In this document: one piece after another, positions 1 to 64,000 of the stretch
Numbering within the stretch: the first letter of the stretch is position 1
Layout: every line of letters starts with the position of its first letter
Assembly (NCBI RefSeq): GCF_003337245.1
Contig: NZ_QPJE01000012.1
Coordinates: 1-64,000, forward strand
Origin: Halanaerobium sp. MA284_MarDTE_T2
GTDB taxonomy: Bacteria; Bacillota; Halanaerobiia; Halanaerobiales; Halanaerobiaceae
Length of the DNA: 64,000 nucleotides
Direction: 5' to 3'
Made by a program: the position numbers and the translations under genes
The notes under the pieces: generated by a model
The model's database searches: none
Seen by the model: the letters and a program-made list of their open reading frames with translations, nothing else
Told to the model about the DNA's origin: nothing

Positions 1-35
1 TTATTAGCTAAACATAATAATTGAAATTCAAAACC

Positions 36-80
36 GTCTGCTATTTTCTCGGGGCAAGCCCACGAGGTTTGCTAGCAGAC
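36..80. repeat. Compound hairpin near the left edge
   Basis: Outer arms of 8 bases (GTCTGCTA at 36-43 and TAGCAGAC at 73-80) enclose a second stem, CTCG at 48-51 with CGAG at 63-66, and a tight GGGC-AA-GCCC stem at 52-61. On the minus strand it is followed by GGTTTTG, so it could end a leftward transcript weakly. Nested, GC-rich hairpins of this kind also occur at IS200/IS605-type ends, whose body would lie outside the window. The rest of 1-269 shows no gene. Confidence 0.4.
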
Positions 81-190
81 TATAACTTCTATCACTATAA
101 AAACCTAAATAATTTATTTACCTATTTTTAAAGATTCTCTATTTAATTTTATTTTTCTAAAACTATCATCTTAACAAACTACAAAATAAA

Positions 191-198
191 ATATATCG
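191..198 (-). promoter_or_regulatory. Possible sigma-28 -10 element
   Basis: The minus strand reads GCCGATAT, identical to the Bacillus sigma-D -10 consensus, but no convincing TAAA lies 14-16 bases upstream. It points to the left, away from the MMPL gene that ends at 270. It could serve a late flagellar gene outside the window. Weak without the -35. Confidence 0.25.
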
Positions 199-269
199 GC
201 GGTAAAACTATTAAAGCAAAATACAGATATATTTATATAAATCAGTTATGATTATTACTTTTTTTAAAC

Positions 270-2990
270 TTAATTTTTACTTATAAATTTAGGTTTAAAG
301 ATATTTAACAACAGCGGCAGTATTGTTAAAGAAGCAATTGACGAAGTAAACATAGTAACCGCTATTAGAAAGCCAAGATATACAAGTGGATAAAAATTGG
401 AAAAAAGCAGAACTAGAAAACCAGCTGCAACAGAAATTGCATTAAAGATAATGGCTTTTCCGGTTGAACTGAGTGTTTTTTTCGTCACTGTATACAAATC
501 ATCTTCTCCTCTTCGTTCTGCATAATATGTGTGAAGAAAATGTATAGTATAATCAACCCCAATACCAATAGCAATTGAGGCAACCATTGCTGTTCCAACA
601 TCTAATTTAATTCCCAGATGCCCCATTAAACCAAAGTTAATTATAAGAGAAAAAGCAAGTGGAATTATACCATAAATTCCGGCAATTAAAGATTTAAATG
701 AAACTGAAACAATCAAAAACACAATAATAAATGAAATAATTATACTTCTTGTCTGACTGCTGACAATCAAATTATTTGCTTCAAGTGCCATAGCAGCATT
801 ACCTGTTACAGTAGTCTGATATTTTTTAGGAAAATTTTCTTCAGCATATTTAAGTACTTCTTTTCTTACATCTCTAGCTATTAGATTGCTGGGATCATTT
901 AGCTGCAGCAGAATCTGCGCTTTATCCGGCTCTATCTGATCATTTATTAAATCATCTACATTGCCCGAATACAGAAGAAGATATTGAGAAATTAGATTCT
1001 GCAGATTTTTCTGGCTTTCCGCATTATATTTTTCCAAATCTGACGGAATCTCATAATATACTGCTGCTTTATAATTAAGCTCTTCCTTTATTAAATCCAC
1101 CAATTCTACAGCATTTAAATTAGATTTTTCAGCTCTGATGAGAGCAGAATTTAAAATCATTATCATATCATATTCAGACATATTTTTTTCTCTATTAGGG
1201 CCAGCCATAACCTGCGGCTGTTTAGTTTTTACACCCTCTCTATCAGCCTGACTTTCAGTATCTTCTTTTTCTTCATTATAGAAACTCGAAGCAGTATCTT
1301 CTCCAGATTCATCATAAAAGCTCGTAGCAGTTTCTTCCTCATCGGTAGAATTATAAAAACTTGAAGTAGTTTCTTTCTCTTTATAAAAATTAGAAGTGGT
1401 TTCTTCACTTATTTCAGCATCAGATATACTTTCTTCTGTTCTGTCTTTTTCTTCTTCCGGATAGTGCATAACCTGATTCATTCTTTTTATGTAATCTACA
1501 ATAGAAGTAGTTTTCCCAACCTCTGTAAAATTATCAGTAATATAGTTCTGCATTCTGTCTATTTCTGTCAATATTTTCGGATGGTTGAGATCACCTATTT
1601 CCTCTCCCTCAACCATCACCTTCATTATGTTAGTTCCAGAAAAATTTTCATTTATAAAATTATCTGCTCTTCTGATTTCTGTATCTTCTCTAAACATTTC
1701 TATTAGTGGTGTATCCACTATAATTTTGTTAAAACCCATAAACGATACAGCAGTTATGATCAAAACAGTCAGCATTATTGAAATTCTCTTTTCTGCATAA
1801 AAATCATGCAGACTTCTTATGACAGAAGAAAAATGTTCTCTACCTTTAAATTCTCCATTATTAATATTATCTCTGTACTGATAGGTTAAAATTAAAAGTG
1901 ATGGAATCAAGAACAGCGCAACTAAAAATGCAGCCGCAATACCAACAGCAGTAAAAATTCCAAAAGTTTTGATAGGCACGATGTCACTGGATGCCAGTGA
2001 TCCAAAACCTACAGCTGTTGTTAAAGCCGCCAGAAAAACAGCTTTCTCCATCTGATTAACAGTTTTTAAAACTATTTTTTTCTGTTCTTCTGTACTCAGC
2101 TCACCGTTATGATCATTAATATAATCATAATAATGGCTTAAAATATGAATTCCATATGCACTTCCCACTGCAATTAAAAGTACAGGTATAACTGTAGAAA
2201 CAAGTGTCATATTAATCCCCAAAAACGCCATCAGTCCAATCGACCAGATACTGCTAATTGATACAGTCAACATTATTAAAAAAACTGCAAAAATTTTATC
2301 GAAAAATAAATAGAGAGTAATAATCAATACGGCAATTATAAATGGAATTAAATATTTAATATCCTGTACCATATTATCGCCCATCAGTACATTGATGGCT
2401 GTAGATCCAGAAATATAACTTTCAATTCCGCTCTGTTTATATTTGTCTGCTGTCTCTTTAATCTGATAATAAGCCTGTCTTTCTTCATTATTATTTAAAT
2501 CTTCATCAAGAGAAATTAAAATCTGGGTAGCCTTAAAATCTTCAGAATAAAGGTTATTTTTATATAGATCCCAGCTTAATATTTTTTCTTTAATATTTCT
2601 TATATCTTCTTTTCCTTCTGGCAGTTCTTCAACCAGTTCTTCAACAATCATACCTTCAGAACTTCCTTCTATAAAATCAACATTTGTAATAGATGTCACT
2701 TCATCTACAAATTTTATTTTTTCAAACTCTGAAGACATATTATCAATAATACTGAGATTGTTTCTATCAAAAATACTGCCTCTTGTAACTTTAACAGCTG
2801 CCACTATACTGTCACTTTCTCCAAAAATATCTTTCATTCTATCATTTTGAACCTTTGTAAAATGATCATCAGGCAGGAAAACTTCAATATCATTGTTAAT
2901 CTCTACTTTAGGAATCTGAAAAGCAAAAAATATCGTTATCAATAAAATTACTATTACTATTATTTTATTATATTTTAAAATTTGATTCAT
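270..2990 (-). CDS. RND/MMPL-family exporter
   Basis: Large inner-membrane transporter of the RND superfamily (MMPL/hydrophobe-exporter type), expected to pump lipophilic compounds or lipids using an ion gradient. A first transmembrane helix at about residues 8-26 precedes an extracytoplasmic domain, a five- to six-helix block at about 215-375, a second extracytoplasmic domain and a C-terminal helix block with a GIGVDYTIHF-like stretch, the usual duplicated layout. The second external domain carries four imperfect Ser/Thr-Phe-Tyr acidic repeats (about 1258-1415). The start at 2990 is chosen because GGAGG lies just upstream; the alternative ATG at 3005 lies within that ribosome-binding site. 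It follows the MarR gene closely, so both are likely one operon. Substrate unknown. Confidence 0.85.
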   Translation of the reverse strand: MNQILKYNKIIVIVILLITIFFAFQIPKVEINNDIEVFLPDDHFTKVQNDRMKDIFGESDSIVAAVKVTRGSIFDRNNLSIIDNMSSEFEKIKFVDEVTSITNVDFIEGSSEGMIVEELVEELPEGKEDIRNIKEKILSWDLYKNNLYSEDFKATQILISLDEDLNNNEERQAYYQIKETADKYKQSGIESYISGSTAINVLMGDNMVQDIKYLIPFIIAVLIITLYLFFDKIFAVFLIMLTVSISSIWSIGLMAFLGINMTLVSTVIPVLLIAVGSAYGIHILSHYYDYINDHNGELSTEEQKKIVLKTVNQMEKAVFLAALTTAVGFGSLASSDIVPIKTFGIFTAVGIAAAFLVALFLIPSLLILTYQYRDNINNGEFKGREHFSSVIRSLHDFYAEKRISIMLTVLIITAVSFMGFNKIIVDTPLIEMFREDTEIRRADNFINENFSGTNIMKVMVEGEEIGDLNHPKILTEIDRMQNYITDNFTEVGKTTSIVDYIKRMNQVMHYPEEEKDRTEESISDAEISEETTSNFYKEKETTSSFYNSTDEEETATSFYDESGEDTASSFYNEEKEDTESQADREGVKTKQPQVMAGPNREKNMSEYDMIMILNSALIRAEKSNLNAVELVDLIKEELNYKAAVYYEIPSDLEKYNAESQKNLQNLISQYLLLYSGNVDDLINDQIEPDKAQILLQLNDPSNLIARDVRKEVLKYAEENFPKKYQTTVTGNAAMALEANNLIVSSQTRSIIISFIIVFLIVSVSFKSLIAGIYGIIPLAFSLIINFGLMGHLGIKLDVGTAMVASIAIGIGVDYTIHFLHTYYAERRGEDDLYTVTKKTLSSTGKAIIFNAISVAAGFLVLLFSNFYPLVYLGFLIAVTMFTSSIASLTILPLLLNIFKPKFISKN

Positions 2991-3012
2991 AGTTCCTACC
3001 TCCATCAGCTTA

Positions 3013-3441
3013 TTAGCTATTTTGAACCATTTGATACATCTTTTTTAGAGTTTTAATTACAACTTCTGCATCTTCTTCCGGTATTTCACGTAAAAATATC
3101 TTAAACCACTGCTGATAAATATGTTCTATTTCTTCTCTTTTTTCTTCTGCTTTTTTACTTAAATATATTAAATTAGCTCTTCCATCAGAGGGGGATTTAT
3201 TCCTTCTTAGATATTTTTTCCTCAGCAGTGTCTTTATAGAACGAGATACTGTTGCTTTATCAACCCCAAGACATTCTTCCAAAGCTTTTTGATTAATACC
3301 ATCTCCATCTTTGTATAAATGTATCAATATATTGCCTTCACTGTGATTTAAATTATGTTTTTCAAGTAATTCATCCACAAACTGGTCATGATCTTTATAT
3401 AATCTGGCTATCCATTTTCCAATAGGAGCACTTATATACAT
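3013..3441 (-). CDS. MarR-family transcriptional regulator
   Basis: Winged-helix regulator of about 142 residues, the normal MarR length. The helix-turn-helix is visible in GVDKATVSRSIKTLLRKKYL, followed by the wing region with SDGRANLIYL. The start at 3441 is preferred over an upstream in-frame codon because AGAGGTG sits about 7 bases upstream and because the longer form would include a palindromic operator (3461-3474) in the coding region. Its stop lies just before the MMPL exporter start, so it most likely represses its own operon and responds to an exported compound. The ligand cannot be told from the sequence. Confidence 0.85.
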   Translation of the reverse strand: MYISAPIGKWIARLYKDHDQFVDELLEKHNLNHSEGNILIHLYKDGDGINQKALEECLGVDKATVSRSIKTLLRKKYLRRNKSPSDGRANLIYLSKKAEEKREEIEHIYQQWFKIFLREIPEEDAEVVIKTLKKMYQMVQNS

Positions 3442-3460
3442 ATAATTCACCTCTAATTCT

Positions 3461-3519
3461 GTTGCATATGCAACTATCTCAATCAAAGAATAACATATTT
3501 TAGTTGCAGCTGCAACTAA
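3461..3519 (-). promoter_or_regulatory. marR-exporter promoter with two palindromic operators
   Basis: Two perfect palindromes share the core GTTGCA-NN-TGCAAC: a 14-mer at 3461-3474 and a 22-mer at 3498-3519. On the minus strand a -35 (TTGCAG, 3510-3515) lies inside the larger palindrome, with 17 bases to TATTCT (3487-3492). The smaller palindrome sits between the likely transcription start and the ribosome-binding site. This is the layout expected for MarR autorepression. Confidence 0.75.
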
Positions 3520-3554
3520 AAATTTAAAATATATTACCAGTTATAAAAACTAAA

Positions 3555-3578
3555 AGCCCCCTTTTATATGAGGGGGCT
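3555..3578 (-). terminator. Intrinsic terminator of trpP
   Basis: Perfect 8-bp arms AGCCCCCT/AGGGGGCT with an 8-base loop, followed on the minus strand by TTTTAGTTTTT. It lies 37 bases after the trpP stop and separates trpP from the marR-exporter operon. Confidence 0.85.
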
Positions 3579-3614
3579 AAATGTTCATTAAAAAATTTTA
3601 CTGTTACTATTATT

Positions 3615-4139
3615 CTACTGTGTTATTTCATTTTCTGCCTGGCTTAATTCTGAAGCAAAATGTACAACACTGAATACTACAACAGCTGTTACAGTGTTTA
3701 TAACTGCTGCCGGCAGAACCACTGTGGAAAACAATACGGTAAATGGTCCTGGAAGACCTACTATAAAAGCTGCTGTTCCGAGAAATACAGCTCCACTTAC
3801 CAGTGTTCCCATAAAAGTAATTATAGCAGTTGACAGCTTAACTGAAGGAAGTTTTAAAATTAACGGTATCAGAGGATAAATAATTAAAAAAGTGACTAGT
3901 TTATCCACCATATTGGCCAGCTGACCTCCCGGAAAACCGGTTGTTAAAGCAGTAAAAATACCTGTCGATACTGCTACCAAAAATCCAAGTTTAAAATCCT
4001 GCTTGATAATCAACAAAATAAACATCATAGCCAGAGCAAAATCCGGCTTCATCCCCAGTACAATTGGTGGAAAAAGTGCGTGTAAAATAAAACCAATCGC
4101 CACCAAAAGTGCTGCCTGTGCTAAGTCTTTAGTTTTCAT
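3615..4139 (-). CDS. trpP: Tryptophan transporter TrpP (ECF-type S component)
   Basis: Membrane protein of 174 residues with about five hydrophobic helices. The start MKTKDLAQAALLVAIGF, the motif GMKPDFALAM and the loop TTGFPGGQLANMVDK match the Bacillus TrpP/YhaG family, which imports tryptophan. The gene stands alone with its own consensus promoter, a leader with TRAP-like triplets that reach the start codon, and its own terminator. Expression is therefore likely repressed at translation when tryptophan is plentiful. Family assignment rests on recalled motifs. Confidence 0.85.
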   Translation of the reverse strand: MKTKDLAQAALLVAIGFILHALFPPIVLGMKPDFALAMMFILLIIKQDFKLGFLVAVSTGIFTALTTGFPGGQLANMVDKLVTFLIIYPLIPLILKLPSVKLSTAIITFMGTLVSGAVFLGTAAFIVGLPGPFTVLFSTVVLPAAVINTVTAVVVFSVVHFASELSQAENEITQ

Positions 4140-4204
4140 CTCAACTCATCTCTCCTCATTTTTTTTTGAAAAACTAATCTAATCTCGTCTCTTCTCTAAA
4201 ACTA
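4140..4204 (-). promoter_or_regulatory. TRAP-type RNA binding site in the trpP leader
   Basis: In the leader RNA, GAG/UAG triplets recur every five bases. Five lie at plus positions 4194, 4189, 4184 (GAG) and 4179, 4174 (UAG). After a gap, four GAG lie at 4155, 4150, 4145 and 4140, the last one touching the ATG. A further UAG lies at 4202. The second block contains the GAGGAG ribosome-binding site. NN-spaced (G/U)AG repeats are the hallmark of TRAP (MtrB) targets, and the Bacillus trpP leader has the same layout. No T-box features are seen. Confidence 0.75.
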
Positions 4205-4231
4205 AAATCAGCTAGAACATTAATTACTAAT

Positions 4232-4260
4232 ATTATATATTATTTAAAAATAAATGTCAA
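4232..4260 (-). promoter_or_regulatory. Consensus sigma-A promoter of trpP
   Basis: On the minus strand TTGACA (4255-4260), a 17-base spacer and TATAAT (4232-4237) form a perfect housekeeping promoter. Transcription would start near 4225, giving an untranslated leader of about 85 bases that holds the triplet repeats. Confidence 0.85.
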
Positions 4261-4275
4261 AATATTTTATGTTTA

Positions 4276-4313
4276 TGTACCGGGTACGAAAAGGCCTTTT
4301 CGTACCCGGTACA
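4276..4313. repeat. 38-bp perfect palindrome after flgJ
   Basis: Perfect inverted repeat with no loop: the left half begins TGTACCGGGTACGAAAAGG and the right half is its exact complement. It lies 20 bases after the last flagellar gene and 16 bases before the trpP -35. There is no T tract on either side, so it is not a classic intrinsic terminator. It could stop RNA decay or mark the end of the operon, or be a protein-binding site. Confidence 0.7.
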
Positions 4314-4332
4314 AATGAAAATATTCACATAT

Positions 4333-4653
4333 TTATTCTGATCTCAGCTGAACTACAAGTTTTCTATTTAAGTCTGCCAGTAGACCCTGCTTCCCTGCCA
4401 TAAGGCTGTATTCTTTATATAGCATATCTGTAAATACATCTTCCGCATACCCACCATCAATAAGTTTTTCATCGGAAAGCGTATTTCTCATTGCTGAAAA
4501 CATTTTTTCGATAAATATAGATGTGAATTCTGCAGCAGTTTCTTCAAGCTTTTGACCATTTTTAACTGCATTTTTTAGCTCAGCTGACTTTCTCGTTTCC
4601 ATCTGCTGCAGAGCTGAATATCTGGCACTGCTGTCTAAATTATTTATCTGCAT
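4333..4653 (-). CDS. flgJ: Rod-binding protein, FlgJ N-terminal domain only
   Basis: 106-residue protein matching the rod-binding domain of FlgJ, which caps and helps assemble the flagellar rod in the periplasm. The segment FTSIFIEKMFSAMRNTLSDE, the following GGYAEDVFTDMLY and a C-terminal helix rich in leucine are the domain's core. There is no C-terminal muramidase domain, as is common outside gammaproteobacteria; another hydrolase must open the peptidoglycan. It is the last gene of the flgB operon, directly after flgI. Confidence 0.85.
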   Translation of the reverse strand: MQINNLDSSARYSALQQMETRKSAELKNAVKNGQKLEETAAEFTSIFIEKMFSAMRNTLSDEKLIDGGYAEDVFTDMLYKEYSLMAGKQGLLADLNRKLVVQLRSE

Positions 4654-4672
4654 AGCTTAAACCTCCAGCATT

Positions 4673-5806
4673 TTATATTATTTCCAATTTAGCATGTAGT
4701 GCACCGGCTGCCTTTATCTTCTGTATTATTGAAATTATATCTCTTGGTGTAGCACCTATTGCATTTAATGCAGTTACTAAATCTTCAATTGTTGTCTGCT
4801 GCCCTACTACCATCATATTACCTTCTTCACCCTCTTTAACTTCTATCTGCACATCTTCTGTTACTTCTGTTTCACCTGCACTTAATGGAGGTGGCTGGGA
4901 AACTTCTGTATCTGTTGTAATCTTAACAGATAGATTTCCGTGTGCAACAGCAACTGTAGAAATCCTCACATTATGGCTGAAGACAACCGTACCGGTCCTT
5001 TCATCTATAACAACTTTTGCTTCCAGTCCAGGTCTAACCTTAAGATTATTTACCTCTGCAATAAATTCTACAACTTTATTTGAATAGTTTGCTGGTATTT
5101 CTATATTTACAGTAGATGAATCCTGAGCTCTGGCTATATCTGGTGATGAAAATTTGCTGTTTATCATTTCTGCAATTTGACCTGCAGTTTCAAAGTTTGG
5201 ATTATCCAGTACATAGGTAAGACTGTTTCCGTGTAAATTAACCGAAAGTTCTTTTTCTATCATAGCCCCACCAGGGATCCTCCCCACGGTCGGATGATTT
5301 TCTCTCTGGGTATTTCCACCACCGCTGACATTATAGCCTCCAATAGAGATAGCTCCCTGTGCAGAGGCAAAAACTTCTCCATTTGGAGCTTTTAGTGGAG
5401 TCATAAGAAGTGTTCCTCCCTGAAGGCTTTCAGCATCACCAATGGAACTGACAGTTACATCTATCTGATCTCCGCTGTGGACAACTGGAGGCAGTTTGCC
5501 GGTAACCATTACAGCAGCTATATTTTGGCTTGCAACCTGTCCAGAATCAACATATATACCAAAATTCCGCAGCATATTCGCCACACTCTGTACTGTTGAC
5601 TGACTTCTATTGGAATCACCACTATCATTTAGACCAACAACTATACCATAACCTATCAGCTGATTTTCGCGCATTCCTTTAATTCTGGTTATATTTCCTA
5701 TTTCAACAGATGGTTCTGCTGCTGTGGTAGAAAACTGAAAAGTAAAAAGAACCATTATTAATAAAGCCACCACTTTTATTTTAATCTTTAAAGTAAATTT
5801 CAACAA
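4673..5806 (-). CDS. flgI: Flagellar P-ring protein FlgI
   Basis: Forms the P-ring in the peptidoglycan layer of diderm flagella. The opening after the signal peptide (VEIGNITRIKGMRENQLIGY, then GIVVGLNDSGDS) is diagnostic, and the mature part has normal length. A longer reading frame from 5953 overlaps flgH and would give an unrelated 49-residue extension. The true start is likely one of two adjacent TTG codons (5806 or 5803) preceded by AAGAAGGG and followed by a Lys-rich signal peptide ending near TTAAEP. About 377 residues. It follows flgA and flgH; together they show an outer membrane. Confidence 0.92.
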   Translation of the reverse strand: MLKFTLKIKIKVVALLIMVLFTFQFSTTAAEPSVEIGNITRIKGMRENQLIGYGIVVGLNDSGDSNRSQSTVQSVANMLRNFGIYVDSGQVASQNIAAVMVTGKLPPVVHSGDQIDVTVSSIGDAESLQGGTLLMTPLKAPNGEVFASAQGAISIGGYNVSGGGNTQRENHPTVGRIPGGAMIEKELSVNLHGNSLTYVLDNPNFETAGQIAEMINSKFSSPDIARAQDSSTVNIEIPANYSNKVVEFIAEVNNLKVRPGLEAKVVIDERTGTVVFSHNVRISTVAVAHGNLSVKITTDTEVSQPPPLSAGETEVTEDVQIEVKEGEEGNMMVVGQQTTIEDLVTALNAIGATPRDIISIIQKIKAAGALHAKLEII

Positions 5807-5822
5807 TATATCCCTTCTTCCA

Positions 5823-6404
5823 TTAAAAGATGAAGTTAAACAGTCTGCCCAGCAGTCCCGGCTGCTGTTTGTCCCCCACAGGACCTTCACCTTCATATTC
5901 AATCTCTGCCTGAGCAATATTTTTTGAAGAAACATTGTTCTCAAAATCAACATCCTCAGGGCGAACTACACCTGACAGTTTAATAATCTGTGTTTCTCCA
6001 TTGATCTTAACAACCTTTCTTCCCTCTATCTTCAGATTTCCATTTTTGGTAATTTCAACAATTTCTGTTGTGATATCAGCTGTCAGGGTACCGCTTCTCT
6101 GTGTCTGTCCATCGGCAGAATCAGAATCAGAATAACCGAAACCAAATGAATCAAGAAAATCTAAAAAACCTGTTCCAGCAGATCCATCAACACTGTTTGA
6201 CTGACTTGTATCAGTGTTGGCAGTCTGGATCGCACTTGCATCTTCTTCTATCACAACTGTTATTATATCTCCAGAGCTGTAATCTGGATAATCATTATAA
6301 AATCCAGAACCATCTTCACTCCAGAGAGATTTACCACAAACTGCTGAAGTAAATATTATTAGAAAAAGAAGCAGAATAATAACCACCTTATTTTGTATTA
6401 ACAT
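5823..6404 (-). CDS. flgH: Flagellar L-ring protein FlgH
   Basis: 193-residue outer-membrane L-ring protein. An N-terminal signal peptide ends at FTSAVCGKSLW; the Cys could be lipidated as in classic FlgH, but the residue before it is Val, so the lipobox is imperfect. The motif SGDIITVVIEEDASA, a Ser/Asp-rich variable stretch at about 63-100, and the C-terminal LKIEGRKVVKINGETQIIKL followed by GVVRPEDVDFENNV are typical of FlgH. It lies between flgA and flgI. P/L rings are absent from monoderm Firmicutes. Confidence 0.92.
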   Translation of the reverse strand: MLIQNKVVIILLLFLIIFTSAVCGKSLWSEDGSGFYNDYPDYSSGDIITVVIEEDASAIQTANTDTSQSNSVDGSAGTGFLDFLDSFGFGYSDSDSADGQTQRSGTLTADITTEIVEITKNGNLKIEGRKVVKINGETQIIKLSGVVRPEDVDFENNVSSKNIAQAEIEYEGEGPVGDKQQPGLLGRLFNFIF

Positions 6405-6470
6405 TTTTCCACCTCATTTTTGCGAAAACTAAACAAATTTATTCATTTTTTCACCAGACAAAACAAATTT

Positions 6471-7436
6471 TTATTTGGACATAAATCTGACTTCAGAAGC
6501 TGAAATTACCTCTGCCTGAAAGCGAAACCCTGTCTGTGGATTTTCAACTTCTATTATATCTCCCAGTTTGCCTCGCCCACGGGCAGTGACAAAAGCAGTT
6601 ACAGATATATTATTTATCTCTACAACTGCTTTAACTCTGTCTCCCCACCTGACCAAAACAGGATCTTTAAAATCATCATAGGAAAGATAGCTCCCAGCAG
6701 GAAGCGACCTTCTAAATACTTTTCCATTGATTTTTTTATTATTCCATTCAGAAACAAGATTGTTTTTGTCAGAATAAACTTCATCTTCCACTTTCTCAAA
6801 ATCTTCTCTATTAATTTTTTCTCCATGATTAAATCTTCTTTTTGCTTTAAATACTGTCATTTTGACCCCCAGCTTTAAAGGCACATATATTTTTTTATAC
6901 TGACTGCCATTCTGATATATTTCTAACACTACAGTATTTTGGCCCAGTTTTAAATTATAATTATCATTTATAATAATCTCATATTCTCCAGCTGGTATCA
7001 TTATTGGGTCAGGCTGACTGTTAATTTTTATCAGTATCTTATCTTTATCAATATTTGCCTTCTTTTTCAGCTGTTTTTTCACTACTTCTGCTATTTGTTC
7101 AGCTGTAATTTGGCTGCTGTTTCTCTTCACAACTATATCTGAAGGCATAGTTAATTTAAAATCATTATTATTATATCCGAGATTTTTTATGGAAATTTCT
7201 ACAAGAGCCTGACTGAGTGTTTTTTCATATCCAGGCAGTGGTGCCCTCCCAAAATCCAATTTCTTTAACTTTTTTAGCTCTGCTGCAGAAAGATCTCCTG
7301 CCTCTATTATCGATATCTCTTCTAAAGTAATCCTGTCCGAATTAATAGAAATTTCCGGTGGTATTGAAATATCAAAGGCCTGAACATTAAAACTAAAAAT
7401 CAGCAGCAGAACCAGCAGCAGTATTTTTTTTAGCAT
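6471..7436 (-). CDS. flgA: P-ring assembly chaperone FlgA
   Basis: 321-residue exported protein that assists FlgI polymerisation in the periplasm. A signal peptide covers about residues 1-20. The C-terminal half holds the SAF-type domain and ends with WGDRVKAVVEINNISVTAFV, ARGRGKLGDIIEVEN and a final EVRFMSK, as in FlgA. The N-terminal half, about 180 residues, is longer than in enterobacterial FlgA and resembles the extended type of other lineages. It lies 26 bases after flgG. Confidence 0.88.
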   Translation of the reverse strand: MLKKILLLVLLLIFSFNVQAFDISIPPEISINSDRITLEEISIIEAGDLSAAELKKLKKLDFGRAPLPGYEKTLSQALVEISIKNLGYNNNDFKLTMPSDIVVKRNSSQITAEQIAEVVKKQLKKKANIDKDKILIKINSQPDPIMIPAGEYEIIINDNYNLKLGQNTVVLEIYQNGSQYKKIYVPLKLGVKMTVFKAKRRFNHGEKINREDFEKVEDEVYSDKNNLVSEWNNKKINGKVFRRSLPAGSYLSYDDFKDPVLVRWGDRVKAVVEINNISVTAFVTARGRGKLGDIIEVENPQTGFRFQAEVISASEVRFMSK

Positions 7437-7461
7437 TATATTATATTCACCCTTTTTAATA

Positions 7462-8247
7462 CTATCTCCTCAGCTGATTGGCAGTCTGAAGCATCTCATC
7501 TGCTGCAGTTATCGCCTTTGAATTAACTTCATAAGCTCTCTGTGCAGCTATCATATTTACCATTTCTTCCACTACTTTTACATTTGACATTTCCAGAAAG
7601 CCCTGGCTTATTGTTCCATATCCCTCTTCTCCAGGCACACCTGCTCTTGGATCACCAGAAGCACTTGAAATAGAAAACTGATTTCTTCCTTCACTGATGA
7701 GTCCGGCAGGATTTGCAAATCTGTAGAGTTCAATTTCTCCAATCTGCTGTACTGTACCATCCGGATTTTTTACATTAACAGCACCATCAGAAGTAACCGA
7801 TATACTTGTAGATTCTTCCGGGATAACTATTTGTGGAGAAAGAATGTATCCATCTGCTGTAACCACCTGACCTGTGCTGTCTCGTTTAAATGAACCATCT
7901 CTAGTATAGACATAACTTCCATCAGGCCGCATTACTCTAAAAAACCCGTCTCCTTCTATAAGAAAATCCAGTGGATTATCTGTATTCTGAACATTACCAG
8001 GAGTAAACATTTTTTGAGTGCTGTTTACTTTTGTCCCATGTCCTACTTCTATTCCGACCGGAATTTGGGCTCCACTAGTATTAGGAGTTCCCGGCTGTTT
8101 TATCTCAGAATACATTAAATCTGCAAAATTTACCCTTGTCTTCTTAAATCCACTTGTGTTTACATTGGAAAGATTATTTGAAATAACATCTATATTGGTC
8201 TGCTGAGAATTCATTCCTGTTGCAGCAGTCCAGAGTGCACTAATCAT
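7462..8247 (-). CDS. flgG: Distal rod protein FlgG
   Basis: 261-residue axial protein of the distal rod, exported through the flagellar gate. N-terminal rod-type motif with NISNN/NLSNVNTSGFK pattern, central IEGDGFFRVMRPDGSYVYTR and a C-terminal heptad helix ending AITAADEMLQTANQLRR define FlgG. The leader contains a hairpin (8306-8334) that is shared with the flgE leader, plus a strong GAGGTGG ribosome-binding site. Confidence 0.93.
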   Translation of the reverse strand: MISALWTAATGMNSQQTNIDVISNNLSNVNTSGFKKTRVNFADLMYSEIKQPGTPNTSGAQIPVGIEVGHGTKVNSTQKMFTPGNVQNTDNPLDFLIEGDGFFRVMRPDGSYVYTRDGSFKRDSTGQVVTADGYILSPQIVIPEESTSISVTSDGAVNVKNPDGTVQQIGEIELYRFANPAGLISEGRNQFSISSASGDPRAGVPGEEGYGTISQGFLEMSNVKVVEEMVNMIAAQRAYEVNSKAITAADEMLQTANQLRR

Positions 8248-8305
8248 ATTTCCACCTCATTTTAATTGTAATTTAACACCATATCTATCAGTCAACGGTG
8301 TCTGT

Positions 8306-8334
8306 TTCAGCTTCCTCTTTGAGGTCCAGCTGAA
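8306..8334 (-). ncRNA. Conserved GGA hairpin in the flgG leader
   Basis: In the RNA, a 6-bp stem UUCAGC/GCUGAA, an internal loop UGGA opposite AA, and a CCUC/GAGG stem with an AAA loop. The same plan with the same internal loop (UGGA opposite AG) occurs at 26168-26192 before flgE. It is a cis-acting structure in the flgF-flgG spacer, perhaps a CsrA target because of its GGA motifs. Confidence 0.5.
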
Positions 8335-8343
8335 TTTGATTCT

Positions 8344-9099
8344 TTATGCTTTACCAACTTCATTAATAGCTTTACCCAGACTGTCATCTATACTTGAGAT
8401 GACTTTCTGACCTGCTTCATAATGGCGGGTCGTTTTAATCATATTGACCATTTCTTTTACAATTTCAACATTTGAGTTTTCCAGATATCCCTGCAGAATA
8501 ACAGCATCGGTTGCTGCCGGCATTTGTGCTTCATCTGCTGGAACATAAAGATTGTCACCTTCCTGAATTAAGCTTTCCTCTTCCGGAAAATTAACAACTG
8601 CAATTTCTGCTCCTTGAAGTCCACCAGAAAACGAAAGCTGGCCCTGTCCATCAATAAAAAATTCGCGTTCTGGAATTGTCTGTACCGGCTCACCATTTAT
8701 GTCAAGCAGCTGATAACCAGACTGTGTAACTATTTCTGAATTTCTATTAAGTGTAAAATTACCATTACGCGTATAGCGTATTCCGCCAGGTGTTTGGACA
8801 GCAAAAAATCCTTCTCCCTGAATAAAAAGATCCAGCTTATTTCCTGTTTTCCGCAGATCACCCTGACTCATATCTTTAAATTTTCTTTCAGTATAAACTC
8901 CAGAAGAAATAGACCCAATTTCGCGGTTTTTTTCTCCTGCTTCAATTTTCTTAAGCAGCATTTCTGGGAAAGACCTTTTAAGACTGCCTGCCCTTTTAAA
9001 ACCAACTGTACCTGCATTTGCAAGATTATTAGCAGTAATACTGCTCTGTTTTTCAGCAGCTAACATTGCTGCCCCAGCTGTATAAAGTCCTTTTATCAA
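8344..9099 (-). CDS. flgF: Flagellar basal-body rod protein, FlgF/FlhO type
   Basis: 251-residue FlgG-like axial protein. It starts MIKGLYTAGAAMLAAEKQ and has the rod motif ITANNLANAGTVGFKRAG, the central FIQGEGFFAVQTPGGIRYTR and the C-terminal helix VKEMVNMIKTTRHYEAGQKV. These place it in the FlgF/FlhO group that forms the proximal rod. It directly precedes flgG. Assignment between FlgF and FlhO naming is a matter of convention. Confidence 0.87.
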   Translation of the reverse strand: MIKGLYTAGAAMLAAEKQSSITANNLANAGTVGFKRAGSLKRSFPEMLLKKIEAGEKNREIGSISSGVYTERKFKDMSQGDLRKTGNKLDLFIQGEGFFAVQTPGGIRYTRNGNFTLNRNSEIVTQSGYQLLDINGEPVQTIPEREFFIDGQGQLSFSGGLQGAEIAVVNFPEEESLIQEGDNLYVPADEAQMPAATDAVILQGYLENSNVEIVKEMVNMIKTTRHYEAGQKVISSIDDSLGKAINEVGKA

Positions 9100-9114
9100 A
9101 ATTTTTCACCCCCT

Positions 9115-10710
9115 TTATAAAGTTTTTTGTCTTAATTCTCCATTTACCTCTGTAAAACACGATTCTGCAGTTTTATTTTGAATTATCAGCTTATCCTTAC
9201 TGCTTAAAAGATGAACTCCGGGAAAAACTAATTCATTAATTTTTATCTCTCCTTTTACATTATTAGATAGCTGCAGCTCCAGATCTTCTATTTCCTCTTT
9301 TAGATTCTTTTCTTTCTTTTTCAGCTCTTTTTCGGTTTCCAAAAATTTATTAAACATCACTATTTTATCTTTGGTCAGCTTTATACCCTTGTTTTTCAAC
9401 TGTTTCAACATTCTAATTCCTTTCATCACTTTATCTAAGTTTTTTTTAAGTGACTCCATCTCATCTTTTTTTTCTTTATATTTAGCATGAATTCCCGGAT
9501 CCAGTCCTACCTCCAATATGGTTTTTGTTGCAAGGCTTGAACCAACAATATTAGCTTCAATTAAACTGTGTGCTGATGCTTTTCCACCTACAATTAAACC
9601 CTTTCCACCTTTGACGACAATTCTATCTTTTGCCTTCAGCTCACTGTGCATAGATGCATCATGAATCATAATTTTTTCAGCTGTAATACTTCCGTTTTCA
9701 ACAAAACGAACCCTTACTTCACCTTCAGCTTCAATTTTTCCTTTACCTCTGCCCAAAAAACCTTTTTTGATACTCACATTTTGGCTGCTTTTAATTTCTG
9801 CAGCTCCAACATTACCCTGTATATCTATATCTCCAGCTGCTTTAACAATAAAACCTTCTCTAACATCACCACTTATTTTAACACTTCCCAAAAAATCAAT
9901 ATTACCTGTAGTTAGGTCTACATCACCTTTTATATTCAGCACAGGTCTTACATGAACCTTATCTTTTTCTTTTATTACCTGGCCGTCAATAGCTGCATAA
10001 ACACACAAATCTTTTTTTACAGTGTTTTTCCCTCTGGGAAGTTTTTTATCTTTTACAGGCTGAGGTTTAACTTCATCTCCTTTAACATTTCTGCCCGGTT
10101 TACCTTTCTGGGCCGGAATTTTTGTCAGAAGCTTTTCTCCCTTTTTAACATTTGTTATCAAATTTCTGTTGTGAAAATCCATTGTTCCATCCTGACGCAG
10201 AGTTCCAACATTTTTTTCTTTTTGTTCAAAATGATAGATCAATTCTGAATCTTTACCTGCTTCAGGTTTTTTCCCTTCAGCTATTAATGTTTCATTAACG
10301 GGAATTCGATTTTCAATTATCTTCTTGATCTGGTCTTCTTTTAAACCAAAACAAATATCTTTTTCTTCCAGCAGTATTTTTACATCTTCATAATGAATAA
10401 TACTGCTCCCATTACCTGGATCAAAGCTCATAAATGCTTTCATTCTGTCATCAGAAATCTTTAAACTAATTTTGTCGTCTTCATCTAAATCTTTAATTCT
10501 TGGAGCAATTGTAAACCAATCTTCATATCTATCCTGAAATCTTTCCTCAAGCAGCTCAGAATCTACTTCTACAATATTTTTTTCCTGCAAAGAATCCTTT
10601 ATATCAGACAGTGAAATATCACTATCATAATTTATCTTAATTTTTACATCACTATCAGTAAATTTAAGAAGATATTCTTTTCCGTTAAATTGATTTTTGT
10701 TTTTATTCAA
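9115..10710 (-). CDS. FapA-domain (DUF342) flagellar assembly protein A
   Basis: 531-residue cytoplasmic protein. N-terminal about 200 residues are the variable FapA region; the centre (about 230-400) has repeated beta-helix-like turns such as GDVDLTTGNIDFLGSVKISG and GDIDIQGNVGAAEIKS; a long charged coiled coil follows at about 410-490. Members are linked to flagellar number/placement and membrane binding in Vibrio and are common next to fliA in Clostridia. Start is TTG with AGGTGA upstream. It lies 20 bases after fliA. Confidence 0.85.
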   Translation of the reverse strand: MNKNKNQFNGKEYLLKFTDSDVKIKINYDSDISLSDIKDSLQEKNIVEVDSELLEERFQDRYEDWFTIAPRIKDLDEDDKISLKISDDRMKAFMSFDPGNGSSIIHYEDVKILLEEKDICFGLKEDQIKKIIENRIPVNETLIAEGKKPEAGKDSELIYHFEQKEKNVGTLRQDGTMDFHNRNLITNVKKGEKLLTKIPAQKGKPGRNVKGDEVKPQPVKDKKLPRGKNTVKKDLCVYAAIDGQVIKEKDKVHVRPVLNIKGDVDLTTGNIDFLGSVKISGDVREGFIVKAAGDIDIQGNVGAAEIKSSQNVSIKKGFLGRGKGKIEAEGEVRVRFVENGSITAEKIMIHDASMHSELKAKDRIVVKGGKGLIVGGKASAHSLIEANIVGSSLATKTILEVGLDPGIHAKYKEKKDEMESLKKNLDKVMKGIRMLKQLKNKGIKLTKDKIVMFNKFLETEKELKKKEKNLKEEIEDLELQLSNNVKGEIKINELVFPGVHLLSSKDKLIIQNKTAESCFTEVNGELRQKTL

Positions 10711-10730
10711 TTTGATTCACCTGCTTTTCA

Positions 10731-11477
10731 TTAGAAAAAATATTCTTTACTTCTGCTCAACATTCCTCTGAGTCGGCGGACAATCTGTTTATGTAGCTGA
10801 GATACTCGGGCCGGACTAATATCCATTATTTCTGCTATCTCTAACTGTGTCAGTTCTTCATAGTAATACAGCTGGACAAGAAGTTTTTCTCTTTCTTTGA
10901 GGCTATCAATTTTTTCAGCCAGCAGTTCTACTGCATCTTCTTCTTCCATTTTAGAAACTGGCTTATCTGCACCTGAATCTATAAGCTGTATCAATTCTGA
11001 GCCATCATACTCATAAGACAGCGATATCCAGTCAGATAGATATTTGCGGTAAAGTATGTCTTCAATTTTTTCTATATCCATATTCATTATTTCTGCTAAT
11101 TCACTGTTTGAAGGGTCACGGCCCTGATCATTTTTAAAATCTAATTTTCTTTCCTCTATTAATTTAATCTGTCTCCTCATGCTGCTGGGAAGCCAATCCT
11201 GACTTCTTAAATGATCAAAAATTTCTCCTTTTATACGCGGCAGTGCAAAGGTGGAAAAATTAATATTTCTGCTCCAGTCAAAATTTTCTACAGCTTCTAT
11301 CAGACCAATGATTCCATAGCTTTCCAGATCATCTCTATCTATATGATCAGGCAGTATAACACTTATTCTGCCTGCAGCATATCTAACAAGATTAATATGT
11401 TCTAAAATAAGAGCTTCTCTGGCCTGCATATCATCCTGTTCTTTATACTTCTGCCATAGTTTTTCATTATTAGGCAT
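10731..11477 (-). CDS. fliA: RNA polymerase sigma factor FliA (sigma-28/sigma-D)
   Basis: 248-residue sigma factor for late flagellar and chemotaxis promoters. Region 2 includes DDLESYGIIGLIEAVENFDW and FSTFALPRIKGEIFDHLR; region 3 has RDPSNSELAEIM; region 4 ends with LTQLEIAEIMDISPARVSQL and a Lys/Arg helix. Length and motifs match WhiG/FliA. Being within the flgB operon, it is made with the hook-basal body. The anti-sigma factor FlgM is not in the window. Confidence 0.93.
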   Translation of the reverse strand: MPNNEKLWQKYKEQDDMQAREALILEHINLVRYAAGRISVILPDHIDRDDLESYGIIGLIEAVENFDWSRNINFSTFALPRIKGEIFDHLRSQDWLPSSMRRQIKLIEERKLDFKNDQGRDPSNSELAEIMNMDIEKIEDILYRKYLSDWISLSYEYDGSELIQLIDSGADKPVSKMEEEDAVELLAEKIDSLKEREKLLVQLYYYEELTQLEIAEIMDISPARVSQLHKQIVRRLRGMLSRSKEYFF

Positions 11478-11500
11478 AATAATCTTCCTTTTTTTGATTA

Positions 11501-11821
11501 TTAATCTTCCCTCTGAGTATATTCTATTTCAGGAGGATTAATTGGTGAAAACCCATCATCTTCCGCATTTCCTTCGTCAGATTCTTTAGTATCTGATTGA
11601 TTTTTATCTTTACTTTCATTACTTAAATCAGAACTATTTTTACTACTGCGGTCTTTCAAAATTGAAGTTAAAAGAAATATAAGATTAAATATCAGCACAA
11701 AAATAATAGTTCTATTGATACTTTTAAAAAAGACTGTTTTTAGTTCCATTTTATTTATTAAATAATATATTGTATTTAAAACATAAAATATAAAGCCAAA
11801 TAAAATTGATTTAAAAAGCAT
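11501..11821 (-). CDS. Small two-helix membrane protein of unknown function
   Basis: 106 residues, not recognised. Two hydrophobic helices lie at about 3-20 and 38-57, joined by a basic loop; the remaining half is a strongly acidic and polar tail rich in Ser, Asp, Lys and Glu, ending EIEYTQRED. It lies in frame with the operon flow between the PilZ gene and fliA. In Bacillus the gene next to sigD is swrB, also a small membrane protein, but no sequence similarity can be claimed. A role linked to FliA or the export gate is only a positional guess. Confidence 0.6.
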   Translation of the reverse strand: MLFKSILFGFIFYVLNTIYYLINKMELKTVFFKSINRTIIFVLIFNLIFLLTSILKDRSSKNSSDLSNESKDKNQSDTKESDEGNAEDDGFSPINPPEIEYTQRED

Positions 11822-12451
11822 TTAACTTAATCCTTTTTTTCTGTTTTCTCGCTGATATGCAAATATCCACTGAATAATCTCTTCTCTTAAATTCTCTTCA
11901 ATATCTTCAAATTTAATTCCAAGTTCCCAGCTTTTGTGATCTTTTTTATGTGATCTCACAACAGAAGCACTGATCAGCTCTTTTTCCTTTAAAATATTTT
12001 TGAGCTCAACCTTAATTTTCTGACCTTTATCAAAATGTTCATCTACTTCTATTTTAATTCCTCCCCCACTGATATCAAGCAGTCTTGCTTCCATAAGCTT
12101 CTCTTCTTCCTGACTGTATATAGTTATTTGTCCACTGACTTCAAGGCGGAAATAGTCTCTGCGCTGAATTCTGATTATGTTTTCCGGTTTTTCTATATAG
12201 AGAAGTGGAAATGGTTCTTTTAATCTCTTTTTTACTCTGCTCTTAAACTTATATGCTGCCCTCTCTGTTGTAAAATAGACTTCAATATCCTGGTTGATCC
12301 TAACCGGCAAAGACGCTCCTTCCCGATACAGGCCAGTAATAAGAATTCCGCCCTTTTTTATATCAGCAACTTTGCTTAAATATTTACCCTTGTAAAGTCC
12401 AGTCAAAATTTCTATTTCTAATTTTTGATTAATTTCTGGTAATTTCATCAT
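11822..12451 (-). CDS. PilZ-domain c-di-GMP effector (YcgR/YpfA type)
   Basis: About 209 residues. An N-terminal YcgR-like domain (about 5-95) is followed by a PilZ domain. Both c-di-GMP contact motifs are present: RRDYFR (RxxxR) and DISGGG (DxSxxG). Such proteins bind c-di-GMP and brake the flagellar motor, usually at MotA or the FliG/FliM face. The ATG at 12451 is preferred over the upstream TTG because GGAG lies 6 bases before it. The gene sits after flhG. With the riboswitch upstream of flgB, it forms a second point of c-di-GMP input. Confidence 0.88.
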   Translation of the reverse strand: MMKLPEINQKLEIEILTGLYKGKYLSKVADIKKGGILITGLYREGASLPVRINQDIEVYFTTERAAYKFKSRVKKRLKEPFPLLYIEKPENIIRIQRRDYFRLEVSGQITIYSQEEEKLMEARLLDISGGGIKIEVDEHFDKGQKIKVELKNILKEKELISASVVRSHKKDHKSWELGIKFEDIEENLREEIIQWIFAYQRENRKKGLS

Positions 12452-12466
12452 CTTCAACTCCAGTGA

Positions 12467-13378
12467 TTATTTCCTGCTGCTGTTAAAAAATCCTATCATT
12501 TTGTAAAAATAGCTTTTAACACCTTTGCTCTGCTTTTCTCCTTCTTCTCCACTAATTTTTTTAGCTAACTTTTCAAAATCTTCTGCTGCAGATCTTCCAG
12601 CATATATTTCAGAAAAAGGCCTCTGCTTTTTTACAGCAGTGCTGATATTTCTGTCGTGAGATATCTGGCCGACTAAATCCAGCTCAATGTTTAGATATTT
12701 TTTAACTGTCTTTTTCATTCTTTCGGCAGTTTTTTGGGCATCTTTTTTTCTATCGACCTGATTTAATACAAGTTTAACTGATTTATCAAAATTATATTTT
12801 GCCAGTATTTTTATAAGGCTGTAGCTGTCCATTACAGATGTTGGTTCTGTAGTAAGAACCAAAAGAAGCTCCTCTGCAGAAAGAATTGTACTGACTATAT
12901 TTTTACCTGCTCCTGCACCTAAATCAATCAGCAGATAATCATAATCTTTTTCCATTTCTCCAGCTATATTAATTATTTTGTTCATCATATCTGTATTAAG
13001 ATCTATAAAAGTGTCATCTCCAGTAATTCCGCTGAGAATACTAATTCCACTTGGATCTTTGACAATTGCTTCCTGAAGGGTACATTCTCCCCTCAAAAGA
13101 TGCCCCATATCATAAATTGGACTGATATCGAGCATAATATCCAGATTTGCCATTCCAATATCACTGTCAATTATCAGCACTTTTTTTTTCAGCCTGGCTA
13201 AATTATAAGCCAGATTAACGGTAAGGGTTGATTTACCAACACCACCTTTGCCGCTGGCAATAGCTATTGTCCTAGCTCTACTCTTATGCCTAATGGAATT
13301 ATTATCACCACTGTTTTCCAGCATCTTTTCTTTTTTCTTTTGAACTATTTCTTTTAATTTTGCAGCCTGACTAAACAT
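12467..13378 (-). CDS. flhG: Flagellar number regulator FlhG (YlxH, MinD-like ATPase)
   Basis: About 303-residue P-loop ATPase of the ParA/MinD class that sets flagellar number with FlhF. The deviant Walker A is IAIASGKGGVGKSTLTVNLA; the switch region shows DSDIGMANLDIM and DYLLIDLGAGAG. It begins with a short Lys-rich segment, MFSQAAKLKEIVQKKKEKM. That ATG (13378) overlaps the flhF stop by 8 bases; the longer frame from 13453 would overlap flhF by 83 bases and adds an unrelated N-terminus. A C-terminal helix is expected for membrane binding. Confidence 0.9.
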   Translation of the reverse strand: MFSQAAKLKEIVQKKKEKMLENSGDNNSIRHKSRARTIAIASGKGGVGKSTLTVNLAYNLARLKKKVLIIDSDIGMANLDIMLDISPIYDMGHLLRGECTLQEAIVKDPSGISILSGITGDDTFIDLNTDMMNKIINIAGEMEKDYDYLLIDLGAGAGKNIVSTILSAEELLLVLTTEPTSVMDSYSLIKILAKYNFDKSVKLVLNQVDRKKDAQKTAERMKKTVKKYLNIELDLVGQISHDRNISTAVKKQRPFSEIYAGRSAAEDFEKLAKKISGEEGEKQSKGVKSYFYKMIGFFNSSRK

Positions 13379-14579
13379 GATAATCACCAAATAAATATTT
13401 AAATAATATTTCCGGGCAGGCCGGATTAATGTCTTCTGGAACATCCTGTCCAAAAGTTAGATAAGAAAATGGAAGATTATATCTTTCTTTAATATTAATT
13501 AAGTCGCCATAGCTGCCTGTCTCATCAAGCTTTGTCAGCAGTATTTTATCCGGATTCATTTTTTCGAAGCGCTCAATAATATTATACATGTCCCTGCTCT
13601 TAATATTCAAGCTGACAAGAAGGTGAACTTCATCTATTATCTCGTTTTCAGTGTAATCCTTAAGTCTACCCAGCTGAAGCTGATCTTTCCAGCTGCTGCC
13701 AGGAGTATCAATAAATATTAGATCACAGTTTTTAAACTTACCCTCTATCATAGATTTAAGTTTACCACTGCTGTAGCATACTTTAAAGGGAATATCTATT
13801 ATATTGCTGTATGTCTGCAGCTGTTCTACAGCAGCTATTCTGTAGGTGTCTGCCGTTATTAAACCGACTTTTTTGTTTTTATCTACTGCAAAATAAGCTG
13901 CTATTTTGGCAATTGTTGTAGTTTTACCAACTCCTGTAGGACCAATAAATGAAACAACCTTTCTCTTTTTATCTATTTTTATAGGTGAACAGTCGGCAAA
14001 ATATTTGCGGCTGAATGATTCTATTTTTTCGCTGTAATTATCATTAAGTGGAAAACCTGCACCTTTATTCAGCTTATTAATAAAAGAATTTAAACAATCT
14101 TCTTCTACTCCCTGATGGAAAAGATGATTATATATTTTAGTATTTTTGTAGCTTTCCTTGATTTCTTTTTCGACACTAATCTCTGCTTTATGATCTTCTT
14201 CTATCTTCTCATCTTTTTTTCTTTCAGCTGAAAAATCAGCTCTTTCTTTATTTTTATCCTCTATATTTTTAGATTCTATTTTTTCTGCTTTAGGTGCTTC
14301 TGTTTCACTTTTTAATAATTCTTCCGGTCTGTCAGGCAGCTTTTCTTTAACTAATTCTTCTTTTTTTCTGCTGACCCTGCTGTCAACCGGCTGATAATGG
14401 GGCCGGCTTTTTTCTTCAAGTGCTGCCAGTACTTCAACAACTGTTTTTCCAAAAAATCCAAAAATACCGCCTTTTTGAAATTTTCTTTTTTCTATAATAA
14501 TTGCTTCTGGACCCAGATCAGCTTTTACTTTGAATATTACATCCTGTATTGTTTCTCCAGTATATTTCTTTATTTTCAT
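13371..14579 (-). CDS. flhF: SRP-type GTPase FlhF
   Basis: 402-residue GTPase that places the first flagellar components at the pole or other site. The N-terminal B domain starts MKIKKYTGETIQDVIFKVKA; a long charged linker at about 60-160 is poorly conserved; the NG domain holds G1 GPTGVGKTTT at about 215, TADTYRIAAVEQLQTY, DTPGS (G3) and LTKLDETGSYG (G4). It follows flhA without a gap and overlaps flhG. Confidence 0.92.
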   Translation of the reverse strand: MKIKKYTGETIQDVIFKVKADLGPEAIIIEKRKFQKGGIFGFFGKTVVEVLAALEEKSRPHYQPVDSRVSRKKEELVKEKLPDRPEELLKSETEAPKAEKIESKNIEDKNKERADFSAERKKDEKIEEDHKAEISVEKEIKESYKNTKIYNHLFHQGVEEDCLNSFINKLNKGAGFPLNDNYSEKIESFSRKYFADCSPIKIDKKRKVVSFIGPTGVGKTTTIAKIAAYFAVDKNKKVGLITADTYRIAAVEQLQTYSNIIDIPFKVCYSSGKLKSMIEGKFKNCDLIFIDTPGSSWKDQLQLGRLKDYTENEIIDEVHLLVSLNIKSRDMYNIIERFEKMNPDKILLTKLDETGSYGDLINIKERYNLPFSYLTFGQDVPEDINPACPEILFKYLFGDYHV

Positions 14580-16649
14580 CTATTTAACAACCCCCTGTAC
14601 TTGAAGATCAACATCAGGTTCAAGTTCATTAAATGACAGAACAATTAAATCTTCAAATGTTCTGTGTACCAGTTCTTTAATTGGACGCCTGATCATAGGT
14701 GATGTCAGTAAAATTGGATCATTACCTTTTTCTAAAAGTTCTTTTGCCTGTTCTACGATTTGATTGATAATATTCTGTGCCTGGGCGGGCTGTAGAGATA
14801 GATAATTGCCCTGATCAGACTGCTCCAGTGCATTGACCAGCTGTTCTTCTTTTGCTGGATCTATGGTAAATACATAAAGGGTATTGTCTGGCCCTGTAAA
14901 TTGACTGCTTATCTGACGTGATAGTGCCTGTCTTACATATTCTGTCAAAACAGTTATATCATTTGTTCTTCCTGCATGATCAGCAAGTGTTTCCAGTATT
15001 AAAACAAGATTTTTAATCGGTATATTCTCCCAAAGAAGATTCTGCAGTATTTTCTGTATTCCACCCAAATTCATCTTATCCGGTATAAGTTCATCTATAA
15101 CTGCTTTCTGATCATCCTTAATATTATCTATAAGTTTTTTTACTTCCTGTCTTCCCAGCAGTTCGTGGGAATGTTTTTTTATAACTTCTGTCAGGTGGGT
15201 AGCCAACACTGAGCTGGGGTCTACCACTGTATAATTTGCCATTTCTGCTCTTTCTCTATCTTCTTCCTCAATCCAGATCGCAGGTGTACCAAAGGCAGGT
15301 TCTTCTGTTTCAATTCCTTCGATTTCTTCTAGAGTATGACCTGGATCCATGGCCAGATATTTATCTGCATAAAGTCTATATCTGCTTATTTCTACCCCCT
15401 GCAGCTTAATACAGTATATATTTGGCTCAAGCTGAAGATTGTCAACTATACGTACAGGTGGTAAAATAATACCAAGTTCAGCTGCAATCTGCTTTCTAAT
15501 AACTGAAACTCTTTCCAGAAAATCTCCACCCTGTTCTGGCAGAACAAGTGAAATTAGATTATATCCTACTTCTATTTCCAGCTTATCTACTTTAATTAGC
15601 TGTTTTAACTCCTCCTGTCTTGCTTCCTGTTTTTGGGCTTCACTTATCTGTGTTTGTTCTGGAGATTTTTCAACAGCTTTTTCCTCTACAGATGCATTTA
15701 ACATTAAATATCCCATCACAGCTATAAATACTGCTAGAAAAATAAAAGGAAGTGTCGGCAGCCCAGGTACAAATCCTAAAACAGTGAGAACTGCAGCAGC
15801 TATAAATAAGGCTTTGGGCTGTTTGAGAAGCTGATCTGTCATCTCCTGACCCATATTATTTTCAGAAGCTGATCTTGTAACAACCATACCTGTGGCAGTA
15901 GAAATAAGCAGAGCAGGTATCTGTGATACCAGTCCATCTCCTACTGTCAGCAGAGTATATGTCTGTGCTGCTTCTGCAAAACCCATATTCTGCTGAATCA
16001 TACCAATTATTAAACCACCGATAATATTTATAAAAGTTATAATTATACCGGCAATTGCATCTCCTTTAACAAATTTACTGGCACCATCCATAGCTCCATA
16101 AAAATCTGCTTCTTTCCTTATTTTAGCTCTTTCATATTTAGCTTCCTTCTCATCTATAATACCAGCATTAAGATCAGCATCTATGCTCATCTGTTTACCC
16201 GGCATTGCATCAAGTGTAAAACGAGCAGCAACCTCAGCAACTCTTTCTGCACCTTTGGTAATTACTATAAACTGAATTACAATCAAAATTAAGAATATTA
16301 TAAGTCCAACAACATAGTTGCCTCCGACAACAAAATTACCAAAACTCATGATAATCTCACCAGCATATCCCTGTCCAAGTATCAGCCTTGTTGTCGATAC
16401 ATTTAATCCCAGCCTAAATAGGGTTGCAAATAGGAGCAGTGATGGGAAAACAGAGATATCAAGAGGCTCTATTGTATAAATACTGACCAGAATTATAACC
16501 ATGGAAAATGTAATGTTTGCTGCCAGCAGTATATCCATCAGCACTGTGGGCATAGGTATAATGAACATGACAATTATACCTACTACCATGAGAGCAAATA
16601 TAATATCACTATTTTTTGTTATCTTTGCGTATACTAAACTATTATCCAC
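14580..16649 (-). CDS. flhA: Flagellar export gate protein FlhA
   Basis: 689-residue inner-membrane component of the type III export gate. Eight helices fill about residues 15-315, with the FHIPEP-region signature seen in the stretch starting KGAERVAEVAARFTLDAMPG and continuing KQMSIDADLNAG. The C-terminal 340 residues form the cytosolic ring that receives chaperone-substrate complexes. The GTG start at 16649 is preceded by GGAGGT that lies in the end of flhB. Confidence 0.95.
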   Translation of the reverse strand: MDNSLVYAKITKNSDIIFALMVVGIIVMFIIPMPTVLMDILLAANITFSMVIILVSIYTIEPLDISVFPSLLLFATLFRLGLNVSTTRLILGQGYAGEIIMSFGNFVVGGNYVVGLIIFLILIVIQFIVITKGAERVAEVAARFTLDAMPGKQMSIDADLNAGIIDEKEAKYERAKIRKEADFYGAMDGASKFVKGDAIAGIIITFINIIGGLIIGMIQQNMGFAEAAQTYTLLTVGDGLVSQIPALLISTATGMVVTRSASENNMGQEMTDQLLKQPKALFIAAAVLTVLGFVPGLPTLPFIFLAVFIAVMGYLMLNASVEEKAVEKSPEQTQISEAQKQEARQEELKQLIKVDKLEIEVGYNLISLVLPEQGGDFLERVSVIRKQIAAELGIILPPVRIVDNLQLEPNIYCIKLQGVEISRYRLYADKYLAMDPGHTLEEIEGIETEEPAFGTPAIWIEEEDRERAEMANYTVVDPSSVLATHLTEVIKKHSHELLGRQEVKKLIDNIKDDQKAVIDELIPDKMNLGGIQKILQNLLWENIPIKNLVLILETLADHAGRTNDITVLTEYVRQALSRQISSQFTGPDNTLYVFTIDPAKEEQLVNALEQSDQGNYLSLQPAQAQNIINQIVEQAKELLEKGNDPILLTSPMIRRPIKELVHRTFEDLIVLSFNELEPDVDLQVQGVVK

Positions 16650-16657
16650 TGCTGAGA

Positions 16658-17731
16658 TTAACCTCCATTAATACGATTATTTTCCTTAAATACATGTGCC
16701 AGCACTTCAGCCACAGCCTGATAAAGCTCAACTGGAACCTGATCACCAATCTCTGTCATTGAATTTAAAGAGCGGGCCAGCGGCTTGTTCTCCACAATCT
16801 CTATTTCAAGTTCTTTTGCTTTTTCCTTAATCTTTTCAGCAACAAAACCTTCACCTTTGGCAGCAACTATCGGTGCATCCATTTCATCAAGATCATACTG
16901 AAGAGCTACTGCAATATGGGTTGGATTTGTAATAACAACATCTGCATCTTTTACTGCATTCATCATCCTATTTAAGCTAAACTGCCTCTGCTTTTCTCTT
17001 CTTTTCTGGAGGATAACAGGATCTCCCTCCATTTCTTTTCTCTCCTGTTTGACCTCATATTTTGACATTTTGAGATCTTTATTGTGCTGCCATCGCTGAT
17101 ATAATAGGTCAAAAATGCCCAGCAAAACCATGGCAGCAATTATAGTAAATCCCATTTTGCTGATCAGCAATGCTATTTCTGCAAGTGCAAGATTTAGACT
17201 CTGATCTAGAGATCTTCTGAAAATAATAATATTATTTTTTAGAAAACTTTGAGCTATAAATGTTATTATTCCCAGTTTTAAAAGTGATTTTAAAAATTCC
17301 ACAAATCCTCGAAGTGAAAAGATATTTTTTAACCCTTTTATAGGATTCAATTTTTTAATATCTGGCGCAAGATTTTTTGTTGTAAATAGTGGTCCTATCT
17401 GTAAAAAGTTTATAAAAAAACCAACTACAGCAGTAACTATAAGCACCGGATAAATAGTTTGAACTGTATAAATCATTGCATCCTGCAGCAGTCTGCCGGC
17501 TGTATCCACTGAAAGTGGATCTACAATAAGAGCTGAAAAATATCTTTCAATACCTGCCATTACATTGAACATTATCTCCTGCATAAAAAAGTAAAGAAAC
17601 AAAAAACTGGCCAGTAGGGTAAATGCCTGACTAATCTCTTTACTTTTAGCAACATTACCTTTTTCCCTTGCCTCACGTTTCCGCTTCGGCGTTGGCTCCT
17701 CTGTTTTTTCTCCAGTTCCATTATCAGGCAT
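16658..17731 (-). CDS. flhB: Flagellar export switch protein FlhB
   Basis: 357-residue membrane protein that switches export from rod/hook to filament substrates. N-terminal GEKTEEPTPKRKREAREKGN is the family start; four helices follow to about 215. The autocleavage motif NPTH is present in DVVITNPTHIAVAL. The C-terminal domain ends normally after cleavage. It lies between fliR and flhA as in most Firmicutes. Confidence 0.95.
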   Translation of the reverse strand: MPDNGTGEKTEEPTPKRKREAREKGNVAKSKEISQAFTLLASFLFLYFFMQEIMFNVMAGIERYFSALIVDPLSVDTAGRLLQDAMIYTVQTIYPVLIVTAVVGFFINFLQIGPLFTTKNLAPDIKKLNPIKGLKNIFSLRGFVEFLKSLLKLGIITFIAQSFLKNNIIIFRRSLDQSLNLALAEIALLISKMGFTIIAAMVLLGIFDLLYQRWQHNKDLKMSKYEVKQERKEMEGDPVILQKRREKQRQFSLNRMMNAVKDADVVITNPTHIAVALQYDLDEMDAPIVAAKGEGFVAEKIKEKAKELEIEIVENKPLARSLNSMTEIGDQVPVELYQAVAEVLAHVFKENNRINGG

Positions 17732-17742
17732 TTAAATCTCCT

Positions 17743-18531
17743 CTATTCTGGTGCAAGCAGTTTAAATAAATCACCAATTTCATAAATTATATCCATAATA
17801 ATTTGACTGTAAAAATGAGTTAAAACACCTAAAAGCAAAAACAGCACTACCAGACCAGCCATTATTTTTACCGGCAGTCCAATAATAAAAAGATTCATCT
17901 GTGGTACAGCTCTGGCCAAAAAAGCAAGTATAATATCTATCACGAAAACAGCTCCCACAATTGGAAGAGCCATTTTTACCGCCAGCACAAACATATCTGC
18001 ACTTCTGCGGAAAAAATACTGCCAGATTTGCTCACCAAAATTTATCCGTCCCGGGGGTATTATTTCAAATGAAGAAAAAAGCTGCCTTATTAAAAATAAA
18101 TGCCCATTTACTGACAGAAATATAAGTGTTATCAATATATTTTTAAACTGACCAATCACCGGTGAATTGGCCCCTGTAAAAGGGTCAACAACATTTGCGA
18201 TCCTGAAACCCATCTGCATATCAATAAACTGACCCGCCATCTGTACAGCTGAAAATACTAAAAAAACAGCAAATCCCATAAAAAGTCCAATACTAATTTC
18301 ACTCATAATATTTATAAGCAGCTGAATAGGTTTTAAGTTAAATTCTATTTGATACATCTGCTGCAGAATTGGATATGTAAAAACCGCCAGAGCTACAGCA
18401 AGAATGATTTTAACTCTATTTATTATTACCTGACTGCCAAAGATAGGTGTAATCAGCATCATGCCAATATAGCGGATCATAATCAGTACAAAAAGATATA
18501 TAGAATTATTGCCTAAAAATTCTGCTCCCAT
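17743..18531 (-). CDS. fliR: Flagellar export gate protein FliR
   Basis: 262-residue membrane protein with about six helices. Typical segments are MIRYIGMMLITPIFGS near the N-terminus and the GFRIANVVDPFTGANSPVIG loop at about 108-127. FliR, with FliP and FliQ, forms the export pore. Seven bases after fliQ and 12 before flhB, so tightly co-transcribed. Confidence 0.93.
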   Translation of the reverse strand: MGAEFLGNNSIYLFVLIMIRYIGMMLITPIFGSQVIINRVKIILAVALAVFTYPILQQMYQIEFNLKPIQLLINIMSEISIGLFMGFAVFLVFSAVQMAGQFIDMQMGFRIANVVDPFTGANSPVIGQFKNILITLIFLSVNGHLFLIRQLFSSFEIIPPGRINFGEQIWQYFFRRSADMFVLAVKMALPIVGAVFVIDIILAFLARAVPQMNLFIIGLPVKIMAGLVVLFLLLGVLTHFYSQIIMDIIYEIGDLFKLLAPE

Positions 18532-18537
18532 CTATCA

Positions 18538-18810
18538 TCAGCCCCCCACATACAGGGGTATATTCCGCAGCAGTTCCTGCACAAATTCCACAACAGTTCT
18601 CATAATCCAGGGTCCAAAAAACCCGATTGCAGCCAGAACTGCAAATATTTTTGGTACAAAAGCAAGTGTCTGCTCCTGAATCTGAGTTGTTGCCTGTATT
18701 ACAGCAACTATCAGACCGGTAATTAGACCTGCACCAAGAACAGGCAGTATAACTTTTAGCACAATATAAACAGCCTGGCGGCCTATGTCAACCACAAGAG
18801 CTTCATTCAA
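18538..18810 (-). CDS. fliQ: Flagellar export gate protein FliQ
   Basis: 90-residue two-helix protein of the export gate. The stretch ATTQIQEQTLAFVPKIFAV is the family signature. It starts with TTG at 18810, with GGAGG upstream in the fliP-fliQ spacer. Length is normal for FliQ. Confidence 0.92.
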   Translation of the reverse strand: MNEALVVDIGRQAVYIVLKVILPVLGAGLITGLIVAVIQATTQIQEQTLAFVPKIFAVLAAIGFFGPWIMRTVVEFVQELLRNIPLYVGG

Positions 18811-18825
18811 AATACTGCCTCCTTA

Positions 18826-19584
18826 CTAATTAAAAGTCTGTACAAGTGAACCAATTAGTAAATGCCAGCCATCTGCCAGTACAAATAGAAGAATTTTAAA
18901 AGGTAAAGATATTATAACAGGTGGAAGCATCATCATTCCCATTGACATCAGAATACTGGCAACTATCATATCTATCATTAAAAATGGTATGTAGATTAAA
19001 AAACCTATTTGAAAAGCAATTTTTATTTCATTAACCAGAAAGGCAGGAATAAGAACATAAGTGGGAATATCATCCCGAGTTTCAGGTCTCTCCATTTTCG
19101 CCATATCAGTAAAAAGTGCCATTGACCTCTCATCAACCTGATCAAACATAAAATTTCTAACCGGAGTTAATGTGTTTTCATAAGCAGTTTCCAGAGAAAT
19201 TTCTTCATTGAGATAGGGCTGAAGTGCATCCTGATTTATTCCCTGCCAAACAGGTGCCATAATAAATATAGTTAAGAATATTGCAATCCCAATTAAAACC
19301 TGATTTGGCGGCATATTATTTAATGCCAGAGCCCGCTTCAAAATTGAAAACACAATTATTATTCTGGTAAATGAAGTAAATAATATAATAACAGCAGGAG
19401 CAAGAGAAAGAACTGTCAGCAGAAGTAGTATTCTCAGTGACAGAACAAGATCATCTGCTTCATTACCACCACTGTTCATTTCAAAACTAAATTCAGGAAG
19501 ATTAAAATTCTGTGCAATAACTGAACTATTAAAAATAAAAAATAAAAAAACTAAAAACAGAACTAAAGTGAGCCTTTTATTCAT
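18826..19584 (-). CDS. fliP: Flagellar export gate protein FliP
   Basis: About 252 residues. A signal-like N-terminus (about 5-25) is followed by RIIIVFSILKRALALNNMPP with NQVLIGIAIFLTIFIM, and a C-terminal MGMMMLPPVIISLPFKILLF, all diagnostic of FliP. Candidate starts are a GTG at 19593 and ATGs at 19587 and 19584; the choice is open but changes at most three residues. The start overlaps the end of fliO, implying translational coupling. Confidence 0.93.
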   Translation of the reverse strand: MNKRLTLVLFLVFLFFIFNSSVIAQNFNLPEFSFEMNSGGNEADDLVLSLRILLLLTVLSLAPAVIILFTSFTRIIIVFSILKRALALNNMPPNQVLIGIAIFLTIFIMAPVWQGINQDALQPYLNEEISLETAYENTLTPVRNFMFDQVDERSMALFTDMAKMERPETRDDIPTYVLIPAFLVNEIKIAFQIGFLIYIPFLMIDMIVASILMSMGMMMLPPVIISLPFKILLFVLADGWHLLIGSLVQTFN

Positions 19585-19972
19585 CATTATCACGACTTTT
19601 TTGTTTTTTTTCGCTGTAATTTGTTCTATTTAAAGCCTGCATAAATTTATCTTTAAAAATATCTTTCTTAAATTTACCAGATTTATTATTATCATCTATT
19701 TTATCAAGCTCCAGTTTAATTTCACTTTTTTTCCAGCTTTCAATTTTGGTAGACCCCTGTTTACCGGAAACAATCATAATTATCTTATCAAAACTATCTA
19801 CCAGATAAATAATTTCACCACTGCCGAGGCGCATAATATCTATCACCTTCATATGTTTGGAGCTGTTTGTAAAATTCAGCCTATCCCTCAGCAGATAATA
19901 AAGAAGAAAAATTAATATAATTACAATTCCAAGTGAAAAAATTATTTTTGCTGTTTCCCAGATATAACTCAT
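19577..19972 (-). CDS. fliO: Flagellar protein FliO
   Basis: 131-residue protein with one N-terminal helix (about 9-27) and a small cytoplasmic beta domain with LGSGEIIYLVDSFDKIIMIV, then a basic tail. FliO helps assemble the FliP ring. Sequence is poorly conserved in the family; the call rests on the helix-plus-beta layout, the RLGSGE motif and the position between fliY and fliP. Confidence 0.82.
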   Translation of the reverse strand: MSYIWETAKIIFSLGIVIILIFLLYYLLRDRLNFTNSSKHMKVIDIMRLGSGEIIYLVDSFDKIIMIVSGKQGSTKIESWKKSEIKLELDKIDDNNKSGKFKKDIFKDKFMQALNRTNYSEKKQKSRDNDE

Positions 19973-19986
19973 TTCTGCTCCCTATC

Positions 19987-21186
19987 CTAAAGCTGTGTAA
20001 GGCGTTCAGCAGGACTTATAATATCTTTTACCCTGAAGCCAAAGTTTTCATCAATTACAACCACTTCACCTTTAGCAACCAGCTTTCCATTTACAAGCAA
20101 ATCCACAGGTTCACCGGCCAGTTTATCGAGTTCAATTATTGAACCATCACCAAGCTCTAAAATTTCCCTTATCTTCATGCTGGTTTTGCCGAGTCTTACC
20201 GTTACCTCAAGAGGAACATCTTTAATTAATTCCATATTATTTGGCAGAGGCTGAGATATCTGCTCATCAAATTCCGGAAATTGTGCTGTCTGTACAGCAA
20301 CAGTTTCTTCTTTTTTAACATTTCTATTTTTGGTCTGTTTTCTCGAAGATGCTGCTGACCTCTGCTGATCAGTAGGAGAGCTTTCTGCAGCTGATGATGT
20401 TTCCCCTAATGAATTCTGCAGCTCCCTTTTAGCAGACATATCCACCTCTTCTTTTGCTTCTTCAGCCAGTTTTTCTTCATCAATAGTTTTGTCGATCAGA
20501 CCTTCACCTTCATGTAAAAGAGAATCAGCCAGTTCCTTTACAAAAGCTAGAGATGATATCTGTTTAAAGGTACTGTCAATAAGATCTCCAACTTTTAGGT
20601 TAAAGGAAGTTACCACAACTTCTTCATCTGCCTTAAACCAGTCCTCATCACTTTTTAGTACATCATTAAGTTCTATATATTCTGCTGCCGGTGGAGAAAT
20701 ATTTACAATTTCATCCAGTATATTTGACATAGCGGTAGATGCTGACCCCATCATCTGATTCATCGCTTCACCTACAGCACTTATATATATATCATTGAGT
20801 GAATCTTCATCTACACCACTGATTCCATCCCCCCCCATCATGAGGTCTGCAATAATAGCAGCATCTTCAGTATTTATTACAAGAAGATTTACTCCTTCAA
20901 GCCCTTTAATATATTTAACCCGGACCAGAACACAGGGGCGGTCATATTCATCTATTACTTCCTGAAATTTAATTACTTTGACTTCAGGAGCTGTAATTTC
21001 CACCTTTTTATCCAATAGGGTAGAGAGTGCAGTTGCAGAAGAACCCATAGAAATATTTCCTATTTCTCCTATTACATCTATTTCTTCTGAGGTTAAGATT
21101 TCTTCACCATCTTCTTCCTCTTCCTGGCTGTTCATTAGAGCATCTATTTCTTCCTGGGATAAAAAATTCCCATCATTACTCATCAT
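19987..21186 (-). CDS. fliY: Motor switch phosphatase FliY (CheC-like plus FliN domain)
   Basis: About 399 residues in three parts. An N-terminal FLSQEEIDALMNS peptide resembles the CheY-P docking segment. A CheC-like phosphatase domain follows, with ExxN-type helices GEIGNISMGSSATALS and a second helix VGEAMNQMMGSASTAMSNI. The C-terminal 80 residues are a FliN ring domain (VTVRLGKTSMKIREILELGDG). It removes phosphate from CheY-P at the switch and forms part of the C-ring. The start overlaps fliM. Confidence 0.92.
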   Translation of the reverse strand: MMSNDGNFLSQEEIDALMNSQEEEEDGEEILTSEEIDVIGEIGNISMGSSATALSTLLDKKVEITAPEVKVIKFQEVIDEYDRPCVLVRVKYIKGLEGVNLLVINTEDAAIIADLMMGGDGISGVDEDSLNDIYISAVGEAMNQMMGSASTAMSNILDEIVNISPPAAEYIELNDVLKSDEDWFKADEEVVVTSFNLKVGDLIDSTFKQISSLAFVKELADSLLHEGEGLIDKTIDEEKLAEEAKEEVDMSAKRELQNSLGETSSAAESSPTDQQRSAASSRKQTKNRNVKKEETVAVQTAQFPEFDEQISQPLPNNMELIKDVPLEVTVRLGKTSMKIREILELGDGSIIELDKLAGEPVDLLVNGKLVAKGEVVVIDENFGFRVKDIISPAERLTQL

Positions 21187-22180
21187 AATCACTCTCCTCT
21201 ACCGTATTTTCTGCTACACCGAGTATTTTAACTGCTTTATGTCTGTTTTTTGTTCCTGCAGCTGCCCTATATTTTCTAAAATCACCTATTCGCACATCTA
21301 CATTTTCTTTTACTTTTTTGTCAAGAGTTATTACATCTCCCGGCTGGAGATATAGAAAATCCTCAATTGTAAGCTCTGTTTTGCCCAGTTCAGCATGAAT
21401 TTCTAAACTGGCATCCTGGAGTCGTTTTTTTAACTGTTCTATATGTTCGGCAGTCTGTTTTTCCCTGGTGCTGGAAAACCAGTACTGTGCATTTAAGTTG
21501 GAAACAAGTGGTTCTAACATTATATAAGGAATACAGATATTTATAAGTCCTTCTATATCAGCTATTCGAGCAGATAAAGTAATGATAATTGTCATATCAC
21601 TATCTGGAACAATCTGTGTAAACTGTGGATTGGATTCTAATTCCAAAAGCCTGGGTTTTAATTCTGCAATATTCTGCCAGGATTCTTTAAAATCTCCCAG
21701 TATCCAGGACATAACTTTTTTGATTACCACCTGTTCTATATCTGTAAAAGCTCTTACCTCTGTTATTGCCTTCCCAAAACCTCCAAACAACCGATCGATT
21801 ATTGCAAACCCTATTTCCGGATTAATTTCAAAAATAAACTGTCCTTTCAAAGGTTCCAAGCTGCAGATACCAATAATAGTTGGTTCTGATAGAGAATGAA
21901 TAAATTCTGAGTAAGAAAGCTGTTCTATTGAAGCTACATCAAAATTAACCATACTCCTCAGTTTGGTTGACAGTGTGGTAGTGAAATTTCTGGACATATT
22001 TTCGTGAATCATCTGCAGTGTGCGCATCTGTTCTTTTGACAGCTTATTAGGTCTTCGAAAGTCGTAACTTTTAACTTCTTTTTCTTCAGACTGTTCTTTT
22101 ACTTCTTCAACATCCAGATTTCCACTGCTCAGCGCAGAGAGAAGAGAGTCTATTTCATTTTGATTTAATACTTCAGCCAT
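21176..22180 (-). CDS. fliM: Flagellar motor switch protein FliM
   Basis: 334-residue C-ring protein. The N-terminal LNQNEIDSLLSAL is the CheY-P binding peptide; the middle CheC-like fold has MSRNFTTTLSTKLRSMVNFD; the C-terminal part has the FliN-like fold with LGKTELTIEDFLYLQPGDVI. Overlaps fliY by a few bases. Confidence 0.94.
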   Translation of the reverse strand: MAEVLNQNEIDSLLSALSSGNLDVEEVKEQSEEKEVKSYDFRRPNKLSKEQMRTLQMIHENMSRNFTTTLSTKLRSMVNFDVASIEQLSYSEFIHSLSEPTIIGICSLEPLKGQFIFEINPEIGFAIIDRLFGGFGKAITEVRAFTDIEQVVIKKVMSWILGDFKESWQNIAELKPRLLELESNPQFTQIVPDSDMTIIITLSARIADIEGLINICIPYIMLEPLVSNLNAQYWFSSTREKQTAEHIEQLKKRLQDASLEIHAELGKTELTIEDFLYLQPGDVITLDKKVKENVDVRIGDFRKYRAAAGTKNRHKAVKILGVAENTVEESDYDE

Positions 22181-22192
22181 TTTCTTTCCTCC

Positions 22193-22645
22193 CTACTGAA
22201 CAACCAGTTCTGTAAACCAGACATTGTGTATCTTACCTGATATTAAAAGCTGATTAATAGAATTTTGAATCATTGATTTAATGGTTTTTGCTTCTGGCTC
22301 CTCAATTAGTTTTTTGCTCTGGGCCCTCAATATTGAAATTATTTCATCTCTTATCTGAGGCTTACGCTTATCCAGCTCTTCTACCATATCTTTATCTTCT
22401 AATTCAAAAACAATGTTAGCTTTAATAAAGCTCATGTTTGAACTGCCAGATAAATTTACAACAAAATCTCCAACACTATATGTTGGTTTTAAATCTTTGA
22501 CACTTTTTACTTTCCCGTTTTCTCCTGTATTATTTTCTGAAACTGAGAAAAATGTAAAAAAGGTAAAGCTCATTATTCCAGTAATTATTATCACCAATAC
22601 TACAATTAGAGCAATCATTTTTATATTCACTTTACCATCATCCAT
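22193..22645 (-). CDS. fliL: Flagellar basal-body protein FliL
   Basis: 150 residues: one N-terminal helix (about 9-30), then a periplasmic domain with VNLSGSSNMSFIKANIVFEL and an end matching SINQLLISGKIHNVWFTELV, as in FliL. FliL rings surround the stator and support torque. Strong GGGAGGGG ribosome-binding site. Lies between motB and fliM. Confidence 0.92.
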   Translation of the reverse strand: MDDGKVNIKMIALIVVLVIIITGIMSFTFFTFFSVSENNTGENGKVKSVKDLKPTYSVGDFVVNLSGSSNMSFIKANIVFELEDKDMVEELDKRKPQIRDEIISILRAQSKKLIEEPEAKTIKSMIQNSINQLLISGKIHNVWFTELVVQ

Positions 22646-22659
22646 TGGGTGCCCCCTCC

Positions 22660-23400
22660 CTAATTATTATACTGTTCACTTCCATACTGTGAATTTAATA
22701 TTACAATCTCTACCCTTCTATTTTTTGCCCGTGCTTCCGGAGTATCTTCATCAACTACAGGCCTGAATTTAGAATAACCTGCTGCAGAAAGTCGAGAAGG
22801 GGTAAAGTCATTTTCTTCTATTAAATATTTAATAACATTAACGGCTCGAGCTGTGGAAAGTTCCCAGTTTGATGGATACTGCTGATTATTTATAGGCAGA
22901 TAGTCAGTATGTCCTTCTATCATGATGTCATTGGGTATTTCTTTGAGATTTTCTGCTATCATTGTTAGAACTTCTCTTCCCTGAGGTTTTAGATCTGCTT
23001 TTCCCAGATCATAGAGAATTTCGCCTGTCAGACTTATTACAACACCCTTTCTCTTTCTATCAATATTTACTCTATCATTTAAATTATTTTTATCTATATA
23101 TTTCTGCATCTGATCCATTACCCGCCCTAAATTCTGTGGAGCATCACCTAAATCTTCACTTATATTTCCTGCAGTAATGTTAGGTTCATCTATTATAGTT
23201 TTTCCACCTTCAAGTACCCCAAGCTGATTCTGAAGTGCTGATATAAATCCTTTAAATTTCTGCACATCCAGTGAAGAAAACGAATAAAGAAGCACAAAAA
23301 ATACCAGCAGTAATGTCATCATATCTCCAAAGGTTGTCATCCATGCCGGAGAACCTCCACCATCCTGATTTTGATTGGAGCTGTTTCTTTTTTTACGCAT
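22660..23400 (-). CDS. motB: Stator protein MotB
   Basis: About 246 residues. A single helix carries the ion-binding Asp in FGDMMTLLLVFFVLLYSFS (Asp about 26). The C-terminal OmpA-like peptidoglycan-binding domain shows IEGHTDYLPI and LSTARAVNVIKYL. The start at 23400 overlaps the motA stop (ATGCGTAA); the ATG at 23418 lies inside motA. Whether the motor uses protons or sodium cannot be told safely. Confidence 0.93.
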   Translation of the reverse strand: MRKKRNSSNQNQDGGGSPAWMTTFGDMMTLLLVFFVLLYSFSSLDVQKFKGFISALQNQLGVLEGGKTIIDEPNITAGNISEDLGDAPQNLGRVMDQMQKYIDKNNLNDRVNIDRKRKGVVISLTGEILYDLGKADLKPQGREVLTMIAENLKEIPNDIMIEGHTDYLPINNQQYPSNWELSTARAVNVIKYLIEENDFTPSRLSAAGYSKFRPVVDEDTPEARAKNRRVEIVILNSQYGSEQYNN

Positions 23401-24193
23401 TGTCAGGTGCCGCCTCATTATTATTTATTCTGGCTTCTACTTCTTCCTTTTCTCCCTCTGATAGGAAGGCATGCAGTTTTTCTTTTACTATTCTTGGATT
23501 TTCTCCTGCCTGAATAGACAGTATACCTTCTATTATTACTTCTTTTATCAAAACTTCGTGAGCACTTCTAGTTTCAAGATTTTTGGCAAGCGGGATAAAA
23601 ATCCAGTTGGCCATCAGTGCACCATAAAGTGTTGTAATAAGGGCAACAGCCATACCGGAACCTAGCTTTGTTGGATCATCCAGCTGACTCAACATCTGGA
23701 TTAAACCAATCAGTGTACCTATCATTCCAAAAGCAGGGGCCAGCTGTCCCATTGTGGCAAATATACCCTGTCCTTTACCGTGTCTTTCTTCCAGAAAAGT
23801 CAATTTTGTTTCCAGAATATTTCGCACAAGCTCTGGATCAGTACCATCCACAACCAGCTGAATTCCTTTTTTTAAAAACTCATCTTCCATCTCATTTGCA
23901 TCATCTTCTAAAGCAAGCAGACCTTCCCGCCTGGCCTTTTCAGCAAAATTCACCAGATCTTCAATAATGAAATCAGATTTCATTAAATCATTTTGAAGAG
24001 ATACTTTTACCAGTTCAGGAACTTTTTTTAGATCTTCAAAAGAATAACTTATCAGTGTACCGGCCAGTGTTCCACCTAAAACTACTAATGAGGACTGGAC
24101 ACTGACAAATATAACCGCATTACCCCCCAATAATGCAACAGATGCAAAGACAGCTGCACCACCTATTATTCCAATAATTGTTGCTAGATCCAT
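23393..24193 (-). CDS. motA: Stator protein MotA
   Basis: 266-residue membrane protein with four helices. Key stretches are GLLALEDDANEMEDEFLKKG in the cytoplasmic loop and TMGQLAPAFGMIGTLIGLIQ with a following GSGMAVALITTLYGALMAN. It couples ion flow to torque on FliG. Lies 3 bases after flbD and overlaps motB. Confidence 0.94.
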   Translation of the reverse strand: MDLATIIGIIGGAAVFASVALLGGNAVIFVSVQSSLVVLGGTLAGTLISYSFEDLKKVPELVKVSLQNDLMKSDFIIEDLVNFAEKARREGLLALEDDANEMEDEFLKKGIQLVVDGTDPELVRNILETKLTFLEERHGKGQGIFATMGQLAPAFGMIGTLIGLIQMLSQLDDPTKLGSGMAVALITTLYGALMANWIFIPLAKNLETRSAHEVLIKEVIIEGILSIQAGENPRIVKEKLHAFLSEGEKEEVEARINNNEAAPDNA

Positions 24194-24196
24194 AAC

Positions 24197-24403
24197 CTAT
24201 CTCTCCCCTGTTCTTGAAATTCCAGATAGTATCTTTCTCCGGTAAGCTATAACTTTTTCTATAATTTCATCAGATGTTTCTTTGACCAGTATTTTTTTAC
24301 AGTTGGTTAAAGTAATTACTGTATCAGGTGTTTCCTGAATTTGTTCAATAAGATCGGAATTAAGTGTTACTTCTTCGCCATTTGTTTTCTCTACCTTAAT
24401 CAT
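24197..24403 (-). CDS. flbD: FlbD-family small flagellar protein
   Basis: 68 residues, matching the FlbD/YlzI family found next to flgE and motA in Firmicutes and spirochetes. It starts MIKVEKTNGEEVTLNSDLIE, continues QIQETPDTVITLTNCKKILV and ends with a helix. Its biochemical role is not established. It is unrelated to the Caulobacter FlbD regulator of the same name. Confidence 0.85.
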   Translation of the reverse strand: MIKVEKTNGEEVTLNSDLIEQIQETPDTVITLTNCKKILVKETSDEIIEKVIAYRRKILSGISRTGER

Positions 24404-24427
24404 CTTCCACTTCCTTTATTATCCTGC

Positions 24428-24454
24428 CAGACCTCAATACTGAAATGAGGTCTG
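24428..24454 (-). repeat. Hairpin between flgE and flbD
   Basis: Perfect 9-bp arms CAGACCTCA/TGAGGTCTG with a 9-base loop, lying 16 bases after the flgE stop and without a T tract. It may protect the 3' end of flgE mRNA after processing or cause partial termination, giving more hook protein than downstream products. Confidence 0.55.
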
Positions 24455-24469
24455 ACAGCTTAACTAAAA

Positions 24470-26113
24470 TTACCTTTTTAGATTAACAAGTTCCTGCAGC
24501 ATTTCATCAGATGTTGTTATCAGTTTTGAACTGGCCTGAAATCCTCTCTGAGCAGTTATCATATTAGTAAACTCCTGTGAAAGGTTAACATTGGACATCT
24601 CCAGTGTTGATGGGGCCAGAGACCCCGCGCCACCTTCTGAAGGACTAACTACCTCCGCATCACCAGAGTTAGCTGACTCGCTGAATACACCTTCCTGTCT
24701 GATAAGTCCGGCAGGATTCTGAAAATTGGCAAGGGCAATTCTTGCCTGTACCTGTGTCAGTCCATTACTGTAAGAACCAATTATATCTCCAGTCTCAGTA
24801 AATGAAAATGATTCTAAAGAACCTTTCGCATTTCCATTTATATTTTCAAAGTTTGCAGACATTTCACCTGCATACTGAGTTATTTTACTGAAATCCAGTT
24901 CTACTGTCTGATCTGCATCAGGACCTACTGGATGAAATGTAAAATCGAGTATTCCACCTGATTCAACCTTACCCTCTGGCCCAAATTTTATTTCATGGTA
25001 GGGGCCACCAATATCCTGACTGCTGGAACCATCAATTGAAATATCATTTTCATAAATTCTCCAGAGTCTGTTATCCACTTTTTTAAGAGTAAACTCAAGA
25101 TTGTGTTTGTCTCCCAGACTGTCAAATACATCAACTGAGATACCTCTTTTTGCATTAAGTTTATAATCAAGGGTCAAATTGTTGTCTGCTGGTGCAGTAG
25201 AATCTGCAAAGAGTTTTACTGAATTTATACTGTCTCCAGATACAGGTGTATTTAAGACAACGGTTTCTCCACTTCCATTAATATCAACGGTCAAATTATT
25301 AGTAATGAAATCTATAGTATTACCTGAACCATCATCATCTGATACAAATGAAATTATGCTGCCATTACTATCCAGTTCTAACTGTCCAGTCATCTTCTCT
25401 GTAAAATTTGCAGTGCCACCAGAAAATGTGGTAGCTGCATTTTCAGCCTTTAAAGTAAAATTCCATGTATTAAATGAATTTTCATCTGGAGTTAATTCAA
25501 AAGAAAGAGAATCTTCATAACCTGAAGTAGTTAAGTCAAGTGTTAAATTATCAACCTTTAGTGTATTTTCTGCTGCTGCATCTATATTTTTGCTGTAAGA
25601 TATTGAATCTGTTGCTTTTGCACCTATCTGGCTGTCAAGAGTAATTGCTTCCATATTATTTTTTCCCATATCTGTAGGTAGTTCCCCCTGATCTGCCTTC
25701 CATCCCTGTACAAGCAGTCCTGTGCTGGAAGAATAAAGGTTACCATTTCTATCAAAGTTAAAATTACCTGCTCTGGAAAACACATTTTTTTCTCCATCCT
25801 GAAGTATAAAGAATCCATCTCCCTGGATCGCAACATCAGATGATTTTCCAGTCGGCTGTAAGTTTCCAGATGACATATCTGCATCTATACTCCCCAGACC
25901 AACTCCCAATCCAACCTGCTGTGGATTTGTACCTGCACGGTTATCCTGTGGTGCAGATGCACCTTTTATTGTCTGATTTAACATCTCTTTAAATGTTACT
26001 CTACTGCTTTTAAAACCAATTGTATTTACATTGGAAATATTATTTCCAACCACATCCATCATCTGCTGATGGCTGTTTAACCCTGATACACCAGCATACA
26101 TCGATCTCAACAT
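24470..26113 (-). CDS. flgE: Flagellar hook protein FlgE
   Basis: 547-residue hook protein. It starts MLRSMYAGVSGLNSHQQMMD with the axial motif VGNNISNVNTIGFKSSRVTF, has a large variable surface domain at about 150-430, then LTQVQARIALANFQNPAGLI and a C-terminal helix ending TTSDEMLQELVNLKR. The start at 26113 has AAGGAGGA upstream; the longer frame to 26194 would run through a structured leader. Exported by the flagellar gate, length set by FliK and capped by FlgD. Confidence 0.94.
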   Translation of the reverse strand: MLRSMYAGVSGLNSHQQMMDVVGNNISNVNTIGFKSSRVTFKEMLNQTIKGASAPQDNRAGTNPQQVGLGVGLGSIDADMSSGNLQPTGKSSDVAIQGDGFFILQDGEKNVFSRAGNFNFDRNGNLYSSSTGLLVQGWKADQGELPTDMGKNNMEAITLDSQIGAKATDSISYSKNIDAAAENTLKVDNLTLDLTTSGYEDSLSFELTPDENSFNTWNFTLKAENAATTFSGGTANFTEKMTGQLELDSNGSIISFVSDDDGSGNTIDFITNNLTVDINGSGETVVLNTPVSGDSINSVKLFADSTAPADNNLTLDYKLNAKRGISVDVFDSLGDKHNLEFTLKKVDNRLWRIYENDISIDGSSSQDIGGPYHEIKFGPEGKVESGGILDFTFHPVGPDADQTVELDFSKITQYAGEMSANFENINGNAKGSLESFSFTETGDIIGSYSNGLTQVQARIALANFQNPAGLIRQEGVFSESANSGDAEVVSPSEGGAGSLAPSTLEMSNVNLSQEFTNMITAQRGFQASSKLITTSDEMLQELVNLKR

Positions 26114-26135
26114 ATAATTTTCCTCCTTCAGTTTT

Positions 26136-26200
26136 ATCGGAGTCCTGCTGTTTTCGACAGCGGGACAGAGCCTCCTGAAAAAGGTCCAGCTCATTCCGAT
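26136..26200 (-). ncRNA. Structured 5' leader of flgE (three-way junction candidate)
   Basis: Closing stem ATCGGA/TCCGAT (26136-26141 with 26195-26200) encloses two hairpins. One has 10-bp arms with one mismatch (26142-26151 with 26157-26166). The other, 26168-26192, has GAGC/GCTC and CCT/AGG stems around an internal loop UGGA/AG. The latter motif also occurs before flgG. Five GGA triplets occur from here through the ribosome-binding site. The unpaired CUGAAGG next to the ribosome-binding site could pair with CCUUUUUCAG in the second hairpin, which suggests translational control. It does not match c-di-GMP aptamers. Confidence 0.55.
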
Positions 26201-26269
26201 TACAAATTAATTTCAATATTTTAGCTTTACTCTTTTCTTAGTTTTAACCTTCAACTTTTAATTTTTCTT

Positions 26270-26662
26270 CTATTTCATAATGACAGCACTATCAATATTT
26301 GTAAAAACATTTTCTTTCATGCTCTTTCCATCAACAGCTGTGACAACAGTATTATTTTCAACACTTACAATATAGGCTACATTATTTACCATTATTAGTG
26401 AATCTCTTGCACCTTTTGCTTTAGCTTTTTCAATACCGCTTGTCAGCTGATCCAAATCTTTTTCACTAACAGAAATAGAGCGGGAATCCAGCCTTTTTTG
26501 CGCATGTTTGGAAAAATTAATTTTATTTTTATCAGCAAGTTTTTCATTTAATAATTCTTTAAAAGATACATTTTTATCATTTTTCTGCTGATTTTTACGA
26601 TTTATATTTTTATTCTGTTCAAGCGGCCTTATTGGCTGATTTATTTTTAATCTATTATCCAT
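26270..26662 (-). CDS. Flagellar operon protein of the TIGR02530 type
   Basis: 130 residues. The C-terminal half holds the conserved part: FSKHAQKRLDSRSISVSEKD, then KAKAKGARDSLIMVNNVAYI and VSVENNTVVTAVDG. The N-terminal 45 residues are polar and Lys/Asn-rich. The family is found only between flgD and flgE in Firmicute-type flagellar operons; its function is not established, although a link to hook assembly is likely from position. Four bases after flgD. Confidence 0.8.
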   Translation of the reverse strand: MDNRLKINQPIRPLEQNKNINRKNQQKNDKNVSFKELLNEKLADKNKINFSKHAQKRLDSRSISVSEKDLDQLTSGIEKAKAKGARDSLIMVNNVAYIVSVENNTVVTAVDGKSMKENVFTNIDSAVIMK

Positions 26663-26665
26663 AAT

Positions 26666-27112
26666 CTACACCTCTTCCTCAGAGCCACCTGCTTTACTGA
26701 TAGCTGTAAGGTGATCCATTCTTATCTCAGAACCATTTTCCAGCACTACCCATATTTGTTCATCTTTAGATTTTACTCCATCCACTGTACCTTTTAATTC
26801 AACACCTTCTATCTCTGCAGTTATCTCCTTACCGATCAGATCTGCCTGACCTGCAAGCTGATTAACATTAAACTGCTGTTCTAACATACCGTATATTTTT
26901 TCCACCTTTTCTAGAGAGCTAAATTCGGCCATCTGAGAGATAAACTCTTTATCTTCCATCGGATCTAAAGGATCCTGATTTTGAAGCTGTGTGATTAAGA
27001 TTTTAAAAAATGCATCCTGACCTAAACCATCATTTCCTGCCAGGCTTGCTCTTTCTGTTTCAATCTTATACTGAGAGTTCTGTACGGCTCCTACACCTGC
27101 TATATCTGACAT
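26666..27112 (-). CDS. flgD: Hook cap / scaffold protein FlgD
   Basis: 148 residues, the short Firmicute type without a large C-terminal Ig region. The core GQDAFFKILITQLQNQDPLD with EDKEFISQMAEFSSLEKVEK is diagnostic. It caps the growing hook. Located between fliK and the TIGR02530-type gene. Confidence 0.92.
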   Translation of the reverse strand: MSDIAGVGAVQNSQYKIETERASLAGNDGLGQDAFFKILITQLQNQDPLDPMEDKEFISQMAEFSSLEKVEKIYGMLEQQFNVNQLAGQADLIGKEITAEIEGVELKGTVDGVKSKDEQIWVVLENGSEIRMDHLTAISKAGGSEEEV

Positions 27113-27124
27113 TCAATCCCTCCT

Positions 27125-28729
27125 TTAAGCGAGCAGATTTAGTTTATCACTGGAAAAAGCTGCTCTATTTATCATTTTCAGATGTTTTAATACCACACTG
27201 TCACCGGCTGTATTAGATCTGTCATTTCTGCGGTGGACATAATACTGGCCCTGAAAAAACTTCCGCTGTTCATATTCCTGATTTTGGCCAGTTTCTCCAT
27301 CACCAAAAGCTGTTTCCTGATCACTAAAAGCAAACTCATTCTGCCTTTCAACCTGCTGGGGAGAATTTTTTGCTATTTCCACTTTGAACTGTTCAATATT
27401 AATACCCTGTTTTACCAGATCGATTTTGAGCTGTTTTAGACTGTTTTCCAGCTGTGTCCTGACAAGTTCATTTTCCACTATCATTTTCCCCACCAGTTTT
27501 TCATTGTCATAGCCTAAACTAATATTAACTTTACCCAGTGAGCGGGGTTCCAGATGAATCTGCATTTCTTTTGTATCTGCAGAATATTCTCCGGTAAATT
27601 TTTCGACGATCTGTGTTTTAAGATCAGTATTCTCTGTCTGATTTAAATCTATATTATTTTCCGGCAGTGGAAAATTATCCACTTCTGGAGCTGTGCCTCT
27701 TGATTCTAGATCAAAGCTGAAAAAAAGATTATTATTCAGATCAAGAAAGTTCTTATCACTGCCGCTTTCTGTATTTCCTGCTGCAGATATTTTTCCCAGA
27801 GAAGAATTACTATCTAACGGAAAAGCCCCTTTTTGATCAGCAGTAAAATTATCTAATTTTATGTTTTTACTGTTTTTCTCATTTTGATCATCAAACAGCT
27901 GCTTTAATTGATCTGCCAGTTCTGCCGATACCGAATTGCTTTCAGCTAAACTGTCTGTAGGAGGTATATCTTGAATACTCATAGAATTTAACTTCTGCAG
28001 TAAAGGTAATTTACTATCCTCTCTTTTCAGCAGATCCTCCAGATTAGTAGAGTCAATTTTACCTTTATCAGAAAGTGAAATCAATTTATGGATCTTCGAT
28101 TTCAGAGTTTCAGCATCTAAAATCTCAGCATAATTTTTATCAGAATTATTTAAAACCACCTCTGCAAAACTGTCCAGTTCATTTTTTAGTACAGACTGCT
28201 GCTTTTCTGTCAATGTTATCTTATTTTCTTCCAGCAATGACTCTATTTGTTTAAGACCCTTTATATCTAACACTTTATCATCTGAAGAATATTTTTTGTT
28301 AAACACACTAGTTTCCTGCATACAAACTGCACTATTTTCCTGCAGTAGAGATTTAATTTCTGATAAATTAGTACTGCTGTTCTCGATTTTAGAAAGCAAA
28401 TTCTGCAGCACGATTTCCTGCTGTCTGTTCAGACTTCCACCTTGCAGTAAAGAAAAAAGTTCTGAAGCTGTTTTGTCACTATTTTTAGATAGTATCTTTT
28501 CCAGTTTATCCAAAAATTCCTGATTATTAATCAGTTTTTGGTTATTCAGTTTTTTATTTTTTTCATTATCAGGTGGGCTTTTCCCACTTCTGTCTGATTT
28601 TGCTTTATTAATTCCTTTTATGATATCAGCAAAACTTTTATCAGCATTTTGATAAGTTTTTTTCTTTTTCACTTCAGAAAAAGAACCAGGTTTCTGCTGA
28701 ATCATATTTATCAGCACATGTTCTGTCAT
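27125..28729 (-). CDS. fliK: Hook-length control protein FliK
   Basis: About 534 residues. The long N-terminal part (to about 380) is polar, low in conservation and rich in Ser, Asn, Asp and Lys, as expected for the molecular ruler. The C-terminal Flg_hook domain contains MQIHLEPRSLGKVNISLGYD, then ENELVRTQLENSLKQLKIDL and GINIEQFKVEI. The ATG at 28729 is chosen because a full AAGGAGGTGA lies in front; the upstream in-frame GTG overlaps that site. Confidence 0.9.
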   Translation of the reverse strand: MTEHVLINMIQQKPGSFSEVKKKKTYQNADKSFADIIKGINKAKSDRSGKSPPDNEKNKKLNNQKLINNQEFLDKLEKILSKNSDKTASELFSLLQGGSLNRQQEIVLQNLLSKIENSSTNLSEIKSLLQENSAVCMQETSVFNKKYSSDDKVLDIKGLKQIESLLEENKITLTEKQQSVLKNELDSFAEVVLNNSDKNYAEILDAETLKSKIHKLISLSDKGKIDSTNLEDLLKREDSKLPLLQKLNSMSIQDIPPTDSLAESNSVSAELADQLKQLFDDQNEKNSKNIKLDNFTADQKGAFPLDSNSSLGKISAAGNTESGSDKNFLDLNNNLFFSFDLESRGTAPEVDNFPLPENNIDLNQTENTDLKTQIVEKFTGEYSADTKEMQIHLEPRSLGKVNISLGYDNEKLVGKMIVENELVRTQLENSLKQLKIDLVKQGINIEQFKVEIAKNSPQQVERQNEFAFSDQETAFGDGETGQNQEYEQRKFFQGQYYVHRRNDRSNTAGDSVVLKHLKMINRAAFSSDKLNLLA

Positions 28730-28747
28730 TTGTTCACCTCCTTTCAC

Positions 28748-28868
28748 TGAGTCTTCATTATTATAACGCCAGGTCGACTCACTGAGCTTTTTTTAGTAAT
28801 CGCATGGTCAGCTCAGTATTAACACATCGAGTGCGTCACAGTACTAGGGCATCGAGCCCGTCGCACTC
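28748..28868 (-). repeat. Structured spacer between motE and fliK
   Basis: About 125 bases with several inverted repeats: TGAGTC/GACTCA (28748-28753, 28776-28781), ACTGAGCT/AGCTCAGT (28781-28788, 28810-28817), GAGTGCG/CGCACTC (28829-28835, 28862-28868) enclosing GGGC-ATCGA-GCCC (28847-28859). Two stretches also repeat directly (CAGTA...CATCGAG at 28814-28831 and 28840-28857). No T tract follows. Most gene junctions of this operon are under 30 bases, so this insert is unusual. Function unknown. Confidence 0.55.
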
Positions 28869-28874
28869 AGCTAT

Positions 28875-29411
28875 TTATTCTGATCCAATTATTTTTGACA
28901 GTTCTGCTGCCAATCCTTCCGGCAGTTCCTGAAGTATGGCGGCTGCCTGTTCTTCTTTTAAATTGGCAAGAACTTCTGCAGCAAATTCTCTATCCAGCTG
29001 CTGTATAACTGAGGCTGCTGCTGGAGCTTCCATTCTTCGATATATTTCAGTCAATTTATTTAATTTTTCTTCTTTAGTCTCTTGATCACTGCTCAATTTT
29101 TCGTTTCTTTTCTTTTCAGCTTCAAGAGCCAGCTCCGTTTCTTTGAGATTCTTTTTTAGTTCTTCTATCTCACCTTCAAGTGAAGCTATTTTTTCATCTT
29201 TCTGCTGAATTTCCGCACTAAACTTTTTATTTTTAGTTTTTTCAGCTTCAATATCTGCTTTTGTTATCATATATTGCTGTACAAATGGTATTCTATTCAG
29301 CAAATTAACTACTGATGCTTTAAAATTAATTATTTCCAGTGCATTTAATGACCAGATAAGCATTGCTGAAAGTATTATAAATAATATGAGAAAAAACAAA
29401 GCTTTTTTCAT
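28875..29411 (-). CDS. MotE-like protein (helix, coiled coil, MgtE-N-like domain)
   Basis: 178 residues: an N-terminal transmembrane helix (about 4-26), a long coiled coil (about 55-120), and a C-terminal MgtE_N/FliG-middle-like domain with MEAPAAASVIQQLDREFAAE and EEQAAAILQELPEGLAAEL. Proteins of this build between fliJ and fliK (YlxF, MotE) are linked to the stator or motor in other bacteria. Role here is inferred from domain order and position. Confidence 0.78.
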   Translation of the reverse strand: MKKALFFLILFIILSAMLIWSLNALEIINFKASVVNLLNRIPFVQQYMITKADIEAEKTKNKKFSAEIQQKDEKIASLEGEIEELKKNLKETELALEAEKKRNEKLSSDQETKEEKLNKLTEIYRRMEAPAAASVIQQLDREFAAEVLANLKEEQAAAILQELPEGLAAELSKIIGSE

Positions 29412-29413
29412 TT

Positions 29414-29848
29414 TTATCTCCCGCCTGACATAAATTGTCGTCCTATTTCATCCAGCTCTTTCTGCTCATCCAGCAAAAATTCTTTAATAAATTTTTCGGT
29501 TTCTTTTTCTTTCAGTTTTTCTAAAGTTTTTCTTTCTCTGCGTTTTTCCATTAATACATTAAGCTGTTTTTTTACCTCTGCTTCTTTTTCCCTTTTTTTG
29601 ACAGATATTTTTTCTTCCAGTTCTCTCTGCTTTTTTAAGTATTTTCTGTAATCAATATTTAACCAGAGATCACTACCATTTTCTCGCAGGTGAGCAAAAA
29701 TATTTTCTTTTTCAATTTTTATTTTTTCCAATTTTTTCTTTAAATCATTTAAATCTTTCTGCAGCAGCCTGTATCTGTCTTCTTCCATATCTTCCTGCCT
29801 GCTTTTTAGATTTAATATTTTTTCAAATTTAAAATTATATTTATACAA
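29414..29848 (-). CDS. fliJ: Flagellar export stalk protein FliJ
   Basis: 144-residue, almost wholly coiled-coil protein rich in Lys and Glu, with the N-terminal YKYNFKFEKILNLKSRQEDM typical of FliJ. It links the FliI ATPase to FlhA. The start is TTG at 29848 with AAGGTGAT upstream. It follows fliI after 11 bases. Confidence 0.87.
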   Translation of the reverse strand: MYKYNFKFEKILNLKSRQEDMEEDRYRLLQKDLNDLKKKLEKIKIEKENIFAHLRENGSDLWLNIDYRKYLKKQRELEEKISVKKREKEAEVKKQLNVLMEKRRERKTLEKLKEKETEKFIKEFLLDEQKELDEIGRQFMSGGR

Positions 29849-29859
29849 AAATTATCACC

Positions 29860-31173
29860 TTATTCTGCCGCAATATTTTTGAGGTGTTCCACAGTCTGTT
29901 CAAAATTTGTCTTTTCATTTATATTCTGAGTAAGAAAATTATTTATACTGTCAATCTTATCAATAGCTCTATCAACTTCTGCATTTGACCCATGTTCATA
30001 TGCTCCAATATTAATTAAATCTTTTGATTGATTATATGTTGCCAGAAGTTTTTTAAATTTATCAGCGGCTTTTACATGTTCTTCATCAACAATATCCTTC
30101 ATTATACGGCTGACACTGCTTAAAACATCTACTGCCGGATAGTGACTTGCTTCTGCCAGCTCTCTTGATAAAGAAATATGTCCATCAAGTATACCGCGAA
30201 CAGTATCAGAAACCGGTTCATTGAAGTCATCACCTTCTACTAATACCGTATAAAGTGCTGTGATAGATCCTTTATCATTTGTTCCTGTTCTTTCCAGCAG
30301 TTTAGGCAGTTTTGCAAAAACAGAAGGTGGATAACCCCTTGTTGCAGGTGGTTCACCAATAGCCAGCCCTACTTCTCTTAAAGCCATTGCAACTCTTGTC
30401 ACCGAATCCATCATCAGAAGAACATCTTCTCCCTGATTTCGAAAATATTCGGCTACAGCAGTTGCAATATTTGCTGCTTTAACCCGCACCAGTGCCGGCT
30501 GATCTGAAGTAGCAGCTATTACAATAGATCTTTTTAATCCTTCTTCACCCAAATCTTTTTCCAGAAAATCCTTTACCTCTCTCCCTCTTTCTCCTATAAG
30601 GCCAATTACATTGATATCGGCATTTGTGTTTCTAGCAGCCATTCCCAGTAAGGTACTTTTTCCGACACCACTGCCGGAAAATATACCAAGCCTTTGCCCT
30701 TTTCCACAGGTCAGCAGCCCATCAATACATTTTATTCCCAGTGAAAGAGGTTCTTTAATTCTTGATCTCTTCATAGGATCAGGTGGACGATTGTTAACAT
30801 TGACTTCCTTAAGACCGGCTTTATTAGAATTGTCCTGACTTATGACCTGACCGGTTCCGTCAAGAACCTTCCCCAGCAGATTTTTGCCGACATGTACTTT
30901 AAGTCTTTCGTTTGTTGCAGTAACTTTGGCACCTGGTTTAATACCATCCATTTCCCCGATAGGCATCATTAAAACCTTATTATCATCAAAGCCAACTACT
31001 TCTGCTTTAAGATTCCCTTCCTCTGTTTCAATAAGACAGAGTTCACCTATGGAGGCTTCAGGACCGATAGATTCGATCACAAGACCTATTACTCTATTAA
31101 TATGGCCAAAATTTCTGGTCATATTAATATTATTCAGCCTTTTTCCCAGATTTTCAAAATCAATATTAACCAT
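29860..31173 (-). CDS. fliI: Flagellar export ATPase FliI
   Basis: 437-residue hexameric ATPase, homologous to F1-beta. Walker A is GIFSGSGVGKSTLLG, Walker B VLLMMDSVTRVAMALRE, and the signature GEPPATRGYPPSVFAKLPKL follows. Energises or unfolds export substrates. The ATG lies inside the end of fliH (8-base overlap). Confidence 0.95.
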   Translation of the reverse strand: MVNIDFENLGKRLNNINMTRNFGHINRVIGLVIESIGPEASIGELCLIETEEGNLKAEVVGFDDNKVLMMPIGEMDGIKPGAKVTATNERLKVHVGKNLLGKVLDGTGQVISQDNSNKAGLKEVNVNNRPPDPMKRSRIKEPLSLGIKCIDGLLTCGKGQRLGIFSGSGVGKSTLLGMAARNTNADINVIGLIGERGREVKDFLEKDLGEEGLKRSIVIAATSDQPALVRVKAANIATAVAEYFRNQGEDVLLMMDSVTRVAMALREVGLAIGEPPATRGYPPSVFAKLPKLLERTGTNDKGSITALYTVLVEGDDFNEPVSDTVRGILDGHISLSRELAEASHYPAVDVLSSVSRIMKDIVDEEHVKAADKFKKLLATYNQSKDLINIGAYEHGSNAEVDRAIDKIDSINNFLTQNINEKTNFEQTVEHLKNIAAE

Positions 31174-31954
31174 TTACTTCAACCTCTTCTAGCAATTCTC
31201 TTTTTATAAGCATTAATTTTTCCTGCAGTCTGCCTTCTTTTCCGCCCAAATTTGTTTCAACAATACAGTCACCTCTGCTGAGATTATCATCACCAACAAA
31301 TTTGAAGTTTTTATCTTTTAAGTTCCTGCCCAGCCTGTCTTCCTGAATATAGGGAAGAAAACCTGGATGAACTTTTATTATCATATCTTTATGGTTTTCA
31401 CCAAGTTCGTTTAACATATCAGATATTATATTATTTATAATTTCATGTTCTTTTTCCAGTTTAACATCGATAATTATACCTGCTATCTTTACTGCCAGAT
31501 TTATTACCGATCTCTTTAAATTATTTTTTTCGCGGGTAATTTCACTGCTGAAGCTGTCTGCAAGCTTCATTAGACTTTCAATTTCTTTTTTTATTTCCTG
31601 ACGTCCTTCTTTAAGTCCCTGCTGATATCCTTTTTCTTTTTCTTCCTTTAATATTTTTCCTTTTTCTTCAATTATTTTATTTTTTTTCTTTTCGGCTTCA
31701 GTCAGTATTTCAGCGGCTTTAACCTCTGCTGCTTCAATTATCTCTTCAGCTCTATGTTCAGCATTTTCTTCTATTTTTTCTTCTTTACTTCTGGCAGTCT
31801 TATTATTTGCTGTTTTTTTTGTATTGTTTTCATTTTTGTCTGTATCTTTATTTTTATTTTTTTTTAACTTATTTTTATCTGCTTTCAGCACTTTTTTTTC
31901 ATTATCTATTCTATATTTGCCTATCACCTGTGATGCTTTAATGATTTTAGACAA
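31166..31954 (-). CDS. fliH: Flagellar export regulator FliH
   Basis: 262 residues. The N-terminal third is very rich in Lys, Asn and Glu; the middle is a Glu/Lys coiled coil with EEKEKGYQQGLKEGRQEIKK; the C-terminal domain (VNLAVKIAGIIIDVKLEKE, then VHPGFLPYI) resembles F-type ATPase delta/b subunits. It binds and restrains FliI and links it to the C-ring. Overlaps both fliG and fliI. Confidence 0.88.
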   Translation of the reverse strand: MSKIIKASQVIGKYRIDNEKKVLKADKNKLKKNKNKDTDKNENNTKKTANNKTARSKEEKIEENAEHRAEEIIEAAEVKAAEILTEAEKKKNKIIEEKGKILKEEKEKGYQQGLKEGRQEIKKEIESLMKLADSFSSEITREKNNLKRSVINLAVKIAGIIIDVKLEKEHEIINNIISDMLNELGENHKDMIIKVHPGFLPYIQEDRLGRNLKDKNFKFVGDDNLSRGDCIVETNLGGKEGRLQEKLMLIKRELLEEVEVNG

Positions 31955-32951
31955 TCACTTCACTCTCCCCACCGCGGGCAATAACAATTTCGCCGCTTTC
32001 TTCTAGTTCACGAATAATATTCACAATTCTCTGCTGTGCATCTTCTACTTCACGCAGTCTGACCGGACCCATAAATTCTATGTCTTCTGTCAGCATTTCA
32101 GCAGCTCTTTGCGACATGTTGCCAGTAATAATTTCTTCAACTTCATCACTTGCTGTTTTTAGGGCCAGAGCCAGATCATGTGTTTCCACCTGACGCAGTA
32201 CAAGCTGTACAGCTCTGTCAGTAAGAAGAACAATATCTTCAAAGACAAACATCCTCTTTTTGATTTCCTCAACAAGCTCTGGATCATCTTCCTCCAGCTT
32301 ATCAAGAATATTTTTTTCTGTTCCCCTGTCAACCTGATTTAAAACATCTACTATTGCTGAAATACCGCCAGCACTGGCATATTCATTTGCCATAACAGAA
32401 GATAACTTCTTTTCTAATACTGCCTCAACTTCCTTAATGATTTCCGGAGAAGTTCTATCCATGACTGCTATTCTTCTGGCTACTTCACTCTGTATATCCG
32501 GAGAAAGTGCAGACAAAACCTGTGAGGCCATGGAAGGACTTACATATGCGAGGATAAGTGCTATAGTTTGTGGATGTTCTCCCTGAATAAAGTTTAAAAG
32601 CTGTGAGGGATCGGATTTGCGTATTGAATCAAAAGGTCTTACCTGTAGTGTTGCTGTAAGGCGGTTTATGATTGCCTTAGTTTTTTCCTTTCCAAATGAT
32701 TTTTCCAGTATTTTTTTCGCATAGTTTATTCCGCCAGAGTTAATATAATCATTGGCTTTTCTGAGCTGCAGAAATTCTTCCTGTATTTTCTGCTTTAGTT
32801 CGGGATTTATTTTATTTAAATTGGCTATTTCCAGAGTTAATTTTTCTACCTCGTCTTCATCCAGATGCTTAAAAATATTTGAAGAAACATCAGGACCAAG
32901 AGAAATTAGAAGAATAGCCGCCTTTTCTTTTCCTGTAAGTTTGTTGTTCAT
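31947..32951 (-). CDS. fliG: Flagellar motor switch protein FliG
   Basis: 334-residue rotor protein. It starts MNNKLTGKEKAAILLISLGP; the middle domain has GEHPQTIALILAYVSPSMAS (EHPQ motif); the C-terminal torque helix has MFVFEDIVLLTDRAVQLVLR with the charged residues that meet MotA. Overlaps fliH by 8 bases. Confidence 0.95.
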   Translation of the reverse strand: MNNKLTGKEKAAILLISLGPDVSSNIFKHLDEDEVEKLTLEIANLNKINPELKQKIQEEFLQLRKANDYINSGGINYAKKILEKSFGKEKTKAIINRLTATLQVRPFDSIRKSDPSQLLNFIQGEHPQTIALILAYVSPSMASQVLSALSPDIQSEVARRIAVMDRTSPEIIKEVEAVLEKKLSSVMANEYASAGGISAIVDVLNQVDRGTEKNILDKLEEDDPELVEEIKKRMFVFEDIVLLTDRAVQLVLRQVETHDLALALKTASDEVEEIITGNMSQRAAEMLTEDIEFMGPVRLREVEDAQQRIVNIIRELEESGEIVIARGGESEVIV

Positions 32952-32972
32952 AACAGTTTAACCCCTTCTATA

Positions 32973-34523
32973 CTATTCATCTACCAGCCAGCTGCGAATA
33001 AGTTTGGCAGCACCTTCTGGATCAGAATTAACCAATCTTTCAAGTTCTTTTTCAACCTGTTCTTTTTCTTTCTCTTCAGGACTTCTCTTGAGAAGATCCA
33101 GCTCTTCTTCCTCTTCTTCTACAGAGACATCAACACCTGAACCTGCTGGTGCTGTTTTTTGTTTTCTATATAAATAAATTATCAGAGCTGCTGCTATAAC
33201 AAGTATTAAGATAATAAGTCCGGCATAAATATATGTCTGCCTTTGAGCTGCAGCTTCTTCTGCAGCACGTGCCTGAGCTGCCGCTTCTGCAAGAGAATTA
33301 TCAAATTTTATTGCAGTTATATTAACTACATCTCCTCTTTCTCTATCATAACCAATAGCTGCCTGTACAGCATTTCTGATCTGTTCAATTGTTTCTTCAT
33401 CTGCATCCTGATTAACCATTACTGAAACCGACAGCTTTTCAATTTCTCCAGGAGCATAAACATGTTTTTCGATTTTTTCATTTATTTCGTAATTTGTAAT
33501 TATATTTTCCTTTTCATAGCTGCCCGCATTTTCACTATCTTCTGCCTGATACTGTGGAATATTGCTGTCTGTACCGGGTATACCTGCTGCTGGCCCGGCA
33601 TTACTGCCTACATAAGATTCAGTATTGCTTTCCTGGCTGCGAACTACTCCATCCTCATCAACAACAGGGGAATATGTCTTGCTTTCTACCTGGCGTTGAT
33701 CAAAATTAAGTTTTGCATAGACCTGAACTGTAAAATTACCTGGACCAAGCACCTTTGTCAGCATAGCCGCAAGATCATTTTTTAAAGATTTTTCAAAATT
33801 TTTCTGCAGGGTAAAGTTTTTGGGGTCAGATACCCAGCTGCTTCCATTTGTTTCTCCATCAATCGAAAGAAGGTTACCATTAGTATCAACAACAGTAACC
33901 TGAGATATGGGGAGGTCCTGAACACTGCTGGCCACAAGATTCTGAATCGAGGCAACCACCTCTGGACTCACGTTAAACCCTGGCTCCAGATCTATCAGCA
34001 CTGAAGCTGTTGCTGATTTTTCTTCTGCAATAAACAGGCTCTGCTCTGGAGGTGTTATCTGAACACGAGAATAGCTGATGCCCGAAATTGATTGAATAGA
34101 TCTGCTCAACTCCCCTCCAAGTGCCCTATAATAATTTACTTTTCGTTCGAATTCTGTTGTCCCAAACTGACTGCTGTCAAAAATTTCAAATCCCACAACT
34201 CCTTGATCAGGCAGTCCTGCTCCAGCAAGTTCTATCCTTAACTGATACAGCTGATCTTCTGGAACCAGAATTGTGGAGCCATTACCTGACAGTTTGTAAT
34301 CTACCTGGTCTTCTTTTAATTTTTCGACAATGGCAGCAGTATCCCGTGTCGTAAGATTAGTATAAAGGGGTTTATAATTTGCTGTACTACCCCTTATTAT
34401 TAGATAGCCGAAACCAGCTGCAAGGAGAATAGTACTTACAATTATTATGATTTTTATATTATTATTTAATTTTCCCCATACTTTGTTAAATTCTTCTCTA
34501 TATTTATTAAAAAAATCGGCCAT
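32973..34523 (-). CDS. fliF: MS-ring protein FliF
   Basis: 516 residues with two transmembrane helices at about 25-43 and 430-452. The periplasmic ring-building region has YKPLYTNLTTRDTAAIVEKL, VGFEIFDSSQFGTTEFERKV and RVQITPPEQSLFIAEEKSAT. The C-terminal acidic tail binds FliG. First structure assembled in the operon's pathway. Confidence 0.95.
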   Translation of the reverse strand: MADFFNKYREEFNKVWGKLNNNIKIIIIVSTILLAAGFGYLIIRGSTANYKPLYTNLTTRDTAAIVEKLKEDQVDYKLSGNGSTILVPEDQLYQLRIELAGAGLPDQGVVGFEIFDSSQFGTTEFERKVNYYRALGGELSRSIQSISGISYSRVQITPPEQSLFIAEEKSATASVLIDLEPGFNVSPEVVASIQNLVASSVQDLPISQVTVVDTNGNLLSIDGETNGSSWVSDPKNFTLQKNFEKSLKNDLAAMLTKVLGPGNFTVQVYAKLNFDQRQVESKTYSPVVDEDGVVRSQESNTESYVGSNAGPAAGIPGTDSNIPQYQAEDSENAGSYEKENIITNYEINEKIEKHVYAPGEIEKLSVSVMVNQDADEETIEQIRNAVQAAIGYDRERGDVVNITAIKFDNSLAEAAAQARAAEEAAAQRQTYIYAGLIILILVIAAALIIYLYRKQKTAPAGSGVDVSVEEEEEELDLLKRSPEEKEKEQVEKELERLVNSDPEGAAKLIRSWLVDE

Positions 34524-34597
34524 CTTAATACCTCTCTCAAAGAAAATTCATTAATATAAATTGCTGATTTTTCTGTAAAAATTAATATTAATATATA

Positions 34598-34900
34598 TTA
34601 TACCTGTATTCTCATAACTTCTTTATATGCTTCCACAATTTTATTCTGCACGGCTGTGGTTAAATTTAAAGCTATTTTAGCCTTTTCTCCAGCTATCATC
34701 ACCTGATGAATATTATCTGTTTCACCGGCAGCAAATTTGGCTGTCATCTCTTCCGAATTTTTTTGAAGGTTGTTTACTTCCATAATTTTCTCTTTGAAAA
34801 GATTTTTAAAATCACTTTTTGTATTTTCTTTTTCCTTGTTTTCTAGAGAATAATGTTCAAAAATATCTGTTGCAGGGTTAATTCCCATTTTATCCAGCAA
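34598..34900 (-). CDS. fliE: Hook-basal body protein FliE
   Basis: 100 residues. The conserved C-terminal part ETDNIHQVMIAGEKAKIALN and AVQNKIVEAYKEVMRIQV identifies FliE, which joins the MS-ring to the rod. It starts with TTG at 34900 after AGGAGGAATTACA. A 74-base spacer without clear structure separates it from fliF. Confidence 0.92.
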   Translation of the reverse strand: MLDKMGINPATDIFEHYSLENKEKENTKSDFKNLFKEKIMEVNNLQKNSEEMTAKFAAGETDNIHQVMIAGEKAKIALNLTTAVQNKIVEAYKEVMRIQV

Positions 34901-34911
34901 TGTAATTCCTC

Positions 34912-35352
34912 CTATCTGCTGATATCCAGAGCACTTGCTGCCATGTTCTTGTAGTTAGAAATTGCCTGAACATTAGCTTCATAAGCTCTAGTTGCATCTA
35001 TCATATTTATCATTTCTGTCATAATACTTATATTGGGAAGCCGCAAATAACCATCCTCATCTGCATCAGGGTGGTTGGGTCTGTATTCAATTTTAAAGGG
35101 GCTCTGGTCTTCTCTAATCTCTTTAACTTCTACACCTTTATCGTTAGCGTTATCATTTAGGACAGATAAGCCAGAACCAAAAACTGACATTTTATTTTGC
35201 AGCTTTTCCTGAAAAACAGCAACTTTTCGCCTGTATGGACCACCATCTTCTGTTCTGGTAGTTTCCACATTGGCTATATTCCCAGAAATTATATCCATTC
35301 TCAATCTCTGAGCAGTTAAACCAGATGCACTAATATCTATTCCACTAAACAA
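34912..35352 (-). CDS. flgC: Proximal rod protein FlgC
   Basis: 146 residues with N-terminal GIDISASGLTAQRLRMDIIS and GNIANVETTRT, and C-terminal LRLPNISIMTEMINMIDATR with AYEANVQAISNYKNM. Starts with TTG at 35352 behind AAGGGGGT. Two bases after flgB. Confidence 0.93.
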   Translation of the reverse strand: MFSGIDISASGLTAQRLRMDIISGNIANVETTRTEDGGPYRRKVAVFQEKLQNKMSVFGSGLSVLNDNANDKGVEVKEIREDQSPFKIEYRPNHPDADEDGYLRLPNISIMTEMINMIDATRAYEANVQAISNYKNMAASALDISR

Positions 35353-35354
35353 AT

Positions 35355-35777
35355 CTAACTACCCCCTTTTTCTATAACCTGATTAAGTGTGGAGAATCTT
35401 GCAGCAGCTCTCCTTGTAAGAACATTATAATAAATGCTATTTTTCGCCATTTCTGCCACCTCTACATCTATATCTACATTATTTTTATCATTTCTGTAAC
35501 TTCCATTTTTATTACTTTTTTCTAAAAAACTGCTTTTTTTAAAAGAATCATTATTTTTTACACCAGGAGCAGAAATATGATTTTTATCAGTGGTGTCCAA
35601 TCGTAACCTGGTACCATTCTGACTTCCATTCATTTGTCTTTTCAGTACTTGCTGAAAATTAATATCCTGCCTTTTATATCCAGGAGTAGTTGCATTTGCA
35701 ATATTATTTGCAATTAACTCACCACGTCTGGAGGCTCCATCTAAAGCAGCTGTTATTAATGAAATATAATCTGTCAA
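35355..35777 (-). CDS. flgB: Proximal rod protein FlgB
   Basis: 140 residues. The axial motif RGELIANNIANATTPGYKRQ followed by DINFQQVLKRQ, and the C-terminal VDVEVAEMAKNSIYYNVLTR identify FlgB. It is the first gene of the 31-kb operon. The start codon is TTG, with GGAGGTGG seven bases upstream, and the c-di-GMP riboswitch ends about 65 bases before it. A weak start codon behind a riboswitch fits tight control of the whole set. Confidence 0.93.
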   Translation of the reverse strand: MTDYISLITAALDGASRRGELIANNIANATTPGYKRQDINFQQVLKRQMNGSQNGTRLRLDTTDKNHISAPGVKNNDSFKKSSFLEKSNKNGSYRNDKNNVDIDVEVAEMAKNSIYYNVLTRRAAARFSTLNQVIEKGGS

Positions 35778-35801
35778 AAAACCACCTCCATATAAAAGAA
35801 A

Positions 35802-35841
35802 ATTCTACAGCAGCATCAGCTATAGAATTAAAAAATAGCTT
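35802..35841 (-). promoter_or_regulatory. Expression platform between riboswitch and flgB
   Basis: Just after the aptamer, AGCTAT/ATAGCT and AATTCTA/TAGAATT inverted repeats overlap; the second hairpin, with a GCTGATGCTGCTG loop region, is followed by TTTCTTTT and could act as a weak terminator. The AGCUAU within the aptamer could pair with the AUAGCU here, giving exclusive folds. Whether the switch is ON or OFF with ligand cannot be decided by eye. Confidence 0.45.
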
Positions 35842-35909
35842 TTGCAGCCTGGCAGTCATTTTGTATTAGACCCATAGCTTTGCGTCACCGGTTTTCACCG
35901 ATTTTGCCA
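35842..35909 (-). ncRNA. Cyclic di-GMP-I (GEMM) riboswitch aptamer
   Basis: On the minus strand the RNA reads GGCAAAA, a CGGU-GAAA-ACCG hairpin with a GNRA tetraloop, then the highly conserved GUGACGCAAAGCUAUGGGUC and UAA, a short arm, and AUGACUGCCAGGCUGC, the tetraloop-receptor side. Order and spacing match class I c-di-GMP aptamers. It lies in the leader of flgB, as does a known c-di-GMP-I riboswitch in Clostridioides difficile. Confidence 0.93.
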
Positions 35910-36001
35910 AAAATAAATAAGATTAAAACGTAAAATAAAGTTATTTTATTAAAAAATAGCGTAATATGTAATTTTTACTCTAATAATAACTCTTCTTATT
36001 T

Positions 36002-36028
36002 ATTATAATATTGGATATATAATCTCAA
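36002..36028 (-). promoter_or_regulatory. Possible promoter of the flgB operon
   Basis: TTGAGA (36023-36028) and TATAAT (36002-36007) on the minus strand with a 15-base spacer, overlapping the end of the cheY spacer region and placed so that the transcript would include the riboswitch. The spacer is short, so this is tentative; the 260-base flgB leader is very AT-rich and holds other possible elements. Confidence 0.3.
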
Positions 36029-36038
36029 AATCCTCTTT

Positions 36039-36392
36039 TTATATTAATTTTTTTAAAGATTCCATAACCCTATCTTTTTTAAATGGTTTAACTATAAAGT
36101 CTTTTGCTCCCATTTCAATTGCCTGAATAACAATTTTCTGCTGTCCCATTGCACTGCAGACAACTATCTGTGCATCAGGATCAATATCCTGAATTGCTTT
36201 AATTGCTTCCAGACCATCCATAACAGGCATTGTTATATCCATAGTAACAATATCCGGCTCTAATTCCTGATATAGTTCTACAGCCTGTTTACCGTTTTCT
36301 GCTTCACCTACAACTTCAAATTCATCTTTTAATATATTTTTTAAATTCAAGCGCATAAATGCTGCGTCGTCCACTACTAATACTCTTGGCAT
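36039..36392 (-). CDS. cheY: Chemotaxis response regulator CheY
   Basis: 117-residue single receiver domain. Acidic pocket VVDDAAFMR (Asp8, Asp9), phosphorylation site Asp52 in DIVTMDITMPVMDG, and KPFKKDR with the conserved Lys. CheY-P binds FliM/FliY to change rotation. It has its own spacer on both sides, with AGAGGAGGT as ribosome-binding site. Confidence 0.93.
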   Translation of the reverse strand: MPRVLVVDDAAFMRLNLKNILKDEFEVVGEAENGKQAVELYQELEPDIVTMDITMPVMDGLEAIKAIQDIDPDAQIVVCSAMGQQKIVIQAIEMGAKDFIVKPFKKDRVMESLKKLI

Positions 36393-36483
36393 TTAATGAT
36401 TACCTCCTCTGAGAATTATAGCCGCCATTATTTATTATAATAACAGATTATATTTTTATTTACAATGTCAAAATATAATTTTT

Positions 36484-36978
36484 TCAAATTATTAACAAAT
36501 CCCGACTAAATGACTTTACTTCTACCTTTCCATCATCTAAATAAAAATACATAGATCTACCATAATCTTTCCCAACATCTTCCCCGATTATTTTGATATT
36601 TTCTTCTTTAAGTATATTTTTCACTGCTTCTACATTTCTGCGTCCAATCTGCATAACAGGATCTCCACCTTCAAACTTAAACATCCCAGCACCACCAACA
36701 ATTTTTGCTGTCATCCTTCTTTTTGAAGCACCCATATCTTCTAGCTCACTAATCAGAAAAGGTATACCGGTGTCGGCATATTTAACAATTTTTTTCTGAC
36801 CGGGATTTTCTGGCAGCATAATATGAATCAGACCGCCTATCTTTCTAAAACTGTCATAAAGAGCAATCCCTACACATGAACCAAGACCCAGTGTGGCAAG
36901 CAGCAGGCCCTGTTCTCCTACTGCATAATCTGCCATTTTAACGATAATTTTCTCTGCTGTCTGCTGATTAATCAACAC
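36484..36978 (-). CDS. cheD: Chemoreceptor glutamine deamidase CheD
   Basis: About 164 residues. The catalytic Cys lies in TLGLGSCVGIALYD and the His in GGLIHIMLPENPG. CheD deamidates receptor glutamines and binds CheC. The frame is open to 36999, but that start lies inside cheC; a GTG at 36978 with a GGGGG run upstream is more likely. Overlaps the end of cheC. Confidence 0.9.
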   Translation of the reverse strand: MLINQQTAEKIIVKMADYAVGEQGLLLATLGLGSCVGIALYDSFRKIGGLIHIMLPENPGQKKIVKYADTGIPFLISELEDMGASKRRMTAKIVGGAGMFKFEGGDPVMQIGRRNVEAVKNILKEENIKIIGEDVGKDYGRSMYFYLDDGKVEVKSFSRDLLII

Positions 36979-37570
36979 TATCAGCCCCCAGCCGCTCAAA
37001 AAGAATATCCAGCGAATCTTTTTCGGGAATAAAGAAATAAAATATCTCTAACTTTTCATCTCCTGCAATAAATTCCGTTTCCAAAAGAAGAATATAATCT
37101 TCTGTCTGGCTGTAATCAATTACAGAAGAGCTCAGCACAGCTGCAGCCATATCAAAAGCCAGAGCTGGTACAGATTGATTTAAATTTAGATCTGTAAAAT
37201 CATTTATTGCTCTAAGATAAGCTCCACTCAATATATTTCCCAATTCATTTAAAGCAGACATCTGCATCTTTTTTTCTGGAAGACTATCAGTGTTAAAAAT
37301 AAGTTTCAACATTTTTTCCACATTTTGATTATCTATCACCAACAAAATTTTGCCTGAAATTTCACCTTCAAAATTTATCATTATACAGGCAATATAATCT
37401 TCTTCATCACCAGTAATACAGGGTAACTTCTCAATTGCAAGAATCTCAACTTTAGGTACAGTCATATTAATAGTATAACCTATCATTTCCGAAAAAGCTG
37501 TTGCTGCATTACCTGCTCCAATATTTGCTACTTCTTTTAGAATATCTTTTTTTTCTGGTTTTAAATCCAT
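36968..37570 (-). CDS. cheC: CheY-P phosphatase CheC
   Basis: 200 residues with two CheC helices: KEVANIGAGNAATAFSEM at the N-terminus and LNELGNILSGAYLRAIND in the middle, both with the ExxN catalytic pattern. It dephosphorylates CheY-P and is stimulated by CheD, whose gene overlaps it. Confidence 0.92.
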   Translation of the reverse strand: MDLKPEKKDILKEVANIGAGNAATAFSEMIGYTINMTVPKVEILAIEKLPCITGDEEDYIACIMINFEGEISGKILLVIDNQNVEKMLKLIFNTDSLPEKKMQMSALNELGNILSGAYLRAINDFTDLNLNQSVPALAFDMAAAVLSSSVIDYSQTEDYILLLETEFIAGDEKLEIFYFFIPEKDSLDILFERLGADSVD

Positions 37571-38080
37571 TTAATTCTCCTCCTGAACTTCCCGATCAAC
37601 CTGATCAACTCTTTTTAAATCTTTTATTTCCTTTCTGCTCAAAATTTTTGCTAAATCCAGCAGAAGCAGCAGTTCATCTGAATCGGTTCTGCCTACTCCT
37701 TCAATATAATCACTATCAACATTTTTGCACAGCTCAGGCAGATTGACTATCTCTTCTCTAGTAAGACCTTTTATCTCTTTTACGTCATCAACCATCATCC
37801 CGGCAGTTATACCATCAAGTTCAACAATAATTATTTTTTTATTATTTTTATCTTCTTTTTTCTGATTAACATTAAGCCTGACATGCAGATCTATTACCGG
37901 TACAACAGAACCTCTTAAATTAATTATTCCCCTGATAAATTCAGGACTATCAGGAACAGATGTCAGATTTTTGCTGTCAAGAATCTCCCTGGTCTGAGTA
38001 ATATTAACTCCAAATTTCCTGCTCCCCAGAAAAAATATAATATACTGCTGCTGACTTTCGGTAATTGTTTTTGCTTTCAT
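37571..38080 (-). CDS. cheW: Chemotaxis adaptor CheW
   Basis: 169-residue SH3-like adaptor linking MCPs to CheA. The start region IIFFLGSRKFGVNITQTREI, the NLRGSVVPVIDLHVRL core and VKEIKGLTREEI follow the CheW pattern. The C-terminus is charged and longer than usual. Ends directly at cheC. Confidence 0.92.
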   Translation of the reverse strand: MKAKTITESQQQYIIFFLGSRKFGVNITQTREILDSKNLTSVPDSPEFIRGIINLRGSVVPVIDLHVRLNVNQKKEDKNNKKIIIVELDGITAGMMVDDVKEIKGLTREEIVNLPELCKNVDSDYIEGVGRTDSDELLLLLDLAKILSRKEIKDLKRVDQVDREVQEEN

Positions 38081-38147
38081 TTTTTCACCCCCATCATATT
38101 AATCGTTACGTCAAATCTAAATTTTAGTAACTTCAGCACCCGAAAAA

Positions 38148-38172
38148 TACAGTTAACTCCGTTTTAACTGTA
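38148..38172 (-). terminator. Hairpin with T tract between an MCP gene and cheW
   Basis: 9-bp arms TACAGTTAA/TTAACTGTA with a 7-base loop and TTTTTC on the minus-strand 3' side. It is AT-rich, so likely a partial terminator that lowers expression of cheW-cheC-cheD relative to the MCP. Confidence 0.5.
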
Positions 38173-38191
38173 CCTGTAGAGGCTGATTTAA

Positions 38192-40255
38192 TTAAAGTTT
38201 GAATTTATTAACTGCTTCTGTAAGATTTTCTGCCATCTCCGAAAGTTCTTCAGCACCTGAAACTATTTCTTCGGTAGCTGCAATCTGTTCTTCACTTGAG
38301 GCTGCTACTTCTTCTGCATTACCTGCAGCCTGCTGACTTACCATCATTACTTCTTCTACAGTTTTCTGAGTTTCTTTACCCTGTGCGGTCATTTCAGCTG
38401 TTTTTGTACTTATACTCTGAATATATTCATTAAGGTTTTTTACCGCACTGTTTATTTCTGTAAAGGAATTTTTGGAAATATTGATAGCCTCAACACTTTC
38501 TGTAACAGTTTTTTCGGTGCTGTTCATCTTACTGACAGTATTTTTTACATTTGACTGAATATCGGCAATTAATTTAACTATTTTTTCTGTTGCTTCAGAA
38601 GAATTTTCGGCAAGTTCTCTAATTTCATCTGCAACAACACTAAATCCTCTACCTGCTTCTCCCGCTCTAGCAGCCTCTATAGCTGCATTTAAAGCCAGCA
38701 GATTTGTCTGATCAGCAATACTTTTAATTATTTCTATAATTCCTCCAATTTCTTCAGAAAGTTTTCCCAGTTCATTTATCTGCCTGCTGACAGTTGTGGT
38801 ATCATCTTTTACTCTTTCGATTTTACTGACAGATTTGTCTACAGCTTTATTACCTGACTCAACCTCAGAAACAACTGTATCCGCCTGATGGCTCATTTTA
38901 TTAGTTTCTGAATTTACATCCTCAAAACTCTTTATAAGGCTGGTGACATTATTTTCAGCTGTTTCCAGCTGAGCAGACTGTTCCTGTGCTCCGGAAGCAA
39001 CATCCTGAATTGCATTACCGACCTGTTCGGCAGATTTACCAACTTGATCACCTGAAGCAGTCAGTTCTTCACTAGAAGCAGAAACACTGCCTGCAATTGA
39101 AGCTATTTGAGAAATAATACCCCTCAAATTTTCTGCCATATTTTGCAGTGATTTTTCCATAACTCCGATTTCATCCTGAGTATGCTGTGTGAATTCAACA
39201 GTTAGATTGCCTCTGCCAAATTCCTCCACTTTTTTGGAAAGATCACTAACCGGTTTTGCAATTCTTCTGCCAATATAAACCATTATCAGTCCAGCAATAA
39301 TTAAAGCAGCAATTGTAAGATAAATAAGATAATTTTTTAATTCTGTCACACCTGCCATAACTTCACTTTGTGGTGCTGCTGTTCCAAGCTTCCATCCATT
39401 GGCTAGGGTGGCAAAGCCATTATCAAGCACTTCACCTTTATCTTCTACAACAAAAAAGCCTTCACTATTCTGCTCTATTAATTCAGCTGTTTCTGTAAAA
39501 CCGGAGTCAGCCATATTTGTTCCTCGTTCATAATTCGGATGAGCCAAAAAATTTCCATCACTGTTTAAAAGATAGGCAAATCCAGTTTCATAAGTTTCAA
39601 TATTATTTACAATATTCTCCACAGCACTAAATTTAAGATCTATTCCAATAACTCCAACAAATTTATCATCTATAATTAGTGCCTTAGAGAACCTCACTAT
39701 TTCTTCATCTATATCCTGCCATTGAAACGGATCTGTCCATAAAGCTTTCCCCCGCTGGCGGGGTTTATAGAACCACTCCATTTCCGAATTATTTTCTTGA
39801 TATGCAGAAATATCAAGGGTTTCCTGCAGCTCATATTCTCCATCTCCATTTGAATCAGCAAAATATATGTCATTAGCTTTTCCCAGAAGTTCTGGATTGA
39901 AAAATATAAAAGCACCCAGCGAATCTTCAGTATTTTGTGCCATTTCTTTAATTATATTCTCTGTCTGATATTTATATGTATACATATATGCATTGGTATC
40001 CACCTGCTTCATATCAATTGTACTTCTTATTATCGAACCAATAGCATCTGTTTTAGCTTCCACATCTTTTAATCTTATATCAAGCTGATTGGCATATCTG
40101 CCGGAAATATTTATTAGTTTTGATTGAGATTCACGAGCAATATTTTCTGATGATTTTTCTATACTCATATACCCAATAACTGCTGTAGTGATTATTAAAA
40201 TCACTATTACAGGTAGTACAATGCGGTAACTTAGTTTTTTCATATTCTTTTTCAT
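38192..40255 (-). CDS. Methyl-accepting chemotaxis protein (dCache)
   Basis: About 687 residues. TM1 at about 10-30, an extracellular dCache-like sensor of about 270 residues (with the [20 protein letters not shown] segment), TM2, HAMP, and the signalling domain whose tip is [20 protein letters not shown] with [20 protein letters not shown]. No C-terminal NWETF-type tether. The frame runs to 40300, but the ATG at 40255 ([10 protein letters not shown]) is a likelier start since the earlier one overlaps cheW. Ligand unknown. Confidence 0.9.
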
Positions 40256-40277
40256 CCCTTCAGCTTCCAGACTGTTT

Positions 40278-40748
40278 TTATGCAAAAATTGTCTTCTCAA
40301 GATCGAGTAAAATTAACAGCTGTTCTTCACTTCGAGCACAAACTCCAGTTAAATAATCCTGCTTCAGACCACCTTCAACATCGGGTGCAGGTGTAATTTT
40401 ATCCAGATCAAGCCAGACTATTCCCTCAATTCTGTCGACCTGAAGTCCAAGCAGAACATCATTTACTTCTACTGTAATTATCCTGCTTTCACTTTCATCA
40501 AAAAGTGATTCATCTGTTTTTATCTCAAATCTTTTATGAAGATCAATTACAGGTACAATTATACCTCTTAAATTTATTACTCCAAGCACATGTTTTTCTG
40601 CATTTGGAACATTCGTTATCTGGGCTGATTTTATTATTTCTCGGGTATAATCTATCTCAATACCATATTCTTCCTGGCCAATATTGAATACAACATACTG
40701 CATCTGACCCTGTTTTTTTGTATTTTTTGCTTCTGTTAGAGAAACCAT
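40278..40748 (-). CDS. cheW: Chemotaxis adaptor CheW (second copy)
   Basis: 156 residues with [40 protein letters not shown] and a C-terminal [13 protein letters not shown]. It is clearly CheW, and diverged from the copy at 37571-38080. Two adaptors between three receptors and one CheA may give alternative receptor arrays. Confidence 0.92.
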
Positions 40749-40810
40749 TTTTCCACCCCCACATTTTTATGTAATTTTAAATTTTGCAACCAATTCTTCC
40801 AGCTCTACTG

Positions 40811-42754
40811 TCATATTTTTAGATTATCAACTTCTTCTTTTAAGCCCTCTACAGATTTGCTTTGTTTTTGTGCTGCTTCAGCTATTTGATCACTATTTAC
40901 TGCCTGTTCCTCTGTTACTCGAGAAATATCTTTACTTCCTTTTGAAAGATCATTAATTCCTGAAGCAGTATCTTTAATACCAGCTGCCACAGACTTAATT
41001 CTATCTGTTATTTCATTAAAAGTTTCTGCAGTTTCAGCAACTGAGTCAGCTCCCTGTTCCATCTGCTCATTACTGCTATTTATAGCTATTACAGCTGACT
41101 GTGTTTCATCCTGAAGGTTCTCTATTAATCCTCTAATCTGTTCTGTTGAATTTTTAGTCTCTTCTGCCAGTTCTCTAATCTCATCTGCAACTACTGCAAA
41201 ACCTCTACCTGCATCCCCGGCTCTTGCGGCCTCAATGGCTGCATTTAAAGCCAGTAAATTTGTCTGTTCTGCTATTCCAGAAATCATATTAACAATACTG
41301 TCAATTTCTTCTGCCGCATCATTTAATTTATTAATAGTTTTTATAGATTCAGAAGAAGCAGTAAGTGTATCTTCCATTTCTTTCTCAGTTTTCTGCATCA
41401 TTTTAACACCTTTTTCAGACAGGTTATTTACTTCATCAGTACTGGAGGTTATTTCCTGGACATTTTTGTTAATTGATTCAGTTGTAGCTGCAAATTCTTC
41501 AGCTGATGCTGCTACTTCTTCTATAGAAGCAGAAAACTCTTCAACCGATGAAGCCACATTATCATTTAACTTAGATGTTTCTTCAGCATTAGACAGCAAA
41601 CTCCTGCTCGTCTGTCCTGTTTTTTCTGCAGAATTAGAAATATTTGAAATTAAATCTTTTAAACTTTCCACCATTTTATTAAACGAATCTGCTAGATCAC
41701 CTATTTCGTCATCATTATCAAGCTCCACTCTTTCGGTCAAATCTCCTTCTGCAATAATATTGGCAGAATCTCTCAGAGATAGTATAGGTTCTGAAATATA
41801 TTTAGCAATGTAGTAAGAAACAGCTATACCTATTAAGACTGCAAGCAGCGCCACTCCAAGACTTATGTATCTAAGTGTTCTAATAGGTGCCATGACTTCT
41901 GAGTTTCTGGCCATTATCCCTAGAGACCAGTCAGCAGACTTTATTGGAGAAAAAACAACTCCACTTGTTCCTCCCATAAGTTCATAAAAATCTATTTTGC
42001 TTTGTCCTGAAAACATTTCATTAAATAAAAGTTCTATATCTTCTCCACCTTCATCCAGCAGCATTTTATTGCCAATATATTTTTCATCCTGATGAGCAAT
42101 AACATATCCTTCAGAATTAAATATAAAACCGTGTCCACTGCCCCTAATTTTCATATTTTCAGCAACAGCAGCAAATTCTTCAAGTGGTAGTGTCCCACCA
42201 AAAACTACTTTTAACTCACCATTTATCATAACTGGGTCAAGGATTAATATCACATCTTTAGAACTTCCCGGTTCTTTAACAGGATTGGAAATTACCATTT
42301 CTCCTAACTCAGATACTTTCTTAAATGAAAGATACTCTGAAATATCAAATATCTCTTCAGAAAGAGTTGTCTGCACTGTTCCTGTATTATCGGTTATAAA
42401 TATAGACGAAATATATGGATTTTCTTCCTGAACATTTACAAAAAGTTCTTTATGATTTATAAAATAAAACTCCCTCATCATTTCTGAATCCCACTCTGCT
42501 CGAGAATCAAACCAGGTGCGGTCAAGATTTTTAATTGAATTAGTACTTATATTAAGCATCATTTCAATTATTTGTGAGTTGTTGCGGGCTTTATCAAGTG
42601 CTGCTGAATATATACTTTCCTCAAGTATATTTTGTGATTGAAAATATGTAAAAACAGATGAAACAGTAATTAAAATAAGAATCAGTATACTCACAATTAA
42701 AATTATTTTGGTCCTAATACTGTTAAACTCTACTTCTTTCAAATTAAATAACAT
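40811..42754 (-). CDS. Methyl-accepting chemotaxis protein (dCache)
   Basis: 647 residues. TM1 at about 15-35, a dCache sensor with [22 protein letters not shown]2 at about 300-322, HAMP and signalling domain with [20 protein letters not shown] and [29 protein letters not shown] ribosome-binding site. The signalling part differs from the GEAGRGFSV type of the other receptors, so it may belong to another subfamily. Confidence 0.9.
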
Positions 42755-42819
42755 TTTTTCCTCTCCTTAAATATACTTGTCTGTTATTATTTAAGTTATA
42801 AGGTAATTTATACTGATAA

Positions 42820-44781
42820 TTATGCTACTATATCCCGTACATCTATTATTAATGCTACATCTCCATCTCCAATTATTGTTGCTCCACTAATATATTCGGT
42901 ATCCTGAAGATAACTGCCCAGAGACTTAATTACAATTTCCTGCTGATTAAGCAGTTCATCAACAATAAGTCCTATTCTTCTATCTCCACTTTTAAGTATA
43001 ACAACAGACAGATCTCTGCTGTCTGAAACATAACTGCTGTTTTCATTTCCCAGAATTTTATCTGCAGACACAAGAGGAATTGTGTTATCTCTCAGTACAA
43101 TTACATCTTTACCCCTCACTTTTTTAATGTTTTCTTCACTAATTATCAGTGTTTCACTAACCGAGTTAAGAGGTATGGCAAATATGTCATCTGTTATATT
43201 AACCATCAATGCCTGAGTTATAGCAAGGGTGAGTGGAAGAGAAATCACAAAACTGCTGCCTTTCCCTAATTGAGAATCTATACTTATCTGTCCATCCAGT
43301 TTTTTAACAACATTTCGGACAATATCCATTCCAACTCCTCGCCCGGAAACATCAGTTACTTCTTCAGCAGTGCTGAAACCTGGGTGAAATATAAAATCCA
43401 GTATATCTCTTTTCTCCATCTGCTCTAGTTCTTCTTCAGAGACTATACCTCTCTCGACAGCTTTTTCACCTATTTTATCAGCATCTATTCCAGCTCCATC
43501 ATCTTTAACTTCTATCATGATTTCACTGCCTTTTTGATATGCTTTAAGTTCAATTTTCCCTTCTTCTGCTTTACCCTTTTGTTTTCTCTCTTCCGATGTT
43601 TCAATTCCATGGTCAATTGCATTTCTCAGCAGATGTGTAAGGGGATCAGAAAGTTCATCAATAATTGATCTATCCAGCTCTGTTTCCTGACCTTCCATAA
43701 TAAAATTAATTTCTTTGCCCATTTTTTGGGAAAGGTCTCTAATCATGCGGGGAAAACGGCTAAACATAACTCCAACAGGAACCATTCTTATCTGCATAAC
43801 AATATGGTGCAGCTCCATAGTTACTCTGTCCAACTGGGGAATTATTTCCTTGAATTTACCACTTTCTATATCCAGTGACTGCAGTCTGGTTTTGTTTATT
43901 AAAAGTTCTCCCACCATATTCATTAGTGTATCCAGTTTAGAAATATCAACTCTAACTGTCGAGCTGGATTGAAAAGAATTAACTTTATGTTCTGCATGCA
44001 GACTTTCCTTTTTTTCTTCCTGATCACTTTCTAGTTCTGATGATTCCAATTCGTTGAAATTCAGTATTTTTATATTACTGATATCTTTAATTTCCACTTT
44101 TATTTCGTCAGACGGAAGCCAGCTTAAAAAGTAAATATCTAACTTATTACCTTCAAATTGAGAGTTTTCAATTTCATCTCTTGATGGATCTGATTTAAAA
44201 AGTGTTCCCATCTCTTCAACTTTTTTGATAACCATAAAAGCACGCACACTTATAAAGTCTGCATCATCAACCTCTACACTTAAATGATAAACTCTTTCTT
44301 TTTCTTTTTTCTTTTTAAGAAGATCTCTTTTTTCTTCTGCAGTTAATCCGGCAGAAACTGATTCAGAGTTATCCTCTTTTCTGATATTTTTCTGATCTGA
44401 AGTAAAATTGGATATTTCCTCTATAAAACCTTCCATATCGATATCTGCCGGTTCTTCTCCTTCATTTTCTCTGATTTTTTCAACTAAAAACTGGATATTA
44501 TCCAGTCCCTGCAGCAGGAGGTCGATAAAACCAGTTGTGACACTTAATTCCCCATCTCTAACCCTGTCCAGCATATTCTCCATTTTGTGGGTTAATTCTG
44601 TAAGATTTTCAAAACCCATAGTTGCTGCCATGCCTTTAAGAGAATGTGCTGCTCTAAAGACAGCATCTACTGTCTCTTTATCATCAGGATTATTTTCTAA
44701 AGTTAATATCCCATTATTGAGTATTTCAATATATTCTTTTGTCTCATCAAAAAATAGATCTAAATAATTATTGTCCTGCAA
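42820..44781 (-). CDS. cheA: Chemotaxis histidine kinase CheA
   Basis: 653 residues in the standard five domains. P1 has the phosphorylated His at about 46 in AVFRAAHSLKGMAATMGF; P2 lies at about 180-260; P3 dimerisation at about 280-340; the P4 kinase has LLRNAIDHGIETSEER, VKDDGAGID and GRGVGMDIVRNVVKKLDG; P5 is CheW-like at the end. TTG start behind GGGAGG. Phosphorylates CheY. Confidence 0.94.
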   Translation of the reverse strand: MQDNNYLDLFFDETKEYIEILNNGILTLENNPDDKETVDAVFRAAHSLKGMAATMGFENLTELTHKMENMLDRVRDGELSVTTGFIDLLLQGLDNIQFLVEKIRENEGEEPADIDMEGFIEEISNFTSDQKNIRKEDNSESVSAGLTAEEKRDLLKKKKEKERVYHLSVEVDDADFISVRAFMVIKKVEEMGTLFKSDPSRDEIENSQFEGNKLDIYFLSWLPSDEIKVEIKDISNIKILNFNELESSELESDQEEKKESLHAEHKVNSFQSSSTVRVDISKLDTLMNMVGELLINKTRLQSLDIESGKFKEIIPQLDRVTMELHHIVMQIRMVPVGVMFSRFPRMIRDLSQKMGKEINFIMEGQETELDRSIIDELSDPLTHLLRNAIDHGIETSEERKQKGKAEEGKIELKAYQKGSEIMIEVKDDGAGIDADKIGEKAVERGIVSEEELEQMEKRDILDFIFHPGFSTAEEVTDVSGRGVGMDIVRNVVKKLDGQISIDSQLGKGSSFVISLPLTLAITQALMVNITDDIFAIPLNSVSETLIISEENIKKVRGKDVIVLRDNTIPLVSADKILGNENSSYVSDSRDLSVVILKSGDRRIGLIVDELLNQQEIVIKSLGSYLQDTEYISGATIIGDGDVALIIDVRDIVA

Positions 44782-44873
44782 TTAATTTACCTCCCATTCT
44801 TAAGGTGCTTAAAGAACATCACTCACCAGTTGATTTAATTTCTCGGCCATTTATACCAGATCTGCAGAATGAA

Positions 44874-44999
44874 TTATATCCTCTCAAAAATATCTGCTAC
44901 CTGATGTTCAGCCAGATTAAAGCTGACTCCAAATATAATATTACTACCATTAAATTGATTACAAACATAATTTTTAGTTTTAGATTTTTTCAACTTCAT
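44874..44999 (-). CDS. Possible small protein between flgN-like gene and cheA
   Basis: A 41-codon frame that starts at an ATG 15 bases after the flgN-like stop and ends before cheA. The product begins MKLKKSKTKNYV and ends FNLAEHQVADIFERI. The upstream ribosome-binding site is weak. It is not recognised. The 233-base flgN-cheA spacer is long for this cluster, which makes a small gene or decayed remnant possible. Low confidence. Confidence 0.25.
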   Translation of the reverse strand: MKLKKSKTKNYVCNQFNGSNIIFGVSFNLAEHQVADIFERI

Positions 45000-45014
45000 T
45001 ACGCTTTCGTAAAA

Positions 45015-45386
45015 TCAACTCTTCTCATCAAAGAATTTAGCTTCATATTTCCCTCTTTTTTTATAGCCTTTAATGCTTTTTTCTCTGCTGTAGAGATTTA
45101 CCAGCTTTTCTTTTATTTTGCCGCGGCTGTTCTGCATTTTTTCTATGTTTTCTGCTTCAGCACTCCTTAATTCTTCCAACCTTCTGTAAAGATATTTCGC
45201 TTTTTTATCTCCATCTTCCAGTTCCGAAAAATATTCATCTACATCAACTGACTCAATTTTTTTCATTATTTTTTCCTTTTCTTTTAAATTATTAGAAAGA
45301 GCTTCTATTTCTTCTGATTCAATAAGCTTTTTTTCTCTGTTCATTAAATCACTTAATTTCTCATAAAGTTGGAGAAGATCCTCCAT
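45015..45386 (-). CDS. FlgN/FliT-like flagellar export chaperone
   Basis: 123 residues, fully helical and charged, with a Lys/Glu-rich pattern. LYEKLSDLMNREKKLIESEE followed by IEALSNNLKEKEKIMKKIES fits the FlgN-type chaperone fold. It follows fliS by two bases, where Firmicutes have fliT, so it may bind FliD or hook-associated proteins. Which of the two it is cannot be decided. Confidence 0.65.
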   Translation of the reverse strand: MEDLLQLYEKLSDLMNREKKLIESEEIEALSNNLKEKEKIMKKIESVDVDEYFSELEDGDKKAKYLYRRLEELRSAEAENIEKMQNSRGKIKEKLVNLYSREKSIKGYKKRGKYEAKFFDEKS

Positions 45387-45388
45387 AA

Positions 45389-45796
45389 TTAGCCACCTAC
45401 ATTTACTTTAAGTTTTTTTGGATTCTTCCTGCTGACTATTTCCTGATAGGATTCAAAAAGTTCTTCTACCAGTGGAATTACATTTTCAATATGTTCTTTT
45501 TCTTTACGGAGATTTGCCCTGAGAAGTTCCTGGTAAATAAAATTATACAGCCTTTCTAGATTTTTGGCAATTTCTCCACCCTGTTCTTTATTTAAAGTTC
45601 CTTTTAATTCCAGAATAATGTTCTGAGCTTTAATGATATTTTCATGTGCTGCCTCAATATTATTCATCTCTATTTCTTTAACTGCAACTTTCATAAACTT
45701 AATACTTCCCTGATAGAGCATTAAAAGCAGCTTGCCTGGACCTGCTGTCTTAATCTGCATCTGCTTATACTGCTGTTCAGCATTTCTACCTCTCAT
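45389..45796 (-). CDS. fliS: Flagellin chaperone FliS
   Basis: About 135 residues. The family core AGPGKLLLMLYQGSIKFMKV, with NIIKAQNIILELKGTLN and IYQELLRANLRKE, is clear. It binds the flagellin C-terminus. The ATG at 45796 has AAGGAGGA upstream; the longer frame to 45814 includes that site. Confidence 0.92.
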   Translation of the reverse strand: MRGRNAEQQYKQMQIKTAGPGKLLLMLYQGSIKFMKVAVKEIEMNNIEAAHENIIKAQNIILELKGTLNKEQGGEIAKNLERLYNFIYQELLRANLRKEKEHIENVIPLVEELFESYQEIVSRKNPKKLKVNVGG

Positions 45797-45862
45797 AATT
45801 ATCCTCCTTATCATATTATTTTAACATATAATATGTCATAATTGGAAATAATTTGCCAAAAA

Positions 45863-46090
45863 TTATTTTTTAAATTTAAACTTTTCCAGTTTTTCGGCAG
45901 CCTCACTTTTCATAACAGCTGCTTTATTTTCTTCTGTTACTTCTTCAATCAGTTCTTTTCTTAAAATTTCCACTTCCTTTGGGGCATCTATACCAATTTG
46001 AACCTTACCATTTTCTATACCAACTACAATTATCTCAATCTCACCATCAATAACTATTTTTTCGTTGCATTTTCGCGACAGCACCAGCAT
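45863..46090 (-). CDS. csrA: RNA-binding regulator CsrA
   Basis: 75 residues. MLVLSRKCNEKIVIDGEIEI and IGIDAPKEVEILRKELIEEV are diagnostic, including the Arg in the RNA-binding edge. Dimer that binds GGA motifs in leaders. Overlaps the fliW stop by one base; FliW sequesters it in the FliW-CsrA-flagellin switch known in Bacillus. Confidence 0.95.
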   Translation of the reverse strand: MLVLSRKCNEKIVIDGEIEIIVVGIENGKVQIGIDAPKEVEILRKELIEEVTEENKAAVMKSEAAEKLEKFKFKK

Positions 46091-46536
46091 TATTCTGCCA
46101 CCTCAAATTCTTCAGAAGAAAAAAGGGGATATTTAACTTTATATTTTTGATTATTTAGTATAATCTGTTTTCCCAGTTTTTCGTACATATTGATTACCAG
46201 TGGGGCAGAAAGATTAACTGTAATTTCCTCCACCTTATCTTTCAATGTTATTATATTCAGCACCAAAACGTCTTCTATATCATTTATCTTCAATTCTTTT
46301 TCTGCTTTATCACTTATCTCAAATTCATAATTATTGATAAAGTTTCCCGGCTCTACTGTAACAAAAGCAATATCTGCCTTTTTTAGTGACTGCATTATTA
46401 TAAAAGGTGAATCTTCACTGTAAGGAAGAAGCACAAATTCTCTGTAATCTTCAAAGCCCGGCAGACCTTCTTTAAAGTGCAGTATATTTTCTCTTTCTAT
46501 CTCAATTTTCCCAAAATCACGGCTCAAAATTTCCAA
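46090..46536 (-). CDS. fliW: Flagellar assembly factor FliW
   Basis: 148 residues with HFKEGLPGFEDYREFVLLPY, SPFIIMQSLKKADIAFVTVE and INMYEKLGKQIILNNQKYKV. FliW binds either flagellin or CsrA, so CsrA is released when flagellin is low. TTG start with AAGGAGGG. csrA follows immediately. Confidence 0.94.
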   Translation of the reverse strand: MEILSRDFGKIEIERENILHFKEGLPGFEDYREFVLLPYSEDSPFIIMQSLKKADIAFVTVEPGNFINNYEFEISDKAEKELKINDIEDVLVLNIITLKDKVEEITVNLSAPLVINMYEKLGKQIILNNQKYKVKYPLFSSEEFEVAE

Positions 46537-46554
46537 TTAAATCCCTCCTTTAAT

Positions 46555-46842
46555 TTATGCTCTGACATCTATATTTGGACCTCTTTTGAACTTTAAAGTT
46601 AATTCTCTTTCCTCTGTGTACATAATTTCTTCTGCAAGATCAGAAATTTTGTAGTTTTCAAAATCCCTCAGCTTATCACCTGTTTCTGCATAAAAGGAAG
46701 CTGCCTTAAATGCAGACTGCTGTCCTTTTTCAGCAATATCCTTACCTATATCTGCAATATTATAGAAGCCGATATCTTTTCTAGCTGGATAGTTATCAAC
46801 ATAAACTTTCAGTAAATTGTTGTTTATTCCTCTTCCTATCAC
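46555..46842 (-). CDS. Shortened YviE-like (DUF6470) protein
   Basis: 95 residues starting with GTG. Over about 60 residues (VDNYPARKDIGFYNIADIGK then KGQQSAFKAASFYAETGDKL) it follows the pattern of the C-terminal half of YviE, which stands next to fliW in Bacillus; the N-terminal half of that family is missing. No frame upstream restores it. Function of the family is unknown. Confidence 0.55.
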   Translation of the reverse strand: MIGRGINNNLLKVYVDNYPARKDIGFYNIADIGKDIAEKGQQSAFKAASFYAETGDKLRDFENYKISDLAEEIMYTEERELTLKFKRGPNIDVRA

Positions 46843-46875
46843 AATACCGCCCCCTTAAATCTGTCATCATTATTA

Positions 46876-46901
46876 TTATCGTTAATTTAAGGCTGTTTTT
46901 A
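46876..46901 (-). promoter_or_regulatory. Sigma-28-like promoter before the YviE-fliW-csrA group
   Basis: TAAA (46898-46901), a 14-base spacer and AACGATAA (46876-46883) on the minus strand, close to the sigma-D consensus TAAA-N15-GCCGATAT. It lies about 35 bases before the GTG start of the first gene. Fits late-gene control by FliA. Confidence 0.5.
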
Positions 46902-47023
46902 AATACTGCTACAGTCAATGTAATCCAACAAGCTTCAATTAAAGCCTACATACTTCTTTTTAGCTGTAGATTTAATATTAGAATAATAATTTTTTATATA
47001 GAGAATTTAACAATCTTAAGTTA

Positions 47024-47055
47024 AAGCCAGACCGAGAAAAATCTCAACCTGGCTT
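47024..47055 (-). terminator. Probable terminator of the MCP gene at 47076
   Basis: AAGCCAG/CTGGCTT arms with an inner GAG/CTC, 21 bases after the MCP stop. The T-rich stretch after it is short (CTTTAACTT). It separates the receptor from the sigma-28-type promoter that follows. Confidence 0.55.
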
Positions 47056-47075
47056 CTCCTTATATATTCCTTCTT

Positions 47076-49097
47076 TTAAATTCTAAATTTATTTACTGCA
47101 TTTGAGAGTTCCTGAGCCATTTCTGCAAGTTCCTGAGCAGAATTTACAATCTCTTCTGTTGAGGCACTCTGTTCTTCGCTTGCTGCTGCAACTTCTTCTG
47201 CATTACTTGCCGCTGTCTGGCTGACTGCTGCAATCTGTTTTACTGCAGATGCTACTTCATCACTATTAAGCTCCATCTTTTCAGCTTGGTTTATTATATT
47301 TTCTATAATATTATTTAAAACAGAAGCTGCGTGACTTATATCTTCAAAAGACTTTCCGCTTTCTTCTATTGAGTTTACACTTGTATCTACAGCTTCTTCG
47401 GTCTGTTTCATATTTTTCACTGATACTTGTACATCTTTCTGAATCCCACCAATCAGTTCTGATATTTCTTCTGTAGCCTCACCAGACTGTTCAGCCAGTT
47501 CTCTTATCTCATCTGCAACAACACTAAATCCTCTGCCTGCTTCTCCTGCTCTTGCTGCTTCAATAGCTGCATTTAGAGCAAGCAAATTTGTCTGAGCAGA
47601 TATATCTTTAATCAACTTTATTATCTCACCAATTCTCTGTGATGATTCAGCAAGAGAATCTATGGCATCAGATACATTATTGGAATTTTCTTTAAGTTTG
47701 TTAACTTCTGCTACAGAATTTTCTATAGATTTATTACCAATCTCTATATTTCCTATCACTTCATCTGCTTTTCTATTCATTGCCTCAGAAGCAGTGTTGA
47801 CTATGTTAATCTGTTTTGTCAGCTCATCAAGCAGAGCATTTGTTTCCTCTGCCTGTGCGGACTGTTCTTCAGCACCTGAAGCCACATCCTGGATTGCTGT
47901 TCCTACATGTTCAGCAGATGCAGCTACTTCTTCACCTGATGCTGACAGTTCTTCACTAGAAGCCGACAGATTGCCTGACATATCTATCACCTGACCGACA
48001 AGGCTTTTTAAGCTTTTAAGCATATTGTTAAGGGCTTCTGACAGTTTTCCCACTTCATCTTTAGTTTTTACTTTCAGCTCTGCTACAGAAAGATTCCCAT
48101 CTGCTATTTCTTCTGCAAAACTGATAGCATTTTTAAGAGGCTTTACTACAGATGAGGTTACCATAAAGACTACAATTGTAGCTATAATAATTGCAATTAA
48201 TATAGTAATCAATATTTTATTTCTGTATGTATCAAGTGCTGACTGATATTCTGAAGTCGGCAGTGCTGTAACTATAATATAATCATTATAAGGCATATAA
48301 TGCTGGAGAAGTTCTTTTCCCTCCAGATTGATAATATCACTACCTTCCTGCGTATTTAAAATTGTATTTCCCCAGCTGTAATCTGTAATACTGCTGCCTA
48401 TCAAGCTGCTGTCTGGATGACTTATTATTTTTCCATTCTGATCTATTATATAAACATAACCATTTCGGCCATATTTGGTTATCTCTGCAGTGCGGGTGAT
48501 ATCTATTTTTGCTAAAATTTCCTGCAGTTCTGCCGGCTGTACACCAATCTGTACAATTCCCGGTTTATCTGTTCTTCCAACCCCTATGTATTTAAATAAT
48601 TCTTTATCTGTCCCCCTCTGTTGAGGTGCCTGAGCCAGCTCAAAATCTTCATTTTCCAGCCCTTTCAAAAATGGGCGTGTCTGTTCTGTTTCCTTAAAAT
48701 CAAAGCCAATAAAATCTCTTACACTGGACCACTTTATTACTCCATCTGCATCTGTTACATGTATTTCTGCCACATTCAGCTCCTCCATCAGTGCATTTAT
48801 CTTCCCCTGAATCATTGGTTCAGATGTTGTTGACAAAAACTGATCTACCATTCTGGCTATTGTGATAAGATGTTTATCTATTGCTTCTTCTGTAAGCTGG
48901 GCATTTTCTTTCCTGTCATCAATAATAGTTTTTATTTCTTCCATCTTAGATGTTGCTGTTTCTTCAGTCTGATTCATTATATAATTTCTCTGTGTATCAT
49001 AGCCTATGTATCCTATTATTACCATCCCTGCTATCAGAACAATAAGTGTAGGTATTAAAAACTTTGCTCTGATAGACTTGAATTTTAGTAATTTCAT
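47076..49097 (-). CDS. Methyl-accepting chemotaxis protein (Cache)
   Basis: 673 residues. TM1 at about 10-29, a sensor domain of about 270 residues including [20 protein letters not shown] and [22 protein letters not shown]2 at about 290-312, HAMP, and the tip [20 protein letters not shown] with [20 protein letters not shown]. Likely its own transcription unit with the sigma-28-like promoter at 49196-49222. Confidence 0.9.
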
Positions 49098-49195
49098 TTT
49101 ATGAAAGATCCTCTCCCTCTTTTATTTAAAATTTTTGCACATATTTACATAAAATCATTTTGCTGCAGCCTCTTCTCAAATCTCTTATATAATTA

Positions 49196-49222
49196 TTATC
49201 GTAAGTATTATTCTAAAAGTTA
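49196..49222 (-). promoter_or_regulatory. Sigma-28-like promoter of the MCP gene
   Basis: TAAC (49219-49222), a 15-base spacer and TACGATAA (49196-49203) on the minus strand, about 100 bases before the MCP start. Similar to the element at 46876-46901, which supports both. The rest of the 284-base divergent region 49098-49381 shows no other gene. Confidence 0.45.
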
Positions 49223-49381
49223 AATATCTTTATCAGCCATTAAATAATCTCTCATTCAATTAAGAACTTCAGCCTCAAAAATTCATTCTATTTTAACCAA
49301 AATCTTTTTTGAAAAATAATATATTTGCAGGTCCTCAAACTTTTCTGAAGAATTATAATAGGGAAAAGAAAGGAGATATTA

Positions 49382-50140
49382 ATGAAAAAAACGATATTAT
49401 TACTTATAATTATTACTATTTTTGCCGCCCCTTCTGCTGTATCTGCTAAAATTAAATCTTACAGCTATAAAATTATTAATACCTATCCACATGACAGCAC
49501 TGCTTTTACTCAAGGGCTGGAGTTTTTTAATGGATTCCTATATGAAAGTACCGGGCTGTATGATAAGTCATCACTAAAAAAGATCAATTTAAATACTGGT
49601 GAAATATTAAAAATCAAAAAACTGCCCGGCAATCACTTTGGAGAAGGTATAACTATCCTGAATGATAAAATATATCAGCTAACATGGAAGGCAAAAACTG
49701 CTTATGTTTATGACCTGAATTTTAATTTGCTAAAAGAGTTCAGTTATAAAGGTGAAGGGTGGGGGCTGACAAATGACAGCCAGCACCTGATAATGAGCAA
49801 TGGAAGTAATAAAATATATTACAGAAATCCGGATAATTTTTCTGTACTCAGAACAATAGAGGTGGCAGCATATGGAGAAAAAATTTCTAATATAAATGAA
49901 CTGGAATATATAAATGGTGAGATTTTTGCCAATATCTGGTTTGAAGATTATATTTTACGGATCAATCCTGAAAGTGGAGAAATAAATTCTATGATAAATC
50001 TGTCAGGTATTATTAATCCGGATAATTATTTACATGAGATAAATGTTTTAAATGGTATTGCATATGATGAAGATACCGGCAGGTTATTTGTAACAGGTAA
50101 ACTCTGGCCGCATATATTTGAAATTAAAATTGTTGAATAG
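49382..50140 (+). CDS. Glutaminyl-peptide cyclotransferase (plant-type, beta-propeller)
   Basis: 252 residues with a cleavable signal peptide (to about SAVSA). The mature part has YPHDSTAFTQGLEFFNGFLY and ESTGLYDKSSLKKINLNTGE, then LTWKAKTAYVYDLN, EGWGLTNDSQHLIMSNGSN and LNGIAYDEDTGRLFVTGKLW, as in the plant/bacterial glutamine cyclotransferase family. It would turn N-terminal Gln into pyroglutamate outside the cytoplasm. Good AAAGGAGAT ribosome-binding site and a TATAAT at 49354. It is the first plus-strand gene and breaks the flagellar series. Confidence 0.87.
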   Translation: MKKTILLLIIITIFAAPSAVSAKIKSYSYKIINTYPHDSTAFTQGLEFFNGFLYESTGLYDKSSLKKINLNTGEILKIKKLPGNHFGEGITILNDKIYQLTWKAKTAYVYDLNFNLLKEFSYKGEGWGLTNDSQHLIMSNGSNKIYYRNPDNFSVLRTIEVAAYGEKISNINELEYINGEIFANIWFEDYILRINPESGEINSMINLSGIINPDNYLHEINVLNGIAYDEDTGRLFVTGKLWPHIFEIKIVE

Positions 50141-50255
50141 ATTGGAGTTTCTCCGAAATTGATTTTTTTCTGCCTCTTTTCCACCATTTTTTCAACTAGT
50201 ATCGTTATTTTATCTAATTATTTAAACTATAAAAAGGCTGATTCATAAAGTTTTT

Positions 50256-51641
50256 CTAATTATTTTCCAATATTGCTTTTACTCGCGAATTATTATAGAG
50301 GCTGTCGGGAACTTCTTCCACAATTTTTTTCATAATTTGCCGGCTCTCTTCAACTTGATTATTTTCATAAAGAAGCAGACCTAAATTATAGAGTGCCTCA
50401 TCATAATAATTGCTTTTCTGATAGGTATTTATATAACTGTAATAATAATTTTTGGCTTTTTTATAAGCGCCAAGCCGTTCATAGTTTCTGGCAAGAAAGA
50501 AAAGAGCTTCTCTAATTAAATAATTCCTTTTCCCTTCAGTATATAATTTTTCAAAAAGGGGAAGTGACCTGCTGTAATTACCTTTTTCAAAAACATCTAC
50601 AGCAAGGTTAAAAAGCTGCTGATCACTTAGCTCTCCTATTACTGTACTGTCATTATTTTTATCTGTATTTCTTTCTTCAATTTCTGATCCCACATTTTTT
50701 GAGGGGGATTTTCCCTGCTGATTTTCCACACTTATTTTATACTGATTCGGCCGAAGTTTATTATCTCTATTATTTATAAATTTTCTAAAATCAATTCCTG
50801 CAAAAATATCTTCAGCAAACTTGATATCCATAAGATCATATTTCTTTTTATTCTGCCTACTAACCTGATTTAAATCTACATCATTATCATTATTATCTGC
50901 TGTATTTACCCTTCTATCAGCAGTTTTTTTAACATTTTCTGCTGCTAAATCAGTGCTTTCTCCAGACATGTTTTTAACTTCAGCCATCTGCTGGCTTTCT
51001 TCACCTGCTGGAAGCGGTCGACCAAAATTTCCCAACAGCGAATTGAAAGTAAAACCTAATATAAGCACCATAATTACTGCTGCAGCAGGAATTAAAACTC
51101 TGGGCGGAATCTTCTTTCTTTGTGACAGTTTATTTTCTGCTTCAATAATATATTTCTGTATGTTTGCACTACCTTTATCTTTTTCATATGCCTGGTTAAA
51201 ATACTGGAGTGCTTTTTTAAAACGTTTTTTCTGCATATAGGTCAGGCCAAGAATAATATATGGCTCAATTAGATCACCATATTCTTTTATAACTTTTTTT
51301 AAAAATTTTATTTTTCTGCCGGTTTTATTATCATCACTGAAGAGCATCTCTTTATATTTTTTTCTCATTTTAGAAAACTTTTCATTTTTAAGCAGGTTCA
51401 AGTATTCTTCTGCTTCATTATAATTTTGTTTAATGGAAAGGCTTTTTTCCCAAATTTCTTCTGCTCTGTCAAAACGACATTTAAGATAATAGCAGAATCC
51501 AAGCATATTAAGTGAAGCAGTATGACGAGGGTTAAACTTCAGTGATAATTTAAGTTCACTTATTGCTTCTGTTATATTATTATCCATCATTAAATTCATT
51601 GTTCTCTGATAATGCTGTCTACTTTTTCTTGATCTATCCAT
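50256..51641 (-). CDS. TPR-repeat membrane protein of unknown function
   Basis: 461 residues. The N-terminal 175 residues hold TPR helices (EAISELKLSLKFNPRHTASL, LGLTYMQKKRFKKALQYFNQ); one transmembrane helix lies at about 182-200; a polar linker to about 325 is rich in Asn, Asp and Lys; the C-terminal part has a second set of TPRs (VFEKGNYSRSLPLFEKLYTE, then LGAYKKAKNYYYSYINTYQK). Thus TPRs lie on both sides of the inner membrane. An extended -10 (TGGTATAAT, about 51685-51693) lies upstream. Role unknown; a scaffold between inner membrane and periplasm is possible. Confidence 0.75.
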   Translation of the reverse strand: MDRSRKSRQHYQRTMNLMMDNNITEAISELKLSLKFNPRHTASLNMLGFCYYLKCRFDRAEEIWEKSLSIKQNYNEAEEYLNLLKNEKFSKMRKKYKEMLFSDDNKTGRKIKFLKKVIKEYGDLIEPYIILGLTYMQKKRFKKALQYFNQAYEKDKGSANIQKYIIEAENKLSQRKKIPPRVLIPAAAVIMVLILGFTFNSLLGNFGRPLPAGEESQQMAEVKNMSGESTDLAAENVKKTADRRVNTADNNDNDVDLNQVSRQNKKKYDLMDIKFAEDIFAGIDFRKFINNRDNKLRPNQYKISVENQQGKSPSKNVGSEIEERNTDKNNDSTVIGELSDQQLFNLAVDVFEKGNYSRSLPLFEKLYTEGKRNYLIREALFFLARNYERLGAYKKAKNYYYSYINTYQKSNYYDEALYNLGLLLYENNQVEESRQIMKKIVEEVPDSLYNNSRVKAILENN

Positions 51642-51826
51642 TTAAATACCCCACAGATTTTTATTATTATTCTAATCTTATCATATTATACCAGCAAATT
51701 AAATAGAAATAATGAAGCAGCATTTAGCTGTATTTTAAAAAACATAACAGAGATCATGTTGCACAAGAATAAGCCAGTTTTTAGTATATACAGGAACACT
51801 GACACTGTGTTAGGCAATATCATTTA

Positions 51827-52261
51827 TTATATTTCTAAATTTATTTCTTCATAAATATTTTCTAGCATTTGATTTAGCAGCTTCCTGATAACAGCATTTT
51901 CCTTTTCTGTAAAACCAGAAGATAATATTTCTGTAGTACTTTTCAATATATCATTTATTTCCTTTTTTATATTTTTTCCTTTTTTAGTAACATATAAATT
52001 TTTAACACGTTTGTCTGCTTCATTTTTCTTTTTTTCTACATACCCTTCTTTTACTAGTCCGCTTAAAAGTTTGGAAATAGTTACTTTATCTGTTTTAAAA
52101 ATATCTGACAGTTCTTCCTGATTAATTCCTTCATTATTATAAAGAATTCTTAAAATATGCACCTGTTTTATATTTAAATTAAATTCATTTGCTTTCTTAT
52201 TAATATAATAATTTATATATTTTGAAATTGTAGTAATATATCTTACCAGAGAATCTTCCAT
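51827..52261 (-). CDS. MarR-family transcriptional regulator (second)
   Basis: 144 residues with the MarR helix-turn-helix (INQEELSDIFKTDKVTISKL) and wing (KKKNEADKRVKNLYVTKKGK). It is more AT-rich than the MarR at 3013-3441. It is divergent from the permease gene at 52446; the shared control region contains a palindrome over both -35 elements. It probably represses itself and the permease. Confidence 0.87.
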   Translation of the reverse strand: MEDSLVRYITTISKYINYYINKKANEFNLNIKQVHILRILYNNEGINQEELSDIFKTDKVTISKLLSGLVKEGYVEKKKNEADKRVKNLYVTKKGKNIKKEINDILKSTTEILSSGFTEKENAVIRKLLNQMLENIYEEINLEI

Positions 52262-52304
52262 TTATAACCCCCCTTTTCTTACCCTTAATTTATCTTCTAT
52301 AATA

Positions 52305-52356
52305 ATTTTAACACACAGCATATATAGTTGCAATTATAAACTATATTTGTTATAAT
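52305..52356. promoter_or_regulatory. Divergent promoters sharing one -35, with operator
   Basis: TTGCAA (52328-52333) is self-complementary and serves both ways: 17 bases to TATAAT (52351-52356) for the permease, and 17 bases to TAAAAT (plus ATTTTA, 52305-52310) for marR. Inverted repeats TATAGTT/AACTATA (52323-52329, 52339-52345) and GCAATTATA/TATAATTGC overlap these elements, which fits one MarR operator controlling both genes. Confidence 0.7.
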
Positions 52357-52445
52357 TGCTTTAATGTCAAACTAATATAAATCTTCTAATGAAATATTTT
52401 ACATAGGTAAAGATAATTAAAAAAAACAAAACAGGGAGGAAAATC

Positions 52446-52955
52446 ATGGATATTATAAATTTTATCATTGGCAAAAGTTGGGGACAAAGGATTATTATAT
52501 TAGGTGCAGCTATTTTATATGCATATTTATTTATAGTTAAACCTAATGTAGCAAAAAAAGGGGTTATCAATTCTTTTCAAACCTTTACCAGCTTACTGAC
52601 TTTAATTATAGCTGCTTTATTAATTTCGCAGGCTATTGGATTACTAATTCCTGAAGAAAAGGTTAGTGATCTCTTAGGGGAAGGCTCAGGTCTAAAGGGT
52701 ATTACTGCAGGTGGGCTTTTAGCCGGTCTACTACAAGGTGGCCCTTATGCTGTTTACCCTATCATTAAATCTCTTTATGATAAAGGGGCTCATATAAGTG
52801 TAGTAATGGCAATGTTAATGGGATATGGTGCTATTGGAATTGGAAGGGTTGCTTATGGCTTAATATTTTTTGGCCCTAAAATTGTAGGTCTTAGATTGCT
52901 TTTAGCAATTCCAGTACCTATTTTAGCAGGATTAGCAGTTTTATTATTTGTTTAA
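52446..52955 (+). CDS. Small ArsP/DUF318-like permease
   Basis: 169 residues with about five hydrophobic segments and GLLAGLLQGGPYAVYPIIKS, then LMGYGAIGIGRVAYGLIFFG, which resembles the permease family that includes ArsP and YraQ but at half the usual length. GGGAGGA ribosome-binding site. Next to a divergent MarR gene, so expression is likely inducible. Substrate unknown. Confidence 0.6.
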   Translation: MDIINFIIGKSWGQRIIILGAAILYAYLFIVKPNVAKKGVINSFQTFTSLLTLIIAALLISQAIGLLIPEEKVSDLLGEGSGLKGITAGGLLAGLLQGGPYAVYPIIKSLYDKGAHISVVMAMLMGYGAIGIGRVAYGLIFFGPKIVGLRLLLAIPVPILAGLAVLLFV

Positions 52956-52979
52956 AAATTACTATCTTTACATAAAAAA

Positions 52980-53033
52980 GGGGTTTCCCCAAAATTATCT
53001 TTATAGCAGCAAAAGAGGGACCTCCTTTTTTTG
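52980..53033 (+). repeat. Copy of the GGGGTTTCCCC repeat end; probable terminator
   Basis: A stretch starting GGGGTTTCCCCAAAATTATC and going on TTTATAGCAGCAAAAGAGGG is about 80% like the left end of the 260-bp foldback element at 56066. It ends in ACCTCCTTTTTTT, which can fold with GAGG, so it may also end the permease transcript. It lies in the same orientation as the copy at 56066, with an MCP and a toxin-antitoxin pair between. Confidence 0.5.
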
Positions 53034-53043
53034 CTAAAATCAA

Positions 53044-53072
53044 TTGACCAGACAAAAAATAAATGATATAAT
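53044..53072 (+). promoter_or_regulatory. Sigma-A promoter of the AT-rich MCP gene
   Basis: TTGACC (53044-53049), 17 bases, TATAAT (53067-53072), about 56 bases before the start codon. Near-perfect housekeeping promoter, unlike the sigma-28-type element of the MCP at 47076. Confidence 0.75.
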
Positions 53073-53128
53073 AACATCCATTACCAATTGAGTTATTAAT
53101 TTATCAAAATGGAGAAAGGAGGTATGAT

Positions 53129-55132
53129 GTGAATAATATTATTAAAAATTTAAAAATCAACGAAAAACTTAATTTAAAAATTATAGTTATTGTTGCATTA
53201 ATTATGATAATTGGTTTGACAACATTAGGTTATTTTATTAATTCTGTAGTAAAAGAAGAAATTACACTTTTGGCTAAACAGAGAAATAAAAATATAACAA
53301 AAGCAGTTCAATCACAAATTAATGCTTTTTTAGAAGAAAGTAAAAAAATTGTAAATTATACAGCAGAAGAAACAAATTTTAAAAATTTGAACAAACCTGA
53401 AATTAAAAAAACATTAACTAATATTGGGAAAGAATATTCTCAATTTAATTTAATTTATATGGGAACTAAAAATGGGGAATTATTAACTTATCCAAATGCT
53501 GATCTTGGAGATGATTTTGATCCAAGAAATAGAGGTTGGTATAAAGATGCTTTAAACTCAAATTCATCTATTTGGACAGATACTTATACAGATGCAGCAA
53601 CAGGTGAATTAATTATTACTATTACTAAAAAAGTAGTTAATGATAAAGGACAAATATCTGGTGTTATCGGTGGAGATATTTCATTAAAACAAATAAGCAC
53701 TTTAATTAATGAAACAAAAGTGGGAGAAACAGGAAATACTTTTCTTGTAAATAAAGAGGGCCAGCTTTTAGCACATCCGAATCAAAACCTTATAGAAAAT
53801 AATTTCAATGTTAGCAACTGGTTTAATTTAAAAGATCTTTTAAATTCAAATAATACGGTATTTGAATATCAAAATGAGAATAAAAAAATGTTAGCCTCAT
53901 ATTTACCGATTGAAGAAATTGGAGGAACTGTTTTTGCTCAAATACCAACTGAAGAAGCTTATCAAGCAAATCAAAAAATATTAAAAACAACTACAATTTT
54001 ATCCATTATAGTATTAATTGTTTTATTAGGAGCTATAATTTTATACATTTCAAAACAGGTAATAAAACCTATTTTAAAATACTCAGAAGAAATGGATAAG
54101 GTTGCTAAAGGAAATTTAAATGCTAGTGTAGAAGTGAACAGAAAAGATGAACTTGGAAGTTTAGGTAATTCATTTAATTTAATGGTAAAGGACTTAAAGC
54201 ATTTAGTACAAAATATTAAAAACACTTCAGAAGATGTTACTGAAACATCTAAAACTTTAGATGTTAGTTCAAAAGAAGTAGGAAATACATCAGAACAAGT
54301 TGCTATGTCTATCCAGGAAGTTGCAACAGGAGCAGATAGTCAGGCTAAAAGTGTAGAAAATGTATCTTTAAACATTCAAAAATTAGTTGATAGCTTAAAC
54401 AATTTAAATCAAAACAATCAAAAAGTACAAAATTATACTGATGATATGAATGTTGTTACTAATGAAGGTTCTCAGAAGATGGATAATTTAAATCAACAAA
54501 TGGAAAATATAGTTGAAGCTATGAGAACTGTTTCTACAGATATTGCTGAATTACAATCTATTTCCGAAGAAATAAAAAGCATTATTGATTTAATAAACAA
54601 TATAGCAGACCAGACTAATTTATTAGCATTAAATGCAGCTATTGAAGCAGCAAGAGCTGGTGAAGCTGGTAGGGGATTTAGTGTTGTTGCTGACGAAATT
54701 AGGGAATTAGCTGAAGAATCTTCTGCTTCTGCTGATAAAATCAAAGACTTAATCGATGAAGTTTCCAAAACAACCGATAAAGTTGGAGAAGAAATGAATA
54801 GAAGTGAAGATGAAATTCTAAGTGGAGAAAAACTTGTAAATGAATCTAATAAAACATTTAAGGATATTAGAAAAACTTTAGAAAAAATAAATCAGGGAAT
54901 GGCAAATTCTGTAGAAGAATTCAAGAAAACAAATAAGCTAAGTTCTGGAATATCAGAAGAAGCTCAAAATATTGCTGGAGTATCCGAAGAAACTTCTGCA
55001 TCTGCTGAAGAAGTGGCAGCAGCCAGTGAAGAACAAAACGCTACTGTTGAAGAAATGTCTTCAATTGCAGATGAATTATCAAATAAAGCTGAAAATCTTG
55101 AAGAAATAATTAAAAAATTTGATATAGATTAA
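53129..55132 (+). CDS. Methyl-accepting chemotaxis protein (dCache)
   Basis: 667 residues. TM1 at about 17-35, a dCache sensor with [20 protein letters not shown] and [20 protein letters not shown] (the typical amine/carboxylate-type Cache loop), TM2, HAMP and the tip [20 protein letters not shown] with [23 protein letters not shown] start with AAAGGAGGT. Codon use is clearly more AT-biased than in the other receptors, and the gene lies alone on the plus strand between repeat copies, so it may have been acquired. Confidence 0.9.
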
Positions 55133-55210
55133 TCAGGGAACAATCTCCCTTATTTTATTGCCCTCACGACATATAGGGCTGATGATTTAAATAATACAAA
55201 CTCAATAGAG

Positions 55211-55246
55211 AAAAAACCTTCTGATTAATTAATCAGAAGGTTTTTT
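55211..55246. terminator. Bidirectional terminator (36-bp palindrome)
   Basis: Perfect palindrome starting AAAAAACCTTCTGATTAATT and ending AATCAGAAGGTTTTTT. It gives a GC-containing stem with an A tract before and a T tract after, in both directions, between the convergent MCP (+) and PIN (-) genes. A weaker GGGA/TCCC hairpin lies at about 55137-55150. Confidence 0.85.
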
Positions 55247-55259
55247 GCTTCACAATCTA

Positions 55260-55784
55260 CTAATTAGCAATACCATGTAACATTACTTGGAATTCCGACG
55301 TGTCTGGATATTTGTTGTATCTATATAGCCCCCTAAATAATCGTAAATTTTTATTGATATTTGAACACATTTTGCAAATATTCATTTCTAACATTTCTAT
55401 ATATATATATATAAAAAAATTATATAAATCTGCATCTATAGATATTATTTCTTTTATATTTTTAGTTTCTGATATTACAATAAGAGTAGCATCCGAAAAA
55501 TCCATAGGTACGTCCAAATATTTTCTAGATAAATTAATAATTCTAGTAATACTTTCTTTAGTTAGGGATACAGCATTTAATGCACCCTTTCTTATCCATT
55601 TTAAAAAATCAATTTGTACCTCAACATTAAAATCTAACATATGCAATACTTCTGTTATTACAGGCCAAGATGTATATAATCTACCGTGATACTCCTTTAA
55701 AAATTCTTTTATTTTTTCATGATATTTATCATCTTTATCAAATAAAGCAATAAGTGGTCCTGCATCAATGAGGGTGCTTTTCAT
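55260..55784 (-). pseudogene. PIN-domain toxin with frameshifted C-terminus
   Basis: VapC-like RNase toxin. Acidic residues of the PIN site are visible: LIDAGPLIALFDKDD, the Glu in WPVITEVLHML, and DFSDATLIV with SIDADLY. After DLYNF the frame passes a (TA)8 tract (55398-55413) and continues with 50 residues that do not fit the family. If one TA unit is removed, the frame reads YIYRNVRNEYLQNVFKYQ and stops at 55351, which is the normal PIN ending. So the gene is either decayed or phase-variable. Overlaps the antitoxin gene by 20 bases. Confidence 0.75.
55398..55419. repeat. (TA)8 plus A7 microsatellite inside the PIN gene
   Basis: Eight TA units at 55398-55413 run into seven A residues (55413-55419). 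Slippage by one TA unit switches the PIN frame between a long unusual tail and the family-like end. Confidence 0.9.
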
Positions 55785-56013
55785 TAATTTTTTCCCTCAC
55801 TTTCTTTTTATATGTTTTAGATAAATTCCCTTTACCACTTCCATGTTTTCCAAAAAGTTCAACACCTAATTCATATGGTTTAGTTTGTTTCTCTTGTTCT
55901 TCAATATATTTTTCGAGAGCTTCTTTTATAATATCAGACTTAGTTACATTTTTTTGTTCGGATAAATTATTGATTTTTTCCTCAAGTTCTTTAGATAATC
56001 TTACACTAATCAT
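55765..56013 (-). CDS. Ribbon-helix-helix antitoxin (CopG/VapB-like)
   Basis: 82 residues. The N-terminal MISVRLSKELEEKINNLSEQ and KNVTKSDIIKEALEKYIEEQ is the RHH DNA-binding motif; the C-terminal tail with ELFGKHGSGKGNLSKTYKKK would neutralise the PIN partner, whose gene overlaps by 20 bases. GAGGTGG ribosome-binding site. Confidence 0.87.
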   Translation of the reverse strand: MISVRLSKELEEKINNLSEQKNVTKSDIIKEALEKYIEEQEKQTKPYELGVELFGKHGSGKGNLSKTYKKKVREKINEKHPH

Positions 56014-56028
56014 GATACCACCTCTGTA

Positions 56029-56056
56029 TTACATTTTATTATTAATGTCAATGTAA
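56029..56056 (-). promoter_or_regulatory. Inverted repeat in the antitoxin promoter region
   Basis: TTACATT/AATGTAA arms (56029-56035, 56050-56056) overlap a TTGACA on the minus strand; a weak TACAGA follows 17 bases later. Placed 16 bases before the antitoxin start, it is a good candidate for autoregulation by the RHH protein. Confidence 0.45.
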
Positions 56057-56065
56057 AAATAATTA

Positions 56066-56325
56066 GGAGTTTCCCCAAAATTTATTTTCAAGCTGCAAAA
56101 GGGGGGCTTTAGTCATCAACGAAATTTTTAGATTTATCTAAAACTCAATTCGGGTGTGAAATAGGGCACACTAATCAATGAGTCCTCCTGACTCATGATT
56201 AGCTCACTCCATCCTGCAGTTCAACCCTATTTCTTCCTTCATTTCGTTAAGATTCATTGACTAAAAATTTCAATATTCCTGCATCTCCCCTTTTTGCAGC
56301 AGTATATAAAAAATGGGGAAAGTCC
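56066..56325. mobile_element. 260-bp foldback element, MITE-like
   Basis: Terminal inverted repeats of about 40 bases at roughly 80% identity (left GGAGTTTCCCC ... GCTGCAAAAGGGGGG; right end inverted, CTCCCCTTTTTGCAGCAG ... GGGGAAAGTCC). Inner pairs lie on the same axis: GAAATTTTTAG (56121-56131) with CTAAAAATTTC (56261-56271), and GAAATAGGG (56158-56166) with CCCTATTTC (56225-56233). A further hairpin lies at 56171-56202. No gene is present. This fills nearly all of the gap 56014-56387. Related ends occur at 52980 and, weaker, 50144. Confidence 0.65.
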
Positions 56326-56387
56326 AGAAAAATAATATATTATTATAAATCTCAACCTTATATTTAATTTAACTACTCTATGCCTAT

Positions 56388-58436
56388 TTAAATTTTAAAC
56401 TTATTTGATATTTCAGCCAGATCTTCTGCCATCTCTGTTAATTTTTTAGCTGAAGATACTATTTCTTCAGTTGAAGCAATCTGTTCTTCACTAGAAGCAG
56501 CAACTTCCTCCGCATTACCGGCAAAATCCTGACTAATTCTATTAACTTCATCTACTTCAGATTCAATTTCCTGACTTGTCTCAGCAGCCTGGTTTATATT
56601 TTCCACACTACTAAAGATAATATTAATTAATTTATCAATTTCTTCACTGATCCTATCAAATATTTCGCCATTTTCATTAATCTTAGCAGAACTTTGATTA
56701 ACCCGGTCAGTATTTTGATTCATCTGATCAACAGCTAAATTAACATCCTTTTGAATAGCACTAATTAACTCAGCTATATTTTCAGTAGCTTGGGAAGATT
56801 CTTCAGCTAATTCTCTAATTTCATCTGCAACTACAGAAAAACCTCTGCCGGCTTCCCCGGCTCTTGCCGCCTCAATGGCTGCATTTAAAGCAAGCAGGTT
56901 AGTTTGACTGGAAACACTATTAATAAGTTCAACGATTTTACCAATTTCTTCCGATCGCTGACCTAATCTTTCAATTACATCACTAACTTCTTTAGTATCT
57001 TTTTCAACTTTAGAAATTTGTTCAATAGATTCATTAATCGATTTTTGTCCACTCTTAACCTTTTTTAATACTTCACTGGAAACCTGATTCATATCTTGAG
57101 CTTGTTTTTCTACTGTCTGAACTTTAGAACTTAAATTATTTATATTTTCAGCTGTAGATTCCAACTTAATTGACTGCTCTTCAGCTCCATCAGCAACATT
57201 CTGAATAGCTATTCCTACTTCTTCAGCAGATGTACCAACCTCATCTCCAGAAGCTGACAATTCCTCACTATAAGCAGCAACCTGCTGAGCCATCGACTGA
57301 ATTTGAGAAAGAATTTGTTGTAAATTATCAGTCATATTTTTTAGTGAAGATCCTAAACGACCAAATTCATCTTCTCTGTTCACAAAGTCAGCTGGAAGTT
57401 CAGCCATTAAATTTCCGGCAGCCACACTTTCTGCATGTTCAACTGCCATTCTTAGATATTTGAGCACTAACTTTTTAATAAGCAGATAAATGATTAGTAA
57501 AAAAGCCAGCATTGCAGCTGCAGAAATAACTGAGGTATTAATTACATTTTGAGTAATTCCAAGTTCTGATTCAGGCAGTGTTAAAACTAGTTTTAATCCA
57601 CTATTTCCAACTTCCTGATAAGATAACAAATAATCTTCACCATTAATCACTGTTCTAGTTAAACCCGGTTGATCAGCATTTATAATCTGATTTCCAATTC
57701 CTGATAATGAACTTTCAGAATCAGTTATTTTAGTTTCCATTGCATTTTCTAAATTCTGGTTAACAATAAAATTTCCCTGATCACTAATTACAAAAGCCTG
57801 GCCGTTTTTACCTATTTCAAGTCCGCCAACATACTCTTCCATCCTGGCTAAACCTATATCTAAGGTAACAACTCCAATTGCTTTATTATTTCTTCTAATA
57901 GGAGAAGACACAGTGATCATTGGTACACCTGAGATTGGATCAGTATATGGTTCAGACCAGACTGATTCTTGACCTAGACCATCTTGATACCAGTCATACT
58001 GAAAATAGTTTCCATCTTGATTACTATATTCCCAGGAGACCTGAATAGAGTTATTCTCTAAATATAAAAAAGGACCATAATACTTCTGCCCTTCTATATA
58101 TTTCCCTGGCTCCATCCATACTCCACCACCAACAATCATTGAATTATTCTGCATTACATCTTCAAAATAATTAAACAGAAGATCCTCATTATGGCTCACA
58201 TCATTAGCAACCAAAGACGCAATATTTTCTGAGCCAGTCTGACTTCTTGTGAACTCATTGTTTAAATAACCTGATTCCGCTCTCAATTTCTCTTTTAAAT
58301 ATTTTTCGGACTCACTTCTCATATTATCTCTATAATAATTACTGCTGATATAAATTTGTATTCCAAATATAATAATCCCAGCCAAAATTAAAAAAACCAT
58401 CAATTTAGCAAATAAACTCTTTTTTAGTATATCCAC
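56388..58436 (-). CDS. Methyl-accepting chemotaxis protein (dCache)
   Basis: 682 residues. TM1 at about 10-30, a dCache sensor with [40 protein letters not shown] and [22 protein letters not shown]2 at about 300-320, HAMP and the tip [20 protein letters not shown] with [23 protein letters not shown] start behind GAGGGAG. It stands alone between the foldback element and the pil operon. Confidence 0.9.
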
Positions 58437-58592
58437 AAGAATGCTCCCTCTCTTTTTATGACTGCTTTTTCTTAAGTAAATTAGTATTATGATAATTGTA
58501 ACACAAAAACATTAAGTACTCAAAATTTTAGATGTTAGAAATTATTGAGGATTTATAAAGCTGAAAATTGAATTGATAATAAATTAACAAAA

Positions 58593-58618
58593 AAAGTCCA
58601 GCTTAAAAGCCAAGCTTT
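58593..58618 (-). terminator. Terminator of the pil operon
   Basis: 26-base imperfect hairpin (AAAG outer pairs, one mismatch, GGC/GCU inner pairs with G-U wobbles, UUUUAA loop), followed on the minus strand by further T residues, 26 bases after the pilQ stop. Confidence 0.7.
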
Positions 58619-58643
58619 AATTACATTTATCACATTTTTAATC

Positions 58644-60500
58644 TTAATTTGCTAATATAGATTCTAGTTCTTCAGGAGTTAGACCTTCAAATTCTTTTTC
58701 TTTTTTATCATTATTTTTTCTTAGACTGTCTAATAATTCTTTTCTTTTTTTACCGCTTTCCTGTAAATACTCATTTATTATTTCTGCTTTAGTTTTTTCT
58801 GCTGAAGAATTTTCAGTATCAGAATCTACTTCTACATTGTCATCTCTGATATAATCCTGATTTTCAATTTCTTCTCCATATTTAATAATTCTTGGAGTTA
58901 CAAAAATCAATAACTCATTAGTCGATTCACTTTTTGAGCGAGATTTAAAAAGTTCACCAAAGATAGGTAAATCACCCAAAAGAGGTATTTTAGTAATTTT
59001 TCCTTCTCCATCAGTCTGAATTAAGCCACCTATTACAAATGTTTCATTATTATTTAAACGCAAAGTAGTTTCTACACTCCTGGTTTTAGTAGCTGGAGGT
59101 GGTGTAGTATCTATATTTGAATATCTATCTGGATTAATTTCATAAAAGCTGCTCACTTCTGGTGCAATTTTAAGTTCAATTTCATCATTTTCTGTAATCC
59201 AGGGAGTAAAAGTTAATTTAACTCCTGCTTCAACATGTTCCCAGGTAGTTGTAATATCCCCATCATCATCTTCTTCTTGAACTGCATATGGTTCTTTGTC
59301 AGTTATTGATAAATTAGCCTCTTCGCCATTTAAAGTCATTAAGCTAGGTCTGGCTAAAGTTTTAGAGTCAGAAGATGTGTCTAACAATTTAAAAATTTCA
59401 GGCCATTTATAAGTTAAATCTTCTATTTTATCAAGATCTGTATTTCTTTCAATTATAATATCACCAATCCCTACATCCATTGAATCAGAATATTTCATTC
59501 CAATTTCTCTAGTTAAATCTGAGGAGATTTCTTCTACCCTGGTCTCAATAATAACCTGATATTGCGGCGTATTTATCTCTTTAATTAACTCTGATACTCC
59601 GTCAAGCTTATTTTTTGCCCCATTAATAATAATTTCTTTTCTTTTAGCATTAACATGAAGTTGAATGTCTGGATAAAATTTATTTATTATTTCAGTTATT
59701 TGTGCAGTATCTATATAGTCAACTCTCATTTTACGAGTTTCAGGCTCCAAACTCTGATCATAAGTTTTAGCCATTGATAAAATACTCTTAACTGATTCTT
59801 CTTCTCCACTTATCGTTATAGTTTCTGTTAAAGGGTTAACCTGAAAATTTAAGTTTGAATTAACTATACGTAATTTTGATTCTAAATCAGCTAAATCTGC
59901 ATTTAAAACAGTGTAACTTTCACTATATAGTTTAGTTTCTTCACTTTCCCTATTTTCAAAATCTGTTCCACTACTCCCTTTTAGTACTTTAGCAGAATCA
60001 AGCCTATTAATCATCTCTTTAATTTCTTCTACTCGATTACTCTCTCCTTTAATAATAAACTGCCTTCTTGATATGTCCATCGAAATTAATGTTTCAGGAA
60101 ATATTTCTTTAACAATAATTCCTATATTCTCAAAGTCACTTGAGTTAACTTTGACAAACTCTGTAACTAAATTAGAATAGATTTGATCGATTTTTTCAGG
60201 CTGAGCAACTACTACAGTGTTATTGTCCCATTTATAATCTAATCCTCTTGTTTTAGTTATTAAATCTAAAGATTTTTCAAAAGTAATATCCTGTAAATGA
60301 ACAGTAATATTACCAACAACCTGGCTGTCAGTTATTAAGTTAACATCTGCCACTTCTGCAATAGCTCTCAACACATCAACAATATCAGCATTTCTGAAAT
60401 TCATATCTTCTATTTTGTCCTGTGGTCCTGCTGATGCTGCTGCTGTTAAAGATATAACCAATATTAAAATAATAAAAGAAATCTTCTTTATTTTTATCAT
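58644..60500 (-). CDS. pilQ: Type IV pilus secretin PilQ (GspD/PilQ family)
   Basis: 618-residue outer-membrane secretin. A signal peptide (to about SAAASA) is followed by an STN-like domain (MNFRNADIVDVLRAIAEVAD), NolW/N1-type repeats, and the secretin core: YQVIIETRVEEISSDLTREI, the PYAVQEE loop, and GGLIQTDGEGKITKIPLLGD with LPIFGELFKS. The last 70 residues are charged and variable. It ends the pilMNOPQ operon and, with flgHI, shows a true outer membrane. Could also serve a type II-like system; pilMNOP favours pili. Confidence 0.92.
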   Translation of the reverse strand: MIKIKKISFIILILVISLTAAASAGPQDKIEDMNFRNADIVDVLRAIAEVADVNLITDSQVVGNITVHLQDITFEKSLDLITKTRGLDYKWDNNTVVVAQPEKIDQIYSNLVTEFVKVNSSDFENIGIIVKEIFPETLISMDISRRQFIIKGESNRVEEIKEMINRLDSAKVLKGSSGTDFENRESEETKLYSESYTVLNADLADLESKLRIVNSNLNFQVNPLTETITISGEEESVKSILSMAKTYDQSLEPETRKMRVDYIDTAQITEIINKFYPDIQLHVNAKRKEIIINGAKNKLDGVSELIKEINTPQYQVIIETRVEEISSDLTREIGMKYSDSMDVGIGDIIIERNTDLDKIEDLTYKWPEIFKLLDTSSDSKTLARPSLMTLNGEEANLSITDKEPYAVQEEDDDGDITTTWEHVEAGVKLTFTPWITENDEIELKIAPEVSSFYEINPDRYSNIDTTPPPATKTRSVETTLRLNNNETFVIGGLIQTDGEGKITKIPLLGDLPIFGELFKSRSKSESTNELLIFVTPRIIKYGEEIENQDYIRDDNVEVDSDTENSSAEKTKAEIINEYLQESGKKRKELLDSLRKNNDKKEKEFEGLTPEELESILAN

Positions 60501-60534
60501 TTACTTTGCCTCCAATCAATATGCCTCAAATTTT

Positions 60535-60993
60535 TTAATATTTAACTCTAATGGAACTGCCATTTTTTATAAATACTGCTTCTCCATTTTGATAAGAAGA
60601 TAGTCTATAGCCATTCATCATATCTCCAATTTTAAGAAGATGTTTATCCTGGTTATAACTTACAATTAAAGCCATTCTAGAATTAGCAGCTTTTATTACT
60701 CCATCAATTACTATCTCTGGTTCTGAAACTGTCTCTTCTACTTGATTACTCTCCTCAACAGCAGTAAATTCTTCTGTGAGATAATTTTCCTCTGTCGCAA
60801 TTTCGTCTGAAATTTCATCAGTTTCTATTTCTATAAAAAATGGGTTTTTTAAATTTTTAATTTGAGTACTACTTAGTTTATTTGCAGCTGCAAATTCGTT
60901 TAAATCACTTTCCACATCAAGATCTAAAGCAGAAGCTGTACTATTAATCATTAATATTAAAATAACGATAGATAATAATTTGAAAATCTTCAT
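60535..60993 (-). CDS. PilP-like pilus alignment protein
   Basis: 152 residues: a signal peptide (about 1-22), the KNPFFIE motif typical before PilP/GspC-like domains, an acidic Glu/Thr linker, and a C-terminal beta domain (VIDGVIKAANSRMALIVSYN, then KIGDMMNGYRLSSYQNGEAV). Between pilO and pilQ, as PilP normally is. Sequence similarity is weak, so position carries weight. No lipobox is visible. Confidence 0.68.
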   Translation of the reverse strand: MKIFKLLSIVILILMINSTASALDLDVESDLNEFAAANKLSSTQIKNLKNPFFIEIETDEISDEIATEENYLTEEFTAVEESNQVEETVSEPEIVIDGVIKAANSRMALIVSYNQDKHLLKIGDMMNGYRLSSYQNGEAVFIKNGSSIRVKY

Positions 60994-60997
60994 TAAA

Positions 60998-61546
60998 TCA
61001 CCCCGCTGAATTTTCTATAAACTCTCTTAACTCATCTGACTGATGATAAAATAAATTTAAATTTAAAGAAATTAAATTTTCCTGCTGCTGAACATTACTG
61101 GCAGTCAAATTTTCTACAACTAATCTATAATCCCAGTTATCTAGCATTTGAAGAAAGGATAGTAATTCAAAATATCCACCCTGAATTTCAAAAGTAAAGG
61201 GATAACCATTATCTGTATTTCTTTTTTGATAACTTCTGATATCAACATTACTTTCCCTGGCAAAATAATCAACAGCAGCTAAAATCTCTTCAGCGTCTCT
61301 AACCACTGTTTCTAATCGTTCTTCTCTTTCTTTTTTTAATTCAACCAATTCTTTTTCTAAACTATTAATTTGATTTACTTTATTCAATACAGCTGTATAT
61401 TCGCTTTGAATATTTGTAATCTGATTTTCTAAATCCTGCTGATGAGCTTTGATAGGTTGATAGAGCAAATAATAATAAGCAGCCATTACTACTGTGACAA
61501 ATAAAATAAAAAGTAGTATTTTTTCTCTTTTAGACAAATTACTCAT
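60998..61546 (-). CDS. pilO: Type IV pilus alignment protein PilO
   Basis: 182 residues: one helix (about 11-29), a coiled coil (about 33-80), and a ferredoxin-like periplasmic domain with GYPFTFEIQGGYFELLSFLQ and LDNWDYRLVVENLTAS. Start overlaps the pilN stop. Forms the inner-membrane PilMNO frame. Confidence 0.85.
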   Translation of the reverse strand: MSNLSKREKILLFILFVTVVMAAYYYLLYQPIKAHQQDLENQITNIQSEYTAVLNKVNQINSLEKELVELKKEREERLETVVRDAEEILAAVDYFARESNVDIRSYQKRNTDNGYPFTFEIQGGYFELLSFLQMLDNWDYRLVVENLTASNVQQQENLISLNLNLFYHQSDELREFIENSAG

Positions 61547-62066
61547 TATAAATCACCCCTCTATCTTTATTATCTAGCTCCACAATTAAATTAAATTCTA
61601 AGCTATCATTTTTTCTAAACCTTTCTAAAGAAATAATAGAAAAAATATCTGAATTAAAAATACGCGAACTAAAATCTAATAATGATCTAATAGTTTCAGC
61701 ATTACCATTAATTTGAATCTGTCCTCTGCTGTAATCTAAACGATTAAAAGTAATATTATCACCAATTATTTTTGCAAATTCTATAAAAAATGGTGCAGTA
61801 GTATATTTTTCTAGTTCAACTTTTTCTGGGAGTTTAAAGTTAGCAATTTCATCTTCTAACTGAAAATAATATTCTTCCTCTGGACGCAGCACTTCTAATC
61901 TTGTTTCCCAATCGTTTCTGCGTTTTTCAAGATTTTGAACCTTTAAATAATTAAAATAATAATTTAAGGCTGGTACTGCAATAATTAAAAATATTAATAA
62001 GACAACTACAATTTCCATCCATTCAATTTTTACACCATCATCTTTTTCAAGGAGGTTAACTCTCAT
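61539..62066 (-). CDS. pilN: Type IV pilus alignment protein PilN
   Basis: 175 residues. The N-terminal MRVNLLEKD resembles the INLLP-type motif by which PilN binds PilM. One helix (about 16-36), a coiled coil and a small periplasmic domain (with FNRLDYSRGQIQINGNAETI). Overlaps pilM and pilO. Confidence 0.85.
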   Translation of the reverse strand: MRVNLLEKDDGVKIEWMEIVVVLLIFLIIAVPALNYYFNYLKVQNLEKRRNDWETRLEVLRPEEEYYFQLEDEIANFKLPEKVELEKYTTAPFFIEFAKIIGDNITFNRLDYSRGQIQINGNAETIRSLLDFSSRIFNSDIFSIISLERFRKNDSLEFNLIVELDNKDRGVIYNE

Positions 62067-63153
62067 TATGCATCACCTCACTAATAATAGTACCAGCGGC
62101 AGTTGCCATAAAATGTTTATTGATCTGTTTGACATCATTCTTGAAATCAAATTCTTTTAAGGGGTCGATAATCGATATTTTATAATCTATCTGCTCTTTA
62201 AAATAGCTGGTTAATCCATTTAATAATAAGCCGCCACCTGTTAAATAGATATTTTCAACAGGATTTTCTTTATTTCTCTCATTATGATATTCTAAAGAAC
62301 GATTTATCTCAAAAATTATCTCATCTACCAACTCTTTTACCCGTTTCTGTGTTGTTTCAGCAGTGTCAATATCTGTAAGCATTAAATCAAATTTTTTTTC
62401 TTCAACTTCTGCCTGCTCAGGAAAAAACTCAAATTTTTTCTTTTCAATTTCAGCCTCTTCATGACTTTTTTCTCCATTCAAAAATAAATTACTAAAATTA
62501 TCGCCTGAAGTATCTACTTCTCGACTGAGATAAAACTTATTTTCAGCAGCAATTAAAATTTTAGAACTCCTAGCTCCAACATCTAAAATTAAAGCTGGTT
62601 TTTCTAATCTTTTATCTTTACTTAGTAGAGATATTAATGCCATATCTTCCAAATTGAAAACCTCAACTTTCAACATATTATTATCAAATATCTCTAAATA
62701 ACCATTAAGAATATCTTTTGATATCCCTGTCACTAAAAGCTCATACTGATCATTTTCCTCGTTTATAATAATATAATCTAAAGCAATTTTTTCCACCTCA
62801 ATATCCATAAAATCCTGAACTTCCCAGACCAAGGCCTCTTTTAACTCATCTTCAGGCATTTTAGGCATTTTAAGATTTCTAACAAACTCCTGTCCAGAAG
62901 CTGGTGTAACCAATAAAACACCTGGTTTCATATCTTTTTCATTAAAAATATCTGCAATAATTTTTGTTAAAAGATGAGTATCGATAATCTTACCATCTTT
63001 AATTGTTCCAGGAGGTAATTCTCTCCTACCAGATGCAAGCAGCTTTAGCTTGCCATTTTTTGCTCTGCTGCTTAAATATTTAATACTATTGTGGCCAAAA
63101 TCAAGACTAACATACTTTATTCCTTTGATTAAAGATAATGGACTTACTGCCAT
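62056..63153 (-). CDS. pilM: Type IV pilus ATPase-like protein PilM
   Basis: About 365 residues, actin/FtsA-like. Phosphate motif VSLDFGHNSIKYLS, IKDGKIIDTHLLTKII, the ALILDVGARSSKILIA core and ENIYLTGGGLLLNGLTSYF near the C-terminus. The ATG at 63153 is preferred over 63162, since AAGGGAG directly abuts the latter. Overlaps pilN. Links the cytoplasmic motor side to PilN. Confidence 0.92.
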   Translation of the reverse strand: MAVSPLSLIKGIKYVSLDFGHNSIKYLSSRAKNGKLKLLASGRRELPPGTIKDGKIIDTHLLTKIIADIFNEKDMKPGVLLVTPASGQEFVRNLKMPKMPEDELKEALVWEVQDFMDIEVEKIALDYIIINEENDQYELLVTGISKDILNGYLEIFDNNMLKVEVFNLEDMALISLLSKDKRLEKPALILDVGARSSKILIAAENKFYLSREVDTSGDNFSNLFLNGEKSHEEAEIEKKKFEFFPEQAEVEEKKFDLMLTDIDTAETTQKRVKELVDEIIFEINRSLEYHNERNKENPVENIYLTGGGLLLNGLTSYFKEQIDYKISIIDPLKEFDFKNDVKQINKHFMATAAGTIISEVMHNES

Positions 63154-63178
63154 ATAATTCATCTCCCTTCTATTTTAT

Positions 63179-64000
63179 TTATCTAATTACGCTCCAGTCT
63201 AATCTGATAGGACCAGTTTTATCACTATTATAGCTATAGTTACCACCATGAACTCTTGTTAAATCTGCTATACCAGGATCTATACTTCCCCTTAGAGGAT
63301 TATCTTCAGAGTAAGTTTTAACACTTGAAATATCCTGATCTGTATAATTTATTTCATTAAATATCATTGAAGAAGCATAACCACCACTAAAATCATTACT
63401 TGTATAAGTTGCAAAAGGAGCAAAATATGCTAAATTAATATCAGATTCCCAAGGCATAGTAATATGACCATTTTCAAACGAAACTGTCTCAGCAGTTGTA
63501 TAAAAAATTATATTTGCATTTCCATCAAGAGAAAGATTTGCATAAGGACTTATTTCTCCATCAACTAAAATATGAAGTACATCATCTGCTTTTGAAAAAT
63601 CCATACTTGCTGCTACATTAGGTGTCAAATCTCCATCAATGTAAATATAATTTCCATCATTGTAAAATTGGTTATTGTCATCTATAAAAGCCTGACCTGC
63701 ATTCATTTCTACCCAATAATCTCTCCAACCATTATAATCCTCTGAATCAGGTTCTAAATCAGGTTGTGGTTCAGGCTGTGGAATTGTAAACCACAAAAAT
63801 CTATTTCTTCTTTCAGCCCTATAAACTTTACCATTATAATTAATTTTTGTACCAACAGAATAAGATTGATTACTCCAATTACTATAACTTCCCTGATCAT
63901 CTTCATAAGTGTAGCCGCCTTCTTCATCTAATCTTCTCTTAAATTCTTCTACAATTTTTTCTTGATAATCATAATCATCAGGACTAGGAAGTGATGTTTG
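63179..64000 (-). CDS. C-terminal part of a pilus-assembly/exported protein with a CBM5/12-like module
   Basis: Open to the right edge, so only the last 273 residues are seen; the apparent start at 63796 is a TTG inside the frame. About residues 40-95 of the visible part (SNWSNQSYSVGTKINYNGKV then YRAERRNRFLWF, a Pro-rich PQPEPQPDLEPDSE stretch and NGWRDYWVE) resemble a CBM5/12-type carbohydrate-binding module. The rest (ILVDGEISPYANLSLDGNAN, then GHITMPWESDINLAYFAPFA) has the beta-rich, repetitive feel of PilX-type minor pilus proteins. Just upstream of pilM in the operon. Function is inferred. Confidence 0.5.
   Translation of the reverse strand, partial: QTSLPSPDDYDYQEKIVEEFKRRLDEEGGYTYEDDQGSYSNWSNQSYSVGTKINYNGKVYRAERRNRFLWFTIPQPEPQPDLEPDSEDYNGWRDYWVEMNAGQAFIDDNNQFYNDGNYIYIDGDLTPNVAASMDFSKADDVLHILVDGEISPYANLSLDGNANIIFYTTAETVSFENGHITMPWESDINLAYFAPFATYTSNDFSGGYASSMIFNEINYTDQDISSVKTYSEDNPLRGSIDPGIADLTRVHGGNYSYNSDKTGPIRLDWSVIR

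Follow-up and report, generated by a model that had tools for sequence, protein, structure and literature searches.

In Bacillus subtilis, TRAP hinders ribosomes directly at trpP, trpG and ycbK, where its sites lie in the translation initiation region (PMC11255114), the site at trpP (yhaG) being credited to Sarsero 2000 and Yakhnin 2004 as cited in PMC4347634 and PMC11255114; our comparison with B. subtilis trpP rests on these two papers, which summarise the original work. The same triplets and protein are used in the TRAP trp-operon attenuator, where the triplets precede a terminator. We analysed a 64,000-nt stretch of the genome of Halanaerobium sp. MA284_MarDTE_T2 (the window), and conclude with high confidence from its sequence and that of its relatives that the trpP leader is a TRAP-binding site predicted to repress trpP translation in the Bacillus manner, since the site exceeds chance expectation, mtrB is present in the genome, the leader is conserved, the triplets co-occur with TRAP, and a T-box is found where TRAP is absent. 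The locus and the B. subtilis site have target genes of one family and ligand-gated proteins of one family, and both place G/UAG triplets within the initiation region, for which a ribosome block is predicted here. The locus differs in its lineage (Halanaerobiales), in its division into two regular blocks by a conserved A-rich gap, in that the block of its relatives extends into codon 2, and in belonging to a genome without trpE, trpA or anti-TRAP.

The leader, located on the minus strand, reads 5' to 3' ...TTTTAGTTTTAGAGAAGAGACGAGATTAGATTAG-TTTTTCAAAAAAAAAT-GAGGAGAGATGAGTTGAG-ATG and contains nine G/UAG triplets in two blocks, five and then four, with every step within a block being 5 nt (Table 1); TRAP-regulated trpP initiation sites as a class have about 9-11 NAG triplets, mostly G/UAG, with short spacers. 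The initial annotation, which gave no strand, had described precisely this arrangement, with the last block covering the Shine-Dalgarno sequence and abutting the ATG, and both points were confirmed, as was its perfect sigma-A promoter with a short leader: the match to consensus is 12/12, with a 17-bp spacer and a leader of ~85 nt. Besides the two upstream UAG triplets that lie out of register, a third occurs at 4198-4196 (minus strand). No terminator-like hairpin was found in the leader, which thus lacks the overlapping antiterminator and terminator hairpins that follow the triplets in the trp-operon attenuator, and an Rfam scan of the window and the trpP locus revealed no T-box (RF00230) upstream of trpP. 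Folding of the leader was no better than that of shuffled sequences (z 0.28), and a special RNA structure was dismissed on this ground.

Table 1. Features of the trpP locus (window coordinates) and, in the last three lines, T-boxes upstream of trpP in the TRAP-less family f7 (coordinates within each locus).
Feature	Position	Strand	Basis or remark
trpP, tryptophan transporter gene, 174 aa	3615..4139	-	PF17099 TrpP, 4.1e-47, 160.5 bits
trpP start codon ATG	4139-4137	-	
TRAP-site block 2 (predicted), four GAG at 5-nt steps, last one abutting start codon	4140..4157	-	sequence
Block 2 triplets	GAG 4157-4155, GAG 4152-4150, GAG 4147-4145, GAG 4142-4140	-	
Shine-Dalgarno AGGAG within block 2	4152..4156	-	sequence; 12 nt from ATG, rather long
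Inter-block gap, 16 nt, A/T-rich, UUUUUCAAAAAAAAAU	4158..4173	-	sequence
TRAP-site block 1 (predicted), GAG GAG GAG UAG UAG at 5-nt steps	4174..4196	-	sequence; sole five-triplet run of the genome
Block 1 triplets	GAG 4196-4194, GAG 4191-4189, GAG 4186-4184, TAG 4181-4179, TAG 4176-4174	-	
Upstream UAG triplets out of 5-nt register	4214-4212, 4204-4202	-	sequence; possible extra contacts
-10 element TATAAT	4232..4237	-	invariant across 12 aligned leaders
-35 element TTGACA	4255..4260	-	TTTGAC invariant across 12 aligned leaders
T-box, L007	1060-1319		UGG specifier
T-box, L009	1058-1324		UGG specifier
T-box, L035	1797-2058		UGG specifier

The closest named relatives of the TrpP protein are from Halanaerobium species (75-82% identity; 82% in Halanaerobium congolense). 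The genome (2.47 Mb, 99.8% complete) carries a single mtrB copy encoding TRAP (G000:C40:721-942; 73 aa; PF02081, 129.2 bits), a gene whose presence the initial annotation had proposed to check and whose relatives of solved structure are all MtrB/TRAP. The residues of B. subtilis TRAP that contact RNA (F32, E36, K37, D39, K56 and R58; PMC3184956) are all kept in an alignment to solved MtrB. Triplets over the Shine-Dalgarno and start region, a TrpP gene downstream and a TRAP with its RNA-binding residues, as in the class, were thus all found. The initial annotation had called TRAP patchily distributed, with no description known to it for this lineage; the gene is not rare here, being present in 32 of the 38 genomes of Halanaerobiales and, across the phylum, in 200 of the 398 genomes sampled. 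Anti-TRAP, proposed for the same check, was not found in this genome in a PF15777 search: its match is a 383-aa ORF, and the PF15777 matches were rejected as anti-TRAP, nearly all being DnaJ-sized ORFs of ~340-404 aa, which we take to be DnaJ from their size and zinc-finger match. One 78-aa ORF, in G032, is also among these matches.

Among the 26 trpP leaders taken from genomes of the order with TRAP, 24 have four or more triplets spaced by 5 nt, whereas the three leaders of family f7, which has no TRAP, reach two at most; triplet spacing is therefore kept in orthologous leaders where TRAP is present. Neither a lack of mtrB nor a loss of this spacing, the two outcomes that the initial annotation had named as refuting, was thus observed. 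In Halanaerobiaceae, GAG (or UAG) lies at -13, -8, -3 and usually +2 relative to the A of the ATG, preceded in most by AAG or GAG at -18, then by an A-rich stretch and usually by three to five triplets farther upstream. The trpP of this genome has GAG at -18 and lacks the +2 triplet (ATGAAA). In its relatives the AG after the ATG is retained with AGA, AGT, AGC or AGG as codon 2, and since this codon varies while AG stays, it is the bases and not the residue that are conserved. Conservation within the site is strongest in block 2, which some relatives have alone. The 16-base gap, which the initial annotation had judged unusual, is not so: most Halanaerobiaceae trpP leaders have an A-rich inter-block gap of similar length, and gapped sites also exist in other TRAP-positive lineages. 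The gap in most relatives is 8-12 nt up to the AAG or GAG at -18, equivalent to 13-17 nt up to the GAG at -13, or mostly 11-15 nt from start to start to the -18 triplet, with no strict 5-nt register, as would fit either a loop or skipped TRAP pockets.

Tandem trpP copies (G015, G016, G019 and G021) have the site on both copies and, in G015, G016 and G021, that of the second copy falls within the ~110-120-nt intergenic space, as predicted by control at the ribosome-binding site. Two TRAP-positive relatives, G006 (with a weak TrpP match) and G007, have no convincing run, while in G005, G002-G004 and G010 the triplets number only about four, which might not suffice for tight binding. In G008 (L006), the trpP leader has a triplet block upstream, then a terminator-like hairpin, and another triplet block on the trpP Shine-Dalgarno, an arrangement with possible double control.

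We extended the comparison to 68 further trpP leaders from 67 genomes across the phylum. Close to the start codon, runs of three or more triplets spaced by 5 nt were observed in 36/36 TRAP-positive versus 1/32 TRAP-negative leaders (Fisher p ~1e-18, a value that ignores shared ancestry and so overstates the evidence); here as within the order (24/26 versus 0/3), the site is present with TRAP and absent without it, as expected for the class. The sole TRAP-negative exception, G120, is of the same family as the TRAP-positive G079 and its assembly comprises ~450 contigs, so that mtrB may have been missed. Conversely, Rfam scanning identified a T-box at 10 of 13 TRAP-negative versus 0 of 7 TRAP-positive trpP loci. 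The Trp specifier was read in three of the ten T-box loci, those of f7, where UGG follows GAA at a position read by eye. Tryptophan T-boxes sense uncharged tRNA-Trp by antitermination; absent from the trpP leader studied here, they act on the same gene and nutrient signal in TRAP-less members of the same order, and in f7 the T-box apparently stands in place of TRAP. More generally, control of trpP appears to lie with TRAP or, in many cases, with a tryptophan T-box. The Bacillus-type TRAP control of trpP put forward in the initial annotation is supported by mtrB, the PF17099 match of TrpP, the conserved spacing and the absence of triplets without TRAP.

Homology searches revealed no match to trpE or trpA in this near-complete genome, and a single trpB above the cut-off (G000:C1:144459-145604; L172 1453-2673; L184). 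The organism thus seems to have lost tryptophan synthesis and, with trpE and trpA absent, should depend on imported tryptophan or indole, TRAP persisting without a biosynthetic operon; import, perhaps together with indole salvage by the lone TrpB, would be the only tryptophan source visible here. The lone trpB carries GAG-AUG-GAG-GAU-GAG over its best Shine-Dalgarno sequence (GGAGG, 8 nt before an ATG) and, after a gap, GAG-UG-GAG-AA-GAG inside the gene. In Halanaerobiaceae, GAG/UAG triplets are conserved over the Shine-Dalgarno and first codons of this gene. We evaluated such patterns with a chain score in which steps of 5 and 6 nt are rewarded and a single gap is tolerated: the pattern is kept in ten Halanaerobium genomes, with scores of 4.4-5.4 versus shuffle means of 1.4-1.8, and operonic trpB, as a control, scored 1.0-2.0 in nine of ten genomes and 3.7 in one. 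The lone trpB is thus likely to be a second TRAP target, although much of the pattern is coding sequence. Triplets before the trp operon, which the initial annotation had suggested looking for, were found in trpE leaders of several relatives, this genome having neither trpE nor trpA. In relatives, triplet runs occur upstream of trpE, trpD and lone trpB, several then followed by terminator-like sequence, and TRAP thus seems to act widely on the tryptophan genes of the order. For lone trpB, runs followed by terminator-like sequence were seen in L165, L170, L171, L186 and L188 (from H. orenii, G031, and other Halanaerobiales), which suggests TRAP attenuation of this gene.

Tryptophan-dependent binding and ribosome blocking at trpP are inferred from B. 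subtilis. In tryptophan-replete cells, the TRAP ring with bound tryptophan would wrap the leader RNA, and its binding to block 2, from the Shine-Dalgarno up to the AUG, would make the ribosome-binding site inaccessible. Block 1 would add affinity, with the A-rich gap either forming a loop or passing over pockets. Under tryptophan scarcity, TRAP would let go of the RNA and the importer would be made. A variant of this account, in which two different TRAP rings bind the two blocks or block 2 alone matters, is possible but rather improbable: consistent with it, block 2 is the best conserved and is the only block in some relatives, whereas block 1 lies at a narrow distance in most Halanaerobiaceae and nine triplets fit a single ring of 11 or 12 subunits. 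We consider it very unlikely that TRAP acts on the trpP leader mainly through transcription attenuation, as in the trp operon. The terminator-like sequences after triplets in the trpE and lone trpB leaders of relatives, and the hairpin between two blocks in G008, would fit such control, but the trpP leader studied here has block 2 on its Shine-Dalgarno. The lack in it of a terminator, a T-box or a fold beyond that of shuffles favours control at the ribosome-binding site.

That the triplets are simply a by-product of a purine-rich leader and its Shine-Dalgarno, with no role for TRAP, is hardly credible, even if GAG is indeed part of Shine-Dalgarno sequences and A is abundant in the genome. Isolated four-triplet runs do arise by chance: the genome has four, three of them within the trpP leader, and the reversed pattern, used as a control, yields eight. 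The remaining one (L005, at the ribosome-binding site of an AcoR-like sigma-54 activator) was set aside given these eight control matches. Block 1 is the only five-triplet run on either strand of the genome, though in genomes of the order the reversed pattern gives five-triplet runs by chance about 0.5 times per genome, and it is position and the second block, not the five-triplet run alone, that make the trpP site decisive. Taken whole, the leader has a chain score of 8.0, against a mean of 1.9 and a maximum of 5.7 for dinucleotide shuffles (0/20,000 reach 8.0), while the leaders of the other ORFs in the window (starts of 48 ORFs of at least 150 aa, trpP excepted) score at most 2.0. Moreover, the pattern tracks the presence of TRAP. 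A mini-ORF, AUG-AGU-UGA (4149-4141), ends just 5' of the trpP AUG in this sequence and in many relatives, and might govern trpP through coupled translation. We give this virtually no credence: it is destroyed in G015 (AUU AGC UGA) and G021 (AUG AGU UUA), where the triplets are retained, and was rejected as a non-conserved feature that looks like a by-product of the triplets.

A search of the open literature, with most subscription journals outside its reach, yielded no report of TRAP control of trpP in this lineage. TRAP control of the tryptophan importer, here extended to Halanaerobiales, appears to be the known Bacillus mechanism in a much wider range of bacteria, and the trpP leader reports closely on TRAP presence across the phylum. 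We favour, with some reservation, a broader reading in which TRAP, within this lineage, has turned from a regulator of biosynthesis into one of import and indole salvage, controlling trpP and a lone trpB through two-block sites over the ribosome-binding site with a looped-out gap, in a genome without trpE or trpA, and in which trpP alternates across the phylum between TRAP and a tryptophan T-box according to TRAP presence. What goes beyond routine annotation is that TRAP persists in an apparent tryptophan auxotroph, after loss of its best-known biosynthetic operon, that a link to indole salvage is predicted and that TRAP alternates with the T-box; this alternation on one gene offers a natural system for how nutrient sensors replace each other.

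Triplet runs were also noted at other genes. In G022, which has no trpE, a strong run resembling that of a trpE leader lies upstream of an aldehyde:ferredoxin oxidoreductase-like gene pair (L119, G022:C5:16371), either as a leader remnant after operon loss or as a new target. About seven G/UAG triplets directly precede a nadA-like (quinolinate synthase) gene in L112 (G011:C1:420908), a new target or a chance occurrence, and the run of five that lies upstream of a sodium:neurotransmitter-type symporter in L128 (G036:C72:2041), from an incomplete genome without TRAP, is probably due to chance. Within the window, a perfect 36-bp palindrome, GTACCGGGTACGAAAAGGCCTTTTCGTACCCGGTAC, present in a single copy at 4277-4312, lies in the interval from the trpP promoter to position 4333, where the neighbouring minus-strand ORF ends, and the sole Rfam match is a c-di-GMP-I riboswitch at 35840-35918 on the minus strand (65.1 bits).
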